Shown one piece after another: positions 1 to 64,000 of a DNA stretch of 64,000 nt. Location: contig NZ_LR881183.1 in NCBI RefSeq assembly GCF_904067545.1, forward strand, positions 934,277 through 998,276, in the 5' to 3' direction. A program made the translations under genes and the position numbers. The notes beneath the pieces were generated by a model. The model saw only the letters and a list, made by a program, of their open reading frames with translations. It searched no databases and was not told where the DNA came from. This DNA comes from Thermococcus camini (GTDB lineage Archaea > Methanobacteriota_B > Thermococci > Thermococcales > Thermococcaceae). Position 1 is the first letter of the stretch; every line of letters starts with the position of its first letter.

Positions 1-163
1 CGTCAGCTCGGGCCAGGCCATAGTGGGAGCCATAAGTGGCCTCGGACTCTACAAGGGTGAGCATGTGAACATCAAACTCCTCGTGGGAATCGTGAAGGGC
101 TGGGTAATAGCCCCGGTTTTTGCGGGAACCATAGCGTACCTTCTCATCACGTTCTTAGCTTAG
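1..163 (+). CDS. PiT-family inorganic phosphate permease, C-terminal end (partial)
   Basis: The first 163 bases hold the last 53 codons of a gene that begins before the window, read in the frame starting at base 2 and ending in TAG. The peptide contains SSGQAIVGAISGLGLYKG followed by a hydrophobic segment with KGWVIAPVFAG. This matches the conserved second PiT signature and last membrane helix of inorganic phosphate transporters, integral membrane proteins that import phosphate by cation symport. The call rests only on this tail, so substrate and start cannot be assessed. It lies 41 bases upstream of tgtA on the same strand, but tgtA has its own TATA-like sequence in the gap. Confidence 0.75.
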   Translation, partial: VSSGQAIVGAISGLGLYKGEHVNIKLLVGIVKGWVIAPVFAGTIAYLLITFLA

Positions 164-204
164 GCTTTTAAACCCCCCGCCGAAGGTCTCAGAGGTGTTG
201 AGAG

Positions 205-1947
205 ATGGTCGAGTTTAAGTTTGAGGTAAAGGCGAGAGACGCCGCGGGAAGGATTGGGAAGTTGACCGTTAACGGAAAAACGATAGAGACTCCAGCTATA
301 ATGCCGGTCATCAACCCGAAGCAGCTTATAGTGACGCCAAGGGAACTCAAGGAAATGGGCTTTGGAATGATAATCACCAACTCCTACATCATCTACAAGA
401 CGCCCGAACTCAGGGAGAATGCCCTTGAGCTTGGAATCCACGGGCTCCTCGATTACGACGGTATCATCGAGGTCGATTCAGGCTCCTTCCAGCTCATGCG
501 CTACGGCGGCGTGGACGTTACGAACAGGGAGATTATCGAGTTCCAGGAGAGGATAGGCGTCGATATAGGCACCTTCCTCGACATTCCGACCCCACCGGAT
601 GCACCGAGAGAGAAGGCCGAGGAGGACCTCAGGGTGACCCTTGAAAGGGCAAAGGAAGCCGAGGAAGTCAAGAACATCGCGATGAACGCGGCAGTTCAGG
701 GATCCACCTATCCAGACCTGAGAACCTATGCCGCCAAAAAGCTCAGCGAGATGGACTTTGAGATTCATCCCATCGGCGCTGTAGTTCCGCTCATGGAGAG
801 CTACCGATATAAAGACCTTGTTGATGTCGTTATTGCTTCAAAGCAGGGGCTCAGGCCCGACAGGCCGGTTCATCTGTTCGGCGCAGGTCACCCGATGATT
901 TTTGCTTTAGCGGTCGCTATGGGGATTGACCTCTTCGATTCCGCGAGCTACGCCCTCTACGCGAAGGACGACCGCTACCTGACGCCCGAAGGCACCAAAA
1001 GGCTGGAAGAGCTCGAATACTTTCCCTGCTCCTGTCCGGTGTGCTCACGCTACACGCCTCAAGAGCTTCGCGAGATGCCGAAGGAAGAGAGGACGAGGCT
1101 TCTGGCTCTCCACAACCTCTGGGTAATCCGCGAGGAGCTCAACCGGGTCAAGCAGGCGATAAAGGAGGGAACCCTCTGGGAGCTCGTGGACGAGAGAGCT
1201 CGCTCACACCCGAAGCTTTACGCTGCTTACAAGAGACTGCTGGAGTACAGGGACTACCTCGAAAAGAACGAGCCGGTGACCAAGGCGAGTGCCTTCTTCA
1301 AGGTGAGCGAGGAAGCTATGAGCTGGCCGATCGCCCAGCGCGCTAAGGAGAGGGCAGAGCGCGTTAAGAGCAAGTTCCCTGAGACAATAGAACACCCTAT
1401 ATTCGGAGAGATACCTAGGTACCTCGGCTTAACCTACCCCTTCGCCCAGAGCGAGGGCGAGGAAGAATTCACCATAACCAAGCCCGCCAGGGGAGAAGCA
1501 AGGAGCTATGTTATGGCCATAGCGGAATACCAGTTCGGAGAAGGGGCCGGCGAGGCGTTCAGAGATGCCTTCGTCGAGCTGTCAAGAAAGACCGGAATGC
1601 CGAGGCAGATAAAGGCCAATGGCAAGCACCTTGCGACCTTTAGAGCGGAGGACGGTCTGTTAACCCTCGGCATCGAGGGTGCCAGAAGGCTACGTGAGAT
1701 ACTGCCGTTCCCGAGGATGCGCGTTGTGGTCAACGAAGATGCAGACCCCTTCGCACGGAAGGGCAAGAACGTCTTCGCCAAGTTCGTGGTCGATGCAGAC
1801 CCGGATATAAGGCCCTACGACGAGGTTCTGGTGGTAAACGAGCGCGATGAGCTTCTCGCGACCGGACAGACCCTTCTCAACGGCGAGGAACTGAAGGTCT
1901 TCCAGAGCGGTTTAGCCGTGAAGGTTCGCAGGGGCGTTGAGAAGTAG
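205..1947 (+). CDS. tgtA: archaeosine tRNA-guanine transglycosylase TgtA
   Basis: A 580-residue enzyme that exchanges guanine-15 in the tRNA D-loop for preQ0, the first tRNA-bound step of archaeosine synthesis. The N-terminal TIM barrel carries DSGSFQLM with the presumed Asp at residue 91 and a second conserved Asp in DLFDSASY at 245. A zinc site follows: C275, C277, C280 and H303. The C-terminal portion from about residue 500 resembles the PUA domain that reaches the buried base. The length is that of full archaeal TgtA rather than of bacterial Tgt. The gene is directly followed by tRNA-Val, which has its own TATA box. Sequence, length and motifs all agree. Confidence 0.95.
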   Translation: MVEFKFEVKARDAAGRIGKLTVNGKTIETPAIMPVINPKQLIVTPRELKEMGFGMIITNSYIIYKTPELRENALELGIHGLLDYDGIIEVDSGSFQLMRYGGVDVTNREIIEFQERIGVDIGTFLDIPTPPDAPREKAEEDLRVTLERAKEAEEVKNIAMNAAVQGSTYPDLRTYAAKKLSEMDFEIHPIGAVVPLMESYRYKDLVDVVIASKQGLRPDRPVHLFGAGHPMIFALAVAMGIDLFDSASYALYAKDDRYLTPEGTKRLEELEYFPCSCPVCSRYTPQELREMPKEERTRLLALHNLWVIREELNRVKQAIKEGTLWELVDERARSHPKLYAAYKRLLEYRDYLEKNEPVTKASAFFKVSEEAMSWPIAQRAKERAERVKSKFPETIEHPIFGEIPRYLGLTYPFAQSEGEEEFTITKPARGEARSYVMAIAEYQFGEGAGEAFRDAFVELSRKTGMPRQIKANGKHLATFRAEDGLLTLGIEGARRLREILPFPRMRVVVNEDADPFARKGKNVFAKFVVDADPDIRPYDEVLVVNERDELLATGQTLLNGEELKVFQSGLAVKVRRGVEK

Positions 1948-1985
1948 AAAATTTTATAACGTCCCTCTCTTCTCCTATTTCGGGC

Positions 1986-2062
1986 GGGCCCGTGGTCTAG
2001 ATGGTTATGACGCCACCCTTACAAGGTGGAGGTCCGGGGTTCGAATCCCCGCGGGCCCACCA
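1986..2062 (+). tRNA. tRNA-Val, anticodon UAC, CCA encoded
   Basis: A complete cloverleaf can be drawn. The acceptor GGGCCCG at 1986-1992 pairs with CGGGCCC at 2052-2058. The anticodon stem is CCACC/GGTGG, with a seven-base loop CTTACAA and anticodon TAC at 2020-2022. The T arm contains GGTTCGAATCC. Discriminator A is followed by an encoded CCA at 2060-2062. No intron is visible. A TATA-like AAATTTTATAAC lies about 30 bases upstream, as expected for archaeal tRNA promoters. The AT-rich island with the transglutaminase-like gene begins right after this tRNA. Confidence 0.97.
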
Positions 2063-2524
2063 TAGAAACTTTTCTGGCGAAAAGTTTCATCAAAGTTCGT
2101 AGCTCCTTCTCGAAGTACAAGTTCCTGAGGGTTTCTTAATAATTAAAAGCATTGTTTTGAGTGAGAACCTATCCAAAGATTCAGCGTAAAGGTTTTAGTC
2201 ATGGAAAAAAACGCCCGTAGGCGTTAAAAGAAAGTAAACCCATTTCAATGGATTTTTTAAAGTGTTCTCCGCTTAAAAACTTTGCAGTTGGAGCATAAAA
2301 TCTCACTCGCATGGCGTTCTTTGCGAGGAGCTACAAACTTTTGGTGAAGCTTTTCCAAAACTCGGATACACGCCCAGGGGGCATTAGTGTGAGGGCTCAG
2401 ACTATCCTGTGATAGTTGTACACCGGATTTGGATATTCAGGTTGCATTTTAAGGGCCGAAACTTTCTTATAGTTCTCTGTAACAACACATGTGGACTTCC
2501 TTAAATTGGTTGGGGGGTCTTCAC
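2063..2524. other. AT-rich gene-free stretch with several small inverted repeats
   Basis: No convincing coding region is seen in these 462 bases. They contain the hairpin at 2065-2088, an AACGCC/GGCGTT hairpin at 2210-2225, fragments resembling the AAACTTTGC repeat near 2273 and AAACTTTTGGTG near 2338, and an ACTATC/GATAGT inverted repeat at 2401-2416. A TATA-like TTCTTATAG near 2464-2472 is well placed for transcription of the gene starting at 2525. The stretch is richer in A and T than its neighbours and may mark acquired or decayed DNA. Confidence 0.6.
2065..2088. repeat. perfect hairpin repeat directly after tRNA-Val
   Basis: Arms GAAACTTTTC and GAAAAGTTTC pair perfectly around the loop TGGC, starting three bases after the tRNA CCA. 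The layout, an AAACTTT-type arm with a four-base TGGY/ACCA loop, closely resembles the element at 50712-50733. This suggests a dispersed small palindromic family, although it could also work as the tRNA 3' processing or termination structure. Confidence 0.7.
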
Positions 2525-4258
2525 ATGTCCAAGAAAGATCTCCATTACCTTATTACACGAATCATCAACCCATACTTGAATTGGATTGTTGCTTCTTTGC
2601 GTTCTAGCAATCGCGTCTTATATGGTCGTGATGGTTATACCCGCATCCACTGGATGGATCATACTTTAAGCGACACGTTTGCCTCAGAGCTTGAAGAGTG
2701 GAGAAATAATCTCTGGTATAGCTATCGAGAGAATTTTCTTGAGCGTGGTACCGAGATTCTAGATTCTCTTCTTGAAATTATGATCCGGATTGAAGCTAAA
2801 CTTCCTGACAGCGACAGCAAGGGTAGGGTAATATCCAATCTGTGGGAGATGGCCGAGAAAGTAGAGGCTTATCTCGGACTCAAGGGCTATGTAGAGTCAA
2901 AGAAAGAGTACTTCAGCAACAAGGTAGTTGAAATTAGGAGGCGAGATGAGGAACTCAGACAAAAACTGGAAGAACAGAAGAAAAAAGAGGATATTGGTGT
3001 TAAAGTGAACAAAAGGTCAATCAGGAAGTCCATTTCTGAGCCAGAAAGAAAAATTTACCCTGCCACTAATAAAAGAACCTTTCCCGCAACATCCTCACAA
3101 GAAAAGCCTAAGAAAAAGCGAAAATGGAAACGCCCTTGGAAAAAGTTCTTTGGATTCATATTGGTGTTTTTGGTATTAGTTACCCTCTACGATCTTAGTC
3201 ATACTAATGGGCAACTTGTGCGACAGGCTATTCCTGACGATATTGAGGCTAAGATTTTGGGGTTTTGGGACACAGCAAAGAACTCCACTGAAGAAGTGCC
3301 CTCCGTAAAGTCGCTGGCATCCACTGCAGTTGCGTGCTCTAATGTGGATTATTCGTTGGAGGCTGCGTTGGAATGTTACCTCAACGATCCGAATGAGTTT
3401 CAAGCCTTAGAACCTCTGGCATTTCAACTAAAGAGCTCGACTCTGCAGGAGAGCGCGTGGAATATCTTGGAGTGGGAGGATCAACACATTCAATACGATT
3501 GGGCAAAATACCGTGGTTTGAGGTCAACTAAGATACAGAAGCCTTCTGAGACTATTCAGCGTGGCTCGGGGGTTTGCGTGGATTACGCTGTCCTGACTGC
3601 AGGTCTGCTCTTGGCAATGAACTATTCTCCGGTATACGTATTTGAAATTGACTTCTCAAACGATCCGATGGGACATGCAACTACTGCGATAAAAATTAAT
3701 GGGCAGTTCTTTATGATAGACCAGCACCCCCCAATAATGGATTTGGGGACGTATTGGAAGTATTGGGCCTATTGGCGCAGCGAGTACTCTGACAGAACAT
3801 TGAGGAATTTGATAATATCCTCTGCAAAGGTCTATGAGGCGAGATTGGAGTCTGGAAAAGTTGTTGTTGACTACGTAGGAACTCTGACTGGTGAGGAATT
3901 CAAGAAATACGATTATACTTTCTCAGGGGCTGATTTAACAAGGCTTATCTCAGATTTAAGGGCAAAGTTCATCAGAAAGTTCCCAAACTTGCAATTGGAC
4001 TCAAAGATTTCTAACCTTGATATTGCTACGTCTTTGCCGTATGGTTACTCTGATGGAGTTACATGGAAAACTACGTTTCCAGATTTCACAGAGCACTACA
4101 CTCCTCTATTCCACGACGAGTTCGTTGATTACATCTATTCCCAGATAATCGACAGCAAGGAGATTGTTTCTGACTTGAGAACCTACAACAGGTTTTGGGT
4201 TAAAGGGCAGGTAGAGGGGGGTAATATGAAGGTAATCCTATGCTTAGCCAAAAAGTAG
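2525..4258 (+). CDS. membrane protein with extracellular transglutaminase-like domain
   Basis: A 577-residue protein of unknown role. The N-terminal 200 residues are charged and helical with a coiled-coil stretch (RRRDEELRQKLEEQKKK). They end in a very basic run (KPKKKRKWKRPWKK) and one membrane helix at about 206-225. The part after the helix, presumably outside the cell, carries a transglutaminase-like triad: C351 in SGVCVDYA, H384 in MGHATTA and D399 in FMIDQHP. Such domains act as cysteine proteases, transamidases or inactive folds. ATG 2525 is chosen because GGGGGGT precedes it and the TATA box near 2464 would start transcription close to the alternative ATG at 2489. AT-rich codon use and the position beside tRNA-Val suggest transfer. 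Confidence 0.65.
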   Translation: MSKKDLHYLITRIINPYLNWIVASLRSSNRVLYGRDGYTRIHWMDHTLSDTFASELEEWRNNLWYSYRENFLERGTEILDSLLEIMIRIEAKLPDSDSKGRVISNLWEMAEKVEAYLGLKGYVESKKEYFSNKVVEIRRRDEELRQKLEEQKKKEDIGVKVNKRSIRKSISEPERKIYPATNKRTFPATSSQEKPKKKRKWKRPWKKFFGFILVFLVLVTLYDLSHTNGQLVRQAIPDDIEAKILGFWDTAKNSTEEVPSVKSLASTAVACSNVDYSLEAALECYLNDPNEFQALEPLAFQLKSSTLQESAWNILEWEDQHIQYDWAKYRGLRSTKIQKPSETIQRGSGVCVDYAVLTAGLLLAMNYSPVYVFEIDFSNDPMGHATTAIKINGQFFMIDQHPPIMDLGTYWKYWAYWRSEYSDRTLRNLIISSAKVYEARLESGKVVVDYVGTLTGEEFKKYDYTFSGADLTRLISDLRAKFIRKFPNLQLDSKISNLDIATSLPYGYSDGVTWKTTFPDFTEHYTPLFHDEFVDYIYSQIIDSKEIVSDLRTYNRFWVKGQVEGGNMKVILCLAKK

Positions 4259-4294
4259 CGGGGGTACAACCGTTCCATTTTGTTCTCTGTTTTA

Positions 4295-5440
4295 TCATGT
4301 CGCCCTCTTATCCTCCTCCGGGAACTTCCAGTTTCTGGTTATTTTCGTCACGTTTCTCACGAGGGCCTTCTCCTCCGGGTGCCTTGAGACGAGCTCCTCA
4401 AGAAATGAGATGAGCTCGTCGTAGGCCGGCTTGTCTATCGGGAAAGGCACTCTATCTTTCCCCCCGACGGCGTAGGTGAACTTGAAGGGGTCGGGTGGAT
4501 GCGTTACGGGGTCTTTCCAGCTCGGGTGGACGTCGTAGACCAGCTCAAGGACGAGCGAAAGAGCGCGTAAAGTGCTCGGGCCGAGGCCCTTCAACAGCAA
4601 AAACTCCTCGTAGTTGCTCACACTAAGCTCGCGGGCAAACTCTAATGCCCTCTTGTTCAGCTCAAATCTTCCCATACTTTCGTAGCGCCTTAGGATGGAA
4701 ACCTCATTGACGTTGCGGGGCTTGTAGTAAACGAGCGGGCGGTAGCCTTTTGCGAGCGCTTTCAGACTCTCAAGCTCGCGCTCTATTTTAACCGGATTCT
4801 CTTGAACCACGTTGAGGAGCGTTTTCTGGTATTCTTTGGCTTCCTTTGAGACGGTGTTGAGGGCGAACTCTCTCCTGAGCCCGGAGATGGCCTTGTGGGG
4901 GTCGAGGGTGAAGGTCTCAGCGTCAAACCAGTGGAAGCGCCTCGCCATCCTCTCCCTCTCGTTCATGCCCTGCTGTATCACCGCCCAGTTACCCTCTTCA
5001 TCGAGAAGGAAGACGTGGTGGTAGAGCCCGTAGCCGGTCTGGAGCGCAACCGTGTCGACTTTGGCCACTAGCCTGGATGTCCTCACATAAGGCTCGGGGT
5101 CGAGGTCGTAGAGTTCCGCTATCCTCTTCAGCTCATCTGGTGTGGCGCGGCTCTTCTTCCCCTTGCCCCCAGCGGCTTTAACCCCAAGCTCCTCCCTCCA
5201 GAGGGCGTCCTTTATCATGCCCGCCGTTACGGTTGTCGAGCCAGAGGAGTCCCAGTCCATCCCGATGACGTTGTTGAAGGCCTGGAACCAGACCGGGTCA
5301 GATAGCCTCTCAAGGAGGCCCTTCGTTCCGTACTCCTCAACCGCTAAAATTAACACTAACCTTGTGAGCTTTCTCATCCTCTGCGCCAGCCACGCTGGGA
5401 CGCGGCCGCCGTGGAGGGGCAGATGGGCTACGTTCCTCAT
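4295..5440 (-). CDS. DUF763 family protein with helix-hairpin-helix
   Basis: About 381 residues from the ATG at 5440; function unknown. The N-terminus MRNVAHLPLHGGRVPAWL is the hallmark start of the DUF763 (COG1415) family. Near the C-terminus LLLKGLGPSTLRALSLVLEL reads as a helix-hairpin-helix, a fold usually used for sequence-independent DNA binding, so a nucleic-acid role is plausible. The frame stays open to an ATG at 5521, which would add 27 residues. A TATA-like ATTTATATG at about 5535-5543 would begin transcription downstream of 5521, which favours the internal ATG, but the start remains open. The gene is divergent from the serine kinase gene. Confidence 0.75.
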   Translation of the reverse strand: MRNVAHLPLHGGRVPAWLAQRMRKLTRLVLILAVEEYGTKGLLERLSDPVWFQAFNNVIGMDWDSSGSTTVTAGMIKDALWREELGVKAAGGKGKKSRATPDELKRIAELYDLDPEPYVRTSRLVAKVDTVALQTGYGLYHHVFLLDEEGNWAVIQQGMNERERMARRFHWFDAETFTLDPHKAISGLRREFALNTVSKEAKEYQKTLLNVVQENPVKIERELESLKALAKGYRPLVYYKPRNVNEVSILRRYESMGRFELNKRALEFARELSVSNYEEFLLLKGLGPSTLRALSLVLELVYDVHPSWKDPVTHPPDPFKFTYAVGGKDRVPFPIDKPAYDELISFLEELVSRHPEEKALVRNVTKITRNWKFPEEDKRAT

Positions 5441-5610
5441 CGAAGTTATATACCTGTCCGGAGTTTTAACCCTTATCCCCGTAGAATTTTCATAATTTTG
5501 GGCAACAGTACGCAGAATCATCAGGAAAAACTGGTCATATAAATGGGAAAGCCTTTTTATCCTCCGCTTCGATTTCCGTCTGCTGGTTTAGGCTCACGGA
5601 GGGTTTGAAG

Positions 5611-6339
5611 ATGGGAGTTGAGAAGGTTCCGAAGTACGACATCCCGACCGTTAAGGTTGATTACGTTTTTATCGAGCTCGACAAGATGAAGCCCCACGAG
5701 CAGCTCGTTCAGAAGGAGCTCGAGGCCTTCATCGAGAGCGTCACAGGCTCCGGCCTCTTTTGGAAGCCCATGCTCCTCGCCAAGGTCCCCGGTGAGGACA
5801 TGTACCTCATCGTCGATGGCCACCACCGCTGGGCCGGCCTTCAAAAGCTCGGCGCCAAGAAGGCTCCCTCCGTCATACTCGACTACTTCAGCGACGACGT
5901 CAAGGTCTACACCTGGTACCCGGCCTTCAAGGGAAGCCTTGAGGAGGTTCTTGAGAGGCTTAAGAAGGAAGGCCTCGAAGTCATCGAGGATCCTGAGGCT
6001 GAGGAGAAGGCTGAGAGGGGCGAGATAGCCTTTGCCCTTGTCGGCGAGAAGAGCTTTGCCATACCCGGCGACCTTGAGGAGCAGAAGAAGGTCAGCAAGG
6101 TCCTCGACGAGATGAGCGTTGAGGGTAAAATCGAGCTCATCTACTACGGCCTCAAGGAGGACGCCAGGGAGGACATGAGCAAGGGCGAGATCGACTACGT
6201 CTTCATCAGGAAGGCCCCGAGCAAGGAAGAGGTTATGGAGCTCGTCAAGCGCGGCGAGGTCTACTCCCCGAAGACCACCAGGCACGTCCTGCCCTTCAAC
6301 CCGGACAAGATTGACGTCAAGCTCGAGGAGCTGTTCTGA
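5611..6339 (+). CDS. serK: ADP-dependent free serine kinase (ParB/Srx-fold)
   Basis: 242 residues. The ParB/sulfiredoxin-like N-terminal domain, with ELDKMKPHEQ and VDGHHRWAGLQ, matches the Thermococcus enzyme that phosphorylates free L-serine with ADP to O-phosphoserine, feeding cysteine synthesis from serine. Homologs are often mis-named chromosome partitioning ParB proteins, but the DNA-binding middle of ParB is missing. ATG 5611 fits the ribosome binding site CGGAGGG at 5597-5603. An upstream TTG at 5605 would be too close to it. A TATA-like CTTTTTATCC lies near 5551. Codon use is strongly biased to C and G ends, typical of an abundant protein. Family membership is firm; kinase activity is inferred from the characterised homolog. 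Confidence 0.85.
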   Translation: MGVEKVPKYDIPTVKVDYVFIELDKMKPHEQLVQKELEAFIESVTGSGLFWKPMLLAKVPGEDMYLIVDGHHRWAGLQKLGAKKAPSVILDYFSDDVKVYTWYPAFKGSLEEVLERLKKEGLEVIEDPEAEEKAERGEIAFALVGEKSFAIPGDLEEQKKVSKVLDEMSVEGKIELIYYGLKEDAREDMSKGEIDYVFIRKAPSKEEVMELVKRGEVYSPKTTRHVLPFNPDKIDVKLEELF

Positions 6340-6370
6340 AACCTTTTAACCTCTTTTCCCTACTTTCTAC

Positions 6371-6427
6371 GCCGATGACGAGGGATCAACCGGCTGATGG
6401 GTGATGACCAGTCCAGGAGGCCGAGGC
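6371..6427 (+). ncRNA. candidate C/D box guide RNA targeting the 16S rRNA 5' end
   Basis: Box-like elements occur in the expected order: CCGATGA at 6372-6378 (imperfect C), CTGA at 6394-6397 (D'), perfect GTGATGA at 6401-6407 (C') and CCGA at 6421-6424 (imperfect D). A short GCC/GGC terminal stem flanks them. D' and C' are 3 bases apart; the D guide is 13 bases. The D' guide contains GGATCAACCGG immediately before D'. This is perfectly complementary over 11 bases to CCGGTTGATCC, the conserved 5' end of archaeal 16S rRNA. By the N+5 rule the target would be the first U of CCGGUU. The element abuts the HAD gene start and also supplies its AGGAGG ribosome binding site. The imperfect C and D boxes keep confidence moderate. 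Confidence 0.5.
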
Positions 6428-7081
6428 ATGCTCAAAGGATTGATATTCGACGTTGATGAGACCCTGGTTTACTACGAGGGTTACGACCACAGGGAATGGT
6501 ACGAGAAGTGGGTTATGCCCGCCCTTCAAGAGCGGGGCATCGAGCTGGACTACGAGACATACAGAAAGACGGTAACCGGCGAACTGCCAAGGAGCTACGT
6601 GGAGCGGTTCGGGATAGACCACGTGGAGTTCTGGAAGATCATTGACGGTGTGAACCTCCGCTACCGGAGGGAAATGGCCAGACTCGGCAGGATAAAGCCG
6701 TTCCCCGATGTTGGTGCGGTGGGAGAACTGAAAAAGATGGGCCTGAAGGTCGCCGCGGTGAGCAACGCTTCTCAGGAGTGCACGGAGTTCGTTCTGAGCC
6801 TCTTTGGCCTGGGGAAGTATTTCGACGTTGTGTACGGCAAGGACTACTCCAACCTCGACGGCGTCAAGCCAAGCCCCTACCTCGTCGAAAAGGCCCTGAA
6901 GACGCTCGGTCTGAAACCCAGAGAGACTATGATGGTCGGTGACAGCCGTCATGACGTTCTGGCGGGAAAGCGCGCCGGCATGAAGGTGGTTAACGTAACG
7001 CGCTTTGGTGAAATTGAGGGTGCCGACTACTACGTGAACGACCTGTGGGAGCTTGTGGGGCTGGTAAGAAAAATGCTGTAA
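6428..7081 (+). CDS. HAD-superfamily hydrolase
   Basis: A 217-residue soluble phosphatase-like enzyme. Motif I is FDVDETL (Asp 8 nucleophile, Asp 10 acid), motif II is VSNAS, the lysine lies in GVKPSPYLVEKAL, and motif IV is MVGDSRHDVLAGKRAGM. A helical cap lies between motifs I and II, as in the phosphoglycolate phosphatase/haloacid dehalogenase type. The substrate cannot be told. ATG 6428 is chosen for the AGGAGG at 6415-6420; a GTG at 6401 would add nine unconserved residues. The 5' leader overlaps the candidate guide RNA, so RNA processing and translation of this message may compete. Confidence 0.85.
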   Translation: MLKGLIFDVDETLVYYEGYDHREWYEKWVMPALQERGIELDYETYRKTVTGELPRSYVERFGIDHVEFWKIIDGVNLRYRREMARLGRIKPFPDVGAVGELKKMGLKVAAVSNASQECTEFVLSLFGLGKYFDVVYGKDYSNLDGVKPSPYLVEKALKTLGLKPRETMMVGDSRHDVLAGKRAGMKVVNVTRFGEIEGADYYVNDLWELVGLVRKML

Positions 7082-7162
7082 GCCCTCCAATATTACCACG
7101 ATTCATAAAAATCTCCGGCACTCTTAAATACTCCAAGGTAGTTATGTGCACTGTGGTGATTC

Positions 7163-8179
7163 ATGGAAGCCATTGAATTTAAATGTGAGAGGTGCGGTGC
7201 GCCCCTCGAGGTTTCGCCCGAAACGATAGTCGCGATCTGTCCCTACTGCGGCTTTCCCAACCACCTGAGCGGCAACCTGAAGACGGATAACATCTTCATA
7301 GTCCCGACACTCGACAAGAACGCCATTGCCAAGGCCTTCTGGGATAGGGTTGAGAGGGACTTCGACCTCAAGAGAATGAAGGAGAAACTGGAGATAGTTG
7401 AGGTGGAGGGGCACTACGCCCCCTACTGGGTCGGGACGGTTCACGTCGAGGGCATCGTGGAGTACACCGTCCGCGAAGAGGAGTGCCACACGGACTCAAA
7501 GGGCAACACCCACTGCCACACCGTTGAGAGGCACTACAGGGACAGGATAAACGAGAACCTTCCGCTCATAGGCTCTGCACGGAGGCAGGTGAAGAGCCTC
7601 GGCGTTGATGATATGATAAACCACTACTCCCGTTCCAGACCTGAGGGAAAGAAGCTCCTTGAGCTGGAGGAAGAAGAGTGGGGAAAAGTGAAGCTTGAGA
7701 TACTCAATACGGAGATGGACGAGACCCAGGCAAAGACGATAATGCGGGAGGACGCTATAGATGTGATAAGGGACCACTACTCGGCCAAAGCCGACAGGAT
7801 AGACCGCTTTGACATCACCGCGGACGAGCCCGAAAACGTTCACCTCGTTCTCCTTCCGATGTGGACCGTCTATTACCGCTTCGAGAACTCCATATTCTAC
7901 ACGGTCTTCGCGGGCTGGGACGGGAAGGACGTCATGTCCACCGAGCCGATGCCCGTCTGGAGGCGCGCCCAGTATCTCGCTGGAACGGTCTTCGGCATTT
8001 TGATAGGGGCAGCTGGAGCAGCTTATGGGGGAATCAACGGGGCACCGGTGGTGTCAATCCTGGCGATCCTCCTCGGCGCCGGGGCGAGCGGCTACTTCGG
8101 AAGGCTCGTTCTGGAGGGACAGAGAATAGAACGCTCCGGCGGAATCCTTGGAAACTTCGCCGGGGCCTTTAAGAGGTGA
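7163..8179 (+). CDS. zinc-ribbon membrane protein, YdjG-like (first copy)
   Basis: 338 residues. An N-terminal zinc ribbon uses C8, C11, C26 and C29 (CERC...CPYC). A soluble middle has charged helices and a Cys/His-rich loop (EECHTDSKGNTHCHTVE). Two hydrophobic glycine/alanine-rich segments near residues 270-312 probably form a membrane hairpin, leaving most of the protein in the cytoplasm. The next gene encodes a shorter protein of the same design. Its stop overlaps the ribosome binding site of that gene, so the unit is translationally coupled. The architecture resembles Bacillus YdjG, a zinc-ribbon membrane partner of PspA; that comparison is by architecture only. Confidence 0.65.
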   Translation: MEAIEFKCERCGAPLEVSPETIVAICPYCGFPNHLSGNLKTDNIFIVPTLDKNAIAKAFWDRVERDFDLKRMKEKLEIVEVEGHYAPYWVGTVHVEGIVEYTVREEECHTDSKGNTHCHTVERHYRDRINENLPLIGSARRQVKSLGVDDMINHYSRSRPEGKKLLELEEEEWGKVKLEILNTEMDETQAKTIMREDAIDVIRDHYSAKADRIDRFDITADEPENVHLVLLPMWTVYYRFENSIFYTVFAGWDGKDVMSTEPMPVWRRAQYLAGTVFGILIGAAGAAYGGINGAPVVSILAILLGAGASGYFGRLVLEGQRIERSGGILGNFAGAFKR

Positions 8180-8184
8180 TCACG

Positions 8185-9084
8185 ATGGAGGTTCAGTGTC
8201 CCACCTGCTCGGCCAGGTTCAAGGTCCCCGATACGGTTAGCGTGGCCACGTGCCCCTACTGCGGTACCACTTTTCACGTCCACACCGGAGAGAAAAGCGA
8301 GGAGGAGCACTTCTTCTTCCCACCGATGAGGAAAGATGCCGGGGGAGTTCTCCTTAAGTTCCTTTCAAGGCAGTACGGGGCTCCAGCCGATATAACCGGC
8401 GCGAGAATAACGAAAAAGGAACTCCACTGGGTTCCGGTTTACTTCTTCTACCTCCACGGAAGGAGCACCCGTTGGTCCACCATAGAGGAGGTGAGGTTCC
8501 TCGGCCTTCCGGCCGCTTCAAGGTTTATGGACCTACTTGACCACTACCCATTTCCGATAAGGGGAAAGCGCTTCTTCGATGAAAGCATAGTCAAAAAGGG
8601 CAGGTATTACGAACCGGAACTTGACCGGGAGAAGGCTGAGTCAATGGCAAGGAAGGAGATGGAGAGCGCACTCAGGAGCGAGGCAATGGAGGAGGATAAG
8701 TCCGTCGGAGGGATGGAAATCGACGTTCGCTTCCTCGGGCTGGTACACTACCCGATCTGGGAGGTTCACTATGAGTACGGTGGAGATAGCTTTGCCGGCT
8801 ACGTCGATGGCACCGACGGGCGGGTTATCCTCGGTGAGTATCCGCTCATGAGCAGTGCCAGGAAAAAGGCGACGGTTTTGGGGGCCGGGGTTCTGGCAAC
8901 CGGCCTGGTCTTCGGTGTTGCCGCCGCCGGTGCCTACGGAAGTGCTTGGGGTCTCATCGGGGGACTTATCCCGGCCGGCGTCGGGGCATTTGGGATATTC
9001 TCCAAGGGCTCCGTCAAGAGGAGGAAGGTGAGCGAGGTCATGAGGACCGGTGGAGGGAACCTGTATTTCAAGCCTATGAGGTGA
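8185..9084 (+). CDS. zinc-ribbon membrane protein, YdjG-like (second copy)
   Basis: 299 residues, a paralog in layout of the upstream gene. It has a zinc ribbon at C5, C8, C23 and C26 (CPTC...CPYC), a soluble middle containing HWVPVYFFYLHG and HYPIWEVHYEY, and a glycine/alanine-rich hydrophobic hairpin around residues 230-275. ATG 8185 is chosen for the GAGGTGATC just before it, a near-perfect match to the archaeal 16S tail; that site overlaps the previous stop codon. The next gene starts four bases after this stop. No enzymatic motif is visible, so a scaffold or membrane-anchor role is an inference. Confidence 0.65.
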   Translation: MEVQCPTCSARFKVPDTVSVATCPYCGTTFHVHTGEKSEEEHFFFPPMRKDAGGVLLKFLSRQYGAPADITGARITKKELHWVPVYFFYLHGRSTRWSTIEEVRFLGLPAASRFMDLLDHYPFPIRGKRFFDESIVKKGRYYEPELDREKAESMARKEMESALRSEAMEEDKSVGGMEIDVRFLGLVHYPIWEVHYEYGGDSFAGYVDGTDGRVILGEYPLMSSARKKATVLGAGVLATGLVFGVAAAGAYGSAWGLIGGLIPAGVGAFGIFSKGSVKRRKVSEVMRTGGGNLYFKPMR

Positions 9085-9088
9085 TAAC

Positions 9089-9583
9089 ATGGGGAAGGAG
9101 ACCAAACTTTTGGAGAAGATAGAACTGATCGTTCCCGGCTACCACGGCTACAAGAAGAAGGAACTTCTCAGGGAAGACGACAGGATAGTCAGGGGCAAGG
9201 TGGCGGACACGCTTGCCCTCGCACGGAAGGACATTGAGAGGGCCATGCAGAGGTGTGCCATGCTTAACTGTGCCCAGCTGGTTGCGATAGACACCCTGAG
9301 GAAGAAGCTCATGGCCCTTGAGAGCAGGGTCAGGCATGCCGAGGCGGGCTACTCCGGGTACTTCGACAGGATATCGGTCAGGGAGAAGGAGATAGAGAAG
9401 CTCATAGAGTACGACGCAAAGCTGATAGAGACAGCCCAGGCGATAGAAGAGGCCGTGAAGAGGCTCAACGGCTCCATGGCAGACCCGAATTCCCTCGGAA
9501 TGGCGGTGTTTGAGCTCGATGATAAGGTGCGAGAACTTGAGGAGCTCCTGGACAGGCGGAACCACGTTATAATGGGTGATTGA
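9089..9583 (+). CDS. coiled-coil protein of the zinc-ribbon/SPFH cluster
   Basis: 164 residues, almost entirely alpha-helical and charged, with heptad-like stretches (VREKEIEKLIEYDAKLIETAQ and KVRELEELLDRR). There is no signal peptide or membrane segment. Two cysteines occur in QRCAMLNCAQ. It lies between a zinc-ribbon membrane protein and an SPFH protein, and its stop overlaps the next gene's ribosome binding site region. In Bacillus the corresponding operon holds the coiled-coil PspA, so an analogous adaptor role is conceivable, but no PspA signature was recognised. Function unknown. Confidence 0.6.
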   Translation: MGKETKLLEKIELIVPGYHGYKKKELLREDDRIVRGKVADTLALARKDIERAMQRCAMLNCAQLVAIDTLRKKLMALESRVRHAEAGYSGYFDRISVREKEIEKLIEYDAKLIETAQAIEEAVKRLNGSMADPNSLGMAVFELDDKVRELEELLDRRNHVIMGD

Positions 9584-9584
9584 T

Positions 9585-10583
9585 ATGGTGCAGGTGATAG
9601 AGTGGGTGAATCCCGGAGAAGATGAGATAATCTGGAGGTACCCCAACGAGGTCATAAAGTGGGGGGCCCAGCTGATAGTCCACGAGTACGAAGTGGCAAT
9701 ATTCATGCGCGACGGCAAGGTTTACGACGTCTTCGGGCCGGGCAGACATACCCTAACGACACAGAACCTGCCGCTCCTCTACAAGCTCGTTGGAGGTTCA
9801 AACAGTCCCTTCAAGGCAACGGTGATATTCGTCAGTATGAAGCAGTTCCAGGGACGCTATGGAGGAGAAACGCAGACGAGGGAGCTCGCTCCCGTCAAGT
9901 ACTACGGCGTTTACTGGTTCAAGGTTTCTGATCCCGTTCTCTTCCTGACGGAAGTTGTCGGCGGCCAGAGCCTCTACGACACCCAGGACGTTACGAAGTT
10001 CATCAGGGCGTACTTCAACGAGGGTATGATGAAGCATCTCTCGGCCTATTCAATAGTCGACCTCTTCCAGAACCTTGAGGTGGTGAGCACGCAGGTAAAG
10101 GTCAAGCTCATGGAGGACTTCCGCAGGTTGGGCCTTGAGCTGGTCGATGTGAAGATTGAAGGCGTAAACACCACCGACGAGTGGCGCCAGAGGCTCTTCT
10201 GGATAATGCAGACCGGCAACGCTCAAGCTGTTATGCAGATGGACACGGCGAAACAGGTGGCAGCAGAACTCGGAAAGAGTGAAGGAGCTGCTATAGGGGC
10301 TGGTATGATGATAATGCCCCAGCTCCTCCAGCAACCGGCTCAACCTGCTCAACCGGCCCAGCCCTACGCCGGTGGAGGTGCTCCGCCGGCTGGATATCAG
10401 GGAGCCCAGCCTGCCGGAGCGGCTCAACCTAACCAGGAAATCTGCCCCTACTGCGGCAAGCCAATCCCGCCCGGAGCGCGCTTCTGCCCCTACTGCGGGC
10501 ACGAAATTAAGCGCTGTCCCAACGGTCACATAGTTCCAGAGGGGGCGAAGTTCTGCCCGGTCTGCGGGGCAAAGATTGAGTGA
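9585..10583 (+). CDS. SPFH-domain protein with C-terminal double zinc ribbon (YdjI-like)
   Basis: 332 residues. The first 230 form an SPFH/band-7-type domain of the YdjI or virion-core class (EWVNPGEDEIIWRYP near the start, FGPGRHTLTTQNLP). A proline/glutamine/alanine linker with tandem QPA units follows. The end is a double zinc ribbon with three CxxC pairs (CPYC, CPYC, CPVC) and an extra Cys/His pair. No transmembrane helix is seen, so membrane contact would be through SPFH or through the two upstream proteins. ATG 9585 is chosen after GGGTGAT; GTG 9576 is less likely. It ends the four-gene unit. Confidence 0.75.
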   Translation: MVQVIEWVNPGEDEIIWRYPNEVIKWGAQLIVHEYEVAIFMRDGKVYDVFGPGRHTLTTQNLPLLYKLVGGSNSPFKATVIFVSMKQFQGRYGGETQTRELAPVKYYGVYWFKVSDPVLFLTEVVGGQSLYDTQDVTKFIRAYFNEGMMKHLSAYSIVDLFQNLEVVSTQVKVKLMEDFRRLGLELVDVKIEGVNTTDEWRQRLFWIMQTGNAQAVMQMDTAKQVAAELGKSEGAAIGAGMMIMPQLLQQPAQPAQPAQPYAGGGAPPAGYQGAQPAGAAQPNQEICPYCGKPIPPGARFCPYCGHEIKRCPNGHIVPEGAKFCPVCGAKIE

Positions 10584-10685
10584 GTTCCTTTTCTTTTTCC
10601 TCGAATGTGGTAAGATTTATATGGCTTCAGAGGGTATATTATTCTGTCGGCTTTATCTCACAGGGTAACATCGCGGTGATGGATT

Positions 10686-13031
10686 ATGAGGTCGGCAATC
10701 GTCCTTTCCCTGCTCGTCCTCGTTCTTCTGGCACCTTTAGCGGAGGCCGGGGAGTGGATCCCCGTGGAGGTAATCAAGTTCCAGGGGATTCAGACCCGCG
10801 GGCAGGTTATACCCCAGATAGCCAGCGGTGAATACGACGTCGGACTCTTCTCCCTCCCTGCAGAGAACTACCGCGGCCTGGAAAACCTCGAACTTTACAA
10901 GACCGTCGTCTCGTACGTGGACCTGACCTTCAACACCTACCATGACCCGGACAAGAAAGCCCCAATCGTCACCCGGGGAGACGAGACATACTTCAATCCC
11001 TTCGCCATCAGAAAGGTCAGGTTCGCGATGAACTATCTCGTAAACAGAGAGCACATAGTCGGGGAGATTTACAACGGAGTTGCCGCACCGATGTTAAGCT
11101 GTGTGAGGCCCAGCCACCCGGCCAGCGGGTACATCGAGCCTGTCTATGCCGCCCTGAACCTCACGGCCGGGGGAAACGAAGAACTCGCCCTCCAGATGAT
11201 TGAGACGGCGATGGAGGATGCCGCGGATGAGGTCGCCAAGTACAGCCACAGGCTGGAAAAGATAAACGAAACCTGGCACTTCGATGGCCGGCCGGTAACC
11301 GTCAAGCTCGCCGTCCGCACCGAGGACGAGAGGGTAAAACTGGGTTTATACATCGCCGAGCAGCTCAGAAAAGCCGGCTTCGCCGTGGAGATGATTTACT
11401 TCGACAGGCAAAAGGCCAGCAAGGTCATATTCAACGAGCCTCCGAGCGACTACGAATGGAACGTCTACACCGGCGGCTGGTTCGCCGATAAAAGCTCCGG
11501 CCTCTGGATAGACGACTACGCCGCCTGGTTCTACTCGGCATGGTACGGTTACCTTCCGGGAAGGGTTGGGCCGGAGCACAGGAACACAGTCACGGTCCTG
11601 GACTTTCTGAGGGAAGTCGGCAACGGCAATCCGGATAACGGCCTGAGGGCAATCGGTGCGGAGTACTACGGCAGAGCCTCGGAGCTGGGGGAGATGCTCA
11701 ACTGGACTGAGGAGGAGCTGACGAGGCTTCTCTTTAATCTTAGCGCCGAGGTGAACGGCGAGAGCTACGCGATAACCAGCGCCAACCAGTACTGGGACAT
11801 GCAGAAGATGGCAGTTGGCATCGGAATACTGGAGAGCGCCGGGATTTTCCTCGTCGAGGAGTGGGAGCTCTCGCCGGTGAACAGGGAGAGGGTTACGGGC
11901 GTAACCCCCGATTCGACCACCGGAATCCTCAACCGGTGGAGCCTGCTGGGGACGAGTACCCCCGACGGGATGCTCAGGGTGGCGTACTTCGTCCCCACCT
12001 GCGGACTCTGCGGTGCCTTCAATCCCGTTGATGGTTTTGACAGCCCCACCGTTCCGATCAGCCTATGGGGATTCGTCCACGTTCCCGGTGGCCGCGTTGG
12101 AAGTGGCGGGCTCTATGAACCCTACGGGTGCAACTGGACGGTCGAGAGGGGCAACTTCACGATCCCTGGAGATGCCGTCGTCTACAACCAGAGCCTGGGC
12201 TGGGTGAGTCCCCACGCCGGAGAGACCGCCAGCGTCAGGGTAACCTTTACCTGCCGCCCGGCAACGTGGCACGACGGTGTGGAGCTTAGGGGGGCGGATT
12301 TCAAGTACTACCTGGCGTTCCTCTACACCTGGGCCTACAGAGACGGTCCGGACGACCCCTACTACGACGAGAACCTGGACGACATGGCCAAATCACTCTC
12401 AGATGTCCTGGGCTTCGAGTTCACCGGCAACGGTTACGTGGTCTACGGTAACTACGCCCACCCCTTTGCCGATGACGTAACGGCCCGGCACTACCTTCAC
12501 TACCCAACGTTTCCCTGGGAACTGTACCACGCCATGAGCGAGCTTGTTGCCAGGCCGGGCGAGTACGGGATAGCCAGAGATTACTCGTTCAGCAGAGGCC
12601 CCCTGTGCCTCAACCTTCTGGAGAGGGAGCACGCGATGGACCTGAAGAGGGTACTTGATCTTCTGAAGGAGGGGAAGGAAGTCCCCGGTGCGATAGCGGG
12701 GGACGTGGACGACCCGACGAGGGGCTATAAGCGGGCGGTGGAGTGGATTGAGGAAAGAGGCCACGCCTTCATAAGCAATGGGCCGTTTTACATCGAGAGG
12801 TCCGAGCCAAGGAGCCTGTACCTGGAGCTGAGGGCATTTGGGGGAGCATCTCCAGTTCCCTCCCCGTCAACTACCCCCACGACGTCCCAGGTTTCGACTC
12901 CATATCCTCAGGAACCAGCCAACGGACCAGACGGCCATCAAACGGCCACCAACATCTCGCCCGTGTATGCAATCGGCCTGGCAGGCCTTTTGATACTTGC
13001 ACTGGTGGTCCTGATGGGACGGAAAAGATGA
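10686..13031 (+). CDS. surface-anchored ABC-type solute-binding protein (oligopeptide/oligosaccharide class)
   Basis: 781 residues. It has an N-terminal signal peptide (MRSAIVLSLLVLVLLAPLAEAG), a family-5 solute-binding body with FAIRKVRFAMNYLVNREHI, and a Ser/Thr/Pro-rich stalk. A C-terminal membrane helix (YAIGLAGLLILALVVLMG) ends in a short basic tail. This layout places a binding domain on the outer face of the cell membrane to capture peptides or sugars for an ABC importer. No permease or ATPase genes flank it, so its transporter must lie elsewhere. A GGTGAT six bases before ATG 10686 supports the start, and a TATA-like GATTTATATGG precedes it near 10614. Confidence 0.8.
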   Translation: MRSAIVLSLLVLVLLAPLAEAGEWIPVEVIKFQGIQTRGQVIPQIASGEYDVGLFSLPAENYRGLENLELYKTVVSYVDLTFNTYHDPDKKAPIVTRGDETYFNPFAIRKVRFAMNYLVNREHIVGEIYNGVAAPMLSCVRPSHPASGYIEPVYAALNLTAGGNEELALQMIETAMEDAADEVAKYSHRLEKINETWHFDGRPVTVKLAVRTEDERVKLGLYIAEQLRKAGFAVEMIYFDRQKASKVIFNEPPSDYEWNVYTGGWFADKSSGLWIDDYAAWFYSAWYGYLPGRVGPEHRNTVTVLDFLREVGNGNPDNGLRAIGAEYYGRASELGEMLNWTEEELTRLLFNLSAEVNGESYAITSANQYWDMQKMAVGIGILESAGIFLVEEWELSPVNRERVTGVTPDSTTGILNRWSLLGTSTPDGMLRVAYFVPTCGLCGAFNPVDGFDSPTVPISLWGFVHVPGGRVGSGGLYEPYGCNWTVERGNFTIPGDAVVYNQSLGWVSPHAGETASVRVTFTCRPATWHDGVELRGADFKYYLAFLYTWAYRDGPDDPYYDENLDDMAKSLSDVLGFEFTGNGYVVYGNYAHPFADDVTARHYLHYPTFPWELYHAMSELVARPGEYGIARDYSFSRGPLCLNLLEREHAMDLKRVLDLLKEGKEVPGAIAGDVDDPTRGYKRAVEWIEERGHAFISNGPFYIERSEPRSLYLELRAFGGASPVPSPSTTPTTSQVSTPYPQEPANGPDGHQTATNISPVYAIGLAGLLILALVVLMGRKR

Positions 13032-13079
13032 GGCCGCTGACTTTCCCATTTTTTCAGGTTCAAAAATATGGAGAAAGTA

Positions 13080-14096
13080 TTAGACCCGGAACTTCTCCCC
13101 AATATAGGCCCTTATCAGCTCCTTCGTTGCAAGCAGGCCCTTAATGTGCGTCCTCTCCATGCCGTGGCTTGCGTGCACTCCCTGGCCGATGAGGGCGACC
13201 TTAACGTCCCAGCCTGCCCTTAAAGCAGCGGAGCCGTCGGAGCCGTAGTAGGGGAACACATCAACGACGTGAGGGATATCGTGCTTCTCAGCCAGTTCGA
13301 TGAGTTTCGTCGTCATCTCGTAGTCGTACGGCCCGCTTGAATCCTTGGCCGCTATTGACACTGCCGTTTCCTTGCCCGCGACGCCCTCTCCAACAACGCC
13401 CATGTCGACGACGAGGAGCTCCTTCATGCTCCTCGGATAGCCCGCCGAACCGCCGTGGCCGACCTCCTCATAGGGCGAGAAGAAGAACGCCACCGGGAGC
13501 TTTTCGAGTTCGCCTGCCAAATCGAGGAGCAGGTCAATCATAACCGCAACGCTCGCCTTATCGTCGAGGAAGTGGGCCTTAACGAATCCGTTGACGTATT
13601 CAAACTTCGGGTCGAAGGCTATGAAGTCCCCCGGCCTTATGCCGAGCTTCTCCGTGTCCTCCTTCTTCTCAACGAGCTCGTCGAGGCGGATGTACATGTT
13701 CTCCTCCTTGCGCTCCTTCTTGCTGGCGTCTTTGTTCACGTGGACGCTGGGGTTCTTGAGGAGGAGCGTGCCCCTAAACCTCTTCCCGGAGCGGGTTATT
13801 ATCGTGCAGTACTCGCCCTCAAAGGCCGGAAGGTGAAGGCCGCCTATCCTGGTAAAGCTCAGATGCCCGTTCGGCAGAATTCCAGTAACCATCGCGCCGA
13901 GCGTATCTACATGACCTGCTATGACGAGTTCTGGCTCCGGATGGTTGCCCGCTATCAGGGCACCCTTGTTGGTGAAGTAGGTTTTCACGCCGTTTTCGTT
14001 GAGAAGTCCCGCTATGTAGGCCATAATCTCCTTCGTATAGCCCGTCGGGGAGGGTATCTCAAGGATTTCCCTGAGAATCTGGACGACCCTTTCCAT
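13080..14096 (-). CDS. M42-family metallo-aminopeptidase
   Basis: 338 residues, related to TET aminopeptidases, the large cytosolic complexes that degrade peptides after the proteasome. Metal-binding and catalytic landmarks are visible: AGHVDTLG near residue 64, FLDDKASVAVMI, FSPYEEVGHGG, VVDMG and GVHASHGMERTH. The family is often mis-annotated as endoglucanase. Its PDZ-like insert lies between the first His/Asp and the second Asp. ATG 14096 follows GGTGGTCAC; an upstream GTG at 14105 would add three residues. It converges with the solute-binding protein gene. Confidence 0.88.
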   Translation of the reverse strand: MERVVQILREILEIPSPTGYTKEIMAYIAGLLNENGVKTYFTNKGALIAGNHPEPELVIAGHVDTLGAMVTGILPNGHLSFTRIGGLHLPAFEGEYCTIITRSGKRFRGTLLLKNPSVHVNKDASKKERKEENMYIRLDELVEKKEDTEKLGIRPGDFIAFDPKFEYVNGFVKAHFLDDKASVAVMIDLLLDLAGELEKLPVAFFFSPYEEVGHGGSAGYPRSMKELLVVDMGVVGEGVAGKETAVSIAAKDSSGPYDYEMTTKLIELAEKHDIPHVVDVFPYYGSDGSAALRAGWDVKVALIGQGVHASHGMERTHIKGLLATKELIRAYIGEKFRV

Positions 14097-14145
14097 CGTG
14101 ACCACCGTTAAAAGAAAGGTCGAAGGGTTAAAAAGGGCATCGGTC

Positions 14146-15027
14146 TCAGCCGGTCAGCGCGCTGAGAACCATGAAGAGCCCTATGACGAGCAGGGTCAGC
14201 ACGAAGGTAACGCTTATCGCCTCCTCGGCCTTCAGGCGGTACTGGGCCAGAATCGCGTTGGCCGCTATAGCTGGGGGCATCGAGGCCTCAACCAAGACTG
14301 AGTAGAAAACCTCAGGGGCCGCCCAGCGGAGGGTGAGGAAGACAAAGGTGAATGGAATCGCTATCCTGAAGGCCCCGACCTCCGCGAGCTTGCGCCAGTC
14401 GAAGCTCCTCAGCGTTATCCGCGAGCCGAAGTAGATGATAAGTAGGGGTATGCTGAGCCAGCCGACGCTTCGTATGGGCTCAAGGATTTGGGTAGGGATA
14501 TGAACGCCGCCTATGACGAGTGCAAGGGCGACGAGGTTCGCCACCGTCGGCGGAAACTTGAGGGCCTTGATGAAGCTGTCCTTAACGCTCGCGCCGCCGC
14601 TGGAGTAGTGGGCCGCTATGAAGGTGACGATTGGAATAACTATCATCGAGTTGGTCGTGGAGTAGAGTATCGCGGGCGTTATGTCGTCGAGGAAGAGGCT
14701 CGCTATCGGAAAGCCAAGGGCGGCGGTATTGGGATAGACCGAGAGAACCATCAGCGCACCGGCCCAGGGGTCGTTTTTGAGCTTAAACCTGCCATAGATG
14801 TACGAAAACCCGAGGCTTATTGCGATTATCAAAAAGACGTAGAGGAAGACGGTCTTTATGCTCAGGAGGTAGTTCAGGTCCTTGCTCGCGACGTTTCCAA
14901 AGATGAACAGGGCGAGGAGAAAGTCGTTCACCAGGATTCGGAGGTAGTCAAATGGCTTCTCCGATTTGACCAGCTTCTTGAGGACGTAACCAAGAGCTAT
15001 GAGGGCGAGCATCTCGGCGATGTTCAT
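14146..15027 (-). CDS. AEC-family membrane transporter
   Basis: 293 residues with about ten hydrophobic helices spread over the whole length, starting MNIAEMLALIALGYVLKKL. The pattern, including the conserved segment YPNTAALGFPIA before the middle, matches the auxin efflux carrier family. In prokaryotes such proteins move organic acids such as malate; the substrate here is unknown. It sits between an M42 peptidase and the MMPL exporter gene on the same strand, with 97 bases separating it from the latter. It ends 49 bases upstream of the M42 gene start. Confidence 0.8.
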   Translation of the reverse strand: MNIAEMLALIALGYVLKKLVKSEKPFDYLRILVNDFLLALFIFGNVASKDLNYLLSIKTVFLYVFLIIAISLGFSYIYGRFKLKNDPWAGALMVLSVYPNTAALGFPIASLFLDDITPAILYSTTNSMIVIPIVTFIAAHYSSGGASVKDSFIKALKFPPTVANLVALALVIGGVHIPTQILEPIRSVGWLSIPLLIIYFGSRITLRSFDWRKLAEVGAFRIAIPFTFVFLTLRWAAPEVFYSVLVEASMPPAIAANAILAQYRLKAEEAISVTFVLTLLVIGLFMVLSALTG

Positions 15028-15124
15028 GCTTAAACATTGAGTTCAGCGTTTAAAAGTCTGTCGAGTGTGGAAAAATAAAAGGGGTTGGGGCAGAACTTGA
15101 AAAAATAAAAGCAGGGGTTGGGGC

Positions 15125-18100
15125 TCATTCCTTCTTCGTCCTGTGCAGAGGCCACCAGGCCTTTTCTCCAAAGAGTGCCATCGTGGCCGGACCAATGAAG
15201 TAAACCGCCGCCGTGGCAGTCAAGAGCACTCCGATGGCCAGTGCGAAGCCTATCTCCCTTATTCCCCAAGTCGCTCCCGTCATCAGCGAGCCGTAGGTTA
15301 CCGCCAGCACGGCGGCGAGGCCGACGACGAGGGTGTCCATCGTTCCGGCAGCGACCACCAGGGCGTCCCTCGCGCTCCTGCGCTCGAACTCGTCCCTGGC
15401 TTTGACCAGGTAGAAGCTGTTGTAGTCTATGCCGACTCCCATGAGCACTATGAAGACCATCATGGGCAGGAACCACATAACCTGCTGGCCGAAGACCCTC
15501 TCGAAGAGCCAGCTGGAGACGGTTATGCTGAGGAGCACGCCGACCGCTATGGTGCCTATGGTGGTTATAACCGCCGGCAGTCCCTTGAGGGTCGGTATCA
15601 GCGAGAGGAACATCAGCAGGAGCGCCACCGGGAAGATTCTGTGCCAGAAGACGTCGTTGATGAGGTCGCTGAGGTCAAGGGCCAAAGCTGTGTTCCCTCC
15701 GACCATTCCTGACTTTATTGCTCCCGATTTCTCCTCGTCTTTCACTATCGCCCTTATCTCCCTCACCATGTCCTTGGAGCGGTCGTCGGTTGCTTCGTAC
15801 TTCCCGGTAACCTGAATCAGCACCTTGGTGCCGTCTTCCGAGATGTAGCGGTCACCGCCGATGCTCTTCAGCTCCTCCACGCTGACGTTTATGGGCCTCC
15901 CGTAGGGCCGGGTCACGGTGTAGACGTACTCGACGCCCTCCACCTTTGAAATCCTTCCCGCGAGCGCCTCGATGGCCTTGAGGTCGTCATCGCTCAGCGG
16001 GTGGCCCAGGTCTATGACCACGTAGGTCGGGGAGGTAACGCCCGCACCAACCGTGCTCTCGCTGAGCCGGAGGAAGTTGTAGGTCTCGCTGTCCTTGGGG
16101 ATGAACAGCTTTATGTCGTGGGTACCGTTGAAGTTGACGAAGTTATACGCGGCTGGAACCGCCACTAGGAGCGCTATGAGGACAACCACTTTAGCGTGCT
16201 TGACGGCCCACTCCGCGATTCTGCTCCTCTCGTGGATGTCCACACTCTCGATGTGGTGCTCGATGTGCCTCGGCCACCAGAAGGCCGGTTTTTCGCCTAT
16301 GAGAACGGTTATCGCAGGGATGAACGTCAGGCTGGCAAGGAGGACTACGATGACTGCCAGGGGTGCTATCATGCCGATGGTCTTGAATATCGGGAACTCC
16401 CAGGCAAGGATAAAGCTCGCGAAGGCTATGATGTCGGTCGATGCACTCGCTAAGACCGCGTCCTTTGCCCTCTTCAGCGCCTCGCTTGCAGCTTTGTCGT
16501 GGTCGTAGCCTTCCGCCAGGTACTCCTTAAAGCGGTGGAGGTAGTAGGTGGAGTAGTCTATCCCCAGCCCGAGAGCCGTCGTGACGGTGAGCATCTGGGC
16601 CCAGCTCCCGACGTCCAGGTAGTCACCCTTCGCGAGCAGGTAGAGTATTCCCAGCGCGGTGAGCGTTGCAGTCGCGACGCCAGTGAAAGGCAGGAGCGTT
16701 GCAAGTAACGCCACGCCCATGAGGACGAGGAGAACCAGGAGCGCCCCAGCTATGCTGAACTTCGTAGTCTTGTCGTTGTCCTCCTTGCCGTATTTAATGG
16801 CCTCGTAGGTCTGAATAGGCGTTCCGGTTACGTATACCTCGACTTTCGGCGAGACCGCTCTGAACTCTTTCAGAGCGACCTCCTTGACCTTCAACGAGCT
16901 CTCGTACTGTGCTTTGCTCTGCTTCTCCAGGTCACTTACACCCTTGAGGCCCTTTGGAACAAATAGAATCAGCATCGTCCTGTTGTCCGGGCTCTTGAGC
17001 ATCCCGATGTAGCTCTTTGCGAGGCTGTAAATGGACGGGTAGACCTGCTCCTCTATTGGTTTGACCCCTTCCTTCGTTATCCTATCCGGGTCGTCCCTGA
17101 ATTCGAAGGCGATGTTCACAAGCTCGATGGCGTTTATGTGGAGCGGAACTCCGAGGTTAATCTCCCCTACGAACTTCTCGACAAGCTTCACCGTTTTCTC
17201 CTTGACGAGGGTCCCAATTTGGGACTTGCTCATCGGGTAGTTCTTGGCAACGGTGAGCATTATCTCCTTCAGCGTCTCCTTGACGTCCTCCGGGGCGGTA
17301 ACGTTGGCGAGTTTTTCGTTAACCCCTTCCTCGAAGAGTTCGTAGGCTATCTCCTCAGGACTCTTGCCGGCGTAAACATCGTCCACAGCTTTGCCGAGGT
17401 CTATCGGGACGTCTCCAGCCAGGCTCGTGATTATCTCCTTGACGGTCTCTTTAACGCCAACTCCCCTGGCAAGCTCCTCCGGGTTCTTGAGGACGGTATC
17501 GACGATGGTTTCGGCAACCTTCTCGCTCCCAACCTTCTCGGCGGTCTTCTGAATTAGTATCTCCCTCGCTATCGGCGTGACGTTCCCGTTGGAGTCGTAG
17601 ACTCCGCCAATAACGCTCTCCGGGAGCTCAACGCCTTTTTCCTTAACCAGCTGGGCGAGCAGTGAGACGGTGGCCTTCTTCAGCACCTCAGGGTTCTTCG
17701 CCAGAACGCCGGTGGCGTTCGAGTCAAAGTTTACAACGGTCTTGACTATTGGCTCTGCTAAATCCTTCTGCTCCTCTGGAAGCTTCTCTTTGAGCACTCC
17801 GGTGAGCAGGCTCTCCTCAAGTCCCCTCGTCGGGCCGTAAACGAGGAGCGTCCTCAGTACCCCATCCGCGTTCGGCATCTCGAGGAGCGGGCTTCCTGCC
17901 ATGAGTGCCTTTGCGACCTCAACGGTCGCGTTCTCGACGGCCAAAGCGTTGGGATTCCTTCCAAGGCTTATCGAGGCGTTGAGGATGTAAGCTAAAGTCT
18001 CCGCCGGAACCTCACCGAAACCCGGAACCTCGTAGCTTCCCCCAGTCCCTTCGACGACGAGCGGGAGGTTTTTGAGGGCGTTGCTTGCTATCCCATCAAC

Positions 18101-19177
18101 GGGCCTAACCGCATTCTCGCCGAGCTGGATTAGGGCGTAGTTGCTTCCCTCTTTCTGGTCGAACACAATGACGCCCTGGTAGAATGCAACGGAATATGCC
18201 TCGGCGAGGTTCCTCTGCATCGGGTCGCTGATCTGACCGAGAACCATCACCCTGGTGACGTTGGCCAGGAAGCCGTCGGTTATTGCCCCTGAACCATATG
18301 CGGAGTAGGCCGGGTAGGTGGAGTTGTAAACCGCGTAAACGAACTCGACGGGAACGCCGAGCTTTTCAGCTATCGCCTGCGCCGTTCTCTCGTCAAGGCT
18401 CCTCTCGTAGGCTCCAGCCTGAACGAGGGCATCGTAGGCTCCTATCGTTCCGAGGTAAGTTCTCGCGTAGCTATCGCTCAGGTTGTAGAGGCCCACGTTA
18501 AGGCCTGCTATCGTGGAGTTCAGCGTTTTCAACTGTTCGCTGGCCTGGGTGAGGTTTTCGTGAAGCTCAACGTAGGCCAAATCCGTCTGGTTGAGCGCTT
18601 GCCGGAGGGTGAGACTCTGGTTGTAGAGAACGCTCAGGTTGGCCTCGAGCGCGAAGTAGGCCCCGGCAAGCTCGGGGACGGTCTCGTTGAGTGTCTTGAC
18701 CTGCTCGCTGAGGTTCTCAATCTGAGAAAGAAGGGTTCCATAAGTGCTGCTGGCGTTGATTGCCGAGTCGTAGAAGATTCCGGTTAGGTTAGCTGTAGTT
18801 CTGGTGAGGTTGAGCGCTATCTCATAGGACTTGTTGTGGAGCATGTCAACGGCATCGTAGTAGGAGGTGAAATTCGAACCGTAGGGCCTTGCCTCGGCCT
18901 TGAAGCGTTTATAGGCTTCTTTCGTTGCCGGGTCGTTGATATCAACGCCGCTCACTATCATGTAAGTCTGGTTGGTGCTCGTTGAGAACTCCTGGAACTC
19001 CTTTGCCAGGGTATCCTGCACCTTAACCGATTCCACGTCCTTGGGCAGGAACTGGTCCATGCTGTAGTTGGTAACGCTGTTGAGCTTCATCGCCAGGGGC
19101 ATCGCGGCTATGACGGCTATTATCCACAGGGCCACGATGGCCTTTGCGTGCTTCACTATCCACTCGTTCCAGGCCAT
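15125..19177 (-). CDS. MMPL/RND-superfamily exporter
   Basis: A giant 1350-residue membrane protein. One membrane helix at the start (AKAIVALWIIAVIAAMPLA) is followed by an unusually long extracellular domain of roughly 700 residues. This is rich in NLT/NLS glycosylation sites and predicted coiled coil. Two bundles of membrane helices carry the MMPL pattern GLGIDYSTYYLHRFKEYLA and GVGIDYNSFYLVKARDE. Such proton-driven proteins export lipids or hydrophobic drugs. ATG 19177 follows GGTGGTGGGT. The gene is divergent from a PadR repressor gene with an inverted-repeat operator between them, the usual layout for PadR control of an exporter. Confidence 0.85.
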   Translation of the reverse strand: MAWNEWIVKHAKAIVALWIIAVIAAMPLAMKLNSVTNYSMDQFLPKDVESVKVQDTLAKEFQEFSTSTNQTYMIVSGVDINDPATKEAYKRFKAEARPYGSNFTSYYDAVDMLHNKSYEIALNLTRTTANLTGIFYDSAINASSTYGTLLSQIENLSEQVKTLNETVPELAGAYFALEANLSVLYNQSLTLRQALNQTDLAYVELHENLTQASEQLKTLNSTIAGLNVGLYNLSDSYARTYLGTIGAYDALVQAGAYERSLDERTAQAIAEKLGVPVEFVYAVYNSTYPAYSAYGSGAITDGFLANVTRVMVLGQISDPMQRNLAEAYSVAFYQGVIVFDQKEGSNYALIQLGENAVRPVDGIASNALKNLPLVVEGTGGSYEVPGFGEVPAETLAYILNASISLGRNPNALAVENATVEVAKALMAGSPLLEMPNADGVLRTLLVYGPTRGLEESLLTGVLKEKLPEEQKDLAEPIVKTVVNFDSNATGVLAKNPEVLKKATVSLLAQLVKEKGVELPESVIGGVYDSNGNVTPIAREILIQKTAEKVGSEKVAETIVDTVLKNPEELARGVGVKETVKEIITSLAGDVPIDLGKAVDDVYAGKSPEEIAYELFEEGVNEKLANVTAPEDVKETLKEIMLTVAKNYPMSKSQIGTLVKEKTVKLVEKFVGEINLGVPLHINAIELVNIAFEFRDDPDRITKEGVKPIEEQVYPSIYSLAKSYIGMLKSPDNRTMLILFVPKGLKGVSDLEKQSKAQYESSLKVKEVALKEFRAVSPKVEVYVTGTPIQTYEAIKYGKEDNDKTTKFSIAGALLVLLVLMGVALLATLLPFTGVATATLTALGILYLLAKGDYLDVGSWAQMLTVTTALGLGIDYSTYYLHRFKEYLAEGYDHDKAASEALKRAKDAVLASASTDIIAFASFILAWEFPIFKTIGMIAPLAVIVVLLASLTFIPAITVLIGEKPAFWWPRHIEHHIESVDIHERSRIAEWAVKHAKVVVLIALLVAVPAAYNFVNFNGTHDIKLFIPKDSETYNFLRLSESTVGAGVTSPTYVVIDLGHPLSDDDLKAIEALAGRISKVEGVEYVYTVTRPYGRPINVSVEELKSIGGDRYISEDGTKVLIQVTGKYEATDDRSKDMVREIRAIVKDEEKSGAIKSGMVGGNTALALDLSDLINDVFWHRIFPVALLLMFLSLIPTLKGLPAVITTIGTIAVGVLLSITVSSWLFERVFGQQVMWFLPMMVFIVLMGVGIDYNSFYLVKARDEFERRSARDALVVAAGTMDTLVVGLAAVLAVTYGSLMTGATWGIREIGFALAIGVLLTATAAVYFIGPATMALFGEKAWWPLHRTKKE

Positions 19178-19216
19178 ACCCACCACCATTGTCGCTCATC
19201 AACATGATGTGTTTTA

Positions 19217-19237
19217 ACATGTCAAAGTTCGACATGT
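19217..19237. promoter_or_regulatory. ACATGTC-N7-GACATGT operator between MMPL exporter and padR
   Basis: A perfect inverted repeat with 7-base arms and 7-base spacer AAAGTTC. It lies just downstream of the shared TATA-like ATTTATAAG (19251-19258) as read toward the exporter gene, where binding would block transcription. The identical arms and spacing recur at 56339-56359 before oleate hydratase. Confidence 0.7.
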
Positions 19238-19266
19238 CGTTGAGAGAAGCATTTATAAGGATTGTG

Positions 19267-19281
19267 GTTCAAACTTTGAAC
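19267..19281. promoter_or_regulatory. GTTCAAA/TTTGAAC inverted repeat at the padR transcription start
   Basis: Seven-base arms around a single C, located about 10 bases after the TATA box of padR and ending 13 bases before its ATG. It would overlap the expected transcription start, fitting autoregulation or a second regulator. Confidence 0.5.
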
Positions 19282-19294
19282 ATAGGTGGTCACC

Positions 19295-19780
19295 ATGGAG
19301 AACGCCGAGCGAAGAATAATCAAGGGACTTTTTACGGTGCCCCTGAAGAACCTCATACTCGTCATAGTGGGCTTGAAGGGAGAAGCTCATGGCTATGAGA
19401 TACTGAAGGAGCTTGAAAAGCTCGCTATCGGCCTCTGGAAGCCCAGCCACAGCAACCTCTACACCATCCTGAGCAAGATGGTTGAGGAGGGACTTTTGGA
19501 GCCGAGGGAGGAGTATCGTGGAAAAGTCAGACGGGTTAAGTACAGCCTCACCGAGAAGGGATGGGATTACCTCAGAACCTCGAACGATCTCGCCCTCAGG
19601 GTGCTGTATACCTCAATCAACTACCACGAGGCCCTGAAGAGAAAGCTTGAGGAGATGGAACTTAAGAGGCCGATGGACAGGGAGACCGTCAAGACATACC
19701 TGGAGCTCCTTAAGAGGATACGCGACATACTGGACGAGGAAATAAAAACTATAGAGGCCGAACTTTCCGCGGAGAATTGA
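19295..19780 (+). CDS. PadR-family transcriptional regulator
   Basis: 161 residues. A winged helix-turn-helix of PadR type occupies the N-terminal 100 residues: KGEAHGYEILKELE, then SHSNLYTILSKMVEEGLLEP and the wing (RVKYSLTEKGWDYL). The C-terminal helical dimerisation region is KRKLEEMELKRPMDRETVKTYLELLKRI. PadR proteins repress exporter genes until a hydrophobic or phenolic ligand binds. Divergence from the MMPL exporter with a shared operator supports that role here. ATG 19295 follows GGTGGTCACC. Its possible second target is oleate hydratase, from the matching operator there. Confidence 0.85.
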   Translation: MENAERRIIKGLFTVPLKNLILVIVGLKGEAHGYEILKELEKLAIGLWKPSHSNLYTILSKMVEEGLLEPREEYRGKVRRVKYSLTEKGWDYLRTSNDLALRVLYTSINYHEALKRKLEEMELKRPMDRETVKTYLELLKRIRDILDEEIKTIEAELSAEN

Positions 19781-19883
19781 TTTTCCCTGCTTTTCTCTTC
19801 TCTCCCCTTCCGGATATTTAGGGCGGCATTTATCTCGTGCGACCATCAACCGATAAACTTTTATATACCCACCGCACTAGTTA

Positions 19884-19901
19884 AGTACAGAAGATTGTAC
19901 T
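19884..19901. promoter_or_regulatory. AGTACA-N6-TGTACT inverted repeat upstream of ArsR gene
   Basis: Six-base arms with spacer GAAGAT sit about 20 bases downstream of a strong TATA box (CTTTTATATACC near 19858-19867), overlapping the expected transcription start. A third TGTAC half-site follows at 19911. The position suits autorepression by the ArsR-type protein encoded next. Confidence 0.55.
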
Positions 19902-19926
19902 ACAAAAATCTGTACCCGGTGGTACC

Positions 19927-20337
19927 ATGGAGGATCTCAGAGTTCAGCTCGAGGAGCTGAAGAAGAGGCTGGAGGTGCTGGAGGAGAGCATTGACCCCGT
20001 TGATGAGGTCATGCTCTCGATAAAGGCCCGCCTGAGGAGAAAGCTCGAAGGTGGAAGTTTGCCAGAGATAGACGAGGAGAGAGCTGCGAGAACCCTCAAG
20101 GCCCTCGCCAACCCGGACAGGATAAGGATCCTGAAGATGCTTTCCGAGGGACCGATGGGCTTCAAGGAAATAAAGGATGCCCTTGGGGTGGAAAGCCCCA
20201 CGGTTTCCCACCACCTGAAGCTCCTGGTGAAAACCCGGATGGTGAGAAAGGGGGAAAGATACGAAATATCGCCCGATGGACGTCTCTTTTTGCGCTTGCT
20301 TGAGATAATAACTGCCCTCGAGGAGGTGGAAGAATGA
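19927..20337 (+). CDS. ArsR-type winged-helix regulator
   Basis: 136 residues. An N-terminal coiled coil (residues 1-40, LEELKKRLEVLEESI) precedes an ArsR-like winged helix: LKALANPDRIRILKMLSEGP, then VESPTVSHHLKLLVKTRMV as the recognition helix. No metal-binding cysteines are present, so this is probably not a metal sensor; it may respond to a protein or membrane signal. Its last four bases overlap the start of the next membrane protein gene, so the regulator is co-translated with it. This regulator plus membrane protein plus DUF4097 layout recurs in cell-envelope stress loci. Confidence 0.8.
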   Translation: MEDLRVQLEELKKRLEVLEESIDPVDEVMLSIKARLRRKLEGGSLPEIDEERAARTLKALANPDRIRILKMLSEGPMGFKEIKDALGVESPTVSHHLKLLVKTRMVRKGERYEISPDGRLFLRLLEIITALEEVEE

Positions 20338-21632
20338 GTTTTAGCTGGAAGTACCATGCCCATCGCGAAGGCCCAAGGTTTAAGCTGGCGGAGTACCTCA
20401 AAGCCCTCACGGCGATACTGCTCATTGCATGGCTGTTCAAGGGGCCGCTGAGGCTTGAGGCATACAACGATCAGCTGGTGTACGCGATAGTGGCGCTCCT
20501 GTTCGCCTTCGAGCTGCTGAGCGTCGGCAAATGGTTCGGAGTAACGATAAGCGGAATAGTCTTTGCTTTGGCTAAAGGCTTCTTCTGGACGAGCGTTTTC
20601 CTGTTCTTCGGGGGGTGGCTGGGAATGTCCGAAACACTCCACAATTACGCGGGAACGGCCTTCGCTTATTCAGTCGTCCTCGTCATAGCGGGAATTCTGC
20701 TGGCTAAGTTCGATGAGAGAAAATTTGACATCAAAGTTGAAGGTAAGGCCTACGAGTTCAGCGGGGCAGACTTCGGCGAGGTGAAGCTCAGGGGGACTGG
20801 CAAGGCCTATCCCGTGAAGTTTGGAAGGAAGAACGTTGCCTGGGTGATAGATGGAAGCGTTGAAGTCGAGGCGGAGACACCGCTCGGGAGGATAACGAAA
20901 AGGCTCCTCAGCCCGGTCATCGTGTGGACTGAGGAGAGGATAGCCGGGCGGAAAACTTCCGCGGATCCCGGCTTTGTCTCAAGGGTGAACGACCTCGTGA
21001 ACCCTGAGGGGCTTTACAAGAAGGGCAAGAGGGAGGGCGTGGTTGACCTCGGCTTCATCAAGGTCTACGAGGGCGAAGGCTTTGAGTACGTGAAACTGCC
21101 CTTCATCGAGGTCATAGAGACGCCGGGCGGTGAGGAGGTCAAGATAGGTCCAATGAGGTTCCGCGAGGGCAACCCTGAGATGCCCCCGGCTGAGATGCTG
21201 ACCATCCGAGAACTCCATAACGGCTTCCAGCTGACCAGGGTCGGCGAGAGGCTGAAGGTCCAGACCGACGAGTACTCCATCGAGGTCGACGGTGAGAGGG
21301 TAACCTACAGGAGCGGAAACGAGAGCCTCAGCCTTGGTGAGACTGTCTCGCTCCGTTCTGGAGATATCTCGGTCAGCGTTGGCAGGGGAAGGGCCAAGAT
21401 ACGCATAGAGGACGTCGTCATTTCCGCCAGAGAGGGCAAAGTCAGGATAAGGGCCGGAGGAAGGACTTACACGGTGGAAGACCCCGAGGCATACAGGCTC
21501 GTCATGGAGAAGGCGAAGGAGATAGTGGAGGAGCAGAGCGCCGAGCTGATAGAGGGCCTTGGCATAGACAGAACCCTGCTCAACAGGCGCGTGAAGGAGC
21601 TTCTCGACGAGCTGATGGGCTATATCGGGTGA
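20334..21632 (+). CDS. membrane protein with large beta-rich C-terminal domain
   Basis: 432 residues of unknown function. The first 130 residues hold about four membrane helices (LKALTAILLIAWLF, LVYAIVALLFAFELL, TISGIVFALAKGFFWTSVFLFFG, AYSVVLVIAGILLA). The remainder is soluble, predicted beta-rich, with repeated acidic/basic strands such as VDGERVTYRSGNESLSLGE and a helical end. The ATG overlaps the stop of the ArsR gene. With the DUF4097 protein downstream, it may form a membrane-associated sensor or scaffold under ArsR control; that is inference. No paralog is seen in the window. Confidence 0.65.
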   Translation: MSFSWKYHAHREGPRFKLAEYLKALTAILLIAWLFKGPLRLEAYNDQLVYAIVALLFAFELLSVGKWFGVTISGIVFALAKGFFWTSVFLFFGGWLGMSETLHNYAGTAFAYSVVLVIAGILLAKFDERKFDIKVEGKAYEFSGADFGEVKLRGTGKAYPVKFGRKNVAWVIDGSVEVEAETPLGRITKRLLSPVIVWTEERIAGRKTSADPGFVSRVNDLVNPEGLYKKGKREGVVDLGFIKVYEGEGFEYVKLPFIEVIETPGGEEVKIGPMRFREGNPEMPPAEMLTIRELHNGFQLTRVGERLKVQTDEYSIEVDGERVTYRSGNESLSLGETVSLRSGDISVSVGRGRAKIRIEDVVISAREGKVRIRAGGRTYTVEDPEAYRLVMEKAKEIVEEQSAELIEGLGIDRTLLNRRVKELLDELMGYIG

Positions 21633-21717
21633 GGAGGATGGAAACCGCGGCAATTTCCAGAGCACTGGGAACCATCACAGTCCCAGGTGAAGTGAAAGAA
21701 GGCTGTGAAAAGAAGAC

Positions 21718-21739
21718 GGGGCACGAGAGGCCCCTTTTT
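21718..21739 (+). terminator. GC hairpin followed by T tract
   Basis: GGGGC (21718-21722) pairs with GCCCC (21730-21734) around a seven-base loop, followed by five T residues. It sits in the 139-base gap between the ArsR-linked membrane protein gene and the DUF4097 gene and may terminate or attenuate the transcript. Archaeal terminators need mainly the U tract, so the hairpin may be incidental. Confidence 0.4.
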
Positions 21740-21771
21740 GATTTTGAATTTCATCCGCTGGGGGGTTTGAT

Positions 21772-22425
21772 GTGATATTTGAAAACGTCGAGGAAGTTGA
21801 GATAAATGCCACCAACGGCCGGATCGAGATAGAGGGCTGGGAAAACGACTACGCCGAGGTGAACTACACCCTCCACGGCGAGGTAAACGTTGAAGTCGAG
21901 CAGAAGGGAAGCAGGCTCATCATCCGGGAGGAACCGAAGAAGAGGTTCCTAAACCTGCTCAAGGGGAACGGCTGGGCCGAGATAGTTGTGAAGGTTCCAC
22001 GGAGCGTCCCGGTGAAGGCCAGAAACGTGAACGGTGAGCTTAAGGCCAGGGGCGTGCGCTTTGAGGACGTCACGACTGTAAACGGCGAAATAAGCATGGA
22101 AGACTGCGAGGCCGAAAAGCTCAACACCGTGAACGGTGAGGTACGGGCCCATCTAACGGTCGCCGGACCGCTCCAAGTTAAAACCGTGAACGGGGAAATC
22201 GAGCTTACCATCGAGGAGCTTGAGGGAGACGTCGAGGTAAGCTGCGTTAACGGAGACATCGTGCTTCGCCTGACCGAGTTCTGCGATGCTAGGATTGTCA
22301 GCAAAAGGGTCAACGGAGACGTCAAGCTGGTCGGGGTAGACCCTGACGAACCAATTATAGGGACGGGTGAGTTCGAAGTTAAGGTCAGCACCGTGAACGG
22401 CGACATTAGGGTCGAGCTGATTTAG
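21772..22425 (+). CDS. DUF4097-family beta-repeat protein
   Basis: 217 residues starting at GTG 21772. The body is a right-handed beta-helix-like repeat with a VNGE/VNGD unit about every 18-20 residues (KARNVNGEL, TVNGEI, TVNGEV, TVNGEI, CVNGDI, RVNGDV, TVNGDI). No signal peptide or membrane helix is seen. DUF4097 proteins commonly accompany PadR/ArsR regulators and envelope-stress membrane proteins, but their biochemical role is unknown. A GGGGGTTTGA motif precedes the start. The 56-base gap to the MFS gene has its own inverted repeat. Confidence 0.8.
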   Translation: MIFENVEEVEINATNGRIEIEGWENDYAEVNYTLHGEVNVEVEQKGSRLIIREEPKKRFLNLLKGNGWAEIVVKVPRSVPVKARNVNGELKARGVRFEDVTTVNGEISMEDCEAEKLNTVNGEVRAHLTVAGPLQVKTVNGEIELTIEELEGDVEVSCVNGDIVLRLTEFCDARIVSKRVNGDVKLVGVDPDEPIIGTGEFEVKVSTVNGDIRVELI

Positions 22426-22438
22426 TTCTTTAATTCTT

Positions 22439-22460
22439 CAATTACTTAATTAGGTAATTG
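22439..22460. promoter_or_regulatory. CAATTAC/GTAATTG inverted repeat before MFS gene
   Basis: Seven-base arms with an 8-base AT-rich spacer (TTAATTAG), ending 21 bases before the MFS start codon. Probably an operator or part of the promoter; the regulator is unknown. Confidence 0.45.
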
Positions 22461-22481
22461 GGCTAGTGGGGGTTAGATGAG

Positions 22482-23723
22482 ATGTTCGAGGCTAAGCTCG
22501 GTAGGAACTTCTGGCTCTACACCATAGGCAGGTGGATATCCCAGGCCGGCTGGGTTATCCAGGATGTCGCCGTTCCGCTTTATATACTCGACCAGGCCGG
22601 TAGCGGGGCGATGATGAGCCTCTTCATAATGGTCGAGCTGATTCCGAGGCTGCTCGTAAACCCGATAGCTGGAGTAATCGGCGACCGTTACGACAGGAAG
22701 AAGCTCATGTACGGCCTCGATATAGCGAGAGGAGTTCTCCTCTTCGCGGTCATAGGGTTCAACCTGCTGGGGATATACCAGCTCCTTGTGGTTCAGATGG
22801 CGATGAGCGTTATGGGGGCTTTCTTCTCGGCCGGCATAGTCGGGATGTTCCCAGACCTGGTGGAGAGGGAGCAGTTAGCTAGGGCGAACTCGATACTGCA
22901 GAGCGGCGGCCAAATACTCAGGATACTCGGCCCGATCCTCGGCGGGTTAATCTACGCCATCGGGGGCATTAAGCTGGCTATCCTCATCAATGCGGTTAGT
23001 TTCTTCGGCTCGGGACTGTTTGAGGTTCTAATTGAATATCCATGGAAAACACGGAAGCTCTCAAGCCTTCGTGAGGTCTGGGACGACATGGTCGGAGGAT
23101 TCCGCTTCATGAGGAGTTCGAGAAACCTCATGGTGCTCGTGAGTTTTGGAGTCATCCTCAACACCCTCCTCAATCCGGTGTTCGCGGTGGTCCTTCCCTA
23201 CCTCGCCAGGATTGAGCTGGGTCTCTCCTCCGTCAAGTTCGGCAGCGTCGAGACGGCGGCGACTCTAGGAACACTGGCTGGAAACATGCTCATCGCATTG
23301 AAGCTCGGCGAGAAATCTGAGGATTTTCTCTTCGGGGCACTGTTTGCCCAGCTTCTCTGCCTGACGGGCCTCGCCTTCGTGACGCGCTCCATCCTCGGCG
23401 AACTGGCTTATCCATCACTGCTTGGGATAATCGGCCTGATTGGGTTCTTCAACACCCTGGTCAACATACCGCTCTTCACGAAGCTCCAGAAGGCGGTTCC
23501 CGATGAAGTCCGCTCCAGATTTTTCACGGCAATGGAAACCATAATGATGGCCACCACACCCCTCGGCATGGCCCTCGTTGGACCCCTCATCGACGTCGCT
23601 GGAACAACGGTGATAATCCTCGCCCTCACCGTCCCGAGCGTAATGGTAACCCTGTACTATTATCTTCGCTTTAGGGAAACCGTCGTGAACATCGGCTCAG
23701 AAAATGCGGAGGTGGTGCCGTGA
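22482..23723 (+). CDS. MFS-type exporter (MFS_3/macrolide-enterobactin exporter type)
   Basis: 413 residues, with about twelve membrane helices. The N-terminus LGRNFWLYTIGRWISQAGWVIQDVAVPLYILDQ and the loop motif GVIGDRYDRKKLM between helices 2 and 3 mark a major facilitator of the drug or siderophore exporter type. Proton-driven export of a hydrophobic compound is likely; the substrate is unknown. The stop overlaps the start of a truncated second MFS gene of the same type (GTGA overlap). Together with the MMPL exporter and two regulators upstream, it makes this stretch an efflux-rich region. Confidence 0.85.
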   Translation: MFEAKLGRNFWLYTIGRWISQAGWVIQDVAVPLYILDQAGSGAMMSLFIMVELIPRLLVNPIAGVIGDRYDRKKLMYGLDIARGVLLFAVIGFNLLGIYQLLVVQMAMSVMGAFFSAGIVGMFPDLVEREQLARANSILQSGGQILRILGPILGGLIYAIGGIKLAILINAVSFFGSGLFEVLIEYPWKTRKLSSLREVWDDMVGGFRFMRSSRNLMVLVSFGVILNTLLNPVFAVVLPYLARIELGLSSVKFGSVETAATLGTLAGNMLIALKLGEKSEDFLFGALFAQLLCLTGLAFVTRSILGELAYPSLLGIIGLIGFFNTLVNIPLFTKLQKAVPDEVRSRFFTAMETIMMATTPLGMALVGPLIDVAGTTVIILALTVPSVMVTLYYYLRFRETVVNIGSENAEVVP

Positions 23724-23896
23724 GCCTCAAGGGGAACTTTTGGCTCTTTGCTATAGGAAGGTTCATCTCCCAGCTCGGCTGGGCGGTGAAGGAAGTGGCT
23801 TTGCCACTCTACGTTCTGGACAAAGCACAGAACGGCTCTTCTGCAGCAACCGGAACCGGAAAAAGCGGGAAAACGGAAAGTGAAGCCTTCACCTGA
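23720..23896 (+). pseudogene. truncated second MFS exporter gene (N-terminal remnant)
   Basis: A 58-codon reading frame starting at GTG 23720, overlapping the stop of the intact MFS gene. The first 36 residues, with GNFWLFAIGRFISQLGWAVKEVALPLYVLDKA, clearly match the start of the upstream MFS protein, so this is the beginning of a tandem paralog. After that the homology stops. It continues into a short low-complexity tail (GSSAATGTGKSGKTESEAFT) and ends inside the 3' end of the converging adenosyltransferase gene. Some 350 residues are missing, which points to a deletion joining the two genes. A functional one-helix peptide is unlikely. Confidence 0.75.
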
Positions 23897-24404
23897 CCCC
23901 CCTCAGCTTCCCCTCCCTCTTCTCTATCGCCCTTGCCATTATGAAAAGCAGGTCACTGAGCCTGTTGAGGTAGACGAGAGCGTTTTGGCCAAACCCATAG
24001 TCAAGGACGAGCTTGGCAACTCTCCTCTCGGCCCTCCTCGCTATCGCCCTGCATACATCGAGCTTGGCGCTCGCTATTGTTGAGCCCGGGAGGACGAAGG
24101 CCCGGAGCTGGACTTCCTCTTCGTATTTATGGATGAGTCCCTCAAGCCACTCGACCTCCTCCTCACCGACCTTTTGGTACTTCCCCTTGCTGGCCAGCTC
24201 CGCCATCAGGTCGTAGAGCTGAACCTGGATTTTTTCGAGAGTCCCGACCATCTCCTCGGGAACGTAGTGCTTTGCCTCTCCCAGAAAGCTGTCGAGCTCG
24301 TCTATAGCCCCGTTGGCTTCCATAATAGGCGAGTACTTCGCCACGCGGTCGCCGGTGAAGAGGCCGGTCAAACCTTTATCTCCCGTCTTCGTGGTGATGG
24401 ACAT
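23889..24404 (-). CDS. cob(I)yrinic acid a,c-diamide adenosyltransferase, PduO type
   Basis: 171 residues. The enzyme transfers the adenosyl group of ATP to reduced corrinoids to make adenosylcobalamin. Visible signatures are the N-terminal ATP loop TTKTGDKGLTGLFTGDRV, then NGAIDELDSFLGEA, and the late motif CRAIARRAERRV followed by YLNRLSDLLFIMAR. ATG 24404 follows GGTGGTC. The last eight bases overlap the remnant MFS gene on the opposite strand, yet the C-terminus looks complete (KREGKLRGVR). The gene seems monocistronic, with a TATA-like sequence in the 140 bases shared with the divergent secreted-protein gene. Confidence 0.9.
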   Translation of the reverse strand: MSITTKTGDKGLTGLFTGDRVAKYSPIMEANGAIDELDSFLGEAKHYVPEEMVGTLEKIQVQLYDLMAELASKGKYQKVGEEEVEWLEGLIHKYEEEVQLRAFVLPGSTIASAKLDVCRAIARRAERRVAKLVLDYGFGQNALVYLNRLSDLLFIMARAIEKREGKLRGVR

Positions 24405-24544
24405 TTTGACCACCTCTTTAATTGGCAGCCTTTCAGTTTTTAGCCTTTATGGGCGTTGGTGAATACCTTGGGTGATAATTGATACAAGGAATTGGTGGAA
24501 AAACTTATTTATACATTGATACCGTTTTTTCTCAGGTGATCCCT

Positions 24545-27184
24545 ATGAAGCGATGGAGCATCGTTTTAATGGCCCTGTTGATTTTGAGCATTGTGCCGAA
24601 CGTCGCATTTCACGCGGTTTCGGCTGCAGCAACGACGGTTCAAATAAACCCCACCGACGACGCGTACGTCAAGGATACCGCTCCAGATTCAAACTACGGC
24701 TCCTACGGCAGTCTTTACGTCGGAACCTACTACAAAGACCACGCAGATGAGAGGACATATCTCAAGTTCGACCTCTCCAGCATTCCGGACAACGCGGTCA
24801 TAGTCAGCGCAACTCTCCACGCCTACACCTACAGCGGCGCCTACTCAACCCCCGTGAACATAAGCGCCTACGCGGTTTCCGACGATTCCTGGACCGAGGA
24901 TTCTATAACCTGGAACACCAAGCCCCCAGCAGGGGAGCTTCTCGATAAGGACCTCGTTGATACAGATGGGCGCCACTGGTCCGTCTGGAACGTGACGGAC
25001 TTCGTCGAGGCCGAGCTCTCCGGAGACAAGGTCGTCAGCTTCGTTCTCATATCCGACGTTGAGGGGGTTGTGGCCGAGAGCATAGGCTATAACTCCAAGG
25101 AGAGCAAGTATGGAAACTACCCCTACCTTGAGGTTGTCTATTACGTCCCTGAGGGCCCGCAGTACCAGCCCATCAGGGAGATAAGGGAGAACTGGGAGAC
25201 CGGCAAGCAGGTCGTCACCAGCGGAATAGTCATAGGCACCCGCAGCACCGGCTTCTTCATCCAGAACGGCACTGAACCCAACAGCGGAATTTACGTGTAC
25301 GTTGGCAGCTCCTTCATGCATGATGTCAAGCCCGGAGACGTCGTCCAGGTTAATGGAACAACCGCTGCGTACAATGGACTCTACGAGATAAAGAACCCCA
25401 CCTACAAAGTTGTCGGTTCTGCAGAAGTTCCTGAACCCGTTGTGCTTGGCGCAGGGGAGATGAACGATTCCTACCAGAGCATGCGCGTCAGGTTAGAGTG
25501 GGTCCGGGTTGTAGATGTGGATGGGAAGAGCATCACCGTCGCTGACGACACCGGAACGCTGGTTCTCTACGACTACTACGGAATAATGGACGTCACTCAG
25601 GGTAAAATGCTGAGATATGTTGAGGGAATCGGTTACAAGTACCGGGTCATTGAGGTCTATCCAACGGACTATGAACTCTACATACCGTCCGTTGGCATCT
25701 CTCACGTAGCCAAGCCGGACTACTCCATTAAGGGCATCCCGATGAAGTTCACGATTACAGTCGTTAACAACGGAGAAGTGGCAGACAACGTAACTGTGGT
25801 TCTCTACGCCAACGGGGCGAAGGTCGGGAATGCAACCCATGAGATAGAAACCAACGGAAGCGTAACCTACGAGCTTTCATACATCCCGATGAACCTGGGA
25901 GAGCTTTCCATTGACATACAGGTATTCGCGGGAGACTGGGGTCTGGTTGATGAAAGGGTTTACGAATACAGGGTCGTCCCAAACCCCAACGTCGTTGCGT
26001 ATGGCCTCACCCCGTACTACGAGAGGCTCTACACCAAGGAAATGGAAGCCCTCTCCCCGCTCTACGAGAACATTACCTGGACCGTCAGCGAGCTCCAGGC
26101 CTGCGGTGTTGATCTCGGCGATCTCGCCCCGAAGGTCCAGTGGATAGAGGACAGCATGGCAGAGATACAGAGGCAGTACCAGCTTTACGATGCCCTCAAA
26201 GGCCTTCTCGTCCAGCAGAACCCGTACAGGAACTCGTACTACTATCCGGTAATGGTCCACATAAGGAAGGCCGCAATGCTGGGAAGGGATGTAACGGAGG
26301 AGATCAACAACCTCCTTCCAAAGCTCCAGGCAGTACTGACCCAGGTCGAGCCCCTCTGCCACCCACCGGCTCCGGCCAACGAAACCGAGGTGAACCCTGG
26401 CAACGAAACCGTTCCTGGCAACGAGACGGGAACCACCCCTGAAACCAACACCACCCCCACAACCAACGTTACCATCAAGATAACCCGCGTTCTCATCGAC
26501 GCCGCCCACGGACAGTACTACGTCAATAAGGTCGGCGTCAGCTACCTCGTGGACAAGATACAGAGCGAGCTCGGCTGGGAGGTGGAGATAAACCAGCTCC
26601 CGCTCACCTACGACCTACTCAAGGAGTACGACGTTGTGATACTTACCGACCCGAAGGACGACTTCACCGCCTCAGAGATTGAGAGCATCAAAGAGTACAT
26701 CGAGAACGGCGGAGGCCTGTTAATAACGGGCGAATGGTACAAGTACGCCAACGTCGAGAACTTCAACGAGATAGTTGGTGACTATGGAATAACCTTCAAC
26801 CCGGACGAGCTCATGGACGACGACCAGAACGGCGGCAGGCCATACTACCCGTTCGTCGGAATATACAACAAGGCACACCCGGTCATGAAGTTCGTGCCCG
26901 ACGACTGGACGATGTACTACAACGGTAACACCCTCACAATAGGAGGCACCGCTGTATGGCTCATCAAAGGCTACGACACCGGCTACTCAGTCGATGCCGA
27001 TGGAAACGTCGTCAGGATACCCGGCACCAACCCGGTTATAGCGGCTGCCGTTGATCTCGGCACCGGCAGAATAGTCGCCTACGGCTCAAGCAAGGCCCTC
27101 AGCGACGACTACTATCAGAAATACATCAAGAGCACCTGGCCCTTCATCAAAGGTGCCCTCCTCTGGCTTGCCCACCAGGAGTGA
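24545..27184 (+). CDS. large secreted multidomain protein (DNRLRE, OB, CARDB, DUF4350-like)
   Basis: 879 residues with a signal peptide (MKRWSIVLMALLILSIV, cleaved near AVSAA). The first mature region, about residues 30-200, resembles the DNRLRE beta-sandwich (DDAYVKDTAPDSNYGS, TYLKFDLSSIPDNA, WNVTDFVE). An OB-fold-like domain follows (SGIVIGTRSTGFFIQNG), then a CARDB-like domain (FTITVVNNGEVADNVTVVLY), a helical segment, and a Thr/Pro/Asn linker with NET repeats. The C-terminal domain (VLIDAAHGQYY, YDVVILTDPKDDF, YIENGGGLLITGEW) resembles DUF4350/class I amidotransferase-like folds. No membrane anchor is seen. Probably acts at the cell surface on polymers or as a binding protein; function unknown. 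ATG 24545 follows a TATA box at about 24505. Confidence 0.75.
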   Translation: MKRWSIVLMALLILSIVPNVAFHAVSAAATTVQINPTDDAYVKDTAPDSNYGSYGSLYVGTYYKDHADERTYLKFDLSSIPDNAVIVSATLHAYTYSGAYSTPVNISAYAVSDDSWTEDSITWNTKPPAGELLDKDLVDTDGRHWSVWNVTDFVEAELSGDKVVSFVLISDVEGVVAESIGYNSKESKYGNYPYLEVVYYVPEGPQYQPIREIRENWETGKQVVTSGIVIGTRSTGFFIQNGTEPNSGIYVYVGSSFMHDVKPGDVVQVNGTTAAYNGLYEIKNPTYKVVGSAEVPEPVVLGAGEMNDSYQSMRVRLEWVRVVDVDGKSITVADDTGTLVLYDYYGIMDVTQGKMLRYVEGIGYKYRVIEVYPTDYELYIPSVGISHVAKPDYSIKGIPMKFTITVVNNGEVADNVTVVLYANGAKVGNATHEIETNGSVTYELSYIPMNLGELSIDIQVFAGDWGLVDERVYEYRVVPNPNVVAYGLTPYYERLYTKEMEALSPLYENITWTVSELQACGVDLGDLAPKVQWIEDSMAEIQRQYQLYDALKGLLVQQNPYRNSYYYPVMVHIRKAAMLGRDVTEEINNLLPKLQAVLTQVEPLCHPPAPANETEVNPGNETVPGNETGTTPETNTTPTTNVTIKITRVLIDAAHGQYYVNKVGVSYLVDKIQSELGWEVEINQLPLTYDLLKEYDVVILTDPKDDFTASEIESIKEYIENGGGLLITGEWYKYANVENFNEIVGDYGITFNPDELMDDDQNGGRPYYPFVGIYNKAHPVMKFVPDDWTMYYNGNTLTIGGTAVWLIKGYDTGYSVDADGNVVRIPGTNPVIAAAVDLGTGRIVAYGSSKALSDDYYQKYIKSTWPFIKGALLWLAHQE

Positions 27185-27217
27185 CCTTTTCTTTTCTACC
27201 TCTTTTGCTTGGCCGGC

Positions 27218-28045
27218 TCATATCTCCTTTGGAGGGACCAGAATTCCGAACTCCGTTATGATGCCCCTGACGTACCGCCAGGGGGTAACGTCGAAGAGCA
27301 GGTTTCTCACGCGGTAGCCCTGTCTCGCGTAGGGCCTCTCGACTATCTCAACCTCCTCCGAGGTCAGCCTTGGGTGGAGCTTGAAGCTCTCCGCGGCGAC
27401 GTAGAAAGGAATACCGTTGTCGTGGCAGGCCAAGGAGAGGAGATAGGTTCCGGCCTTGTTAACAACCGCCCCGTCGCGCGTAACGTTGTCCGCCCCGACC
27501 AGCGCGAGGGTGGCCTTCTTGGTGAAGAGGCCCAGCTGAGCATCGGTTATAACTTCGAAGGGAATTCCAATGGAATCCAGCTCCCTCGCTAGGGCTATCC
27601 CCTCGTAGTCGGGCGCGCTCTCGGTCAGTATGACCCTGAAGTGCTTGCCCTTCCTCTTCGCGGCATTGAATATCTCAAGAACGGCCGAGGAGAATGAGTG
27701 CGTGATTACAACCTCGTTCTCGTCTATCAGCTCGCTCCCGATGTTGCCTATCTCGCGTTTTGCCTCTTCACCAAGGCGGATGAACTCCTCAGCCTTTGCC
27801 CTCACCACGTCGGGATCCCCCGTTATGGGCATGAAGCGCGAGAGGTTGTAAAGTGACGCCATCGTCCTGTTGACGGCTGGGATTTCCTCTTTCATCTCCT
27901 TCAGGGCACTCTCAAGCTCTTCCCCTTCGAGGAGTTCGGAGAGGACTATGTACGCCTCGGCACCCCTTTTAGCGAGCCAGCCCGCGCCCCTGATTCTCTC
28001 AGCCCTCATCTCTTCAATGATTGAACGAACCTCGGCAGGAAGCAT
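27218..28045 (-). CDS. eIF-2B alpha/ribose-1,5-bisphosphate isomerase family protein
   Basis: 275 residues of the eIF2B alpha/beta/delta superfamily. Visible family features are VVITHSFSSAVLEIFNAAKRKGKHFRVILTESAPDYEG, LVGADNVTRDGAVVNKAGTYLLSLACHDNGIPFYVAAESFK, and the NLLFDVTP end. Archaeal members are named aIF2B, but some are sugar-phosphate isomerases such as ribose-1,5-bisphosphate isomerase of the AMP pathway. This one is shorter (275 against about 320) and its substrate cannot be decided from sequence alone. ATG 28045 follows AAGGTG. It runs in the same direction as the CinA-like gene, 65 bases downstream. Confidence 0.8.
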   Translation of the reverse strand: MLPAEVRSIIEEMRAERIRGAGWLAKRGAEAYIVLSELLEGEELESALKEMKEEIPAVNRTMASLYNLSRFMPITGDPDVVRAKAEEFIRLGEEAKREIGNIGSELIDENEVVITHSFSSAVLEIFNAAKRKGKHFRVILTESAPDYEGIALARELDSIGIPFEVITDAQLGLFTKKATLALVGADNVTRDGAVVNKAGTYLLSLACHDNGIPFYVAAESFKLHPRLTSEEVEIVERPYARQGYRVRNLLFDVTPWRYVRGIITEFGILVPPKEI

Positions 28046-28110
28046 GGGCAACACCTTGCATTATTGGCACGGAACGCGGTTAATTCGCCTTTTCCCTTAT
28101 CAGCGTTTCG

Positions 28111-28869
28111 CTACCAGCCTTCTTCAAACCTAATCCCTCTGGATTCCATGAAAGCCTTCGCGCGCTCTATCTCCTCCTCGCTCTCGCCGAAGACTATGAT
28201 GCCAATGTACCTCCCAAAGCCCTTCGGAGATGAGTGTATTCTCACACGGAACTTCTTGAGAGCCTCGATGAGAATCGGCGCGAGCTTGCTCTCGTCGGTT
28301 ATCTCGGCCAAAAGCTTTCTCTGGATGAACCTCCTCTCGCCGAGCCTCTGCATAACTTCTTCCTCAAGCATGGCCTTCATCTCGCGCGGCATCCCCGGAA
28401 GGACGAATATCTTGACTCCTCCATGCTCGATGTATGCCCCTGGCGCGGCTCCCTCGGTGTTCTCCAGAGGCTCCGCACCCTCGGGTAAGTATGCCATCTT
28501 TTTGCGCGCTTCGTTTAACTCAGGATTGTCTATGAGGCCCTTCTCGTAGAGTTCGCGGTAGAACTTCCTGATTCTCTCAAGACACTCCTCACAGAGGACG
28601 AGCTTCCTCTCTATGGCCTCCGCAACTGCCAGCATCGTGACGTCATCGTGAGTTGGACCCAACCCTCCAGAGATGATAATAACCTCGGGCTTCCTCGCGA
28701 GGATTTCCCTTACCGCTGTTTTGATTTCCTCAACGTCATCGCCAACCGTAGTCTTCCGCCTCACCCAGTAGCCCCTCTCTGTGAGCTTCTGGGCAATAAA
28801 TGCGGAGTTGCTGTCCACGGTGTTTCCCGTGAGAAGCTCATCGCCTATCGTGAGTATCTCGGCGAACAT
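28111..28869 (-). CDS. CinA-like molybdopterin-binding-fold protein (COG1058)
   Basis: 252 residues. The MoCF/CinA fold is plain: MFAEILTIGDELLTGNTVDSNS at the start, IIISGGLGPTHDDVT in the middle and FVLPGMPREMKAMLEEEV. Bacterial CinA uses this domain as an ADP-ribose pyrophosphatase beside an NMN deamidase domain. Here only the first domain plus a short C-terminal alpha/beta region is present, as in other archaea. ATG 28869 is chosen because the family begins at this methionine; 29 upstream in-frame residues would overlap the GAPDH promoter. The gene is divergent from gap. Confidence 0.85.
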   Translation of the reverse strand: MFAEILTIGDELLTGNTVDSNSAFIAQKLTERGYWVRRKTTVGDDVEEIKTAVREILARKPEVIIISGGLGPTHDDVTMLAVAEAIERKLVLCEECLERIRKFYRELYEKGLIDNPELNEARKKMAYLPEGAEPLENTEGAAPGAYIEHGGVKIFVLPGMPREMKAMLEEEVMQRLGERRFIQRKLLAEITDESKLAPILIEALKKFRVRIHSSPKGFGRYIGIIVFGESEEEIERAKAFMESRGIRFEEGW

Positions 28870-28961
28870 CACAATCACCGATGGATTTTCAGGGGAACTC
28901 CTTATAACCCCAGCGGAATTCCTTTGCAGGAAAATGTAAAAATCCAGTACCCTCAATAGCA

Positions 28962-28982
28962 GTTTTCACCGCGGGTGAAAAC
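28962..28982. promoter_or_regulatory. degenerate Thermococcales glycolytic motif upstream of the GAPDH promoter
   Basis: Perfect 8-base arms GTTTTCAC and GTGAAAAC flank a 5-base spacer. Spacing and TCAC/GTGA core equal the Tgr (TrmB-like 1) motif TATCAC-N5-GTGATA, with T in place of A and A in place of T at the flanking positions. It lies upstream of the likely TATA region, the position from which Tgr is known to activate gluconeogenic genes. GAPDH is a gluconeogenic enzyme in this order. Confidence 0.6.
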
Positions 28983-28993
28983 AAGGCTTAAGT

Positions 28994-29011
28994 ATTTTAT
29001 CGCGATAAAAT
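28994..29011. promoter_or_regulatory. 18-base perfect palindrome in the GAPDH promoter
   Basis: ATTTTATCGCGATAAAAT is its own reverse complement. It lies between the glycolytic-type motif and the ribosome binding site GGTGGT and would overlap the transcription start or core promoter. It could be an additional operator; no known regulator was recognised. Confidence 0.45.
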
Positions 29012-29025
29012 TCTCCGGTGGTAGC

Positions 29026-30030
29026 ATGAAGGTGAAGGTTGGAGTTAACGGTTACGGAACGATAGGAAAGCGCGTCGCCTACGCGGTCACGAAGCAGGAC
29101 GATATGAAGCTCATGGGCGTTACCAAGACGAAGCCGGACTTTGAAGCTTACCGCGCGATGGAGCTTGGAATTCCGGTTTATGCTGCCAGCGAGGAGTTCC
29201 TGCCAAGGTTCGAGAAGGCGGGCTTTGAGGTGGCAGGAACACTCGGTGACCTCCTTGAGGAGGTTGACGTCATTGTGGATGCCACCCCTGGGGGAATGGG
29301 AGCCAAAAACAAGGAGCTCTACGAGGAGGCAGGGGTTAAGGCGATTTTCCAGGGTGGCGAGAAGGCTAGCGTCGCGGAGGTTTCCTTCGTGGCTCAGGCC
29401 AACTACGAGAAAGCATTGGGGAAGGACTACGTCCGCGTTGTCTCGTGCAACACCACGGGCCTTACCAGAACCCTCTCAGCGATTCAGGAGTACATAGACT
29501 ACGTCTACGCAGTTATGATTAGAAGGGCCGCCGACCCGAACGACTCCAAGCGCGGACCTGTGAATGCGATAACGCCGAGCGTAGCGGTTCCTTCGCACCA
29601 CGGCCCTGATGTTCAAACGGTGATTCCGATAAACATTGAAACGAGCGCCTTTGTTGTTCCGACCACGCTCATGCACGTTCACAGCATAATGGTCGAGCTG
29701 AAGAAGCCGCTCGAATCCAAGGACGTCGTTGAGGTCTTCGAGAACACCACAAGGGTTCTCCTCTTCGAGAAGGAGAAGGGCTTTGACAGCACGGCCCAGC
29801 TTATAGAGTTCGCCCGTGACCTGCACCGCGAGTGGAACAACCTCTACGAGATTGCCGTCTGGAAGGAGAGCGTAAGTGTGAGAAGAAACAGGCTCTTCTA
29901 CATCCAGGCGGTTCACCAGGAGAGCGACGTCGTTCCGGAGAACATAGACGCGATAAGGGCCATGTTTGAGATGGCCGACAAGTGGGAGAGCATAAGGAAG
30001 ACGAACGAGAGCCTGGGGATTTTGAAGTGA
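29026..30030 (+). CDS. gap: archaeal phosphorylating glyceraldehyde-3-phosphate dehydrogenase
   Basis: 334 residues, the usual length of the archaeal enzyme that interconverts 1,3-bisphosphoglycerate and glyceraldehyde-3-phosphate. In Thermococcales it serves mainly gluconeogenesis, since glycolysis uses GAPOR and GAPN. Visible: Rossmann motif [26 protein letters not shown], catalytic C141 in [12 protein letters not shown] and the later [16 protein letters not shown] 29026 is chosen from family length and the GGTGGT before it. The upstream palindromes suggest tight control by sugar availability. Confidence 0.95.
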
Positions 30031-30321
30031 TTACAGCCCCAATTTTTTCTTGATTTCCTCAGGGGTTAGCCTCTTAACCACCACATCCTTCTCCCTGCTC
30101 GTCTCACCCCTGACGAGCTCAACCTCCGCACCGAGAACCTTCGAGAGGAACCTGACGAGTTCTTTGTTGGCTTTTCCATCTACGGGCGGGGCCTTGATTT
30201 TGACCTTTAAGCGACCGCGCCACTCATCAACGCCTTCAATCTCGTTCCTCTTCGCCTTCGGCTGGACGTAAACGAGTAGAATCGTCCCGTCCTTGGTCTC
30301 CTTCAGGAACTTCGCGCTCAT
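30031..30321 (-). CDS. DUF167/YggU family protein
   Basis: 96 residues of the small YggU fold. Family features are LLVYVQPKAKRNEIEG, LKVKIKAPPVDGKANKELVRFLSKVLG and the basic end. The function is unknown; the protein is widespread and usually sits near translation or envelope genes. The start follows the stop of the DUF402 gene by two bases, so the two are co-transcribed, and ATG 30321 fits the family N-terminus. It ends one base after the converging gap gene stop. Confidence 0.8.
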   Translation of the reverse strand: MSAKFLKETKDGTILLVYVQPKAKRNEIEGVDEWRGRLKVKIKAPPVDGKANKELVRFLSKVLGAEVELVRGETSREKDVVVKRLTPEEIKKKLGL

Positions 30322-30323
30322 TA

Positions 30324-30830
30324 TCAATCCCTCCAGTTGTATCTCCACACGATATCTGGCGGGAACTCATTCCGTTTAATCTTTTCGATGATTTCCCTCG
30401 CAACGCGGTAGGCGAAGTCAAAGGTCTCCCCCTCAATCACTCCGTAGTTAAGTGCCATCTCAAGCTCGTCTTCATCGAGGAGGAAGGCCTCGCCACTCGG
30501 GAAGACGAAGATGTCAAGGAAAAGGTCTAGCATCTCAAGGGTGTTTCCTTCCCTCTTTGTGTAAGCCAGAACGTCGATGTAGAGGCCTTTGAAGTTTCCC
30601 TTCTCGTCGTAGACCTTCAGGATGTCGTAGTTCTCTCCGACAAAGGCAAAATAGAGCATATTATAACCGTTCTTGATTACCTCGACGCCGTTCACTCTCA
30701 GCGGGGCAAGCATGCCCTCAAAGCGGGATTTGGCAACTATGACATCTCCCAAATCAGCGACTACCTCGTCATCGCGCTCAAGAATCCTGTTTGGAAGGCG
30801 ACGGTAGATGAGGTGGAGCTTCCCGGCCAT
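30324..30830 (-). CDS. DUF402 family protein
   Basis: 168 residues. The DUF402 signature is visible at about 95-120: YIDVLAYTKREGNTLEMLDLFLDIFVFPSGEAFLLDEDEL. This domain is a metal-dependent phosphohydrolase of nucleoside diphosphates (Ntdp) or related phosphates, and it is also the C-terminal part of the archaeal RNA-binding protein FAU-1. No S1-like or RNase-E-like domain is attached here, so substrate is undetermined. GGGGGTATC precedes the ATG. It is first in a two-gene unit with DUF167, divergent from the MNT gene. Confidence 0.8.
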   Translation of the reverse strand: MAGKLHLIYRRLPNRILERDDEVVADLGDVIVAKSRFEGMLAPLRVNGVEVIKNGYNMLYFAFVGENYDILKVYDEKGNFKGLYIDVLAYTKREGNTLEMLDLFLDIFVFPSGEAFLLDEDELEMALNYGVIEGETFDFAYRVAREIIEKIKRNEFPPDIVWRYNWRD

Positions 30831-30891
30831 GATACCCCCAAGGGGGATGGGACTGAACCTTTTTATATTTTCACAACTTCAGTGTTTATTG

Positions 30892-31194
30892 ATGACAGGG
30901 ATTACCCTTTCCGAGGTTGAGAGTATTCTTAGAACACATAAGGAGGATCTCCGCAGGAGATTCGGAGTCAGCTCAATCGCTATATTCGGCTCCTATGCAA
31001 GGGGAGAGGAGACAGAGCTTAGCGACGTGGATATACTCGTCGAGTTTGAACGGCCCATCGGCTGGGAGATAGTCGATCTCAAGGACTACCTCGAATCCCT
31101 GCTTGGAGTCAAAGTGGATCTGATAACAAAAAGTGCAGCTATGAGCAGAAATCGCTTCTGGGAGCACATAAAGGGGGACCTCGTTTATGTCTAA
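30892..31194 (+). CDS. MNT-type minimal nucleotidyltransferase, orphan antitoxin candidate
   Basis: 100 residues. The nucleotidyltransferase motif is intact: FGSYARGEETELSDVDILVEF, with the GS and DxD residues and a downstream aspartate in VKVDLIT. MNT proteins normally pair with a HEPN toxin and AMPylate it. Here no HEPN gene follows. An 11-codon frame (ATG 31187 to TAA 31222) overlaps the stop and may be the remnant of a lost partner. A TATA box TTTTTATATT about 26 bases before ATG 30892 implies a leaderless message. Confidence 0.8.
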   Translation: MTGITLSEVESILRTHKEDLRRRFGVSSIAIFGSYARGEETELSDVDILVEFERPIGWEIVDLKDYLESLLGVKVDLITKSAAMSRNRFWEHIKGDLVYV

Positions 31195-31224
31195 AGAGAA
31201 AATGGTAAAAGAGCTCTGCTAAGC

Positions 31225-32937
31225 TCACTCCCCAAAAATCAGCTCCCTGAGCTTCTCCGGTAGCTCTTCAATCTTCACCCTCATCTGCTCCCTCGTGTCG
31301 CGGTCACGGATCGTAACGGTGTTGTCCTCGGGCGTCTGGTTGTCTATTGTGACGCAGTAGGGCGTTCCTATCTCGTCGTAGCGGATGTATCTCCTCCCGA
31401 CGGTGTCCTTCTCGTCGTAGACCGCTATGAAGCCCGCCTTCTGGAGCGCCCTGAATACGTCGTAGGCTATGCTCTTCAGCGGCTCCTTCGCAACGAGGGG
31501 CAGAACCGCGACCTCGATCGGCGCCATATCCTTCTTCAGTTTGAGGTATGTTCTGTCCTCCTCGATTACAAGGCTGTTCTCAAGGAGCAGGTAGAACGGC
31601 CTGTCTATTCCAAAGCTTGGCTCAAGGACGTGGGGCACTATCTTTTCTCCGGTGATCTTTTCTTCTACTTCCCTGACTATGAAGTCGTCCTTCTCAAGCT
31701 CGTAGCCCTCGATGATAGCCTTTCCGTCCCTTTCGAGGACTTCAACCAGCTCACGCTTCTTCTCCTCGTCCCAGCCCTGGATGAGGTCGTTTATCCTCTT
31801 GGCGTCCTTCTTCAGCTTGGGACCAACCTTCTTCATGTTGAGGCTTACTTTGAGGTGCTTGACTATCCTGGGCTCATCGTAGTGTATGAGGACGGTTAAA
31901 TCTGCCCCGCTCATCTTCAGATGCTTGCTGAGGTCGTAGTCTCCCCTGTTGGCTATCCCAACGCACTCCACCCAGCCAAAGCGCTCGCTGTGTATCTCGG
32001 CGTCCCATGTGTCGCGCGAATAGTGAGCGCGCTCCTCGGGCAGCTGCTGGCGGAAGCGTATCTTATCCTCGGGGATGCCGATATCGAGGAGGACGCGCTT
32101 GACCATGACCATGTAGTAGGCGAAGAAGGTGTTCATGATGTAGCCCTTCTCCACGGCCTCCAGCGCAGTCATCTCAATCGTACCGAGGTTCTTGAGCTGG
32201 TGCTCTATTGGATAGAGGCGCAGAACCTCGTCTTTGACCTCGTCAAAGTGAGGATGGGCAGTCTCCTTCGGGTTGAAGAATATCTCCGCTTCAGCCTGCG
32301 TGAACTCCCTCAGCCTTAACATCCCCTGCCTCGGTGAAATCTCGTTGCGGTATGCTTTACCTATCTGGAATACGCCGAAGGGGAGCCTGTTCCTGGCGAA
32401 AGCGTTCAGTCTTTTGAAGTTCACAAAGATGCCCTGGGCGGTTTCTGGCCTCAGATAGCCCTTCTGGTCGCCGTAGGGGCCGATTTTGGTCTCGAACATG
32501 AGGTTGAAGTACCAGACATCGGAAAGCTCGCCGCCGCACTCGGGGCAGCGGATGTCGTGCTCGCGGATGAGTTCAGTTAGGTGCTCGGCGCTCATGCCCT
32601 CTGTGTCTATGCCGAGGGCTTCTTCAACAAGGTGGTCTGCCCTAAAGCGCGCACCGCACTTCTTACACTCAACCAGCGGGTCGACGAACTTGTCAACGTG
32701 ACCGCTCGCTATGAAGACCCTCTCAGGGGTTATATCCGGTGTTTCCAGCTCGAAAAAGCCCTCCCTCTGGAAGGCCTCGCGTATCTTCCGCTCGATTTTC
32801 CTCTTTATCGTCGCACCAAGCGGACCGTAATCATAAAAACCTCTCGCACCACCGTAGATTTCAAAGCTCCCCCAGGCAAAGCCTCTCCTCCTCATCAAGT
32901 CCTGAAGAATCTCGTATCTGTCGGGCTTCTCTCCCAT
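31225..32937 (-). CDS. glyS: glycyl-tRNA synthetase, class II
   Basis: 570 residues, the homodimeric alpha2-type enzyme of archaea and eukaryotes. N-terminal RRRGFAWGSFEIYGGARGFYDYGPLG, a zinc-like CKKCGARFRADH with CPECGGELSD, the motif 2 region FGVFQIGKAYRNEISPRQGMLRLREFTQAE and the motif 3-like EPSFGIDRPFYLLL are visible. The C-terminal anticodon-binding domain begins near 460 (EVAVLPLVAKEPL). It charges tRNA-Gly with glycine. The gene is single, converging with the MNT gene. Confidence 0.97.
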   Translation of the reverse strand: MGEKPDRYEILQDLMRRRGFAWGSFEIYGGARGFYDYGPLGATIKRKIERKIREAFQREGFFELETPDITPERVFIASGHVDKFVDPLVECKKCGARFRADHLVEEALGIDTEGMSAEHLTELIREHDIRCPECGGELSDVWYFNLMFETKIGPYGDQKGYLRPETAQGIFVNFKRLNAFARNRLPFGVFQIGKAYRNEISPRQGMLRLREFTQAEAEIFFNPKETAHPHFDEVKDEVLRLYPIEHQLKNLGTIEMTALEAVEKGYIMNTFFAYYMVMVKRVLLDIGIPEDKIRFRQQLPEERAHYSRDTWDAEIHSERFGWVECVGIANRGDYDLSKHLKMSGADLTVLIHYDEPRIVKHLKVSLNMKKVGPKLKKDAKRINDLIQGWDEEKKRELVEVLERDGKAIIEGYELEKDDFIVREVEEKITGEKIVPHVLEPSFGIDRPFYLLLENSLVIEEDRTYLKLKKDMAPIEVAVLPLVAKEPLKSIAYDVFRALQKAGFIAVYDEKDTVGRRYIRYDEIGTPYCVTIDNQTPEDNTVTIRDRDTREQMRVKIEELPEKLRELIFGE

Positions 32938-33029
32938 TACTCACCACCTGAAACTGGAGTAAGGCCATTTCATAAAAAGCTTTTGGAACGGGAATCGTCG
33001 GAGTGGCAATGAAAAAAGACTGAGGGAAG

Positions 33030-35318
33030 TTAGTCCCTCTCCAGTAGGAGGACACTAACTGGGGGCACCTCAACGGGGCCTGACACGGTAATTCCAGTGT
33101 AGTTCTCAGGCCAGACGATCCTCCACTTCCCAGGGGGAAGCTCAAGCTGAGAAGGTTTCTTCCAGCTGTTTGCCACGACGAGAACCTCATCGTTGTGCCC
33201 CCTGAAGAAGGCCATCATACCTCCCTTAGCAGTGTAGAACCTTATGACACTGCTCCTCAGGGCGGGAACTCTCTTCCTGAGCTCTGCCAGCGCCCTGTAG
33301 TGGTTCAGCACGTCCTCGTTCACCTGATCCCACCCTATCGGATAGCGATGCTCGTCGTAGTGGTTCTTGTCGCCCAGCAGGCCCCTCTCGTCGCCCTGGA
33401 AGGTCACTGGAGTCCCAGGAAGCGAGTAGAGGATGCTCGAAAGCAGTTTGAGCCGCTGGATAGATTCGTTGGTGGGTTCATCTCCAAAGCTCCCGCCGCC
33501 GAGGTCGGTGAGGACCCTCGACGTGTCGTGGGAATCAACGAGATTGAAGCCCATCGCGACGACGTTTTCACCGTACGCGGCATAGTACCTGCCCATCATC
33601 TTCATTGCGGCTTCACCGCTCAGGTAGCCCCTTGCGTAGTTCAGGAGAATGTCCCTTCCGAGGGCGTAGTTCATGAGCGAGTCAAAGCGGTCTCCCTTGA
33701 CCCACTCAGGCGAGAGCGTCCATATCTCGCCGATTAGGTATGCATCAGGGTGCTTCTCTTTTACCCGCTCCCTCAGCTCGGAGAAGAAGGTACCGGGATC
33801 GAGAACCTCGTTTGGCACATCCACTCTTATCCCGTCGAAGCCAAAGTCGAGCCAGTATAGGGCGGCACCAATGAGATACTCTCTCACCTCTGGATTCGTC
33901 GTGTTGAGCTTTGGCAAACTGCCAATTCCCCACCAGCCGACGTATGCCTCCCCATCGCCCAGCTTAAATGGCCATTTCTTTATGAAGAACCAGTCCCAGT
34001 AGGGGCTTTGCTTTCCGTTCTTCCAGACATCAAGGAATGCAGGGTTGCCAATCCCGCAGTGGTTGGGCACGAAGTCGAAGATGACCCTTATGCCGCGCTT
34101 GTGGGCCTCATTGAGGAACTCCCTGAGGTCTTCCTCCGTCCCGAACTTCGGATCCAGTCTGTAGTAGTCGTAGGTGTCGTAGCCATGGGCGCTCCCGGAG
34201 AGAAAGATGGGATTGAGGTAGATTATCGTGACGCCCAGGCTCTGAAGGTAGTCGAGCTTTTTGGTTATTCCATTTATGTCCCCGCCGAAGTACTGGTGGC
34301 AGCAGTGGAGGGGAGTTATCGGGTCGCTCCAGTTGGAGAGTATTGGTCTCCCGGGGTTGACCTGGTTGAGGAGAAGCTCGTCGTGGTCCAGCGCCAGGGC
34401 GTCGTTGCTCTCGTTACCGTTGTTGAACCTGTCGGGGAATATCTGGTAGGCTATCCCGTTGCTCACCCACTCCAGCTGAGGAAACCTATCAACGCCGTCG
34501 AAGCTGAAGAACGGGCTCTCGCTTGTGTTAAGGACGAGAAACATCCCACCGTCGGTAGAATTTACGGCGATGTAATACCTCATTGGTTCAACGAACGGCA
34601 CCTCGGCGCGCCACACCTCCCCAGAGTCCCACCATACCTGAAGCTCCATAGTGTAGTTTCCTCTGTCGGTCACAAGGACGGCCGAGTTTACGGCATTCCT
34701 CTTTGCCTCGAACCTCACAACCGTCCTGTTGTCGGCAACGCTCAGGTAGGCCGGGTCGCCGGGATCAAAGTCAAGGTAAAAGCTCTCCTTCCCCTCAACG
34801 ACCCTGACCGCGTTCTTCCCGCCGTAGCCGTCATCGGCATATCCATCGGCGTCCGGATCGTAGGGCTTTCCTGTGCCATCATCTGGCATGTCTTTGACCC
34901 ACTGGCCGTTGATAAAGTACTTGTACTCGTACTTCCCGGGCCTGAGGCAGACCGTTGTGCTCCAGGTCCCGTTCTCCTCTTTCATTAACAACTCATCCCA
35001 GTTGTTGAAACTCCCGCGCAGACTGACTAACTTTACTGTCTCGTTCCTAGGATAATAGGTAAACCGCACGGGAACCATTCCGGTTGGACATGACTTGCCG
35101 AGGCCGGTGTAGATGGCCCTGTAGTTGCCCTCCGGCAGTCTGAACTCACCCTTTGGAGAAGGGGAATATGTGGATGTTGAAGTGAGCACCGGAGAAGTGG
35201 CTGTCGTGGGAACCGAGCTTGAAGTCGTGCCCGTTTGGTTCTGGGTTTCACCCGAGATGCATCCGCTCAGTATGGCGGTTAGGAGTATGAGAATCAGAGG
35301 CAGGCCACCTTTTTTCAT
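33030..35318 (-). CDS. secreted type III pullulan hydrolase-like GH13 amylase, lipoprotein
   Basis: 762 residues. The signal peptide ends in a lipobox (LTAILSGCISG), so it is lipid-anchored outside the cell. A Ser/Thr linker precedes a CBM48/E-set domain (LVSLRGSFNNWDELLMKEENG) and a neopullulanase-type N-domain. The GH13 barrel has VIFDFVPNHCG, DGIRVDVPNEV (nucleophile D500), LIGEIWT (E531) and NLVDSHDTSRVL. This matches the Thermococcus enzyme that cleaves both alpha-1,4 and alpha-1,6 bonds of pullulan and starch. It has its own TATA box (CCATATAAC) with a glycolytic-type motif between it and the start, so sugar-responsive repression is expected. Confidence 0.9.
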   Translation of the reverse strand: MKKGGLPLILILLTAILSGCISGETQNQTGTTSSSVPTTATSPVLTSTSTYSPSPKGEFRLPEGNYRAIYTGLGKSCPTGMVPVRFTYYPRNETVKLVSLRGSFNNWDELLMKEENGTWSTTVCLRPGKYEYKYFINGQWVKDMPDDGTGKPYDPDADGYADDGYGGKNAVRVVEGKESFYLDFDPGDPAYLSVADNRTVVRFEAKRNAVNSAVLVTDRGNYTMELQVWWDSGEVWRAEVPFVEPMRYYIAVNSTDGGMFLVLNTSESPFFSFDGVDRFPQLEWVSNGIAYQIFPDRFNNGNESNDALALDHDELLLNQVNPGRPILSNWSDPITPLHCCHQYFGGDINGITKKLDYLQSLGVTIIYLNPIFLSGSAHGYDTYDYYRLDPKFGTEEDLREFLNEAHKRGIRVIFDFVPNHCGIGNPAFLDVWKNGKQSPYWDWFFIKKWPFKLGDGEAYVGWWGIGSLPKLNTTNPEVREYLIGAALYWLDFGFDGIRVDVPNEVLDPGTFFSELRERVKEKHPDAYLIGEIWTLSPEWVKGDRFDSLMNYALGRDILLNYARGYLSGEAAMKMMGRYYAAYGENVVAMGFNLVDSHDTSRVLTDLGGGSFGDEPTNESIQRLKLLSSILYSLPGTPVTFQGDERGLLGDKNHYDEHRYPIGWDQVNEDVLNHYRALAELRKRVPALRSSVIRFYTAKGGMMAFFRGHNDEVLVVANSWKKPSQLELPPGKWRIVWPENYTGITVSGPVEVPPVSVLLLERD

Positions 35319-35329
35319 GGAACCACCAT

Positions 35330-35346
35330 AGTCACCCTTGGTGATA
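35330..35346 (-). promoter_or_regulatory. Thermococcales glycolytic motif downstream of the pullulan hydrolase TATA box
   Basis: On the minus strand the sequence reads TATCAC, five bases, GTGACT, matching the Tgr motif TATCAC-N5-GTGATA at ten of twelve positions. It lies between the TATA box (35352-35360 region) and the ATG at 35318. This is the downstream position from which Tgr is known to repress sugar-utilisation genes until maltotriose or trehalose is present. Confidence 0.7.
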
Positions 35347-35470
35347 CATAGTTATATGGTTTTCCACAGGAGGTGTGTTCCCGGAACCCCAGCGAAAAGC
35401 ACGGGGAAAGAGTTATAAACCGTTTCCCTCGTTATCGTTACGAGCTTTGATTATTTGGAGGTGCGTGAAA

Positions 35471-35701
35471 ATGGCGGAAAGACCACTCGACGTTATCCAC
35501 AAGTCCCTCGACAAGGATGTCCTCGTGCTCCTCAAGAGGGGTTCGGAGTTCAGGGGCAGGCTCATCGGTTACGACATCCACCTGAACGTCGTCCTTGCGG
35601 ACGCTGCCCTCATCCAGGAGGGCGAGGAAGTTAAGAGGTACGGTAAAATCGTCATCAGGGGAGACAACGTTCTCGCCATCTCCCCGGTTGAGCTTGAGTG
35701 A
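35471..35701 (+). CDS. LSm/Sm-like RNA-binding protein
   Basis: 76 residues, a single archaeal Sm fold. Sm1 is LIGYDIHLNVVLADA preceded by LKRGSEFRGRL. Sm2 is YGKIVIRGDNVLAISP. The protein forms heptameric rings that bind U-rich RNA. Gene order LSm-rpl37e is conserved in Thermococcales. ATG 35471 follows TGGAGGTGCG. The TATA-like GAGTTATAAACC at about 35408-35418 serves both genes. Confidence 0.95.
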   Translation: MAERPLDVIHKSLDKDVLVLLKRGSEFRGRLIGYDIHLNVVLADAALIQEGEEVKRYGKIVIRGDNVLAISPVELE

Positions 35702-35726
35702 AGTCGTGGCTTAGCGAGGTGATACC

Positions 35727-35918
35727 ATGGGAGCGGGAACCGAACCAAAGGGCAGGAGGAACCACACTCCAACTCACATTAGATGCAGGCGCTGCGGAAG
35801 GCGCGCCTTCAACGTCCAGAAGGGCTACTGCGCCGCTTGTGGCTTCGGCAGGAGCAGGCGCATGAGGAAGTACAGCTGGTCCCACAAGTGGAGGAAGAAG
35901 AGGAACCTCGCCTACTGA
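35727..35918 (+). CDS. rpl37e: 50S ribosomal protein L37e
   Basis: 63 residues, strongly basic. The zinc ribbon is [22 protein letters not shown], with two CxxC pairs. [18 protein letters not shown] at the start is typical of the archaeal/eukaryotic ribosomal protein. It follows the LSm gene by 25 bases with ribosome binding site GAGGTGATACC, in an operon of RNA-related genes. The DNA is rich in optimal codons, as expected for a ribosomal gene. Confidence 0.97.
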
Positions 35919-36007
35919 ACCTTTTTATTTTCCCCTTCTGCATCTTCAGGTTCACCGCAACTCTTATTAACTTAAATGCCATTCTGTTCGTTTAGAGGGA
36001 CGTCTTA

Positions 36008-37378
36008 ATGTTGCACTTCAACGAGGAGCAGAGAAGGCTCTGGAAGCTTGCCTGGCCCGCAATCATGGGCAACATATCCCAGACGCTTCTCAACCTAGTG
36101 GACATGATGATGGTCGGCCAGCTCGGGGCTTTGGCCTTAGCCGCTGTCGGCCTCGGCGGCCAGGTCAGCTGGTTCATGATGCCCATTATGGCTGCCGTAG
36201 CCACGGGAACCCTCGCGCTGGTGGCGAGGTTTGTTGGAGCCAAAGACGAGGAGAACGCAACCTTAGCTTTGGAGCAGAGCCTCTACCTGGCGTTCCTCCT
36301 TGGAATCCCCGTTATGCTCTTCGGCTGGTTCCTTGGGGATGACATCCTGAGGATAATGGGCGCTAAGCCGGACGTAGTTGCTCTGGGCTACGAGTACATC
36401 AAGGTAATCTTTGCCTTCTATCCCATTCGATTCGCCGGCTTTACGGCCTTCTCGGCCCTCAGAGGGGCTGGAGACACAAAGACCCCCATGAAGCTCGGCA
36501 TCCTTATGAACGTGGTAAACGCGGTTCTCGATTACCTCCTCATATTCGGAAAGCTCGGTTTCCCACAGCTCGGCCCCGTTGGAGCGGCCTGGGCGTCGGG
36601 AATAGGAATCACCACCTCGTTCCTCCTCGGCCTCTACCTCCTCTGGAGCGGAAAGCTGGTGCTGAGGTTCCGGCCGAGCTGGAGCTTCCACCCCGAGATG
36701 GCGAGCAGAATCCTCCGCATCGGTGTGCCGACGATGATCGAGCGCGGCATCTTCAGCTTCTACAACTTCCTCTATATGAGCATCGTTACGCGTTTTGGAA
36801 CCGTGGCCCTTGCCTCCCATCAGGTTGGTCTCCGCGTCGAGAGCATAGCGTACATGCCCGCCTTCGGCTTCAACGTGGCGACATCAGCTTTAGTCGGTCA
36901 GAGCCTCGGCGAAGGAAAACCAGAAAAGGCTGAAAAGACCGTCTATGAGGCGCTCAAGATGGTGGGCCTGTTTATGAGCGTCATGGCGGCTGTCCTGATA
37001 ATATTCCCGCGCTACCTTGTCATGCCCTTCATAAGCCCGAGCGACCCGAACTACGGCGAGGTCATGAGGCTTGCCAGCATATACCTCATAATAGTCGGAA
37101 TAAGCGAAATTCCCCTCGGATGGCTCTTCGTCCTCGGAGGCGCACTGAGGGGAGCCGGCGATACTAAAACGCCGATGTACATCACAGCGGTCAGCAAGCT
37201 CCTCTTCCGCATAGTGCCGGCATACATCCTCGGCTTTGGCTTTTCAATCGGGCCGGTGCAGTTTGAGGGCCTTGGGGTCATCGCCGCGTGGATAGCCATG
37301 AGCCTTGAAACCTTCACCACCGCGGGGCTGTTCTGGTGGGCATTCAAGCGAGGCAAGTGGAAGTACGTGAAGGTATGA
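36008..37378 (+). CDS. MATE-family efflux transporter
   Basis: 456 residues with about twelve membrane helices in two halves. Each half contains the duplicated MATE motif: LRGAGDTKTPMKLGILMNVVNAVLDYLLIF in the first and LRGAGDTKTPMYITAVSKLLFRI in the second. These Na+/H+-driven pumps export cationic drugs and metabolites. A ribosome binding site GAGGGACG precedes ATG 36008 and the promoter region is AT-rich. No regulator gene is adjacent, so control is unknown. Single gene followed by a VapBC pair. Confidence 0.9.
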   Translation: MLHFNEEQRRLWKLAWPAIMGNISQTLLNLVDMMMVGQLGALALAAVGLGGQVSWFMMPIMAAVATGTLALVARFVGAKDEENATLALEQSLYLAFLLGIPVMLFGWFLGDDILRIMGAKPDVVALGYEYIKVIFAFYPIRFAGFTAFSALRGAGDTKTPMKLGILMNVVNAVLDYLLIFGKLGFPQLGPVGAAWASGIGITTSFLLGLYLLWSGKLVLRFRPSWSFHPEMASRILRIGVPTMIERGIFSFYNFLYMSIVTRFGTVALASHQVGLRVESIAYMPAFGFNVATSALVGQSLGEGKPEKAEKTVYEALKMVGLFMSVMAAVLIIFPRYLVMPFISPSDPNYGEVMRLASIYLIIVGISEIPLGWLFVLGGALRGAGDTKTPMYITAVSKLLFRIVPAYILGFGFSIGPVQFEGLGVIAAWIAMSLETFTTAGLFWWAFKRGKWKYVKV

Positions 37379-37403
37379 CGACAACGTTTATATCCTTGTA
37401 ATG

Positions 37404-37417
37404 CGTTTCTGTAAACG
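37404..37417. promoter_or_regulatory. CGTTT/AAACG inverted repeat before vapB
   Basis: Five-base arms with a 4-base loop, ending nine bases before the ATG and 18 bases after the TATA-like GTTTATATCC; the half-site CGTTT also occurs upstream at 37385. Likely VapB operator, in the expected autoregulatory position. Confidence 0.45.
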
Positions 37418-37425
37418 GTGGTTGT

Positions 37426-37647
37426 ATGGCGGTCATAAGCGTTCGCGTCCCGGACGAGCTAAAGGAGAAGATGAAGAAGTACGACATCAACTGGAGCGAG
37501 GAGATACGGCGGTTCATAGCTTCGAGAATAAGCAAGGAGGAGAAGAGAAGAACCGTTGAGATGATGCACGAGTTACTCGCTGGGGGAATCCCCGCTAAGG
37601 AAGGAACCGCAAAAAGGTACGTGAGGGAGGACCGTGATGGTAATTGA
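37426..37647 (+). CDS. vapB: VapB-type antitoxin
   Basis: 73 residues. The N-terminal half AVISVRVPDELKEKMKKYDINWSEEIRRFIASRI is a ribbon-helix-helix DNA-binding domain. The C-terminal half is disordered-looking and charged and would wrap the toxin. The next gene begins before this one ends (10-base overlap), the classic translational coupling of VapBC. An inverted repeat lies in its promoter. By family it neutralises the PIN ribonuclease encoded next and represses the operon. Confidence 0.85.
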   Translation: MAVISVRVPDELKEKMKKYDINWSEEIRRFIASRISKEEKRRTVEMMHELLAGGIPAKEGTAKRYVREDRDGN

Positions 37648-38032
37648 TGCCTCTGTCCTAGCCAAATACGTTCTCCTCGAACCTGGCTGGGAACGGATCG
37701 AGGAGCTACTCCTGAAAGATGTCGTCTCGCTTGACTACGCCTTGGCTGAGGTTTCAAACGCCCTCTGGAAACATCACGTCCTCTACGGAAGAATCTCACG
37801 GGAGGAATTCGAAAAACGGGTGCTTGTGGTTGACGCAGTACCTAATGTGGTCATTCTGGAAAGTGGACTACAGTATCTTCATCACGCGAAGAGCATAGCC
37901 TTGGAGCACAGAATCACCGTTTATGACGCCCTCTACATCGCTCAGGCCCTGAAGTATGGCGAACTTGCCACCAGTGACAAAGAGCAGGGAAAAATAGCGG
38001 AGAAACTCGGCGTTGAGGTAACCTACCTCTAA
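37637..38032 (+). CDS. vapC: VapC PIN-domain ribonuclease toxin
   Basis: 131 residues. The PIN fold's acidic residues are present: VIDASVLAKYVL (Asp 4), EVSNALWKH (Glu near 39), VYDALYIAQAL (Asp about 96) and TSDKE (Asp near 117), the expected metal-binding set. Such toxins cut specific tRNA or rRNA sites. It overlaps vapB by ten bases. The last four bases overlap the converging ferritin-like/VIT1 gene, which makes separate deletion hard. No mutation of the active site is seen, so the toxin should be active. Confidence 0.88.
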   Translation: MVIDASVLAKYVLLEPGWERIEELLLKDVVSLDYALAEVSNALWKHHVLYGRISREEFEKRVLVVDAVPNVVILESGLQYLHHAKSIALEHRITVYDALYIAQALKYGELATSDKEQGKIAEKLGVEVTYL

Positions 38033-39123
38033 AGCGTCGAGACGTTGAAGAGGGTCTCCATGAGCCGGCCGAAGAGATAGCTCAGGAAGGCAGCTCCAAG
38101 TCCCGTTGCCACCATCTCCGCGACCTTCTTTCTGATTGAGATTCCGGAGAGTAGTGAAATCAACGCCGCCACTATCGCCAGTGCCGAGCCCGCCAGCAGT
38201 ATCGAGAACGGGAGCGCGGTCAGCGAGCTGGAAGCTACGAAGTACGGCGTAACCGGGAAAGCGACACCGAGGAGGTAGGCGAAGCCCGTGTAGAGAGCCG
38301 CCCTTATCTCGTTCTCCTCAGCCTCAGGGAGGAGGAGCTGCATTACCGCCTCGCTGTTGTCGGCGAGTTCTCTCGCAACTTCCTTCGCGACCTCTTCGGG
38401 CATTCCTCCCTCGACGAGCTTTTCCACAAGCTCTTCTGCCGCCCTTTCCGGCGAGACTCTGAAGAGAACCTCCATCCTCTCGCGTATTGACTCCTTAATC
38501 TGCCTCTGGGAGCGGACGGAAACGAAGGTGCCTATCGCCATCGAGAGCGCGCCTGCTACACCGACGATGAGGCCGCTTATTCCAACGAGCTGCGGGTTGT
38601 TCGGATACACGGCAGAAAGACCTGTCACTGCTCCGAGGATTTCAACCAGCCCGTCGTTCATGCCCAGAACGAGGTCGCGGGTATTCTCGACGTGGAAGCG
38701 CTCCTTGCTCTCGTAGAAGAACTTTTCGTGCTCCAGCTCGTCCAGTATAACATCCTTTATCTCCCTCAACTCATCCTCGTTGAACCTGTCCGCGTAGGTC
38801 GTGAGGTACTTGAAGTACTTCCCTATCGCACTGTTCTCACCCATCTCAAGGAGCGAAGCGACCGAGCCTGGTCCAAGGAGCCTTCTGAGGAGCTTGACAC
38901 TGAAGATTGTGAGCCTTTTCACGGAAGGCTTTGGAACCTCCCCTCCGTGTCGCTTTATGAAGTCGTGCCAGAACTTGGCGTGCTTTGACTCGATATTTGA
39001 GAGCCGAAGAAATTCCTTCCTTATCTCCTCGTCCTTTTCAATCCTTGCAAGCTGGGCGTAGAGGACTGAATCGGCGTACTCGTCCTTATAAAAGCCCCTC
39101 GCTAGTTCCAGCATCTCGTCCAT
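38029..39123 (-). CDS. ferritin-like/VIT1 fusion membrane protein (MbfA-type)
   Basis: 364 residues. A rubrerythrin-like four-helix domain (residues 1-130) has metal-ligand patterns RLSNIESKHAKFWHDFIKRHGG and VILDELEHEKFFYESKERFH. It is followed directly by a VIT1/CCC1 membrane domain (VLGMNDGLVEILGAVTGLSAV, later helices near 240-360). MbfA-type fusions couple iron oxidation or sensing to iron or manganese export and protect against peroxide. About five membrane helices are seen. GGGGGTGGGGG before the ATG may be its ribosome binding site. Confidence 0.85.
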   Translation of the reverse strand: MDEMLELARGFYKDEYADSVLYAQLARIEKDEEIRKEFLRLSNIESKHAKFWHDFIKRHGGEVPKPSVKRLTIFSVKLLRRLLGPGSVASLLEMGENSAIGKYFKYLTTYADRFNEDELREIKDVILDELEHEKFFYESKERFHVENTRDLVLGMNDGLVEILGAVTGLSAVYPNNPQLVGISGLIVGVAGALSMAIGTFVSVRSQRQIKESIRERMEVLFRVSPERAAEELVEKLVEGGMPEEVAKEVARELADNSEAVMQLLLPEAEENEIRAALYTGFAYLLGVAFPVTPYFVASSSLTALPFSILLAGSALAIVAALISLLSGISIRKKVAEMVATGLGAAFLSYLFGRLMETLFNVSTL

Positions 39124-39171
39124 TCCCCCACCCCCTGGAAAGAACAGCGGCTGAGGTTAAATGGGTGTCGG

Positions 39172-40308
39172 TCATCGGAGGCTCCTCAGTGCCTTCAGCA
39201 CCTCCTCGAAGGGCGCATCTGTCTTCATCGCTGTCGGAGAGAAGTGCGTTCTCGTTGCGGAGTAGCCTTTCCCGCGGAGGGTTTCGATTATATCCGCGAG
39301 CTTCCCGACCTGAAGGTTGTTCCTCCTCGCCAGCGCGTGGGTGTCGTAGTGGAACGGAACGTCGAGCTCCCCGGAGATGGTTTCGAGGAACGGAAGAGTC
39401 TTCTTGTGGGCGAGGGAGTGGGTACCTGCCAGGCTCAGCATATCGTCAACGAACCCCTGTTCCTTCAGTGGACCGAGCCAGAGAGGACCGTAGGCTTTTG
39501 GCCTCTCAGGGAGGAAGGCCTGTTCGTAGGTAAACTTTCCGCTCTCATCCTGCCAGAGATAGCCGAGGTTTGAAAGGCTCTCGTCGGCCTTCCTCGTGCC
39601 GCTCTTGAGCCTCAGAAATGCCCTGAAGTAGTGGTCGCGGTAGTACGCGAGGAGAACGTCAATGCCGAGGTCGTATTTAGCGGCATATCTGACGACCGTC
39701 CCTATGAGAATCCTCAGTCCGGCCTCGTGGCAGAGCTCACCCCGTATGGGCTCGGCGAGGTACTTCCTGCGGCAGGCGTTTCTGTATGCACCGCAGAGGA
39801 CGCCGGTATCGGTGGCGGTAAGGGCTAAAACGCCCCTTCTCCTGACGCTCCTTAGGGCGGTGTCGAGGAACTCCACCGGCGAGCCGAAGGGGTCGAGGTC
39901 GAGGAAGTCGAAGTAGCGGAACTTCTCCGCCATTAACCTGTTCGCATCGTCGAGGTTGGCCACGATCCTCTTCTCTCCCTCAAAAGAGACCCTATTCTCG
40001 CCTATTCTCTCCCCATCGATGCCGAGGTTCAGCCGGACGTTTTCCAAAATCAGGTTGAAGGCCTCCCCGCTTATGTCGTTGAGCCAGACCTCTTTGGCCG
40101 GAGTTTCGAGGGCGTAGCGGATACCCCTAATACCTGTGGCGGAGAGAGCGTCGAGAACAGTCCCCGGTTTGAGCACTCCAACGGCCAGGACGCTTATATC
40201 CCGGTTTAGGGCCATGACTGGGTTGTAAAAGACGGGAGCATCGTATATCCTCTCCGCCTTCGGGACAAGGATTTTTGCAAGACCCTCGCGCACCTCAACG
40301 AGTTCCAT
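39172..40308 (-). CDS. trm1: tRNA (guanine26-N2)-dimethyltransferase Trm1
   Basis: 378 residues. It methylates guanine-26 of tRNA to N2,N2-dimethylguanine using S-adenosylmethionine. Visible class I features: [18 protein letters not shown] (SAM loop), [25 protein letters not shown] (catalytic DPFG) and the zinc-like C-terminal [14 protein letters not shown]. The length is that of archaeal Trm1. ATG 40308 matches the family start ([19 protein letters not shown]); longer in-frame translation is unlikely. The gene lies 46 bases downstream of the L35Ae gene on the same strand. Confidence 0.95.
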
Positions 40309-40354
40309 TATCTCACCGGAGAAAGAAAAGGTTGGGAGGTTTAAAGGATTGCGC

Positions 40355-40621
40355 TCAGAGAATCTCAACGTAGTCCCCAAGGGCCTGGCCCGGAAGGCCC
40401 GGCTTGAAGTAGGCCTTCACCTCACCGCGGTTGCCGTGCGTCCTGAGGATTTTGCCGTACATCTTCCGGCCGGTTGGAGTCCTCCACACGACCTTCCTGC
40501 CTATGAGCCTCGAGGCAGCGCCCCTGTCGTCGATGCCAAGGGGCTTTAGAATCATGTGGTGGTTGTCCTGGTGCTCTTTCGTCCCGGCGTAGGCAAGGAC
40601 GAGAGCCTTCCCCCTGGCCAT
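40355..40621 (-). CDS. rpl35ae: 50S ribosomal protein L35Ae
   Basis: 88 residues. The family sequence is clear: [18 protein letters not shown], then [48 protein letters not shown]. It is a basic ribosomal protein of archaea and eukaryotes. ATG 40621 is preceded by GGTGAGGGCG. It lies 42 bases downstream of the HAD hydrolase gene and just upstream of trm1 on the same strand, so trm1 and L35Ae may be co-transcribed translation genes. Confidence 0.97.
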
Positions 40622-40663
40622 CGCCCTCACCTCCACCGGGTGAGGGTTCTCCAACAGACATTT

Positions 40664-41332
40664 TTAAGTCTTATCCTCCTCCGCGAAGGCGAAGAGCCCG
40701 TCGTCTATCTCCAACACTTCCCTGATGCTCCTTATCTTCAGGAAGTTCTGTCTCTCAAAAAGAAGAGCCACGTCGCTCTTGTACGGCGATGCCTTCTGAA
40801 CGAGTAGCGTGTTCTCATCCAGTATGTAAGTGAACCTGCTCGGGCTGTCGTCCACCCAGACGAAGGGCTCGTCGGGATAGAGTTCGCGCAGGTTCTCAAA
40901 CTTCTTGAGCATGTCTTTGGTGCCCCTGAAGGTTATCACCTCGTCAAACTCGTCGTACCAGTTTGTCCTTTTCATGAAGATGACCTTTCCGCCTGGGTAA
41001 GTATGCTCACCGGAGAAGCTTATTACGCGCCTTCCCCGTGCTCTGAGCTCCCGGATAACCCTCCTCGCGTGGGGAAAGTCCTTGATGTACCGCGGCATGA
41101 GCTTGTAGTACTCGTGTATCGTGCCCTGGGCGACGAGCTCGTGAATGACACCGAGGTACTGGTAGGTCAGCTTGCCCTTGATGAACAGGGCAAGGGCCTT
41201 GTAGTAGTCCTCGTACAGGTCGCTCTCGATGACCGCGGGGACTGTCTTTTCGATGGCTATGCGAAGGGCCTTTTCAACCGCGCCCGTGCTGTCCACGAGG
41301 GTTCCATCAAAGTCGAACAGATAAACCGTCAT
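40664..41332 (-). CDS. HAD-superfamily hydrolase
   Basis: 222 residues. Motif I is FDFDGTLVDSTG (Asp nucleophile at 7), motif II is VISFSGEHTYPGG and motif IV is PFVWVDDSPSRF, with conserved acidic residues. The long helical cap follows motif I. The GEHTY loop is unusual for phosphoglycolate phosphatases, so the substrate is unclear. A conserved lysine lies in VIFMKRTNWY. It starts a three-gene stretch leading to L35Ae and trm1 but with its own promoter-like region at 41333-41355. Confidence 0.8.
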   Translation of the reverse strand: MTVYLFDFDGTLVDSTGAVEKALRIAIEKTVPAVIESDLYEDYYKALALFIKGKLTYQYLGVIHELVAQGTIHEYYKLMPRYIKDFPHARRVIRELRARGRRVISFSGEHTYPGGKVIFMKRTNWYDEFDEVITFRGTKDMLKKFENLRELYPDEPFVWVDDSPSRFTYILDENTLLVQKASPYKSDVALLFERQNFLKIRSIREVLEIDDGLFAFAEEDKT

Positions 41333-41417
41333 GTACCTAGTATCCTCAGCTGGATTATAACCTTTTCCTGAAACGAGAAGCTCGGGTTTTCGTCGATGGT
41401 CTGCCGAAAGGGTTTTA

Positions 41418-41435
41418 TTGTAATGACGATTACAA
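41418..41435. promoter_or_regulatory. TTGTAAT-N4-ATTACAA operator-like repeat before prolidase
   Basis: Perfect 7-base arms around GACG, 18 bases before the prolidase ATG and immediately downstream of TATA-like GGTTTTATTG. It probably overlaps the transcription start, a repressor-type location. Regulator unknown. Confidence 0.5.
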
Positions 41436-41453
41436 ATGCCCGGTGATTAAAAG

Positions 41454-42500
41454 ATGAGGATTGACCGGCTTAAGGAGTTCATATCCAAAAACGAGCTCGA
41501 TGGGGTTCTAATAACTGGGCGGGAAAACCTCTTCTACTTCACCGGCTCATCACCCGTCCTCGGGGGATACCTCGTCGTTACCCCTGATGATGCCCTCTTC
41601 ATCGTCCCGGAGCTGGAGTACGAGGAGGCAAGGGAAGCCTCCAGGGTTCCCGTCGAAAAATTCAAGACAGGAAAGGAGCTTTACGAGAGGCTTTCCTCCT
41701 TCAAGCTGAAAAGGCTTGGCATAGAGGGCAGAACGAGCTTCTCGACCCTCCAGACACTCAGGGAGAAGGTGGGCGCCGCGGATTTCATCTCAGTCGATGA
41801 TGTGGTGAAGGAGCTCCGCATAATCAAGACTCCAGAGGAAATCGAGCTCATAAAGGCCGCCTGCGAGATAGCGGACATGGCAATGATGGCCGCCCTTGAG
41901 GAGATAAGCGAGGGCAAGCGCGAGAGGGAAATAGCGGCCAAGATGGAGTACGTCATGAAGATGAACGGAGCGGAAAAGACGGCCTTCGACACGATAATAG
42001 CCAGCGGATGGCGTTCAGCTCTTCCGCATGGGATAGCCAGCGACAAGAGGATAGAGAAGGGCGATCTGGTCGTCATAGATGAGGGAGCGCTCTACAGACA
42101 CTACCACTCGGACACGACAAGAACGATAGTCGTGGGCAGTCCGAACGAGAAGCAGAAGGACATCTACTACGTCGTTCTTGAGGCCCAGAGAAAGGGCGTT
42201 GAAGCCGCCAAACCCGGGATGACGGCCAAAGAACTCGACACCATCGTCAGGGACGTCATAGCGGAGTACGGCTACGGCGACTACTTCATACACTCAACGG
42301 GGCACGGTGTTGGCCTAGAGATTCACGAGTGGCCGAGGGTGAGCCAGTTCGATGAGACGGAACTCAAGCCAGGGATGGTGATAACCATCGAACCTGGCAT
42401 ATACCTTCCCAAGTTCGGCGGCGTTCGCATAGAGGACACTGTCCTCATCACGGAGAACGGTGCAAAGAGGCTCACCAAAACCGAGAGGGAGCTCATCTGA
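41454..42500 (+). CDS. pepQ: Xaa-Pro dipeptidase (prolidase), M24B
   Basis: 348 residues, pita-bread metallopeptidase that releases proline from dipeptides. The five metal ligands appear in order: D in VVIDEGALYRHYHSDTTRT (two Asp), H in HSTGHGVGLEIHEWP, E in ITIEPGIYL, and E in GVRIEDTVLI. The N-terminal creatinase-like domain is complete (MRIDRLKEFISKNELDGVLITGRENLFYF). The length equals that of characterised Pyrococcus/Thermococcus prolidases. The gene is single, with an operator-like inverted repeat in the promoter. Confidence 0.95.
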   Translation: MRIDRLKEFISKNELDGVLITGRENLFYFTGSSPVLGGYLVVTPDDALFIVPELEYEEAREASRVPVEKFKTGKELYERLSSFKLKRLGIEGRTSFSTLQTLREKVGAADFISVDDVVKELRIIKTPEEIELIKAACEIADMAMMAALEEISEGKREREIAAKMEYVMKMNGAEKTAFDTIIASGWRSALPHGIASDKRIEKGDLVVIDEGALYRHYHSDTTRTIVVGSPNEKQKDIYYVVLEAQRKGVEAAKPGMTAKELDTIVRDVIAEYGYGDYFIHSTGHGVGLEIHEWPRVSQFDETELKPGMVITIEPGIYLPKFGGVRIEDTVLITENGAKRLTKTERELI

Positions 42501-42562
42501 TTCTCTTCCCTTTTAGCAACTTTTTAAAGGGCTAAGGGTACTCTTTTCGGGAGGTGAAAGGG

Positions 42563-43636
42563 GTGCAGATAATCCACCAGGACGCCAAGGAGGGCAAGAT
42601 AAAGGTCAAGGCCGAGACCCTCGACGACCTCTGGCACCTCTACCACATCATAGACCCGGGCGATACCGTTTACGCGAAAACGCTCAGGAAGCAGAGCCAG
42701 AGGAGCGATTCCCTGAGGGCCGAGAAGGTTGAGGTCATTCCCGTCTTCCTCGGCGTTAAGGCAGAGAAGATAAACTTCCACAAGTTCGCCAACCAGGTTC
42801 GCGTTACCGGGCCGATAGTCTACGCCAGCAGGGACGACGTCCCGCTCGGCAAGTACCACACGATAGCGATAGAGGAAGGCACGGTCGTTACCATTCAGAA
42901 GCCCCGCTGGAAGGAGCACCACATAGAGAGGCTGAAAGAAGCGGTTGAGGCATCAAAGAGGGCAAGGGTCATGATAGTCGTCATAGACGACGGAGAAGCT
43001 GATATGGCGATAATCAGAGAATACGGCGTCGAGATACTGAAGGGCATACGCTACAACCTCGGGGGGAAGAGGTACAGCACCAACCGCGAGAGCGAGGAGA
43101 AGAAGTTCTTCCACGATGTCGCCAAGAGCATGGAGGAGATAATCAGCCGTGAAGGAATAGAGAGGGCCATAGTAGCCGGTCCCGGCTTCGTCAAGGAGGA
43201 CTTCCACAAGTTCCTTCGCGAAAACTATCCAGAGCTGGCCAAGAAGGTGGTAATCGAGGACACGAGCGTAACCGGGAGGACGGGCATCTACGAGGTCATA
43301 AGGCGCGGAACGGTTGACAGGGTCTACCACGAGAACCGCGTTGCGAAAGAAGTCCAGCTCGTCGAGAAGGTGCTTGAAAACGTGGCCAGAAACAACGGCC
43401 TGGCCGCTTACGGTCTGAGGGAAGTTGAGGAAGCTGTGAACTACGGCGCAGTTGAGACGCTACTCGTTTTGGACGAGCTCTTGAAGGGAGAGCACAGGGA
43501 AAAGATAGAGGAGCTCATGGACGCGGTGAGGTATTCGAGGGGCGAGGTTGTTGTTGTAAGCTCGGAGCACGAGGGAGGCGACAAGCTGAAAGCGTTGGGC
43601 GGCCTGGCGGCACTGCTGAGGTTCAGGGTGAAGTAA
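42563..43636 (+). CDS. pelA: pelota homolog, mRNA surveillance and ribosome rescue
   Basis: 357 residues. Domain A starts MQIIHQDAKEGKIKVKAETLDDLWHLYHIIDPGD, an Sm-like fold. Domain B has VVIDDGEADMAI. Domain C is release-factor-like (GGLAAYGLREVEEAVNYGAVETLLVLDELL). With the GTPase aIF1alpha/EF1A-like partner, pelota frees ribosomes stalled on mRNA; it also binds ABCE1. GTG 42563 is chosen from family N-termini and GGGAGGTG just before it; a further GTG at 42554 is less likely. The 3' end lies over the 3' end of the frameshifted HEPN gene on the other strand. Confidence 0.93.
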   Translation: MQIIHQDAKEGKIKVKAETLDDLWHLYHIIDPGDTVYAKTLRKQSQRSDSLRAEKVEVIPVFLGVKAEKINFHKFANQVRVTGPIVYASRDDVPLGKYHTIAIEEGTVVTIQKPRWKEHHIERLKEAVEASKRARVMIVVIDDGEADMAIIREYGVEILKGIRYNLGGKRYSTNRESEEKKFFHDVAKSMEEIISREGIERAIVAGPGFVKEDFHKFLRENYPELAKKVVIEDTSVTGRTGIYEVIRRGTVDRVYHENRVAKEVQLVEKVLENVARNNGLAAYGLREVEEAVNYGAVETLLVLDELLKGEHREKIEELMDAVRYSRGEVVVVSSEHEGGDKLKALGGLAALLRFRVK

Positions 43637-43998
43637 GTTTGGACTTCACAAATGCAAGGACGAGCTCAGCCAGTTTTATGGCACTTTCCGCCTCTTCTTT
43701 CTCCGGCTCATGAATGGTCGGATATCTTGCCTCCACAGCATAAGCGGGTTAGAAGATCCACATCATCATCGAAGAGCTTTAAGAATTCAGAATCTACATC
43801 GGCACACCGGAGTATGAGTTCTCCAATATCATGGGTTCGTTTGATGGGTTTCCCCTTTGATACCAAAAACGCCTTTAAAGCCTTTTCAGCACACTGCTGG
43901 GCGTGAAAGGTTACATAGTCGTAGAATTTAAGAGAAAGGCTATTTTTGGCCAGTACAAAGTCTTTTTCAGCCTTTTCGAGCCATTTCCTAAAGCTCAA
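43623..43998 (-). pseudogene. HEPN toxin gene with frameshift
   Basis: The reading frame encodes a normal HEPN N-terminus (FRKWLEKAEKDFVLAKNSLSLKFYDYVTFHAQQCAEKALKAFLV). It ends early at 43708 with out-of-frame residues LCCGGKISDHS. Removing one of the two A residues at 43742-43743 restores YAVEARYPTIHEPEKEEAES and on to a stop at 43623, giving about 125 residues, the usual HEPN length. That lost part carries R-x4-H (RYPTIH), the catalytic ribonuclease motif. Frameshift, programmed slip or sequencing error cannot be told apart. Start overlaps the MNT gene stop by four bases. Confidence 0.8.
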
Positions 43999-44312
43999 AT
44001 TTTCACACCCTCCCTGAGAGCGTAGTAGTAAAGAAAACCCGTGTCATCCTTGACCTTTTCGAGTTCATCCTTAGAAATAAACAGGAGATCCACCTTGATT
44101 CCCTTTAACAGAAGCTCCCTGTGTATCCTCTTGTACGCTTCCAGTTCCTTCTTCCTCTCCAATGCCCTGGGGAGAACCACCAGAACATCCCAATCGCTGT
44201 CGGCTCTAAAATCGCCCCTGGCTCTGGAACCGAAAAGGATTATATCATTGACCTCTAGGCCGAGCTCTCTCGATACCCTAAGAATCACATCTCTGATCGT
44301 CTCACGGCTCAT
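43995..44312 (-). CDS. MNT nucleotidyltransferase antitoxin (HEPN/MNT pair)
   Basis: 105 residues. The minimal nucleotidyltransferase motif is complete: LFGSRARGDFRADSDWDVLVVLP, with GS and DxD, and a later D in IKVDLLFIS. In HEPN/MNT systems this protein adds AMP to a tyrosine of the HEPN toxin and so blocks it. Its stop overlaps the HEPN start (ATGA). A TATA box GGATAAATACC is about 25 bases upstream of the ATG, so the message is probably leaderless. If its HEPN partner is dead, the antitoxin may be neutral. Confidence 0.88.
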   Translation of the reverse strand: MSRETIRDVILRVSRELGLEVNDIILFGSRARGDFRADSDWDVLVVLPRALERKKELEAYKRIHRELLLKGIKVDLLFISKDELEKVKDDTGFLYYYALREGVKI

Positions 44313-44337
44313 GGTCAGTAATACACCCTTCCGGTAT

Positions 44338-45342
44338 TTATCCTTTGCCGTACAGCTCCACGTAGGGGTCGCCCTTGAACGTTGGAAACTCCTTCTCTTC
44401 CCCGTTTTCGATTAGGATACGTTTCCTATCGGCGGTGAACTCACCGAGTTCAAATGCAATAATTCCGTTTTTCTGTAATTCTGCAATTAGGGAATTGGAT
44501 TTTTCTGGTGGGGCTATCGCTATCAGCGTGCCTGTTGAGGAGACGCTCCATGGTTCGATCCCGTAGAAATCGAGGACCCTCTCCACGAGAGGGTCGAGCC
44601 GGAGCTTCTCGGCATATACCCTGAACCCAAGCCCAGAGTTGTCGGCTATCTCGTGGAGGGCAGTTAGTCCGCCTTCAGTTGCATCGTGCATGCCCCTCAC
44701 AAAGGGCTTTGCAGTGAGGGCCTCAGGAACAACGGTTTCAAACCTGAAGGACTTTTTGAGTCTGGCTATCTCCCTGAAGGACAGGAGCTTTCTAAGCTCC
44801 CTCTCGCGGAAATAGGAAGCCGAGACCGCGAACTCAAGGCCAACCTTACCGGTCACGACTATTCTGTCGCCGGGTTTAGCAAGAGGGAGCTTCAGCCCGT
44901 CCTTCCTAACGAGCCCCATCGCGGTGGTGGTAGCGGTTGGCTCAGCCACACTCGGATAAACGCCCGTGTGGCCGCCTATTATCGAACTCCCGTACTTCCA
45001 GCATTCCGTGTTTAAGTCGCGCATAGCCTTTTCGAGAAAACCCTTCTCGCTTCCGGGCGGGAGGAGGATATCAACCACCAGCCACATCGGCCTCGCCCCG
45101 AAAACCGCAACATCGCTTGCCGCGAAGTGGTATGCAAAGAACCCGAAGGTCTCCTCCGGAACGCCCAGAACAGGGTCCGTGGCAACCACCAGATAGTGGT
45201 CGTGGTCGTATTCGAGGACCGCCGAGTCAAAACCCTCCCTGGGTCCATACACCACCCTCATGTCCTCTACTCCCAGGTTGGGGAACACAACGTCCCTTAG
45301 GAGGTCGTTTCTAAGTTTTCCGAGCGGAAGTTCCACTTTCAT
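44338..45342 (-). CDS. AIR synthase-related (PurM/HypE/SelD-fold) protein
   Basis: 334 residues. The PurM-type fold is seen: glycine/acidic N-terminus (REGFDSAVLEYD), DPVLGVPEETFGFFAYHFAASDVAVFGARPMWLVVDILLP, GSSIIGGHTGVYP, GDRIVVTGKVGLEF and GMHDATEGGLTALHEIADNS. Such enzymes use ATP to activate carbonyl oxygen or transfer phosphate (purine synthesis, selenophosphate, HypE). The SelD Cys/Sec and the HypE C-terminal Cys tail are absent, so neither role fits. ATG 45342 lies inside the 3' end of the PP-loop gene (32-base overlap). Substrate unknown. Confidence 0.75.
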   Translation of the reverse strand: MKVELPLGKLRNDLLRDVVFPNLGVEDMRVVYGPREGFDSAVLEYDHDHYLVVATDPVLGVPEETFGFFAYHFAASDVAVFGARPMWLVVDILLPPGSEKGFLEKAMRDLNTECWKYGSSIIGGHTGVYPSVAEPTATTTAMGLVRKDGLKLPLAKPGDRIVVTGKVGLEFAVSASYFRERELRKLLSFREIARLKKSFRFETVVPEALTAKPFVRGMHDATEGGLTALHEIADNSGLGFRVYAEKLRLDPLVERVLDFYGIEPWSVSSTGTLIAIAPPEKSNSLIAELQKNGIIAFELGEFTADRKRILIENGEEKEFPTFKGDPYVELYGKG

Positions 45343-46132
45343 CCCCTCCAAACTTCGAGATAATCTCCCCCACCTCCCGAAGGGTTTCCCCGTCGCAGTC
45401 CCAGCACATGACCTCGAAGCTGGGAACCCTGACGCTTACGCGGACTTTACGCTTCCTCGCAATCTTGCTCACCTCGTAGTTGACCCGATAGGCCAAGTCC
45501 ATGAGCTTTTCTGTCACTATCTCCTCGCGGTCAATGTACTGGAGCGGACAGCCCTCCCTCCACTGCCTTCTCCGCGAGTGCTCGTACATGCGGTAGGGTC
45601 TTATTCCGGCCTCTTCTGCAAGGGCTTCAACATCCTCGGCCGTGTATTTAATCAGAGGTCTGAAGAAGGGAATCCCTATCCTCGGAAGTCCGCAGAGCCT
45701 TATATCTCCCTCGCACTGATCCAGCAGGGCACCTATTATCTTATCGTTGGCGTTGTCCCCCTTGGCAAGGATGTCAAAGCCGTTGTTGATGGCGAACCAC
45801 TTGGCGTTCCAGAGCATGACCTTCTTGCAGTTGATGCAGATCGGCCCCTTTCTTCCGGCTGCCTCGCGAAGAAGCCCGTCGGTAACATCAACGAGGTGGT
45901 GTTCAACCCCGAGTTTTTTGGTAAAGCCCATCGCCCAGTTGAGCGTTTCCCTCCAGCTCCAGCGGTGGAAGAAGGTTAGCGCCGATACGTTAAGATCTGC
46001 CTCCTTGAGGATGTGGAGGGCCAGTGAACTGTCCTTTCCGCCAGAGAACATGACGAGTATGCGTTTTTCATAAAGCCCGTGTTCCCCGGAGAATCTCGCT
46101 ATCTCCTCAACAACGCTCTCGATGTCCCTCAT
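45311..46132 (-). CDS. PP-loop ATPase, tRNA-thiolation-like
   Basis: 273 residues. PP-loop SGGKDSSLALHIL near residue 30 binds ATP for adenylation. The following pattern GPICINCKKVMLWNAKWFAINNG with LAKGDNANDKIIGALL resembles TtuA/Ncs6-type thiolases (CxxC, then N.A, then G.N..D). A second Cys pair, CWDCDG, lies at the C-terminus. The N-terminal zinc finger of TtuA is missing. It is co-translated with the PurM-like gene that overlaps its end. A sulfur or nitrogen transfer step is inferred, but the target is not. Confidence 0.75.
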   Translation of the reverse strand: MRDIESVVEEIARFSGEHGLYEKRILVMFSGGKDSSLALHILKEADLNVSALTFFHRWSWRETLNWAMGFTKKLGVEHHLVDVTDGLLREAAGRKGPICINCKKVMLWNAKWFAINNGFDILAKGDNANDKIIGALLDQCEGDIRLCGLPRIGIPFFRPLIKYTAEDVEALAEEAGIRPYRMYEHSRRRQWREGCPLQYIDREEIVTEKLMDLAYRVNYEVSKIARKRKVRVSVRVPSFEVMCWDCDGETLREVGEIISKFGGDESGTSARKT

Positions 46133-46169
46133 GGGGTGAGGTAAAAAAGGAGGCTTAAAAAGCTAAGCC

Positions 46170-46532
46170 TCAGACGTTGACCTTTCCCATCCACTCCTCG
46201 GCCAGGTTGCCGACGACCGGGAACTTGTAGCGTTCGCCCTGGTAGGCCTTCACCATGCCGAGGATCCAGAGGACAAAGCCTATGATTCCCAGGAGCCAGG
46301 CGAGGATGCCCCCTATGTACGGGATGAGGCTGAGGATCACCTGGAGCACAGTGATGCCTATGAAGGTTATCGTCGACTGCATCGCATGGAAACGGACGAA
46401 ATCGCTCTCCTTCTCAAGCACCAGGAATATTATCCCTGTAATCCACCAGGCGAGATAGGCAAGCAGCCCCTCAAGGTTCTCATCCATGCCGAGGGACGTC
46501 TTCTTGGGTTCTTCGGGCGGAGTCTCCTCCAT
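46170..46532 (-). CDS. DUF4870-type small membrane protein
   Basis: 120 residues. A polar acidic N-terminus (MEETPPEEPKKTSLGMDENLEG) precedes three or four hydrophobic helices: LLAYLAWWITGIIFLVLE, FHAMQSTITFIGITVLQVILSLI and GGILAWLLGIIGFVLWILGMVKAY. The family (FVRFHAMQ signature) is widespread and of unknown role. ATG 46532 lies downstream of GGAGGTGTGTTATC. It faces the feo operon divergently across a 221-base promoter region. Confidence 0.8.
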   Translation of the reverse strand: MEETPPEEPKKTSLGMDENLEGLLAYLAWWITGIIFLVLEKESDFVRFHAMQSTITFIGITVLQVILSLIPYIGGILAWLLGIIGFVLWILGMVKAYQGERYKFPVVGNLAEEWMGKVNV

Positions 46533-46679
46533 GATAACACACCTCCGAAATTCAACTCCTTGTATTCTCCACAATCCCTTAAATACCTTTCCGAAGTTTT
46601 AAATTTCGTATCCTCCGGGAACACCTTTCTGGAGCGTCTCGGAACCCGTGGATTTCTGATTTCGAACTCTCTGATTTTG

Positions 46680-46693
46680 TTAGGCTCACCAAA
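46680..46693. promoter_or_regulatory. DtxR-type box 1 upstream of the feo TATA box
   Basis: TTAGG-CTCA-CCAAA, nine of ten arm positions of the ideal TTAGG-N4-CCTAA. It lies directly upstream of the TATA-like CTTTTTAA at 46695-46702. With box 2 it brackets the promoter of feoA, as expected for iron-dependent repression by a DtxR-family protein. Confidence 0.6.
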
Positions 46694-46728
46694 GCTTTTT
46701 AAGGTCATCGAGGGATTGGAATATCGAA

Positions 46729-46742
46729 TTAGGAAAGCCTAA
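46729..46742. promoter_or_regulatory. DtxR-type box 2 at the feo transcription start
   Basis: Perfect TTAGG-AAAG-CCTAA at 12 bases before ATG 46754 and about 27 bases past the TATA box. It would cover the transcription start. Confidence 0.7.
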
Positions 46743-46753
46743 CGGTGATGCTC

Positions 46754-46981
46754 ATGATTGTACCTTTAAACGCACTCAGACCCGGGGACAAGGGGATTGT
46801 GGTGAACATCCTCGGCGGCCCCACCGCGAGGCAGCGGCTTGTGGGCATGGGCCTCACCCCCGGAGCGACGGTTCAAATAATCGAGTCCCACCAGTACGGC
46901 CCGATAATCATCTCCGTCGGCGGCGTGCGCTTCGCCATCGGCAGGGGAATGGCGGCGAAGGTCATGATACGGAAACTGTGA
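46754..46981 (+). CDS. feoA: ferrous iron transport protein FeoA
   Basis: 75 residues, an SH3-like small protein. The conserved pattern LRPGDKGIVVNILGGPTARQRLVGMGLTPGATVQIIE is complete. FeoA binds cytoplasmic parts of FeoB and modulates its iron transport. ATG 46754 is preceded by GGTGATGCTC; the earlier GTG 46745 and ATG 46748 are less likely. Eleven bases separate it from feoB, with the two DtxR boxes upstream. All three feo genes are on one strand without gaps, so one operon. Confidence 0.93.
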   Translation: MIVPLNALRPGDKGIVVNILGGPTARQRLVGMGLTPGATVQIIESHQYGPIIISVGGVRFAIGRGMAAKVMIRKL

Positions 46982-46991
46982 GGTGGCCGTC

Positions 46992-48968
46992 ATGATGAAG
47001 GTCATTGCACTGGCAGGAAACCCCAACGTCGGAAAAACAACCATATTCAACGCACTGACCGGGCTGAGGCAGCACGTCGGCAACTGGCCCGGCGTCACGG
47101 TCGAGAAAAAGGAGGGAATCCTGGAGTACAAGGGCCAGAAGTTTCTCGTAGTTGATCTCCCCGGCACGTACTCCCTCACGGCCCACTCCATCGACGAACT
47201 CGTCGCGAGGGACTTCCTCCTGAAGGGGAGCGCCGACGTGGTCGTGAACGTCATCGACGCAACGGCTCTCATGAGGAACCTCTTCCTTACCATGGAGATA
47301 CTGGAGATGGGCCTCAACAACGTTATCATAGCCCTCAACAAGGTAGACCTGGCCGAGAAGCACGGTATCGAGATAAACGTGAAGAGGATGGAGGAGGTTC
47401 TCGGCGTTCCGGTCGTGGCGATGAGCGCAAAGGAGGGCGCCGGTCTCGACGAGCTGAAGGAGAAGATACACCAGATGGCCAACGGGATGCTGAAGGAGAG
47501 GCCCGTGATCCCCCGGTACGACCCGGAGGTCGAGAGGGAGATAGAGCACATAACCGCGGTTCTCAGGGGCACAGAACTGGGAGAGGATTACAACCTACGC
47601 TGGCTTGCGATAAAACTCCTTCAGCGCGATGATGGGGTCATAAAGCTCGTCCTCCGGCACCTTGGGAGTGAGAAGCTCGATGAGATCATGGGGCACATAG
47701 CGGAGGTTGAGGAGCGCTACAAGCGCGCGATGGACCTTATAATCGCCAGCCAGAAGTACGAGTTCATCGACAGGCTCATGCACCGCTTTGTGAGGTACAC
47801 AAAGGTGGAAGGCGAGAGCTTCAGCGACCAGCTCGACAGGTTCCTCACCCACCCCGTCTACGGCCTCCTCGTGCTCTTCGGTGTCTTCTACCTCATGTTT
47901 AAATTCGTGTTTGCCGTCGGGCTGCCCCTCCAGGGATACCTCGACGATGCTTTCACGGCTTTCGGAGAATGGCTCGCGCCGCATATAACAAACGAGGCTC
48001 TGAGGGGACTCCTGGTCGATGGAATCATAGCGGGTGTTGGTTCCGTGCTCAGCTTCTTCCCGCTCGTCTTCCTTCTCTTCCTGGCCCTCTCCATCCTCGA
48101 GGACGTTGGATACATGGCCAGGGCGGCCGTGGTCATGGAGCGCATAATGCGGAAGTTCGGCCTGCCGGGCAAGAGCTTCATCCCGCTGGTGCTCGCCTTC
48201 GGATGCAACGTCCCGGCAGTGATGGCCACCAGAACGCTCGATGACGAGAGGGACAGGTTGCTGACCATGCTCGTCAACCCGTTGATACCCTGCAGCGCCA
48301 GGCTGAGCGTCATAAGCTTCCTGGCTGGGGCTTTCTTTGCCAGCCACCAGGCGCTCGTCGCGGTGAGCATCTACGCCACTGCAGTGCTGCTTGCCCTCCT
48401 CGTGGCCTGGCTCCTGAGCAGATTCGTTATCAGGGGCGAAGAGAGTCCGTTCATCATCGAGCTGCCGGAGTACCTCATCCCGTCGTGGAAGACGGTGACG
48501 CTCCACTCGTGGGAGCGGAGCAAGGAGTTCATAAAGAAGGCGGGAACCATAATCCTGCTCGGCTCGATGGCCATCTGGTACCTCAGCAGCTATCCCGTGG
48601 GGATGGGCACCGGAGGAAGCTACGCGGAGAGGCTTGGCATGTTTTTCGAGCCGTACATGCATCTCATGGGCCTTGACTGGAAGGCAGCTGTAAGTCTGCT
48701 GTTCGGGATAATCGCCAAGGAGAACGTCATCTCAACCTACGGAATAATCTACGGAAGCGAGGAGGCCATAGTGGGAGCAATGACACCGCTCCAGGCCTAC
48801 GTGCTTGGCATGGTCACCACCCTCTACGTCCCGTGCATAGCCACGATAGGGGCAATAAGGGCAGAGAGCAACTGGAAATGGGCCGCCTTCACGGTGGTTT
48901 ACATGATCGGCCTCGCGTCGCTCGTTGGGATCCTGATATGGAACGTGGGGACGGCGCTGGGCTACTGA
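46992..48968 (+). CDS. feoB: ferrous iron transport protein FeoB
   Basis: 658 residues. The N-terminal G-domain has all motifs: GNPNVGKTTIFNALTG (G1), NWPGVTVEK (G2), DLPGTYSL (G3), NKVDLAEK (G4) and MSAKEG (G5). After a helical domain, the Gate membrane motif region holds about eight helices, with FGCNVPAVMATRTLDDERD, NPLIPCSARLSV and TLYVPCIATIGAI. The protein imports Fe(II) across the cell membrane under GTP control. ATG 46992 follows GAGGTGG. It sits between feoA and a FeoC-like gene. Confidence 0.97.
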   Translation: MMKVIALAGNPNVGKTTIFNALTGLRQHVGNWPGVTVEKKEGILEYKGQKFLVVDLPGTYSLTAHSIDELVARDFLLKGSADVVVNVIDATALMRNLFLTMEILEMGLNNVIIALNKVDLAEKHGIEINVKRMEEVLGVPVVAMSAKEGAGLDELKEKIHQMANGMLKERPVIPRYDPEVEREIEHITAVLRGTELGEDYNLRWLAIKLLQRDDGVIKLVLRHLGSEKLDEIMGHIAEVEERYKRAMDLIIASQKYEFIDRLMHRFVRYTKVEGESFSDQLDRFLTHPVYGLLVLFGVFYLMFKFVFAVGLPLQGYLDDAFTAFGEWLAPHITNEALRGLLVDGIIAGVGSVLSFFPLVFLLFLALSILEDVGYMARAAVVMERIMRKFGLPGKSFIPLVLAFGCNVPAVMATRTLDDERDRLLTMLVNPLIPCSARLSVISFLAGAFFASHQALVAVSIYATAVLLALLVAWLLSRFVIRGEESPFIIELPEYLIPSWKTVTLHSWERSKEFIKKAGTIILLGSMAIWYLSSYPVGMGTGGSYAERLGMFFEPYMHLMGLDWKAAVSLLFGIIAKENVISTYGIIYGSEEAIVGAMTPLQAYVLGMVTTLYVPCIATIGAIRAESNWKWAAFTVVYMIGLASLVGILIWNVGTALGY

Positions 48969-48977
48969 GGTGTTAGA

Positions 48978-49235
48978 ATGCTGGAGAGGATCCTAGAACT
49001 GCTGGAGGAAGGAAGGAGCATAGACGAGATAGCCCGGGAGCTGGACGTTCCGAGGGACGAGGTCGTCGGCGCCATGGAGGTGCTGGCCGACCTCGGCTAC
49101 CTGGAGCAGGTGGAAGCGGGCGACTCCTGCGCCACCTGCCCTCTTAAGAGCGTTTGCCCCGGCGCCTGCTTTCGCTTTAAGGGGAAGGTATATCAGCTCT
49201 CAGATTTCAGGCTCGGCCGGAAGGACGGGCATTGA
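48978..49235 (+). CDS. feoC: FeoC-like winged-helix protein with Cys cluster
   Basis: 85 residues. A winged helix (residues 1-46, LLEEGRSIDEIARELDVPRDEVVGAMEVLADLGYLEQ) is followed by a cysteine cluster C50, C53, C59, C63 (DSCATCPLKSVCPGACFRF), able to hold an iron-sulfur centre. FeoC proteins are proposed to control FeoB stability or sense iron and oxygen. It lies nine bases after feoB, completing the operon. The archaeal Cys spacing differs from that of enteric FeoC, so the assignment rests partly on position. Confidence 0.8.
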   Translation: MLERILELLEEGRSIDEIARELDVPRDEVVGAMEVLADLGYLEQVEAGDSCATCPLKSVCPGACFRFKGKVYQLSDFRLGRKDGH

Positions 49236-49402
49236 AACCGTGATGGGGCCTTTACAAAAAACTTATCTTTTTCCGCGGTTAAACCCCGATTTTTGGGACA
49301 AAACACTCCTGTGAAGGCTTAAACTCGAATTTTTTGAACTTTTCACCGCCAGTTAAACCTGCCACCGCCGGTTATATATTTTATGGCCGTAAAACATATA
49401 AA

Positions 49403-49420
49403 ACCCTTTGTTGAAAGGGT
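49403..49420. promoter_or_regulatory. ACCCTTT/AAAGGGT hairpin before NDP-sugar synthase gene
   Basis: Seven-base arms with loop GTTG, 13 bases before the ATG and just after TATA-like CATATAAAA (49395-49403). It overlaps the expected transcription start, so it may be an operator or a leader hairpin. Confidence 0.45.
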
Positions 49421-49433
49421 AAATGGTGATACC

Positions 49434-50675
49434 ATGAAGGCAGTTATTCTTGCCGGCGGTTTTGGAACGAGGTTAAGGCCGCTCTCATCGACCAGACCCA
49501 AGCCCATGATCCCGGTTCTTGGCAAGCCAAACCTTCAGTACCTCCTTGAGAGCCTGGAGAAAATCCAGGAGATCGATGAGATAATCCTGTCCGTCCACTA
49601 CATGAGGGGAGAGATAAGGGAATTCATCGACGAAAAGATGGCCGACTACCCCAAAACGATACGGTTCGTTAATGACCCGATGCCGCTCGAGACCGGCGGA
49701 GCGCTCAAGAACGTGGAGGATTACGTGGATGGCGACTTTCTGGTCATCTACGGTGACGTTTTCACGAACTTCGACTTCAGGGAGCTCATTAAGGCCCACA
49801 AAGAGAACGACGGCCTCATAACAGTTGCGGTTACCAAGGTCTATGACCCGGAGAAGTACGGAGTCGTCGAGCTGGACGATGGAAACCAGGTCACCCACTT
49901 CGAGGAGAAGCCCCACAGGCCCCGCACCAACCTCGTCGATGCGGGCATCTACATGGTTAACAAGAAGGTCCTGGAGGAGATTCCGAAGAATAAGGAGGTC
50001 TACTTCGAGCGCGAGGTTCTCCCGAAGTACGTGGCCAGGGGACTTGTTTACGCCCACAAAATACCGCGCGAGTACCACTGGATCGACCTCGGGACCCCGG
50101 ACGACCTCTTCTACGCCCACCAGGTTGCGATGGATGAGATAGCCAAGGAGAACGGCTATTTTGTCATCAAAGAGGGTGCCGAAGTCCCAGAGGACGTTGA
50201 GATACAGGGGCCGGTTTACATCGACGAGGGGGTTAAGATAGGCCACGGCGTCAAGATAAAGGCCTACACGTATATAGGTCCGAACACCGTTGTCGAGGAC
50301 AGGGCCTACTTCAAGCGTGCCATACTTATAGGCAACGACATCGTTAGGGAGCGCTCCGAGATAAAGGACAGCATCCTCGGAGAGGGCGTCGTCGTCGGAA
50401 AGAACGTCATACTCAAGGAGACCGCAGTCGTCGGCGACTACGCCAAGATTTACGATAACCTCGTTATCTACGGAGCCAAGGTGCTGCCGTGGAAGAAGGT
50501 TGAGGAGTACGAGGCATACATCAAGATAAAGCTTGACCCGACCAAGGTCAGGCCCGGCGTCACCCCGGACCGCTGCCCGCTCGGCCTGCCGGAGTGCATC
50601 TACACCAAGTTCAAAGCCATAGCGGGCGAGAAGCCGCCGTGCGACGAGTGCATAGAGAACCAGTGGCTATTCTGA
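49434..50675 (+). CDS. sugar-1-phosphate nucleotidyltransferase (NDP-sugar synthase) with Cys-rich tail
   Basis: 413 residues. The N-terminal Rossmann-like domain carries LAGGFGTRLRPLSSTRPKPMIPVLGKP and VIYGDVFTNFDF, then WIDLGTPDDL. The C-terminal left-handed beta-helix repeats (VYIDEGVKIGHGVKIKAYTYIGPN and following) are complete. The enzyme makes an NDP-sugar such as GDP-mannose or UDP-GlcNAc. The last 40 residues hold four cysteines (DRCPLGLPECIY and PPCDECIEN), a possible metal site absent from standard family members. Two TATA boxes lie upstream. Confidence 0.85.
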   Translation: MKAVILAGGFGTRLRPLSSTRPKPMIPVLGKPNLQYLLESLEKIQEIDEIILSVHYMRGEIREFIDEKMADYPKTIRFVNDPMPLETGGALKNVEDYVDGDFLVIYGDVFTNFDFRELIKAHKENDGLITVAVTKVYDPEKYGVVELDDGNQVTHFEEKPHRPRTNLVDAGIYMVNKKVLEEIPKNKEVYFEREVLPKYVARGLVYAHKIPREYHWIDLGTPDDLFYAHQVAMDEIAKENGYFVIKEGAEVPEDVEIQGPVYIDEGVKIGHGVKIKAYTYIGPNTVVEDRAYFKRAILIGNDIVRERSEIKDSILGEGVVVGKNVILKETAVVGDYAKIYDNLVIYGAKVLPWKKVEEYEAYIKIKLDPTKVRPGVTPDRCPLGLPECIYTKFKAIAGEKPPCDECIENQWLF

Positions 50676-50711
50676 TTTTTCATTCAATCCTCTACTTTTT
50701 TATGGAGGGCC

Positions 50712-50733
50712 AAACTTTGCACCAGCAAAGTTT
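50712..50733. repeat. dispersed palindromic repeat
   Basis: Arms AAACTTTGC and GCAAAGTTT pair perfectly around loop ACCA. It lies in the 61-base gap between the converging NDP-sugar synthase and dacZ genes. The partial copy TTTGCACCAG occurs in the 54387-54601 gap and a similar hairpin follows tRNA-Val (2065-2088). Confidence 0.7.
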
Positions 50734-50736
50734 CCT

Positions 50737-51540
50737 TCAGTACCTTATCCGCGGGTTGTACTCCAGGAGCATGAGGCCGTTTTTGAATATCCTTATCGTG
50801 CCGCTCTCGGAGAGGCTTATCGCCATCGCCCTGGTGAGCTTCGTTATCCCCGCGGCCGCTATGTGTCTGCTCCCCAGGCCCGGTGGAAGCATGAGGTCTA
50901 TGACCTTCGGCTCGACCTCCAGGTAGCGGCCGGCGGCCGCGATCCTGCCGTCGTCGCGGACTATAAACGCCCCGTCCAGCTGGGCAAACTCCTTGATTAT
51001 CTCCTTACTGTTCCTGTCGAGTACGTTCACCTTATGCCCCTTGAACGGGTTCGGGATGAGCTGATGGGAGTGCCTGAGAACGCGCCTGGTGTCGCCGATG
51101 ACGAATATCGTCCCAACGGGCGTTCCCTCGCGGCCTTCCACACTCAGTTCTATGGTTATCTCAAGCAGCCGCTGGAGCACGCTCTGGTTCTGGGCAAAAA
51201 ATCCCCTCATGGCGGATATGCTCTTTTTGACGGTCTTTATCCCTATCATCTCCCGGGTGACGTAGACGAAGGACTCGCCCTCCCCGAGGATGTTGTGTTC
51301 TATCAGAAACGCAGATATGAGGTTCAGGATGTTGTTCAAGTCGAGGTTCTGGGGTATCGAGACCCGCTTGACCATCTCCTCCTCAACATCGAAGGAGGAA
51401 CCGACTATGACTATGGTAACGCCTGCGTCCCGAAGCCTCTCGGGGTCGATATCTTCCAGAATGACGAGGGCCTTGCCCCCAAGCTCTTTCACAATTCCTA
51501 TCGCGCTGTTTATTAAAACTTCAGGAATCCCCCGCCCCAT
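50737..51540 (-). CDS. dacZ: diadenylate cyclase (DacZ type), c-di-AMP synthase
   Basis: 267 residues. The C-terminal DAC domain is recognised by AQLDGAFIVRDDGRI (DGA motif) and PGLGSRHIAAAGITK (RH motif), the two ATP-binding signatures. The N-terminal part (INSAIGIVKELGGKALVILEDID) is the archaeal DacZ-type Rossmann-like domain. It condenses two ATP to c-di-AMP, which controls potassium and osmolyte transport. ATG 51540 follows GGTGAGC and a TATA box at about 51572-51580. Archaeal c-di-AMP binders in this genome are not in the window. Confidence 0.9.
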   Translation of the reverse strand: MGRGIPEVLINSAIGIVKELGGKALVILEDIDPERLRDAGVTIVIVGSSFDVEEEMVKRVSIPQNLDLNNILNLISAFLIEHNILGEGESFVYVTREMIGIKTVKKSISAMRGFFAQNQSVLQRLLEITIELSVEGREGTPVGTIFVIGDTRRVLRHSHQLIPNPFKGHKVNVLDRNSKEIIKEFAQLDGAFIVRDDGRIAAAGRYLEVEPKVIDLMLPPGLGSRHIAAAGITKLTRAMAISLSESGTIRIFKNGLMLLEYNPRIRY

Positions 51541-51646
51541 GCTCACCAACCGTTTTAGAGTACCACCTGCAACATAAAAATCTACCGGCCCGGGCACATC
51601 CAGAAAACGTTAAAACAGGCAGCACGTAGTTTCATTGGTGTGGGAG

Positions 51647-52180
51647 ATGAAGGTGATAGTCGCGATAACAGGGGCCAGCGGCGCGATATATGGGCTCAGG
51701 CTCATCGAGGTGCTCAGGGAAAAGGGACACGAGGTCATCACCGTTGCCTCGAAAACGGGCCTCGCAGTGCTCCGGCACGAGACCGGCGCGGATTTCAAGC
51801 CGGATTACATGGATGACGACCTCTTTGCCCCTATAGCATCCGGCTCACATCCCTTCGACGCCGTGGTCATAGCCCCGTGCTCCATGAAGACCCTTTCGGC
51901 AATAGCAAACGGCTATGCTGACAATCTGATCGCCCGGGCGGCGGACGTGGCGCTAAAGGAGAGAAGAAAGCTTGTCCTACTCGTCAGGGAGACACCGTTG
52001 AACTTGATACATCTGCAAAACATGGTGCGCGTTACTCAAGCTGGCGGGATAATTATGCCAGCCTCCCCAGGATTTTACACAAAGCCCAAAACTTTAGACG
52101 ATATGGTAAACTTTATAATTGGAAAAATCTTAGACCTTCTTAGCATTGAGAACGATGTATATCCCCGGTGGAGGAGTTAA
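51647..52180 (+). CDS. ubiX: UbiX-type flavin prenyltransferase
   Basis: 177 residues. Family motifs: [19 protein letters not shown] near the start, [44 protein letters not shown], and [10 protein letters not shown]. The enzyme adds dimethylallyl to FMN to make the prenylated flavin used by UbiD decarboxylases; no ubiD gene is in the window. ATG 51647 is preceded by GGTGTGGGAG. It begins a three-gene run, ubiX-lrp-CYTH, with a one-base gap to the next start. Confidence 0.9.
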
Positions 52181-52181
52181 C

Positions 52182-52664
52182 ATGGTTCAGCTCGATGACC
52201 TTGACAGGGCAATCCTCCGCATCCTGAAGGAAGATGCCAGGCTGACCATCTCCGAGATAGCAGAGAGACTGAACAGGCCGGAATCAACCATCCATTTCAG
52301 AATTAAAAAGCTCCAGGAGCGCGGCATCATCGGCAAATACACAATCGTCCTCGGGGAGGATCTCCAGCCGAAAGCCCTGGCGATCGTTTACATACAGGCC
52401 GAAACTCCCATAATCGAGGATTTCCTGGAGAGATATATCAGGCACATAATGAAAACGCTCTCACTCCTCCCCAATGTCCTGACCGTTGCCAGGAGCGGCA
52501 AGGATGGTGTCGTTGCCCTCGTCGGTGAGGAAAGCCCCGAAAAGCTAAACCGCTTTGTCGATGAAACCATCAAGGTTCTCCCCACGCTCAAGAGGGTGGA
52601 GGTCATTCCCATAGACGAATTCGGCAAGGGCAGTGGCCTTGTGGGCTTTCTGGTGGGTGTCTGA
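52182..52664 (+). CDS. Lrp/AsnC-family transcriptional regulator
   Basis: 160 residues. The N-terminal helix-turn-helix LDDLDRAILRILKEDARLTISEIAERLNRPESTIHFRIKKLQERGIIGKYTIVL is standard Lrp. The C-terminal RAM domain (VYIQAETPIIEDF and on) is present. It is co-transcribed with ubiX and overlaps the CYTH gene by one base. Lrp-type factors sense amino acids or other small ligands; the effector is unknown. The ribosome binding site GGAGG lies inside the end of ubiX. Confidence 0.88.
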   Translation: MVQLDDLDRAILRILKEDARLTISEIAERLNRPESTIHFRIKKLQERGIIGKYTIVLGEDLQPKALAIVYIQAETPIIEDFLERYIRHIMKTLSLLPNVLTVARSGKDGVVALVGEESPEKLNRFVDETIKVLPTLKRVEVIPIDEFGKGSGLVGFLVGV

Positions 52665-53176
52665 TGGAAATCGAGGTAAAGTTTCGAATCGACTTCAATC
52701 AGACCAGGGCCGCCATAGAATCCCTGGGTGCTGACTTCGTGCGGGAGGAGATCCAGGAGGATATCTATTTCTCCCTTCCTTCCCATGAGCTTCTTCGGGT
52801 TCGAAGGATCTCGAACCTTGGGAGGTCCTTTTTAACCTACAAGCGCATAGCTGACCCCGGGCGAAACGAGGAGTTCGACGAGATTGAAGTTGAGGTCTCC
52901 GACTTCGACAGGACCGTCGAGATCCTGCAGCGCCTTGGGTTCCGGGAGGATATCCGGATCAGGAAACGCCGCCTCGTTTACCGGCTGGAGGGTGTTACCT
53001 TCGAGCTGAACGAGGTAGAAGGGCTGGGAGCTTTTCTGGACATCGAGGTAATCTCTGACAATGTGGAAGAAGCCAAGCGCAGGATATGGGAAATCGCGAA
53101 AAGGCTCGGCCTCACCGAGGATGACGTTGAGCCGAGGCTCTACCAGGAGCTGATCAGGGAAGTTGAGGAAAAATAA
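52664..53176 (+). CDS. CYTH-domain protein (class IV adenylate cyclase/triphosphatase type)
   Basis: 170 residues. The CYTH fold starts with EIEVKFRID (ExExK signature), and acid/basic patterns LRVRR, YKRIAD, EIEVEVSD and FLDIEVISD line the tunnel. Such proteins bind triphosphate and make cAMP, or cleave thiamine or inorganic triphosphate; the activity here is unknown. One-base overlap with the lrp gene suggests co-translation. The last stop is 16 bases from the converging ychF stop. Confidence 0.85.
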   Translation: MEIEVKFRIDFNQTRAAIESLGADFVREEIQEDIYFSLPSHELLRVRRISNLGRSFLTYKRIADPGRNEEFDEIEVEVSDFDRTVEILQRLGFREDIRIRKRRLVYRLEGVTFELNEVEGLGAFLDIEVISDNVEEAKRRIWEIAKRLGLTEDDVEPRLYQELIREVEEK

Positions 53177-53192
53177 AACGGCAAAATCAAAA

Positions 53193-54386
53193 TCAGCGTG
53201 CCGTGGCTACAATTTTGATGATGTCGTTGAACTCCAGCTCGTAGTCTTCTCCAACGCGCCTGTGGGTTCTCGCGTTGACTGCGTAGAGAAAGGTCCTCCC
53301 GAGGTCGGTGTGCACCTTGTAGGCCAAATCGCGGGGCGTTGAACCCTTTGGAAGGAGGTGGACGTGGGGTAAAACGTTACCGAACTGGTCCGTGAGCTTG
53401 TGCTCGTCCTCCACAGGGTAGGCGGGGACTAGCTTCAGGAGCTCAAACGTTGCCCGGTTTATTACCTCCTGAACACCAGTGGACCCAAAGCGATCGAGGA
53501 CTCTCTCCTTTATCAGCCCAAGGGCCTTTTCCTGCTTGGGGCTCAACGGCTTAAGGATTTTGAAGTCGCTCGAACCGGGGACGTAGTCGATGAACCCTGC
53601 TTTAGCTGCCTTCCTCAGCGTTAGTTCTGCTGCTGCACTCGTTGGAACGACTATGTAACCCCTGCTCTTGCCCTTCCTTATCAAACGCTCTATCTGGGCA
53701 TCGGCAGCGGCATCGGCTTTGTTGGCCGCTATGATAATCGGCTTGTTTATCTTCCTCAGCTCGCGGACGAAGGCGAATAGGTCTTCATCGCTCCACTTAG
53801 TCGGGTCGTTGTCGAGGCCGAGCTTGTGGATGGCCTCGAAGGCATCTTCCTCGCTCACCCCTATTCCGGTCAGCTGGTCGGCTATGGCCTGGGCGAGCTT
53901 GAGATGCTGGAGCTTTATCCTCTTCGCGAACTTCTCCCAGTTCTTCCGGAGAATGCCGTATATCCAGTAGTCTATCTCCTTCTCAAGGAACTCGATGTCC
54001 TCCACGGGGTCATGGTGCTCCACAGGATTTCCCTCGGCGTCTGTCTTTCCGGTGGCGTCAACCACGTGTATCAGAGCGGAGGCCATTCTCAGGTCGTCGA
54101 GGAACTTGTTGCCCAAGCCTCTTCCCTCATGCGCCCCCGGAACGAGACCGGCAACGTCTATCATCTTTATCGGGATAAGCGCCTTTCCGTCCCTGTACTC
54201 GTAGTTCTGGGGGTTCGGTGTGCAGCCGAGTTCTTTGCAGGGATGCTCGGCTATCGCGTAGGTGACGCCGACGTTGGCATCAATGGTGGTGAACGGATAA
54301 TTGGCAATCTGGACATCGACAAGGGTTGCCGCCGAGAAGAAAGTTGACTTTCCGACGTTTGGCTTTCCAACAACACCTATCTCCAT
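53193..54386 (-). CDS. ychF: YchF/OLA1-type GTPase/ATPase with TGS domain
   Basis: 397 residues. G-domain motifs: GVVGKPNVGKSTFFSAATL (P loop), MIDVAGLVPGAHEGRGLGNKFLDDLRMASALIHVVDATG (G3 with flanks) and IIAANKADA in the G4 position. A coiled-coil helix follows, and the C-terminal TGS-like domain ends HTDLGRTFLYAVNARTHRRVGEDYELEFNDIIKIV. These Obg-family enzymes bind ribosomes. GGTGGTAGC precedes the ATG. The archaeal family is longer than bacterial YchF at the middle. Confidence 0.93.
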   Translation of the reverse strand: MEIGVVGKPNVGKSTFFSAATLVDVQIANYPFTTIDANVGVTYAIAEHPCKELGCTPNPQNYEYRDGKALIPIKMIDVAGLVPGAHEGRGLGNKFLDDLRMASALIHVVDATGKTDAEGNPVEHHDPVEDIEFLEKEIDYWIYGILRKNWEKFAKRIKLQHLKLAQAIADQLTGIGVSEEDAFEAIHKLGLDNDPTKWSDEDLFAFVRELRKINKPIIIAANKADAAADAQIERLIRKGKSRGYIVVPTSAAAELTLRKAAKAGFIDYVPGSSDFKILKPLSPKQEKALGLIKERVLDRFGSTGVQEVINRATFELLKLVPAYPVEDEHKLTDQFGNVLPHVHLLPKGSTPRDLAYKVHTDLGRTFLYAVNARTHRRVGEDYELEFNDIIKIVATAR

Positions 54387-54443
54387 GCTACCACCGCCCT
54401 AACTTCGCGCGAGGGTTTTAAGGGGTTTCGGCCGAAAACTATA

Positions 54444-54523
54444 ACTCCACCTTTGCACCAGTTCTTTTGGTGAAAACCCATGCGAATATACGTCCCTGCC
54501 AGTCGAAAGAACTGTGGTGGAGT
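54444..54523. repeat. long imperfect inverted repeat upstream of corA
   Basis: ACTCCACC (54444-54451) pairs with GGTGGAGT (54516-54523) and CAGTTCTTT (54459-54467) pairs with AAAGAACTG (54506-54514), with a bulge of seven versus one base and a 38-base loop. It lies in the 215-base gene-free region between ychF and corA. The bulge contains TTTGCACCAG shared with the palindrome at 50712. It may form a structured RNA leader or be a relic repeat. Confidence 0.5.
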
Positions 54524-54601
54524 CGCGGATACTGGAGTAGAGGAACCTTCTACCTGCTACCGTGCTGGGTTGAGGTGGGGCGTGGCTTCTGAGGTGGGAA
54601 C

Positions 54602-55585
54602 ATGACAACAGAAACCGACGAAAAGCCGAGGATAACAGTCCTCGCGTACTCACGGGACAAGTTTCTCAGCAGAAAGGCGGAAAGCATCGAGAAGGCCCTC
54701 TCCATAAGCGGCTATGATGTTGTGTGGGTGAACGTGGATACAGTCTCCCTCGTGCTCGAACTGAGGGATGCACTGGGGATCCACGAAACGCCGATGAAGA
54801 CCCTGGGGCGGGCGAACGGCAGGGCAAGGGTGATGGTGTTCCCGGACTACCTCTTTCTCCTTCTCCACCAGGTCTATGAGATAGATGGTGGACTGAAGAG
54901 GGAGAGGATGGGCATCCTCCTGAAGGGCAACCTCGTGATAACAATCCAGGAGACCCCTGGGGACGTTTTCGACCCGATACGGGAAGGCATCCGCAGGGGG
55001 GAGGGACTCCTCCGCGAACACGGTGCCGATTTTCTGCTCTTCGCAATTCTTGAGGCGATAGTTGAAAACTACGTACCGATAATCGAGCGCATAAGCTCCC
55101 AGATGGAAGAGCTCGAGGCGCGGATACTTTCGAGGGTGGACGAGGGCATCCTTCACAGGATACACGGAATACGGCGGGAGATACTCTTCATGCGCCGCAC
55201 GATATTCCCCCTCCTGGAGGCGTTCAGGAAGCTGAGGCTTGAGGGAGGGGATTTCTTCAGCGAGGACACCAAGCCCTTCATAGACGAACTCCACGACCAC
55301 GTCCTTGAGGTTCTCGAAATCCTCGAAGGGCAACGGGAGCTCGCCAACAGCCTCGTCGAGCTTTACTACTCGACCATCTCGATGAAGACAAACGACATCA
55401 TTAGAATCCTCACGGTCGTCTCGACGATATTCATCCCCCTAACCTTCATAACCGGCCTCTACGGAATGAACTTCCGATACATGCCGGAACTTTACTGGCG
55501 GTATGGCTATCCCTTCGTTCTCCTGCTGATGCTCTCTATCGCGGTTGGAATGCTCATGTACTTCAGGAAGAAGAGGTGGATTTAG
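54602..55585 (+). CDS. corA: CorA-type magnesium/metal transporter
   Basis: 327 residues. The long cytoplasmic domain ends in charged helices, followed by two membrane helices. The signature YGMNF lies at the end of the first ([19 protein letters not shown]), and the second is [18 protein letters not shown] with a basic tail KKRWI. The pentameric channel imports Mg2+ or Co2+/Ni2+ and is gated by bound Mg2+. ATG 54602 follows GAGGTGGGAAC. The gene-free leader region upstream contains a large inverted repeat, possibly regulatory. Confidence 0.92.
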
Positions 55586-56277
55586 GAGTCGAGCCCGAGG
55601 GCGAGTTTCAGGGCCTTCTCGGCTATCACGTCGAGAGGATCTACCAGCGGAATTTTCAAATCCTCCGGTCTCAGGGCAACGCTGACCTCCGTGCAGCCGG
55701 CTATTATTCCATCAACCCTGCGCTCGAGCCTTTTGGCCACCTCCAAAAGGAGCCTTCTTCCCAGCTCAAGGTTCCCGGCCTTCACACCTTCGTAGATTCC
55801 CTTCATGACGAGCTCCTGGTCTCTTCTGCCCGGCACAGCGATTTGAACGCCGTGGGATAGAAGGGCCCTGTGATACACGAGGCCCTTGATGGTACCATCT
55901 GTGGCGAGGAGACCCACCTTTCTCAGCCCCATTCCTCGAACCAATTTTGCTGTTTCCTCGATCATACTGACGAGCGGAATCTTTACCGCTTTCTGGATCG
56001 TCTCGGCGAAGAAGTGGGCGGTGTTGCAGGGCATTATTATGAAGTCCGCACCCCAGCTTTCGAGCTTCTTAGCGCTCTCAATGAGCTCGGGCCTTGGGTC
56101 TTCTCCGTTCCCAAGGATGAACGCGGTCCTGTCGGGTATCTTCGGATTGTTGTAGATGATTACCCTTGGATGCTCCTGGTCGCGCTTTGCCGGTGTCTTC
56201 TCCACTATTCTCCTGAAGAGCTCGGCAGTAGCTAAAGGCCCCATCCCGCCGAGGATTCCGATGGTTTTCTCAGTCAT
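55582..56277 (-). CDS. aspartate/glutamate racemase family protein
   Basis: 231 residues. Both catalytic cysteines are in place: [13 protein letters not shown] and [12 protein letters not shown]. The N-terminus [21 protein letters not shown] is typical of aspartate racemase (PLP-independent). It interconverts L- and D-aspartate. D-amino acids occur in hyperthermophilic archaea, though their use is unclear. It ends within the corA stop (four-base overlap) and starts divergent from the oleate hydratase gene across 95 bases. Confidence 0.88.
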
Positions 56278-56337
56278 TCACTCACCACTAACCTTTATTG
56301 AGAAATATTTTTAAATTTGGCCACTATGACTATATCA

Positions 56338-56360
56338 AACATGTCTTTATAAGACATGTT
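56338..56360. promoter_or_regulatory. ACATGTC-N7-GACATGT operator before oleate hydratase
   Basis: A perfect inverted repeat with 10-base arms around TAT, ending 12 bases before ATG 56373. The inner part, ACATGTC, 7 bases, GACATGT at 56339-56359, has the same arms and spacing as the padR/MMPL operator at 19217-19237. The spacer itself (TTTATAA) is TATA-like. Confidence 0.7.
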
Positions 56361-56372
56361 GGGGTGAGGAAT

Positions 56373-58043
56373 ATGTTGAACTACAGGAGGACGACTCCAA
56401 GGAAAATCCCGGACATTAAGGAAAGGAAGGCATACTTCGTTGGAGGCGGGATAGCCTCTCTTGCCGGAGCCGTTTTCCTCATAAGGGACGCCAAGATGCC
56501 CGGGAAGAACATATACATCATTGAGAAAACTCCGGTCAACGGCGGCTGTCTCGATGGTTCCGGAACCCCGGAGAACGGCTACCTGCTCAGAGGGGGAAGG
56601 ATGTTCGAGGAGCATTATGAGGCCACATGGGACCTTCTCGGCTCGATACCCTCACTCGACGACCCAGAGAAGACGATACTCGACGAGGTTGTGGAGTTCA
56701 ATAAGGAGTACGTTGGCTCATCAAAGTGCCGCCTCGTTGGAACGCCGGGCAAAAAGGTGGACTTCTCGAAGTACGGCTTAACCGTGAGGCACCTCAACGA
56801 GATGAACGAACTTATCTTAACTCCGGAGGAAAAGCTCGCAGGAATAACGATAGAGCAGTGGTTCTCGAAGGACTTCTTTGAAACGAACTTCTGGTACTTC
56901 TGGGCAACGATGTTCGCCTTCCAGCCCTGGCACAGCGTTGCCGAGATGAGGCGGTACATGCTGCGCTTCATGCACCTCGTTCCGGGCATGAACAGGATAG
57001 AAGGCGTTAAGAGAACCCCATACAACCAGTACGACTCGATAATCCTGCCCATCCAGAAGTGGCTCCAAGAGCGGGGCGTCAACTTCATAATGGGGACGAC
57101 GGTTGTCGATGTGGAAATCGAGGAGAGGGACGGCACAAAATATGTCACCAAGCTCCACCTCAAGGGCCAGCATGGCGGGACAATCGAAGTTAACCCGAAG
57201 GACCTCGTCTTCATAACACTGGGTTCGATGGTGGACAACTCAACCTATGGGGACTTTAACCATCCACCGGTTCTCAACAGGGGCGAGGGCGACAGCTGGA
57301 GGCTCTGGAGAAAGCTGGTTGAAAAGGATCCTGCCTTAGGGAACCCCGATGCCTTTGCCTCGGACATAGACAAGACCAAGTGGGAATCCTTCACGATAAC
57401 CTTCAGGGGAGATAGGTTCCTTAAAATGCTCGAGGAGTTCACGGGCAACAGGACAGGAACTGGCGGACTGGTCACCTTCAAAGACTCCTCCTGGCTGATG
57501 TCAATAGTAGCATTCAGACAGCCCCACTTCAGGAACCAGCCTGATGACGTGACCGTTCTCTGGGGCTACGGGCTCTTCGTAGATAAGCCCGGCGACTACA
57601 TCAAGAAGCCGATGAGCCAGGCAACTGGAAAAGAGATATTCCTTGAGCTCCTCTACCACCTCGGCTGGCTTGACAGGAAGGACGAGCTCCTTGAGACCGT
57701 CATAAACGTGAGAACCGCCATGATGCCCTACATAACCGCCCACTTCATGCCGAGGAAGCCAGGCGACAGGCCTCCGGTTGTTCCCGAAAACTACGGAAAC
57801 TTAGCTCTGCTCGGCCAGTACGTCGAGATACCTGGGGAGTGCGTCTTCACCGTCGAGTATTCCGTCAAGTCTGCAATGATAGGCGTCTACACCCTCCTCG
57901 ATCTCGGGAGGGAGGCTCCACCTGCGTACACACCATATCAGGAGATTCCAGTCCTGCTGAAGGCGGCCGAAACGCTTGTCGATGACGACAAAAAAGAGCT
58001 CCTGAAGTACAGTTTATCTTTGTTTCTCTCTGGGAAGCTCTGA
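56373..58043 (+). CDS. ohyA: oleate hydratase (FAD-dependent)
   Basis: 556 residues. The enzyme adds water to the 9,10 double bond of oleate and related unsaturated fatty acids. The FAD motif KAYFVGGGIASLAGAVFLIRDA, then IYIIEKTPVNGGCLDGSG and GYLLRGGRMFEEHYEATWDLL are hallmarks of the OhyA family. Later regions match as well (NFWYFWATMFAFQPWHSVAEM, GQYVEIPGECVFTVEYSVKSA). It is a rare protein in archaea, whose membranes lack fatty acids, so transfer is likely. GGGGTGAGG lies just before ATG 56373. The operator suggests it belongs to a membrane-active compound response. Confidence 0.9.
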   Translation: MLNYRRTTPRKIPDIKERKAYFVGGGIASLAGAVFLIRDAKMPGKNIYIIEKTPVNGGCLDGSGTPENGYLLRGGRMFEEHYEATWDLLGSIPSLDDPEKTILDEVVEFNKEYVGSSKCRLVGTPGKKVDFSKYGLTVRHLNEMNELILTPEEKLAGITIEQWFSKDFFETNFWYFWATMFAFQPWHSVAEMRRYMLRFMHLVPGMNRIEGVKRTPYNQYDSIILPIQKWLQERGVNFIMGTTVVDVEIEERDGTKYVTKLHLKGQHGGTIEVNPKDLVFITLGSMVDNSTYGDFNHPPVLNRGEGDSWRLWRKLVEKDPALGNPDAFASDIDKTKWESFTITFRGDRFLKMLEEFTGNRTGTGGLVTFKDSSWLMSIVAFRQPHFRNQPDDVTVLWGYGLFVDKPGDYIKKPMSQATGKEIFLELLYHLGWLDRKDELLETVINVRTAMMPYITAHFMPRKPGDRPPVVPENYGNLALLGQYVEIPGECVFTVEYSVKSAMIGVYTLLDLGREAPPAYTPYQEIPVLLKAAETLVDDDKKELLKYSLSLFLSGKL

Positions 58044-58079
58044 TTTTCCCGGTTTTTCTTGTTTCTGTTGTTTTGGTCT

Positions 58080-58424
58080 TCACTCCTCCAGCCAGACTGA
58101 GTCATCGCCGTAGTAGTTCAGCTTGACCACGAAGAGCCTGAACGGCTCATCCCGCTCGTTGATTACCCAGTGCACGATCTTTGGCTTGACAAGGAAGATG
58201 TCCCCGGGCTTTGCGATGTATTCTCTCTCGCCGATGCCAAGTTTAGCTTCGCCACTCATTATGTAGAACAGCTCGTACTGGTGTTTGTGGTAGTGCTTCT
58301 TAACCGTCTGCCCCGGCTTGACCTCGACTATCTGGGCGTAAGAGCCTTCGGGCAGTTCTCCCTCGAAGAGCGGGAGCTTTCTGTAAGTGCCCCTGTCGAT
58401 GAAGTTTTTGATTTCGGCCTTCAT
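58080..58424 (-). CDS. cupin-domain protein
   Basis: 114 residues, one beta-barrel. Cupin motif 1 is PGQTVKKHYHKHQYELFYIMSGEAKLGIG (His-x-His and Glu metal ligands), motif 2 is PGDIFLVKPKIVHWVIN. The metal site looks complete, so an enzyme (isomerase or oxygenase) or sugar-binding role is possible. It ends 36 bases from the oleate hydratase stop on the opposite strand. It is transcribed in the same direction as the small membrane protein cluster upstream, 35 bases away, and may be their last gene. Confidence 0.82.
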   Translation of the reverse strand: MKAEIKNFIDRGTYRKLPLFEGELPEGSYAQIVEVKPGQTVKKHYHKHQYELFYIMSGEAKLGIGEREYIAKPGDIFLVKPKIVHWVINERDEPFRLFVVKLNYYGDDSVWLEE

Positions 58425-58459
58425 GGATGCGGATTTGGAGCGGGAGGATAAAAAGATTG

Positions 58460-58702
58460 CTAAGGGCGCTGCCTGAGCTGGAGGACGTCCAAGAAGGCCA
58501 CGAAGAGGCCGGGAAGGATTATTGTCCAGGGGCTGATGTTCCAGCCGCGGGCTATCAGGGCCAGTCCAAGGAGGAGGTATAAAGCAACTGCCATCAGACC
58601 GGCTTTAGGGGCGCTCATTCGTCTTCTGGAGTATAAATAGATGAGGAGAGGGATGCCGAGGACTACAAAGACCCCGATCCACGGGTTCACTGTGGCGGAC
58701 AT
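58460..58702 (-). CDS. small membrane protein of the Cys-rich peptide cluster
   Basis: 80 residues with three hydrophobic segments: WIGVFVVLGIPLLIYLYS, GLMAVALYLLLGLALIA and PWTIILPGLFVAFLDVL, and a basic end. No homolog was recognised. ATG 58702 is preceded by GGTGTCACAA; exactly the same 13 bases precede and include the start of the gene at 59356, which may reflect duplication or shared translation control. It lies 15 bases after the neighbouring 122-residue membrane protein gene. Confidence 0.6.
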   Translation of the reverse strand: MSATVNPWIGVFVVLGIPLLIYLYSRRRMSAPKAGLMAVALYLLLGLALIARGWNISPWTIILPGLFVAFLDVLQLRQRP

Positions 58703-58717
58703 TTGTGACACCCCGTT

Positions 58718-59086
58718 TCAGATTTGGACTTTCGCGGCATTTTCATTCCGTTTTTCCTTCCCTTGTCGCACAAACGCAAGGAATGCCGTTGTGAGGGCTC
58801 CGCCGACCCCCGCCAGCAGGAATCTCTCCCACGCTGGAAATGCCAGTACTCTCGCAAGAGCTGCCAACATGAATTCCCAGATCGTGGCAGCAAATATTCC
58901 GCTGACGAGAGTGTACCCTTTTCCCTGGATAATTTTCACCAGCGCAACTGGAATCAGGTACACGAGGACCACTGTGACAGTGGCCATGAAAAGCGTCTCC
59001 GTAGTGGAATAAAACTCATTCAGATAAACAATGTAGCCGGCAAAAAAGAACATGAATAGGAATGCCAAAAATCTCCCATCGTCCAT
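58718..59086 (-). CDS. small multi-pass membrane protein of the Cys-rich peptide cluster
   Basis: 122 residues with about four membrane helices: FLAFLFMFFFAGYIVYL, LFMATVTVVLVYLIPVALVKII, LVSGIFAATIWEFMLAALARVL and FLLAGVGGALTTAFLAFV. The C-terminus is charged (RQGKEKRNENAAKVQI). No known motif was recognised. GGGGGTG precedes ATG 59086. It is the third or fourth gene in the run, and the gaps on either side are short (36 and 15 bases). Confidence 0.6.
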   Translation of the reverse strand: MDDGRFLAFLFMFFFAGYIVYLNEFYSTTETLFMATVTVVLVYLIPVALVKIIQGKGYTLVSGIFAATIWEFMLAALARVLAFPAWERFLLAGVGGALTTAFLAFVRQGKEKRNENAAKVQI

Positions 59087-59122
59087 GTTTTCACCCCCGC
59101 CCGGGAATGAGCGTTGTCGGAG

Positions 59123-59356
59123 TCATTTATGACCACCATCCTCTTTTGATACTGTCCCGCCCAGTACCCGGCTAATGAACGGGTCCAGCAGTAGCAGGAC
59201 TATCAGAACCTCCAGTGCGGTCTCAGGGTGGCCGTAGAGGGTTATAACTAAGAACACTGCAAAATACCCCGCGAGGCGCTTTAAGAAGGCTCCCGGTTTT
59301 GGGGAGTAATTCCGCCGGTAGGTTTCGATCACGGCATGGGCATTATTGGTTTGCAT
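59123..59356 (-). CDS. small membrane protein of the Cys-rich peptide cluster
   Basis: 77 residues. A polar N-terminus (MQTNNAHAVIETYRRNYSPKPGAFLKR) precedes two hydrophobic segments, LAGYFAVFLVITLYG and ALEVLIVLLLLDPFISRVLG, and a short charged tail. Unknown function. The start follows GGTGTCACAA, the same leader as at 58702. An 80-base gap with alternative hairpins separates it from the upstream gene, so its expression may be tuned separately. Confidence 0.55.
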   Translation of the reverse strand: MQTNNAHAVIETYRRNYSPKPGAFLKRLAGYFAVFLVITLYGHPETALEVLIVLLLLDPFISRVLGGTVSKEDGGHK

Positions 59357-59391
59357 TTGTGACACCTACCACTTCCTCGTGGGGGAGTGCG

Positions 59392-59421
59392 GAAAGTCTC
59401 TTTACGTCTCCGGAGACTTTC
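59392..59421. promoter_or_regulatory. mutually exclusive hairpins between two small membrane protein genes
   Basis: GAAAGTCTC (59392-59400) pairs with GAGACTTTC (59413-59421); alternatively GTCTCCGGAGAC at 59406-59417 folds on itself. Two CTGATTAG direct repeats (59421-59428, 59433-59440) follow, the second running into the stop of the upstream gene. The pattern resembles an attenuator or processing site. Confidence 0.4.
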
Positions 59422-59436
59422 TGATTAGCTGTCTGA

Positions 59437-59808
59437 TTAGTTGCCGGTATTGATAACACTGCTTTTCTTTTTCCAGTATTCGGAGATAACGGCGATCGTT
59501 CCAATAACCAGACCCGCAAGGAGACCCTGCTTATCAACTCTGCCAAACGTCATGATTCCATAGGCGATGCCAAACCCCATAAAAACCGCAATCCCCAGCA
59601 GGCAGGAAACTACTGCGTTGGATGTGTGTTTCCATACTTCATGTATCGCCCTCCACATTGCTAGCGCTACCGGAATTGCGAGGAGGATATAAAACGAAAG
59701 CTCTGCGTTTTCCTTGACTGAGCCGCCATCTTTTTCCCAAAGCAACGACAGCATCAGACCGATAAAAATCAAGATAAATGGAATAACGGCGGTTTCTTCA
59801 GCCTTCAT
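59437..59808 (-). CDS. small multi-pass membrane protein of the Cys-rich peptide cluster
   Basis: 123 residues with four likely membrane helices: AVIPFILIFIGLMLSLLW, LSFYILLAIPVALAMWRAI, NAVVSCLLGIAVFMGFGIAYGIM and LLAGLVIGTIAVISEYW. The end is basic and polar. No known motif was recognised. ATG 59808 follows GGGGGAGGTACC, 11 bases after the stop of the Cys-rich peptide gene, so the two are one transcript. The DNA is AT-richer than the neighbourhood. Confidence 0.6.
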   Translation of the reverse strand: MKAEETAVIPFILIFIGLMLSLLWEKDGGSVKENAELSFYILLAIPVALAMWRAIHEVWKHTSNAVVSCLLGIAVFMGFGIAYGIMTFGRVDKQGLLAGLVIGTIAVISEYWKKKSSVINTGN

Positions 59809-59819
59809 GGTACCTCCCC

Positions 59820-59972
59820 CTACGGCCCGGGAGCCCATCCTCCTTGGCATTCGGAACCCTGTTCCAAGCAGTTGTTCTGCACGCACCATTGGCATTCGAT
59901 TGCAATGCAAGCACCGTAGGCTCCGATCAACAGCAAAACCACAAACATGGCCAGCAGTGCACGCCTCTGCAT
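59820..59972 (-). CDS. small secreted Cys-rich peptide precursor
   Basis: 50 residues from ATG 59972. An N-terminal signal-like segment (MQRRALLAMFVVLLLIGAYGA) is followed by a short mature region with five cysteines (C22, C27, C30, C35, C42) in ACIAIECQWCVQNNCLEQ and on to GWAPGP. No family was recognised; a disulfide-rich toxin, pheromone or cell-surface peptide are possibilities. GGGGGGTCG before ATG 59972 and the TATA box at about 60017-60024 rule out the in-frame ATG at 60008. First gene of the run. Confidence 0.6.
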   Translation of the reverse strand: MQRRALLAMFVVLLLIGAYGACIAIECQWCVQNNCLEQGSECQGGWAPGP

Positions 59973-60091
59973 CGACCCCCCAACGGATCCTTGCATTATT
60001 TTTTGCACTCATCATATATAACACTTTCGTTCGGAAAAGAACTTAGCAATGAATGTTGATATACATTTGTTTTATAACCGAGTAATATCAT

Positions 60092-60113
60092 CCTTTCGAC
60101 CCATATCGAAAGG
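60092..60113. promoter_or_regulatory. CCTTTCGA/TCGAAAGG inverted repeat upstream of tldD
   Basis: Perfect 8-base arms around CCCATA, located just upstream of TATA-like ACTTTTATACC (60121-60131). It may be an activator site for tldD; alternatively it is a leftover terminator of the region. The opposite-strand Cys-peptide promoter is about 75 bases away. Confidence 0.5.
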
Positions 60114-60175
60114 CTCAAAAGACTTTTATACCCGGCGTGCGATTCATCGGTGAACAGGTAGAAACGGTGGTGACC

Positions 60176-61543
60176 ATGGAAGCGCTGGAGAAAGCCCTCC
60201 GCTGGGCGGAGGAGAATCTGAAGGCTGAGTACATAGAGCTCCGCTATGAAAACCTAAGAAAGACAACGCTCGGCCTCAAAGACGGCGTTTTCACCAGCTT
60301 TACAGGAAAGCTGAACAGAGGCGTTGCGATAAGGGTCTTGGCCGATGGAGCATGGGGGTTCGCCTCGACGAGCGATCTAAACGACCTTGAGAGGAAGATC
60401 GAGGAGGCCTACAAGTTAGCCAAAGCCGCCGCACAGACGAAGAAGGAGAAAATCCAGCTGGCCGAGATAAAGCCTGTGGAAGACTTCGTGAAGAGCAGGA
60501 TGAAGGTCAAGCCCCGCGACGTCGACATAGAGGAGAAGGTTGCCCACCTGAGGGAGCTGGAGGGGCTTCTCAAGGAAGACAGCGCCGTTAAGAGCGTCCA
60601 GATACGCTACGAGGACGGAAGCGGCGAGAAGATACTCCTTACCAACGAAGGGACGCACATAGAGTGGGACTACAACTACCTCTACCAGGGAACCTACGTC
60701 ACCGGAAAGGCAGATGGTAAGCTCGCCATGGCGAGGGACAGCATCGGAGCCGTTGATTACGGCTGGGAGCTCATTACCGAGCACGAACCCAACGAAAAGG
60801 TCACCGAGAGACTCCTCAGAAAGATGCACAGCCAGCTGAAGGGCGTTGCCCCGAAGCGCGGCGAGTTCCCAATCGTTGCGGGCCCGATCGTCGTTGGAAT
60901 CATAGCACACGAGGCTTTGGGCCACCTTGCAGAGGCGGACTTAACGATAAACTCGCCCTTCAAGGACCTCATCGGGAAGCAGATTGCACCTGAATACGTC
61001 ACGATGAGCGAGCGCTACGTTGAGGGTGGCTTTGGGAACGACCGCTATGATGACGAGGGCGTCCCGGTTAAGGACATTCACATCATCGAGAACGGAATCC
61101 TCAAGGAGATAATGCTGAACAGGGAATACGCCCACAAGTGGGGCATGGAGCCAAACGGCCACGCCAGAGCCGAGAGCTACCGCTACCCACCGATAATTAG
61201 AATGAGAAACACTATATTCGAGCCCGGCGACCACTCCTTCGAGGAGCTCATCGAGGACATCAAGTTCGGCTACTACGTGGTTGACTTCAGAGGAGGACAG
61301 GCCCAGCTTAACTCAGCATTCCAGGTTGGTGTCCAGGAGGGCTACGTCATCAGAAACGGTGAGATAGCAGAGCCGATAAGGGACACGTCCATAACGGGCG
61401 TTGCCATTGAGGCCCTCAAGAAGATTTCAGCGGTCGGCAAGGACTTTGGTCTCGAAGTCGGCTTCTGCGGGAAGGGGCAGACTGCCTTCGTCAGCTCAGG
61501 CGGCCCGCACATGCGCTTTGACGGGGGAATACTGATTGGCTGA
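60176..61543 (+). CDS. tldD: TldD-family metalloprotease subunit
   Basis: 455 residues. The active-site motif HEALGH at 245-250 fits HExxxH of TldD. Conserved regions FGNDRYDDEGVP and the C-terminal end (GKGQTAFVSSGGPHMRFDGGILIG) are present. With TldE it forms a heterodimeric peptidase that cuts small, unfolded peptides; in bacteria it processes microcin B17 and CcdA. Start 60176 follows GGTGGTGACC. The last eight bases overlap the DUF4258 gene, which splits tldD from tldE. Confidence 0.93.
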   Translation: MEALEKALRWAEENLKAEYIELRYENLRKTTLGLKDGVFTSFTGKLNRGVAIRVLADGAWGFASTSDLNDLERKIEEAYKLAKAAAQTKKEKIQLAEIKPVEDFVKSRMKVKPRDVDIEEKVAHLRELEGLLKEDSAVKSVQIRYEDGSGEKILLTNEGTHIEWDYNYLYQGTYVTGKADGKLAMARDSIGAVDYGWELITEHEPNEKVTERLLRKMHSQLKGVAPKRGEFPIVAGPIVVGIIAHEALGHLAEADLTINSPFKDLIGKQIAPEYVTMSERYVEGGFGNDRYDDEGVPVKDIHIIENGILKEIMLNREYAHKWGMEPNGHARAESYRYPPIIRMRNTIFEPGDHSFEELIEDIKFGYYVVDFRGGQAQLNSAFQVGVQEGYVIRNGEIAEPIRDTSITGVAIEALKKISAVGKDFGLEVGFCGKGQTAFVSSGGPHMRFDGGILIG

Positions 61544-61808
61544 GGTTAACTTCACCGAACATGCCATTGAAGCCATGAAAAAGAGGAACATCACCCCGGA
61601 GGAAGTTATTGACGCCATAGAAAAGGCCGAACTCAGGGCAGTCGATACGCTAACGGGACACTTTATAGCCATAAAGAAAAACGGAAAGTGGACTGTGATA
61701 GTTTACGACGTTTACGGCCAAAGCCTGGAAGTGGTGACCGTTTACAAGGTCTCAAGAAAGGCTCAAATAGAGAACCGCCTAAGAAGAGGCAGGTGGGTTG
61801 GGATATGA
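61536..61808 (+). CDS. DUF4258-type RelE-like toxin candidate
   Basis: 90 residues. The first 30 residues VNFTEHAIEAMKKRNITPEEVIDAIEKAE and the strands HFIAIKKNGKWTVIVYDVYGQSLEVVTVYKV match DUF4258, a RelE/BrnT-like fold found with antitoxins. The start is TTG 61536, eight bases inside tldD; no in-frame ATG lies before it that fits the family. The stop overlaps the DUF2283 gene start. Toxicity is not shown in this group; a role in regulation of TldD/TldE is also possible. Confidence 0.75.
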   Translation: MAEVNFTEHAIEAMKKRNITPEEVIDAIEKAELRAVDTLTGHFIAIKKNGKWTVIVYDVYGQSLEVVTVYKVSRKAQIENRLRRGRWVGI

Positions 61809-62032
61809 AGGTCAGATACGACCCCGTTGGGGATGTCCTGTACATTGAGGTGGCCCATGAAAAGGCCGCCGAGACCGTGGAGCTGGATGAGGATTTGCTG
61901 GTTGACTACGATGAGAAGGGCAACATCGTGGGGATAGAGGTATGGCGCGCCAGAGAAGTTCTCCTCGGGGAGATGCTGAAGAGAATTAAGGAGCTCGGTC
62001 TGAAGTTTGAGACTGCTGAGGTGGAGGGTTAA
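61805..62032 (+). CDS. DUF2283 protein, antitoxin candidate
   Basis: 75 residues. DUF2283 is recognised by MKVRYDPVGDVLYIEVAHEKAAETVELDEDLLVDYDEKGNIVGIEVWRARE, a short beta fold. Genes of this family are found paired with DUF4258 genes in archaea and cyanobacteria. Here the ATG overlaps the DUF4258 stop (ATGA) and the stop is two bases from tldE. The C-terminal helix (GEMLKRIKELGLKFETAEVEG) could bind the partner. Function as an antitoxin is inferred from pairing. Confidence 0.75.
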   Translation: MKVRYDPVGDVLYIEVAHEKAAETVELDEDLLVDYDEKGNIVGIEVWRAREVLLGEMLKRIKELGLKFETAEVEG

Positions 62033-62034
62033 CT

Positions 62035-63360
62035 ATGGAGGAACTCATAAGGTACGGTGAGAAGTTTTTCGACGAGCTGGAGATTGCCCTTTACCGCTCC
62101 CGTGACGTTAGCGCAAGTGTAGAGCTGAATGAGATTTCAATGGCCTCAACGAGGAGCGGGGCTTTGACGATAATCCGAGGAATCAAGGACAAGCGCCTCG
62201 GCCTGGCTATAGTGGACAGCGACGAGCCAACCAAGATAAGGGAAGCCATTGAGCATGCCTCTAAAATGGCAAGGCTCAACAGCAGGGACGAGAAGTGGGT
62301 TTCGCTTCCAGAGCCAGGAAAATACCTTGAGAAACCGAAGCCGAACTACGAGCTGAAAGATGCTTCCCCAGACGGGCTCGTCGAGATGCTCGTCAAGGCA
62401 ATAAAGCTCGCCCGCGAGAAGGATGAGCACGTTGTGGTTGCAGGAGGAGAGGGCGGCGTTTCGTGGGAGGAGAGGCACATCGTCAACTCCCACGGGGTAG
62501 ACGTTTCCCAGGAGGGCGGTGCGGCGTTTCTGTTCCTAGAGCTGGTCGGCAGGAAAGGTGACGTCGTAACGCCCGGCATCTTTGACTTCGACGCGAAGCG
62601 CAGCTTAGAGCTCGATGTTGAGGGAGTCGTAGAAAGGGCCGTCCAGAAGGTCAAGTGGGCCTACAACGTCAAGGCCAGCAAAAACGAGGAGGTTCCAATA
62701 ATCCTCGGCCCATGGGCGATTGCTGGACTTTTCAGCTATGCTCTCTTCCCAGCCTTCAGCGGTGAGCGCCTGGTTAAGGAAACGACACCGCTGGCAGGGA
62801 AGGTAGGAGAGAAGATAGCCAGCGACGTGCTCACGATATACGACGACCCGTTCCACGAGCTGGCCATCGAGCCAGTTATAGCGGACGGTGAAGGTGTTCC
62901 AACGAGGAAAAACGTCCTCATCGAGAACGGAACCTTCAGGGGCTTTGTCTGGGACAACTATTGGGCCAAAGTCCACGGCACCGAGAGCACCGGAAACGGC
63001 AAGAGGGACATAAGGAGCGGTGGCATAAACATAGGCTTCCACAGCGTGGTCATCGAGAAGGGGAAGCGCCCGCTGGAGGAGGTCATAGCGGAAATCGAGC
63101 ACGGCTACTTCGTGGACGGCTTCCAGGGCGCGCACTCGAGCAACCCGGACAACGGAAACTTCGCGGTGACCGCAAACCCTGCCTTCCTCATCGAGGACGG
63201 AGAAGTAAAGGGCGCCAGCGTCTTCCTCGTTGCGGGCAACGTCTACGAACTGCTGAAGAGCGCCACGGAGGTAACGAAGGAGCAGACCGTAATGCCTTTC
63301 ATGACCACCATCATAACACCATTCGTGAAGTTCGAGAACGTAAAGATAGCTGGGAAGTGA
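62035..63360 (+). CDS. tldE: TldE/PmbA-family protease subunit
   Basis: 441 residues, the paralog of TldD without the HExxxH motif, as is usual for TldE. Regions VSASVELNEISMASTRSGALTIIRGIKDKRLGLAIVDSD, FHELAIEPVIADGEGVPT and SGGINIGFHSVVIEKGKRPLEEV are typical. It is needed for the activity of TldD. The two genes belong to one run although a DUF4258/DUF2283 pair lies between them. The stop overlaps by no base but is adjacent to the converging ATPase stop. Confidence 0.92.
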   Translation: MEELIRYGEKFFDELEIALYRSRDVSASVELNEISMASTRSGALTIIRGIKDKRLGLAIVDSDEPTKIREAIEHASKMARLNSRDEKWVSLPEPGKYLEKPKPNYELKDASPDGLVEMLVKAIKLAREKDEHVVVAGGEGGVSWEERHIVNSHGVDVSQEGGAAFLFLELVGRKGDVVTPGIFDFDAKRSLELDVEGVVERAVQKVKWAYNVKASKNEEVPIILGPWAIAGLFSYALFPAFSGERLVKETTPLAGKVGEKIASDVLTIYDDPFHELAIEPVIADGEGVPTRKNVLIENGTFRGFVWDNYWAKVHGTESTGNGKRDIRSGGINIGFHSVVIEKGKRPLEEVIAEIEHGYFVDGFQGAHSSNPDNGNFAVTANPAFLIEDGEVKGASVFLVAGNVYELLKSATEVTKEQTVMPFMTTIITPFVKFENVKIAGK

Positions 63361-64000
63361 CTACTTTTCCCTATCTTTCACCCATTCTTCGAGGGTAACG
63401 ACGCGAACCGTTTTTCCTCTGATTTTGATCGTTTTTCCTCTCTCCCAGGTGACCATCGTTAGCCGTTCGATTCCCGTCTCGAACGATGCCTCGATTAGGG
63501 GTGAAAGCTCCCTCGTCTCATTATCTGGGGAAAGCTTCCACGTTACCTGAATCAGCTCCTCTTCGGGGAGTATGAAGTCAATCTCGTGTCCCGATTTTGT
63601 GACGTAGAAGAACAGGTCCTCGTTTGGTTCGAGGCCTTCCTTTAAGAGCTCCGTGAAAACGAGGTTCTCCAGGAGTTTTCCCCTGTCCTTAACCCCCAGA
63701 ACGCCGAGCAGGCCATTGTCCACGAAGTACGGCTTGAAACCAAGCAGTTCCTTCTTCTTTTCAGATTTAACGTAGGCCCTGAGCGGGAAGAGAACTAAGG
63801 CATCGTTGAGGTATTCAACGTAGTTCGCCAGGGTTGGCTTTCCCACAGCGAGTCCAAGGCTCTTCATTGTGGAGTGGAGCTTTGTCACAGAGGTGTGGCT
63901 CGACTTCGCGAGGAGCTTGAAGAGGAAGCGGAGAGCTTTAAGGTTGTCAACGCGCCAGCGCTCCACGATGTCCCGGTAAATTGTAACGTCGAGAATCTCG
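63361..64000 (-). CDS. archaeal AAA ATPase/DUF4143 family protein, C-terminal part (partial)
   Basis: Only the last 213 codons lie in the window; the reading frame stays open to base 64000. The visible part contains IYRDIVERWRVDN, TLANYVEYLNDALVLFPL, KPYFVDNGLLGVL and LLENLVFTELL, then HEIDFILPEEELIQVTW, which match the C-terminal DUF4143 domain of archaeal P-loop ATPases. The ATP-binding part must be beyond the end of the window. These proteins are numerous in Thermococcales and of unknown role. The stop immediately follows tldE. Confidence 0.85.
   Translation of the reverse strand, partial: EILDVTIYRDIVERWRVDNLKALRFLFKLLAKSSHTSVTKLHSTMKSLGLAVGKPTLANYVEYLNDALVLFPLRAYVKSEKKKELLGFKPYFVDNGLLGVLGVKDRGKLLENLVFTELLKEGLEPNEDLFFYVTKSGHEIDFILPEEELIQVTWKLSPDNETRELSPLIEASFETGIERLTMVTWERGKTIKIRGKTVRVVTLEEWVKDREK

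Follow-up and report, generated by a model that had tools for sequence, protein, structure and literature searches.

Why does an archaeon carry a complete gene for an oleate hydratase when archaeal membrane lipids contain no fatty acids, and how is such a gene controlled? The gene considered here, ohyA, lies in a 64,000 nt stretch of Thermococcus camini DNA (termed the window), which is part of a genome of 2.02 Mb in a single contig.

56373–58043, + strand: ohyA, oleate hydratase, 556 aa (family HMMs, PDB matches, predicted model, median dN/dS 0.067)

The open reading frame has an ATG start and a TGA stop, and a ribosome-binding motif, GGTGAGG, is found 3 nt ahead of the ATG. The translated sequence matches over its full length the Pfam MCRA family PF06100 (E = 4.6e-206; 685.9 bits, cut-off 23) and the NCBIfam model NF010584 "oleate hydratase" (732.8 bits, cut-off 567). 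A PDB search gives end-to-end matches to solved OhyA structures with E-values of 2e-146 to 2e-98. The AlphaFold model, built from a 25-sequence alignment, has a mean pLDDT of 92, and a Foldseek search with it places 29 OhyA chains on top at TMq 0.76–0.95 (28 of the 29 listed are at 0.86–0.95). The first folds other than OhyA appear at TMq 0.58, the nearest being phytoene desaturase. The dN/dS ratio among the 12 Thermococcus orthologs does not exceed 0.11 in the 60 of 66 pairs that gave a value, the other six being saturated; judged by this codon comparison, Thermococcus ohyA is under purifying selection.

The preliminary description of the locus had pointed to a complete OhyA in an archaeon. 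The reading frame, the family HMMs and the PDB matches bear out its completeness. Its novelty does not stand: archaeal sequences are mentioned in a review (PMC8403116), and in a class-level sample of haloarchaea around Natrinema 36 of 292 genomes exceed the PF06100 cut-off, 35 with full-length matches (the remaining one, G245, exceeds it by joined fragments only). OhyA, and archaeal OhyA, is thus already known. The new part is an operator that is common to the promoter of ohyA and to the divergent promoter of a PadR-type regulator gene (padR) and an MMPL exporter gene (mmpL).

Active-site positions were numbered by way of the chain offsets of 4uir, with EmOhy as reference. The dinucleotide-binding region starts with GGGIAS at residues 24–29. 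The catalytic Tyr241 of EmOhy corresponds to Y195 and is conserved in all 103 aligned rows. The position of the water-activating Glu (E122 in EmOhy, E82 in SaOhy) is occupied by M77. The carboxylate-end residues T436, N438 and H442, which are variable across the family, correspond to V379, F381 and H385, so that one of the three is kept. F381 is found in all 12 Thermococcus rows, in their sister sequence and in 1 of 76 other rows; V379 and residues other than Asn at position 381 are also present in bacterial and haloarchaeal relatives.

About 30% of HyED sequences are reported to have Met at the Glu position, and the Met-type enzyme of R. erythropolis (ReOhy) is described there as active, its activity being reduced by a Glu substitution (PMC8403116, in part). 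Rhodococcus HFam1 enzymes display RGGRML with Val/Ala (PMC7306040, in part). Met is thus usual in much of the family. By its residues Thermococcus OhyA is a Met-type enzyme whose Phe at the carboxylate end is unusual, and it is likely to be an active hydratase. The V379/F381 pair was not found among the characterised enzymes in the available sections of the cited literature. According to the review, no archaeal OhyA had been successfully expressed by its date (PMC8403116).

In the Thermococcaceae, 12 of 94 genomes exceed the PF06100 cut-off (12 of 115 in the phylum), and all 12 belong to one genus. A genome scan gave at least 575 relatives among at least 596 pattern matches; the best 80 relatives were kept. 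In a 103-row tree all 12 Thermococcus sequences group together (support 100), nested within bacterial sequences. The sister of this group, 73% identical (support 100), is a contig of a thermophilic "Dictyoglomota bacterium" MAG (L106). From their translations its neighbours are a divergent LysR-type gene and a downstream gene for an ABC-type protein, which is by appearance a bacterial setting. One of nine Dictyoglomota genomes has an OhyA gene over the cut-off, and L106 may therefore be misbinned. Haloarchaeal OhyA sequences form a separate group (support 100) and Methanoregula is found elsewhere; these separate groups indicate that archaea probably acquired OhyA several times. The true donor of the Thermococcus gene may be missing from the sample of relatives, which is biased to near ones. 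A wide vertical presence in archaea, raised in the preliminary description along with the comparison to bacterial OhyA, was not found, and vertical archaeal inheritance was rejected on the restriction to one genus of the phylum and on the separate archaeal clades. A contig of a viral collection (L185, positions 3001–4638) also encodes an OhyA, 42% identical, that groups with the Lactobacillus enzyme on long branches.

55582–56277, − strand: amino-acid racemase, bordering the ohyA insertion site on the left (TIGR00035, 354 bits, cut-off 93.1)
58080–58424, − strand: small cupin-like protein, bordering the same site on the right (weak cupin-type matches, all below cut-off; named by resemblance)

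In the window ohyA is located between these two genes. The cupin gene is present in 55 genomes of the genus, and 30 of its loci were examined: six have ohyA beside the cupin gene and 24 (G047 among them) do not. The racemase and cupin genes are separated by 4–21 nt in 22 of these 24. In G070 (L215, C1) the gap is about 606 nt and contains two small frames resembling a toxin-antitoxin pair, which would make the gap a small insertion hotspot. In G068 (L213, C6) the racemase match sets in late, which looks like a frameshifted start. Judged by at least one neighbour, 11 of the 12 copies of ohyA occupy this place, with only the cupin side found in G054 and G064. The ohyA-bearing genomes are scattered in the racemase and cupin trees (9 and 10 changes, weak support), so that two histories, a single gain with later losses or recombination spreading the gene at this site, are inseparable. 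Elsewhere in the window, positions 2489–4258 have a low GC content (43%, compared with about 55%) and carry a 589-aa frame whose C-terminal part resembles, by eye, transglutaminase-like domains.

56338–56360, no strand: operator, a perfect inverted repeat (10-bp arms, 3-nt spacer); core CATGTC-N7-GACATG at 56340–56358 (searches, ortholog alignment)
56307–56317, + strand: TATA-box-like element of ohyA, TATTTTTAAAT (T-rich/TAA alignment in 12 orthologs)
56325–56328, + strand: third half-site, a weaker TATG, 15 bp ahead of the operator start (promoter alignment)

The palindrome, AACATGTCTT-TAT-AAGACATGTT, ends 12 nt ahead of the ohyA ATG. A perfect palindromic operator had been named in the preliminary description, and it is confirmed as well above chance: 0.07 perfect 10-bp inverted repeats with a 3-nt spacer are expected per 64 kb. 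The full palindrome has a single match in the window at up to three mismatches (none in 100 shuffles) and is found at one place in the whole genome. In all 12 Thermococcus ohyA promoters the distance from the first base of the core to the start codon is exactly 33 nt; the core is exact in ten and has one mismatch in two. A core with up to two mismatches was found in none of 86 ohyA upstream regions from outside Thermococcus (two further rows were too short). In the 12 aligned promoters a TTTTTAA-like box (T-rich/TAA) precedes the core by 25–31 nt, which puts the expected transcription start of ohyA under the core; the TATA-box-like element presumably acts as the ohyA promoter. The TG of the third half-site is present in 12 of 12 ohyA promoters, and among 28 padR promoters most have a CATG-like half-site with identical spacing.

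19218–19236, no strand: second exact operator copy, CATGTCAAAGTTCGACATG, in the padR-mmpL divergent promoter (conserved with up to two mismatches in 28 of 30 padR loci)
19286–19780, + strand: PadR-type regulator, 164 aa from GTG 19286, with ATG 19295 the likelier start (PF03551)
15125–19189, − strand: MMPL/RND-type exporter, 1354 aa, divergent from padR (PF03176, PDB relatives)

The exact core occurs twice in the genome, where 0.11 copies are expected, and the second copy is about 37 kb from ohyA, between padR and the exporter gene. The regulator matches PF03551 with 57.8 bits (cut-off 27); its predicted model is poor (pLDDT 59). The promoter of padR itself displays ATGT-N9-ACAT at 19219, which fits the spacer range of the published PadR box, an ATGT-N8-10-ACAT inverted repeat (PMC3506622, PMC5050560, both in part). 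PF1476, a PadR protein in the TrmBL1 paper, has no assigned function there. The exporter matches PF03176 with 223.4 bits (cut-off 20.5), and its PDB relatives are MmpL5, MmpL4 and MmpL3, including named siderophore and trehalose-lipid exporters. Assignment to the HAE3 subfamily (TIGR00921) was rejected, the score of 147.1 bits being under the threshold of 351.9. After padR, positions 19927–21632 of the window encode an ArsR-type HTH protein and then a 432-aa protein with no Pfam match.

A paralogous pair is seen in G020 (L186, C1:757127–761807), where a padR paralog (58% identical) adjoins an MMPL paralog (53%). The intergenic stretch there has related but different half-sites, TATGTC and AACATA, and padR-mmpL pairs may therefore have diverged together with their operators. 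The padR locus proper of G020 (L095, upstream of C1:1861153–1861629) has no adjoining exporter match and an operator with two mismatches; this locus hints that pump loss and operator decay may go together.

Across the 94 family genomes there are 33 exact cores in 25 genomes, and the reversed pattern is found in two genomes. The 33 sites comprise 22 at padR-mmpL, 10 at ohyA and one, in another genus, at neither. One locus was read in each of the 25 genomes (22 padR-mmpL, 2 ohyA, 1 neither) and the eight second sites were assigned to ohyA by coordinate and promoter alignment; on this basis 32 of the 33 exact sites are in two promoter classes. The padR orthologs (at least 70% identity, one partial match included) number 35, and the promoters of 30 loci were examined. 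Of the cores found, 19 are exact, eight have one mismatch and one has two. The two loci that lack the core are those of G014, which has no exporter match, and G047. In G047 (L097, C25) padR follows ohyA immediately, both on one strand; the padR promoter itself is without the core and the ohyA core is retained with one mismatch. No exporter match was found in this genome, which is 99% complete. In G047 the regulator and ohyA have thus remained together without the pump, and the padR-mmpL-ohyA trio is not fixed. The ohyA-padR pair of G047 adjoins suf-like genes (by eye) and is not at the usual racemase-cupin place.

Orthologs of padR are present in 35 of 61 genomes of the genus, in 10 of 12 with ohyA and 25 of 49 without it (Fisher p = 0.04, kinship ignored). 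Among genomes at least 90% complete the counts are 10 of 10 and 23 of 40 (p = 0.009, kinship ignored); that is, 23 near-complete genomes have padR and lack ohyA. The two genomes with ohyA and no detected padR ortholog, G048 and G064, are 82% and 75% complete. Outside Thermococcus, one weak MMPL match (L118) is seen near ohyA in 88 loci, and a general association of ohyA with MMPL genes was discarded on that count. A wider regulon was likewise not accepted: a search of the genome at two mismatches gave 67 forward matches compared with 58 for the reversed control, and only exact copies of the core are therefore trusted. Of three one-mismatch sites (L028, L031, L034), two are inside long open frames and the third falls at, or inside, the beginning of a small frame.

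These counts bear on the possibility that ohyA is a passenger in an insertion-prone gap and that the operator match is coincidental or serves an unrelated regulator. The patchy presence of the gene and the toxin-antitoxin-like frames in the same gap of G070 would fit such an origin. A passenger is not expected, however, to be intact in 12 orthologs with so low a dN/dS, to keep an identical operator spacing in every one of them, or to share nearly all exact operator sites of the family with a single other promoter class, and we regard this explanation as very improbable.

That ohyA shares its operator with a nearby putative pump for hydrophobic compounds points to a defence, switched on when needed, against soap-like fatty acids. 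We consider it moderately probable that a PadR repressor jointly controls an amphiphile exporter and the acquired ohyA, as the archaeal counterpart of the tetR-farE-ohyA response of lactobacilli. The mechanism that we infer extends to PadR binding, the direction of control, the inducer, the substrate and the protective purpose. A bacterial-type fatty-acid hydratase would have been acquired horizontally by a subset of Thermococcus and put under a pre-existing PadR-type repressor that also controls padR itself and the divergent exporter gene. In the resting state a PadR dimer would occupy CATGTC-N7-GACATG at the predicted transcription start of ohyA and in the padR-mmpL promoter. Its release would be triggered by an amphiphile, of which the likeliest is a free long-chain unsaturated fatty acid coming from bacteria nearby or from decaying biomass. 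The exporter would then clear the amphiphile from the ether-lipid membrane, and OhyA would hydrate the cis double bond to give a hydroxy acid, which would be less membrane-active. The preliminary description had proposed a defence against fatty acids from neighbours. That proposal gains strong, if indirect, support from the palindrome common to the PadR/MMPL promoter and kept with ohyA in every ortholog; a protective purpose is presumed.

The farE gene belongs to COG2409, which is presumably of MMPL type. In lactobacilli oleate, linoleate and palmitoleate co-induce ohyA, farE and tetR (PMC11429459, in part), and by this analogy an unsaturated fatty acid would be the stimulus in Thermococcus as well. 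Oleate resistance of L. gasseri required farE, not ohyA9 (same source), so that "detoxification" may misname the hydratase step. Such acids also elicit a response from FarR and the divergently encoded FarE pump of S. aureus, where palmitoleate is inactivated by OhyA (PMC12098983, in part). Methane production by methanogenic archaea was halved at 0.5 mM oleate and was zero above 2 mM (PMC4919993, in part), which suggests, by analogy, that a membrane without fatty acids confers no immunity.

A single PadR regulon could also have another hydrophobic compound as its trigger or substrate (a terpenoid, a phenolic, an antibiotic or a petroleum-type amphiphile) and so be a general amphiphile or drug response. 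LmrR, of the PadR family, binds multiple drugs and represses a drug exporter (PMC5428041, in part), the PDB relatives of the exporter are named for siderophores and trehalose lipids, and V379/F381 could widen the carboxylate end of OhyA. Against this, fatty acids are the substrates of the OhyAs characterised in the available parts of the cited literature, and the predicted fold is that of a full-length OhyA, with the drop in TMq to the next folds setting it apart from a general FAD oxidoreductase. We take this alternative to be unlikely.

The substrate could alternatively be the cell's own unsaturated isoprenoids (geranylgeranyl lipid precursors or polyprenols), with the MMPL protein moving lipids, in a regulon for membrane remodelling. 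PadR would sense free unsaturated lipids and call up a lipid exporter together with a re-tuned hydratase (Met77, Val379, Phe381) hydrating isoprenoid double bonds. Lipid exporters exist, by name, among MMPL-family proteins; F381 is found in Thermococcus and its sister where EmOhy has Asn; and phytoene desaturase is the nearest fold of the predicted model outside OhyA. The altered substrate-end residues are the one piece of positive evidence for the isoprenoid substrate proposed at the outset, and most of them, V379 and the loss of Asn at 381, also occur in bacterial and haloarchaeal relatives. Genomes of the Thermococcaceae share the same core lipids, yet 82 of 94 lack ohyA, and the tree indicates that the gene was horizontally acquired. 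Both the remodelling regulon and the re-tuned hydratase within it therefore seem to us decidedly improbable. If true, hydroxylated archaeal lipids would be made, or free prenyl chains destroyed, under stress.

Searches of the open-licence literature found, by title or start of abstract, no paper on an archaeal fatty-acid response or a PadR-OhyA link; none on Thermococcus with "myosin-cross-reactive antigen" or on fatty acids near hydrothermal Thermococcus; and, by title, nothing on this gene under oleate hydratase and Thermococcus. A paper on cadmium in T. gammatolerans was found to contain nothing bearing on the ohyA regulon. With the PadR-MMPL-ohyA set it becomes testable whether an ether-lipid archaeon detects and counters the soap-like fatty acids of the bacteria around it. 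Three predictions follow: two Thermococcus promoters that respond to an inducer, a transferred gene whose regulatory rewiring can be mapped onto a tree, and a supply of oleate hydratases that are both Met-type and heat-stable.

The Met-type bacterial oleate hydratases (PF06100, EC 4.2.1.53) correspond to HFam1 and HFam3 of HyED and to the Bacillales "clade II" (PMC7306040, PMC11669549, both in part). Thermococcus OhyA is like them in predicted fold, RGGRM loop, V at the T436 position and catalytic Tyr. Identity with sampled members is about 46–53%, the 73% MAG sequence being the one exception. The Thermococcus enzyme differs by F at the N438 position and by its archaeal promoter with a PadR-type operator. 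Its RGGRM and V resemble HyED HFam1 (at least 62% identity within the family), a likeness of pattern alone. The haloarchaeal OhyAs (Natrinema, Natribaculum, Haloferax, Haloarcula) are archaeal and Met-type as well, but form a separate clade, without such an operator and with different neighbours where read.

Thermococcus PadR has only weak similarity to chains of the PadR family, among them 3f8b (E = 3e-4), which we take to be LmrR. LmrR/LmrCD of Lactococcus has in common with the proposed Thermococcus system a PadR-type, self-regulated repressor of an exporter (in Lactococcus a multidrug exporter) and an ATGT/ACAT inverted-repeat box; it differs in having an ABC exporter and no hydratase. In Lactobacillus tetR-farE-ohyA9 (PMC11429459, in part) a fatty-acid efflux pump gene neighbouring the regulator gene and a hydratase gene are induced together. 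There the regulator is of the TetR family, the membranes are of ester lipids and induction is demonstrated, whereas in Thermococcus the regulator is a PadR and induction is presumed. In S. aureus, which also has OhyA, a regulator is again divergent from an RND/MMPL fatty-acid pump; FarR is of the TetR family, the lipids are ester lipids, and no operator shared with ohyA is stated in the available part of the source (PMC12098983). FarE-like exporters and the Thermococcus exporter have in common the MMPL family and the divergent-regulator layout only. The parts list in Thermococcus, a repressor, an MMPL pump and a hydratase, would thus be the same as in bacteria, with a different regulator family.
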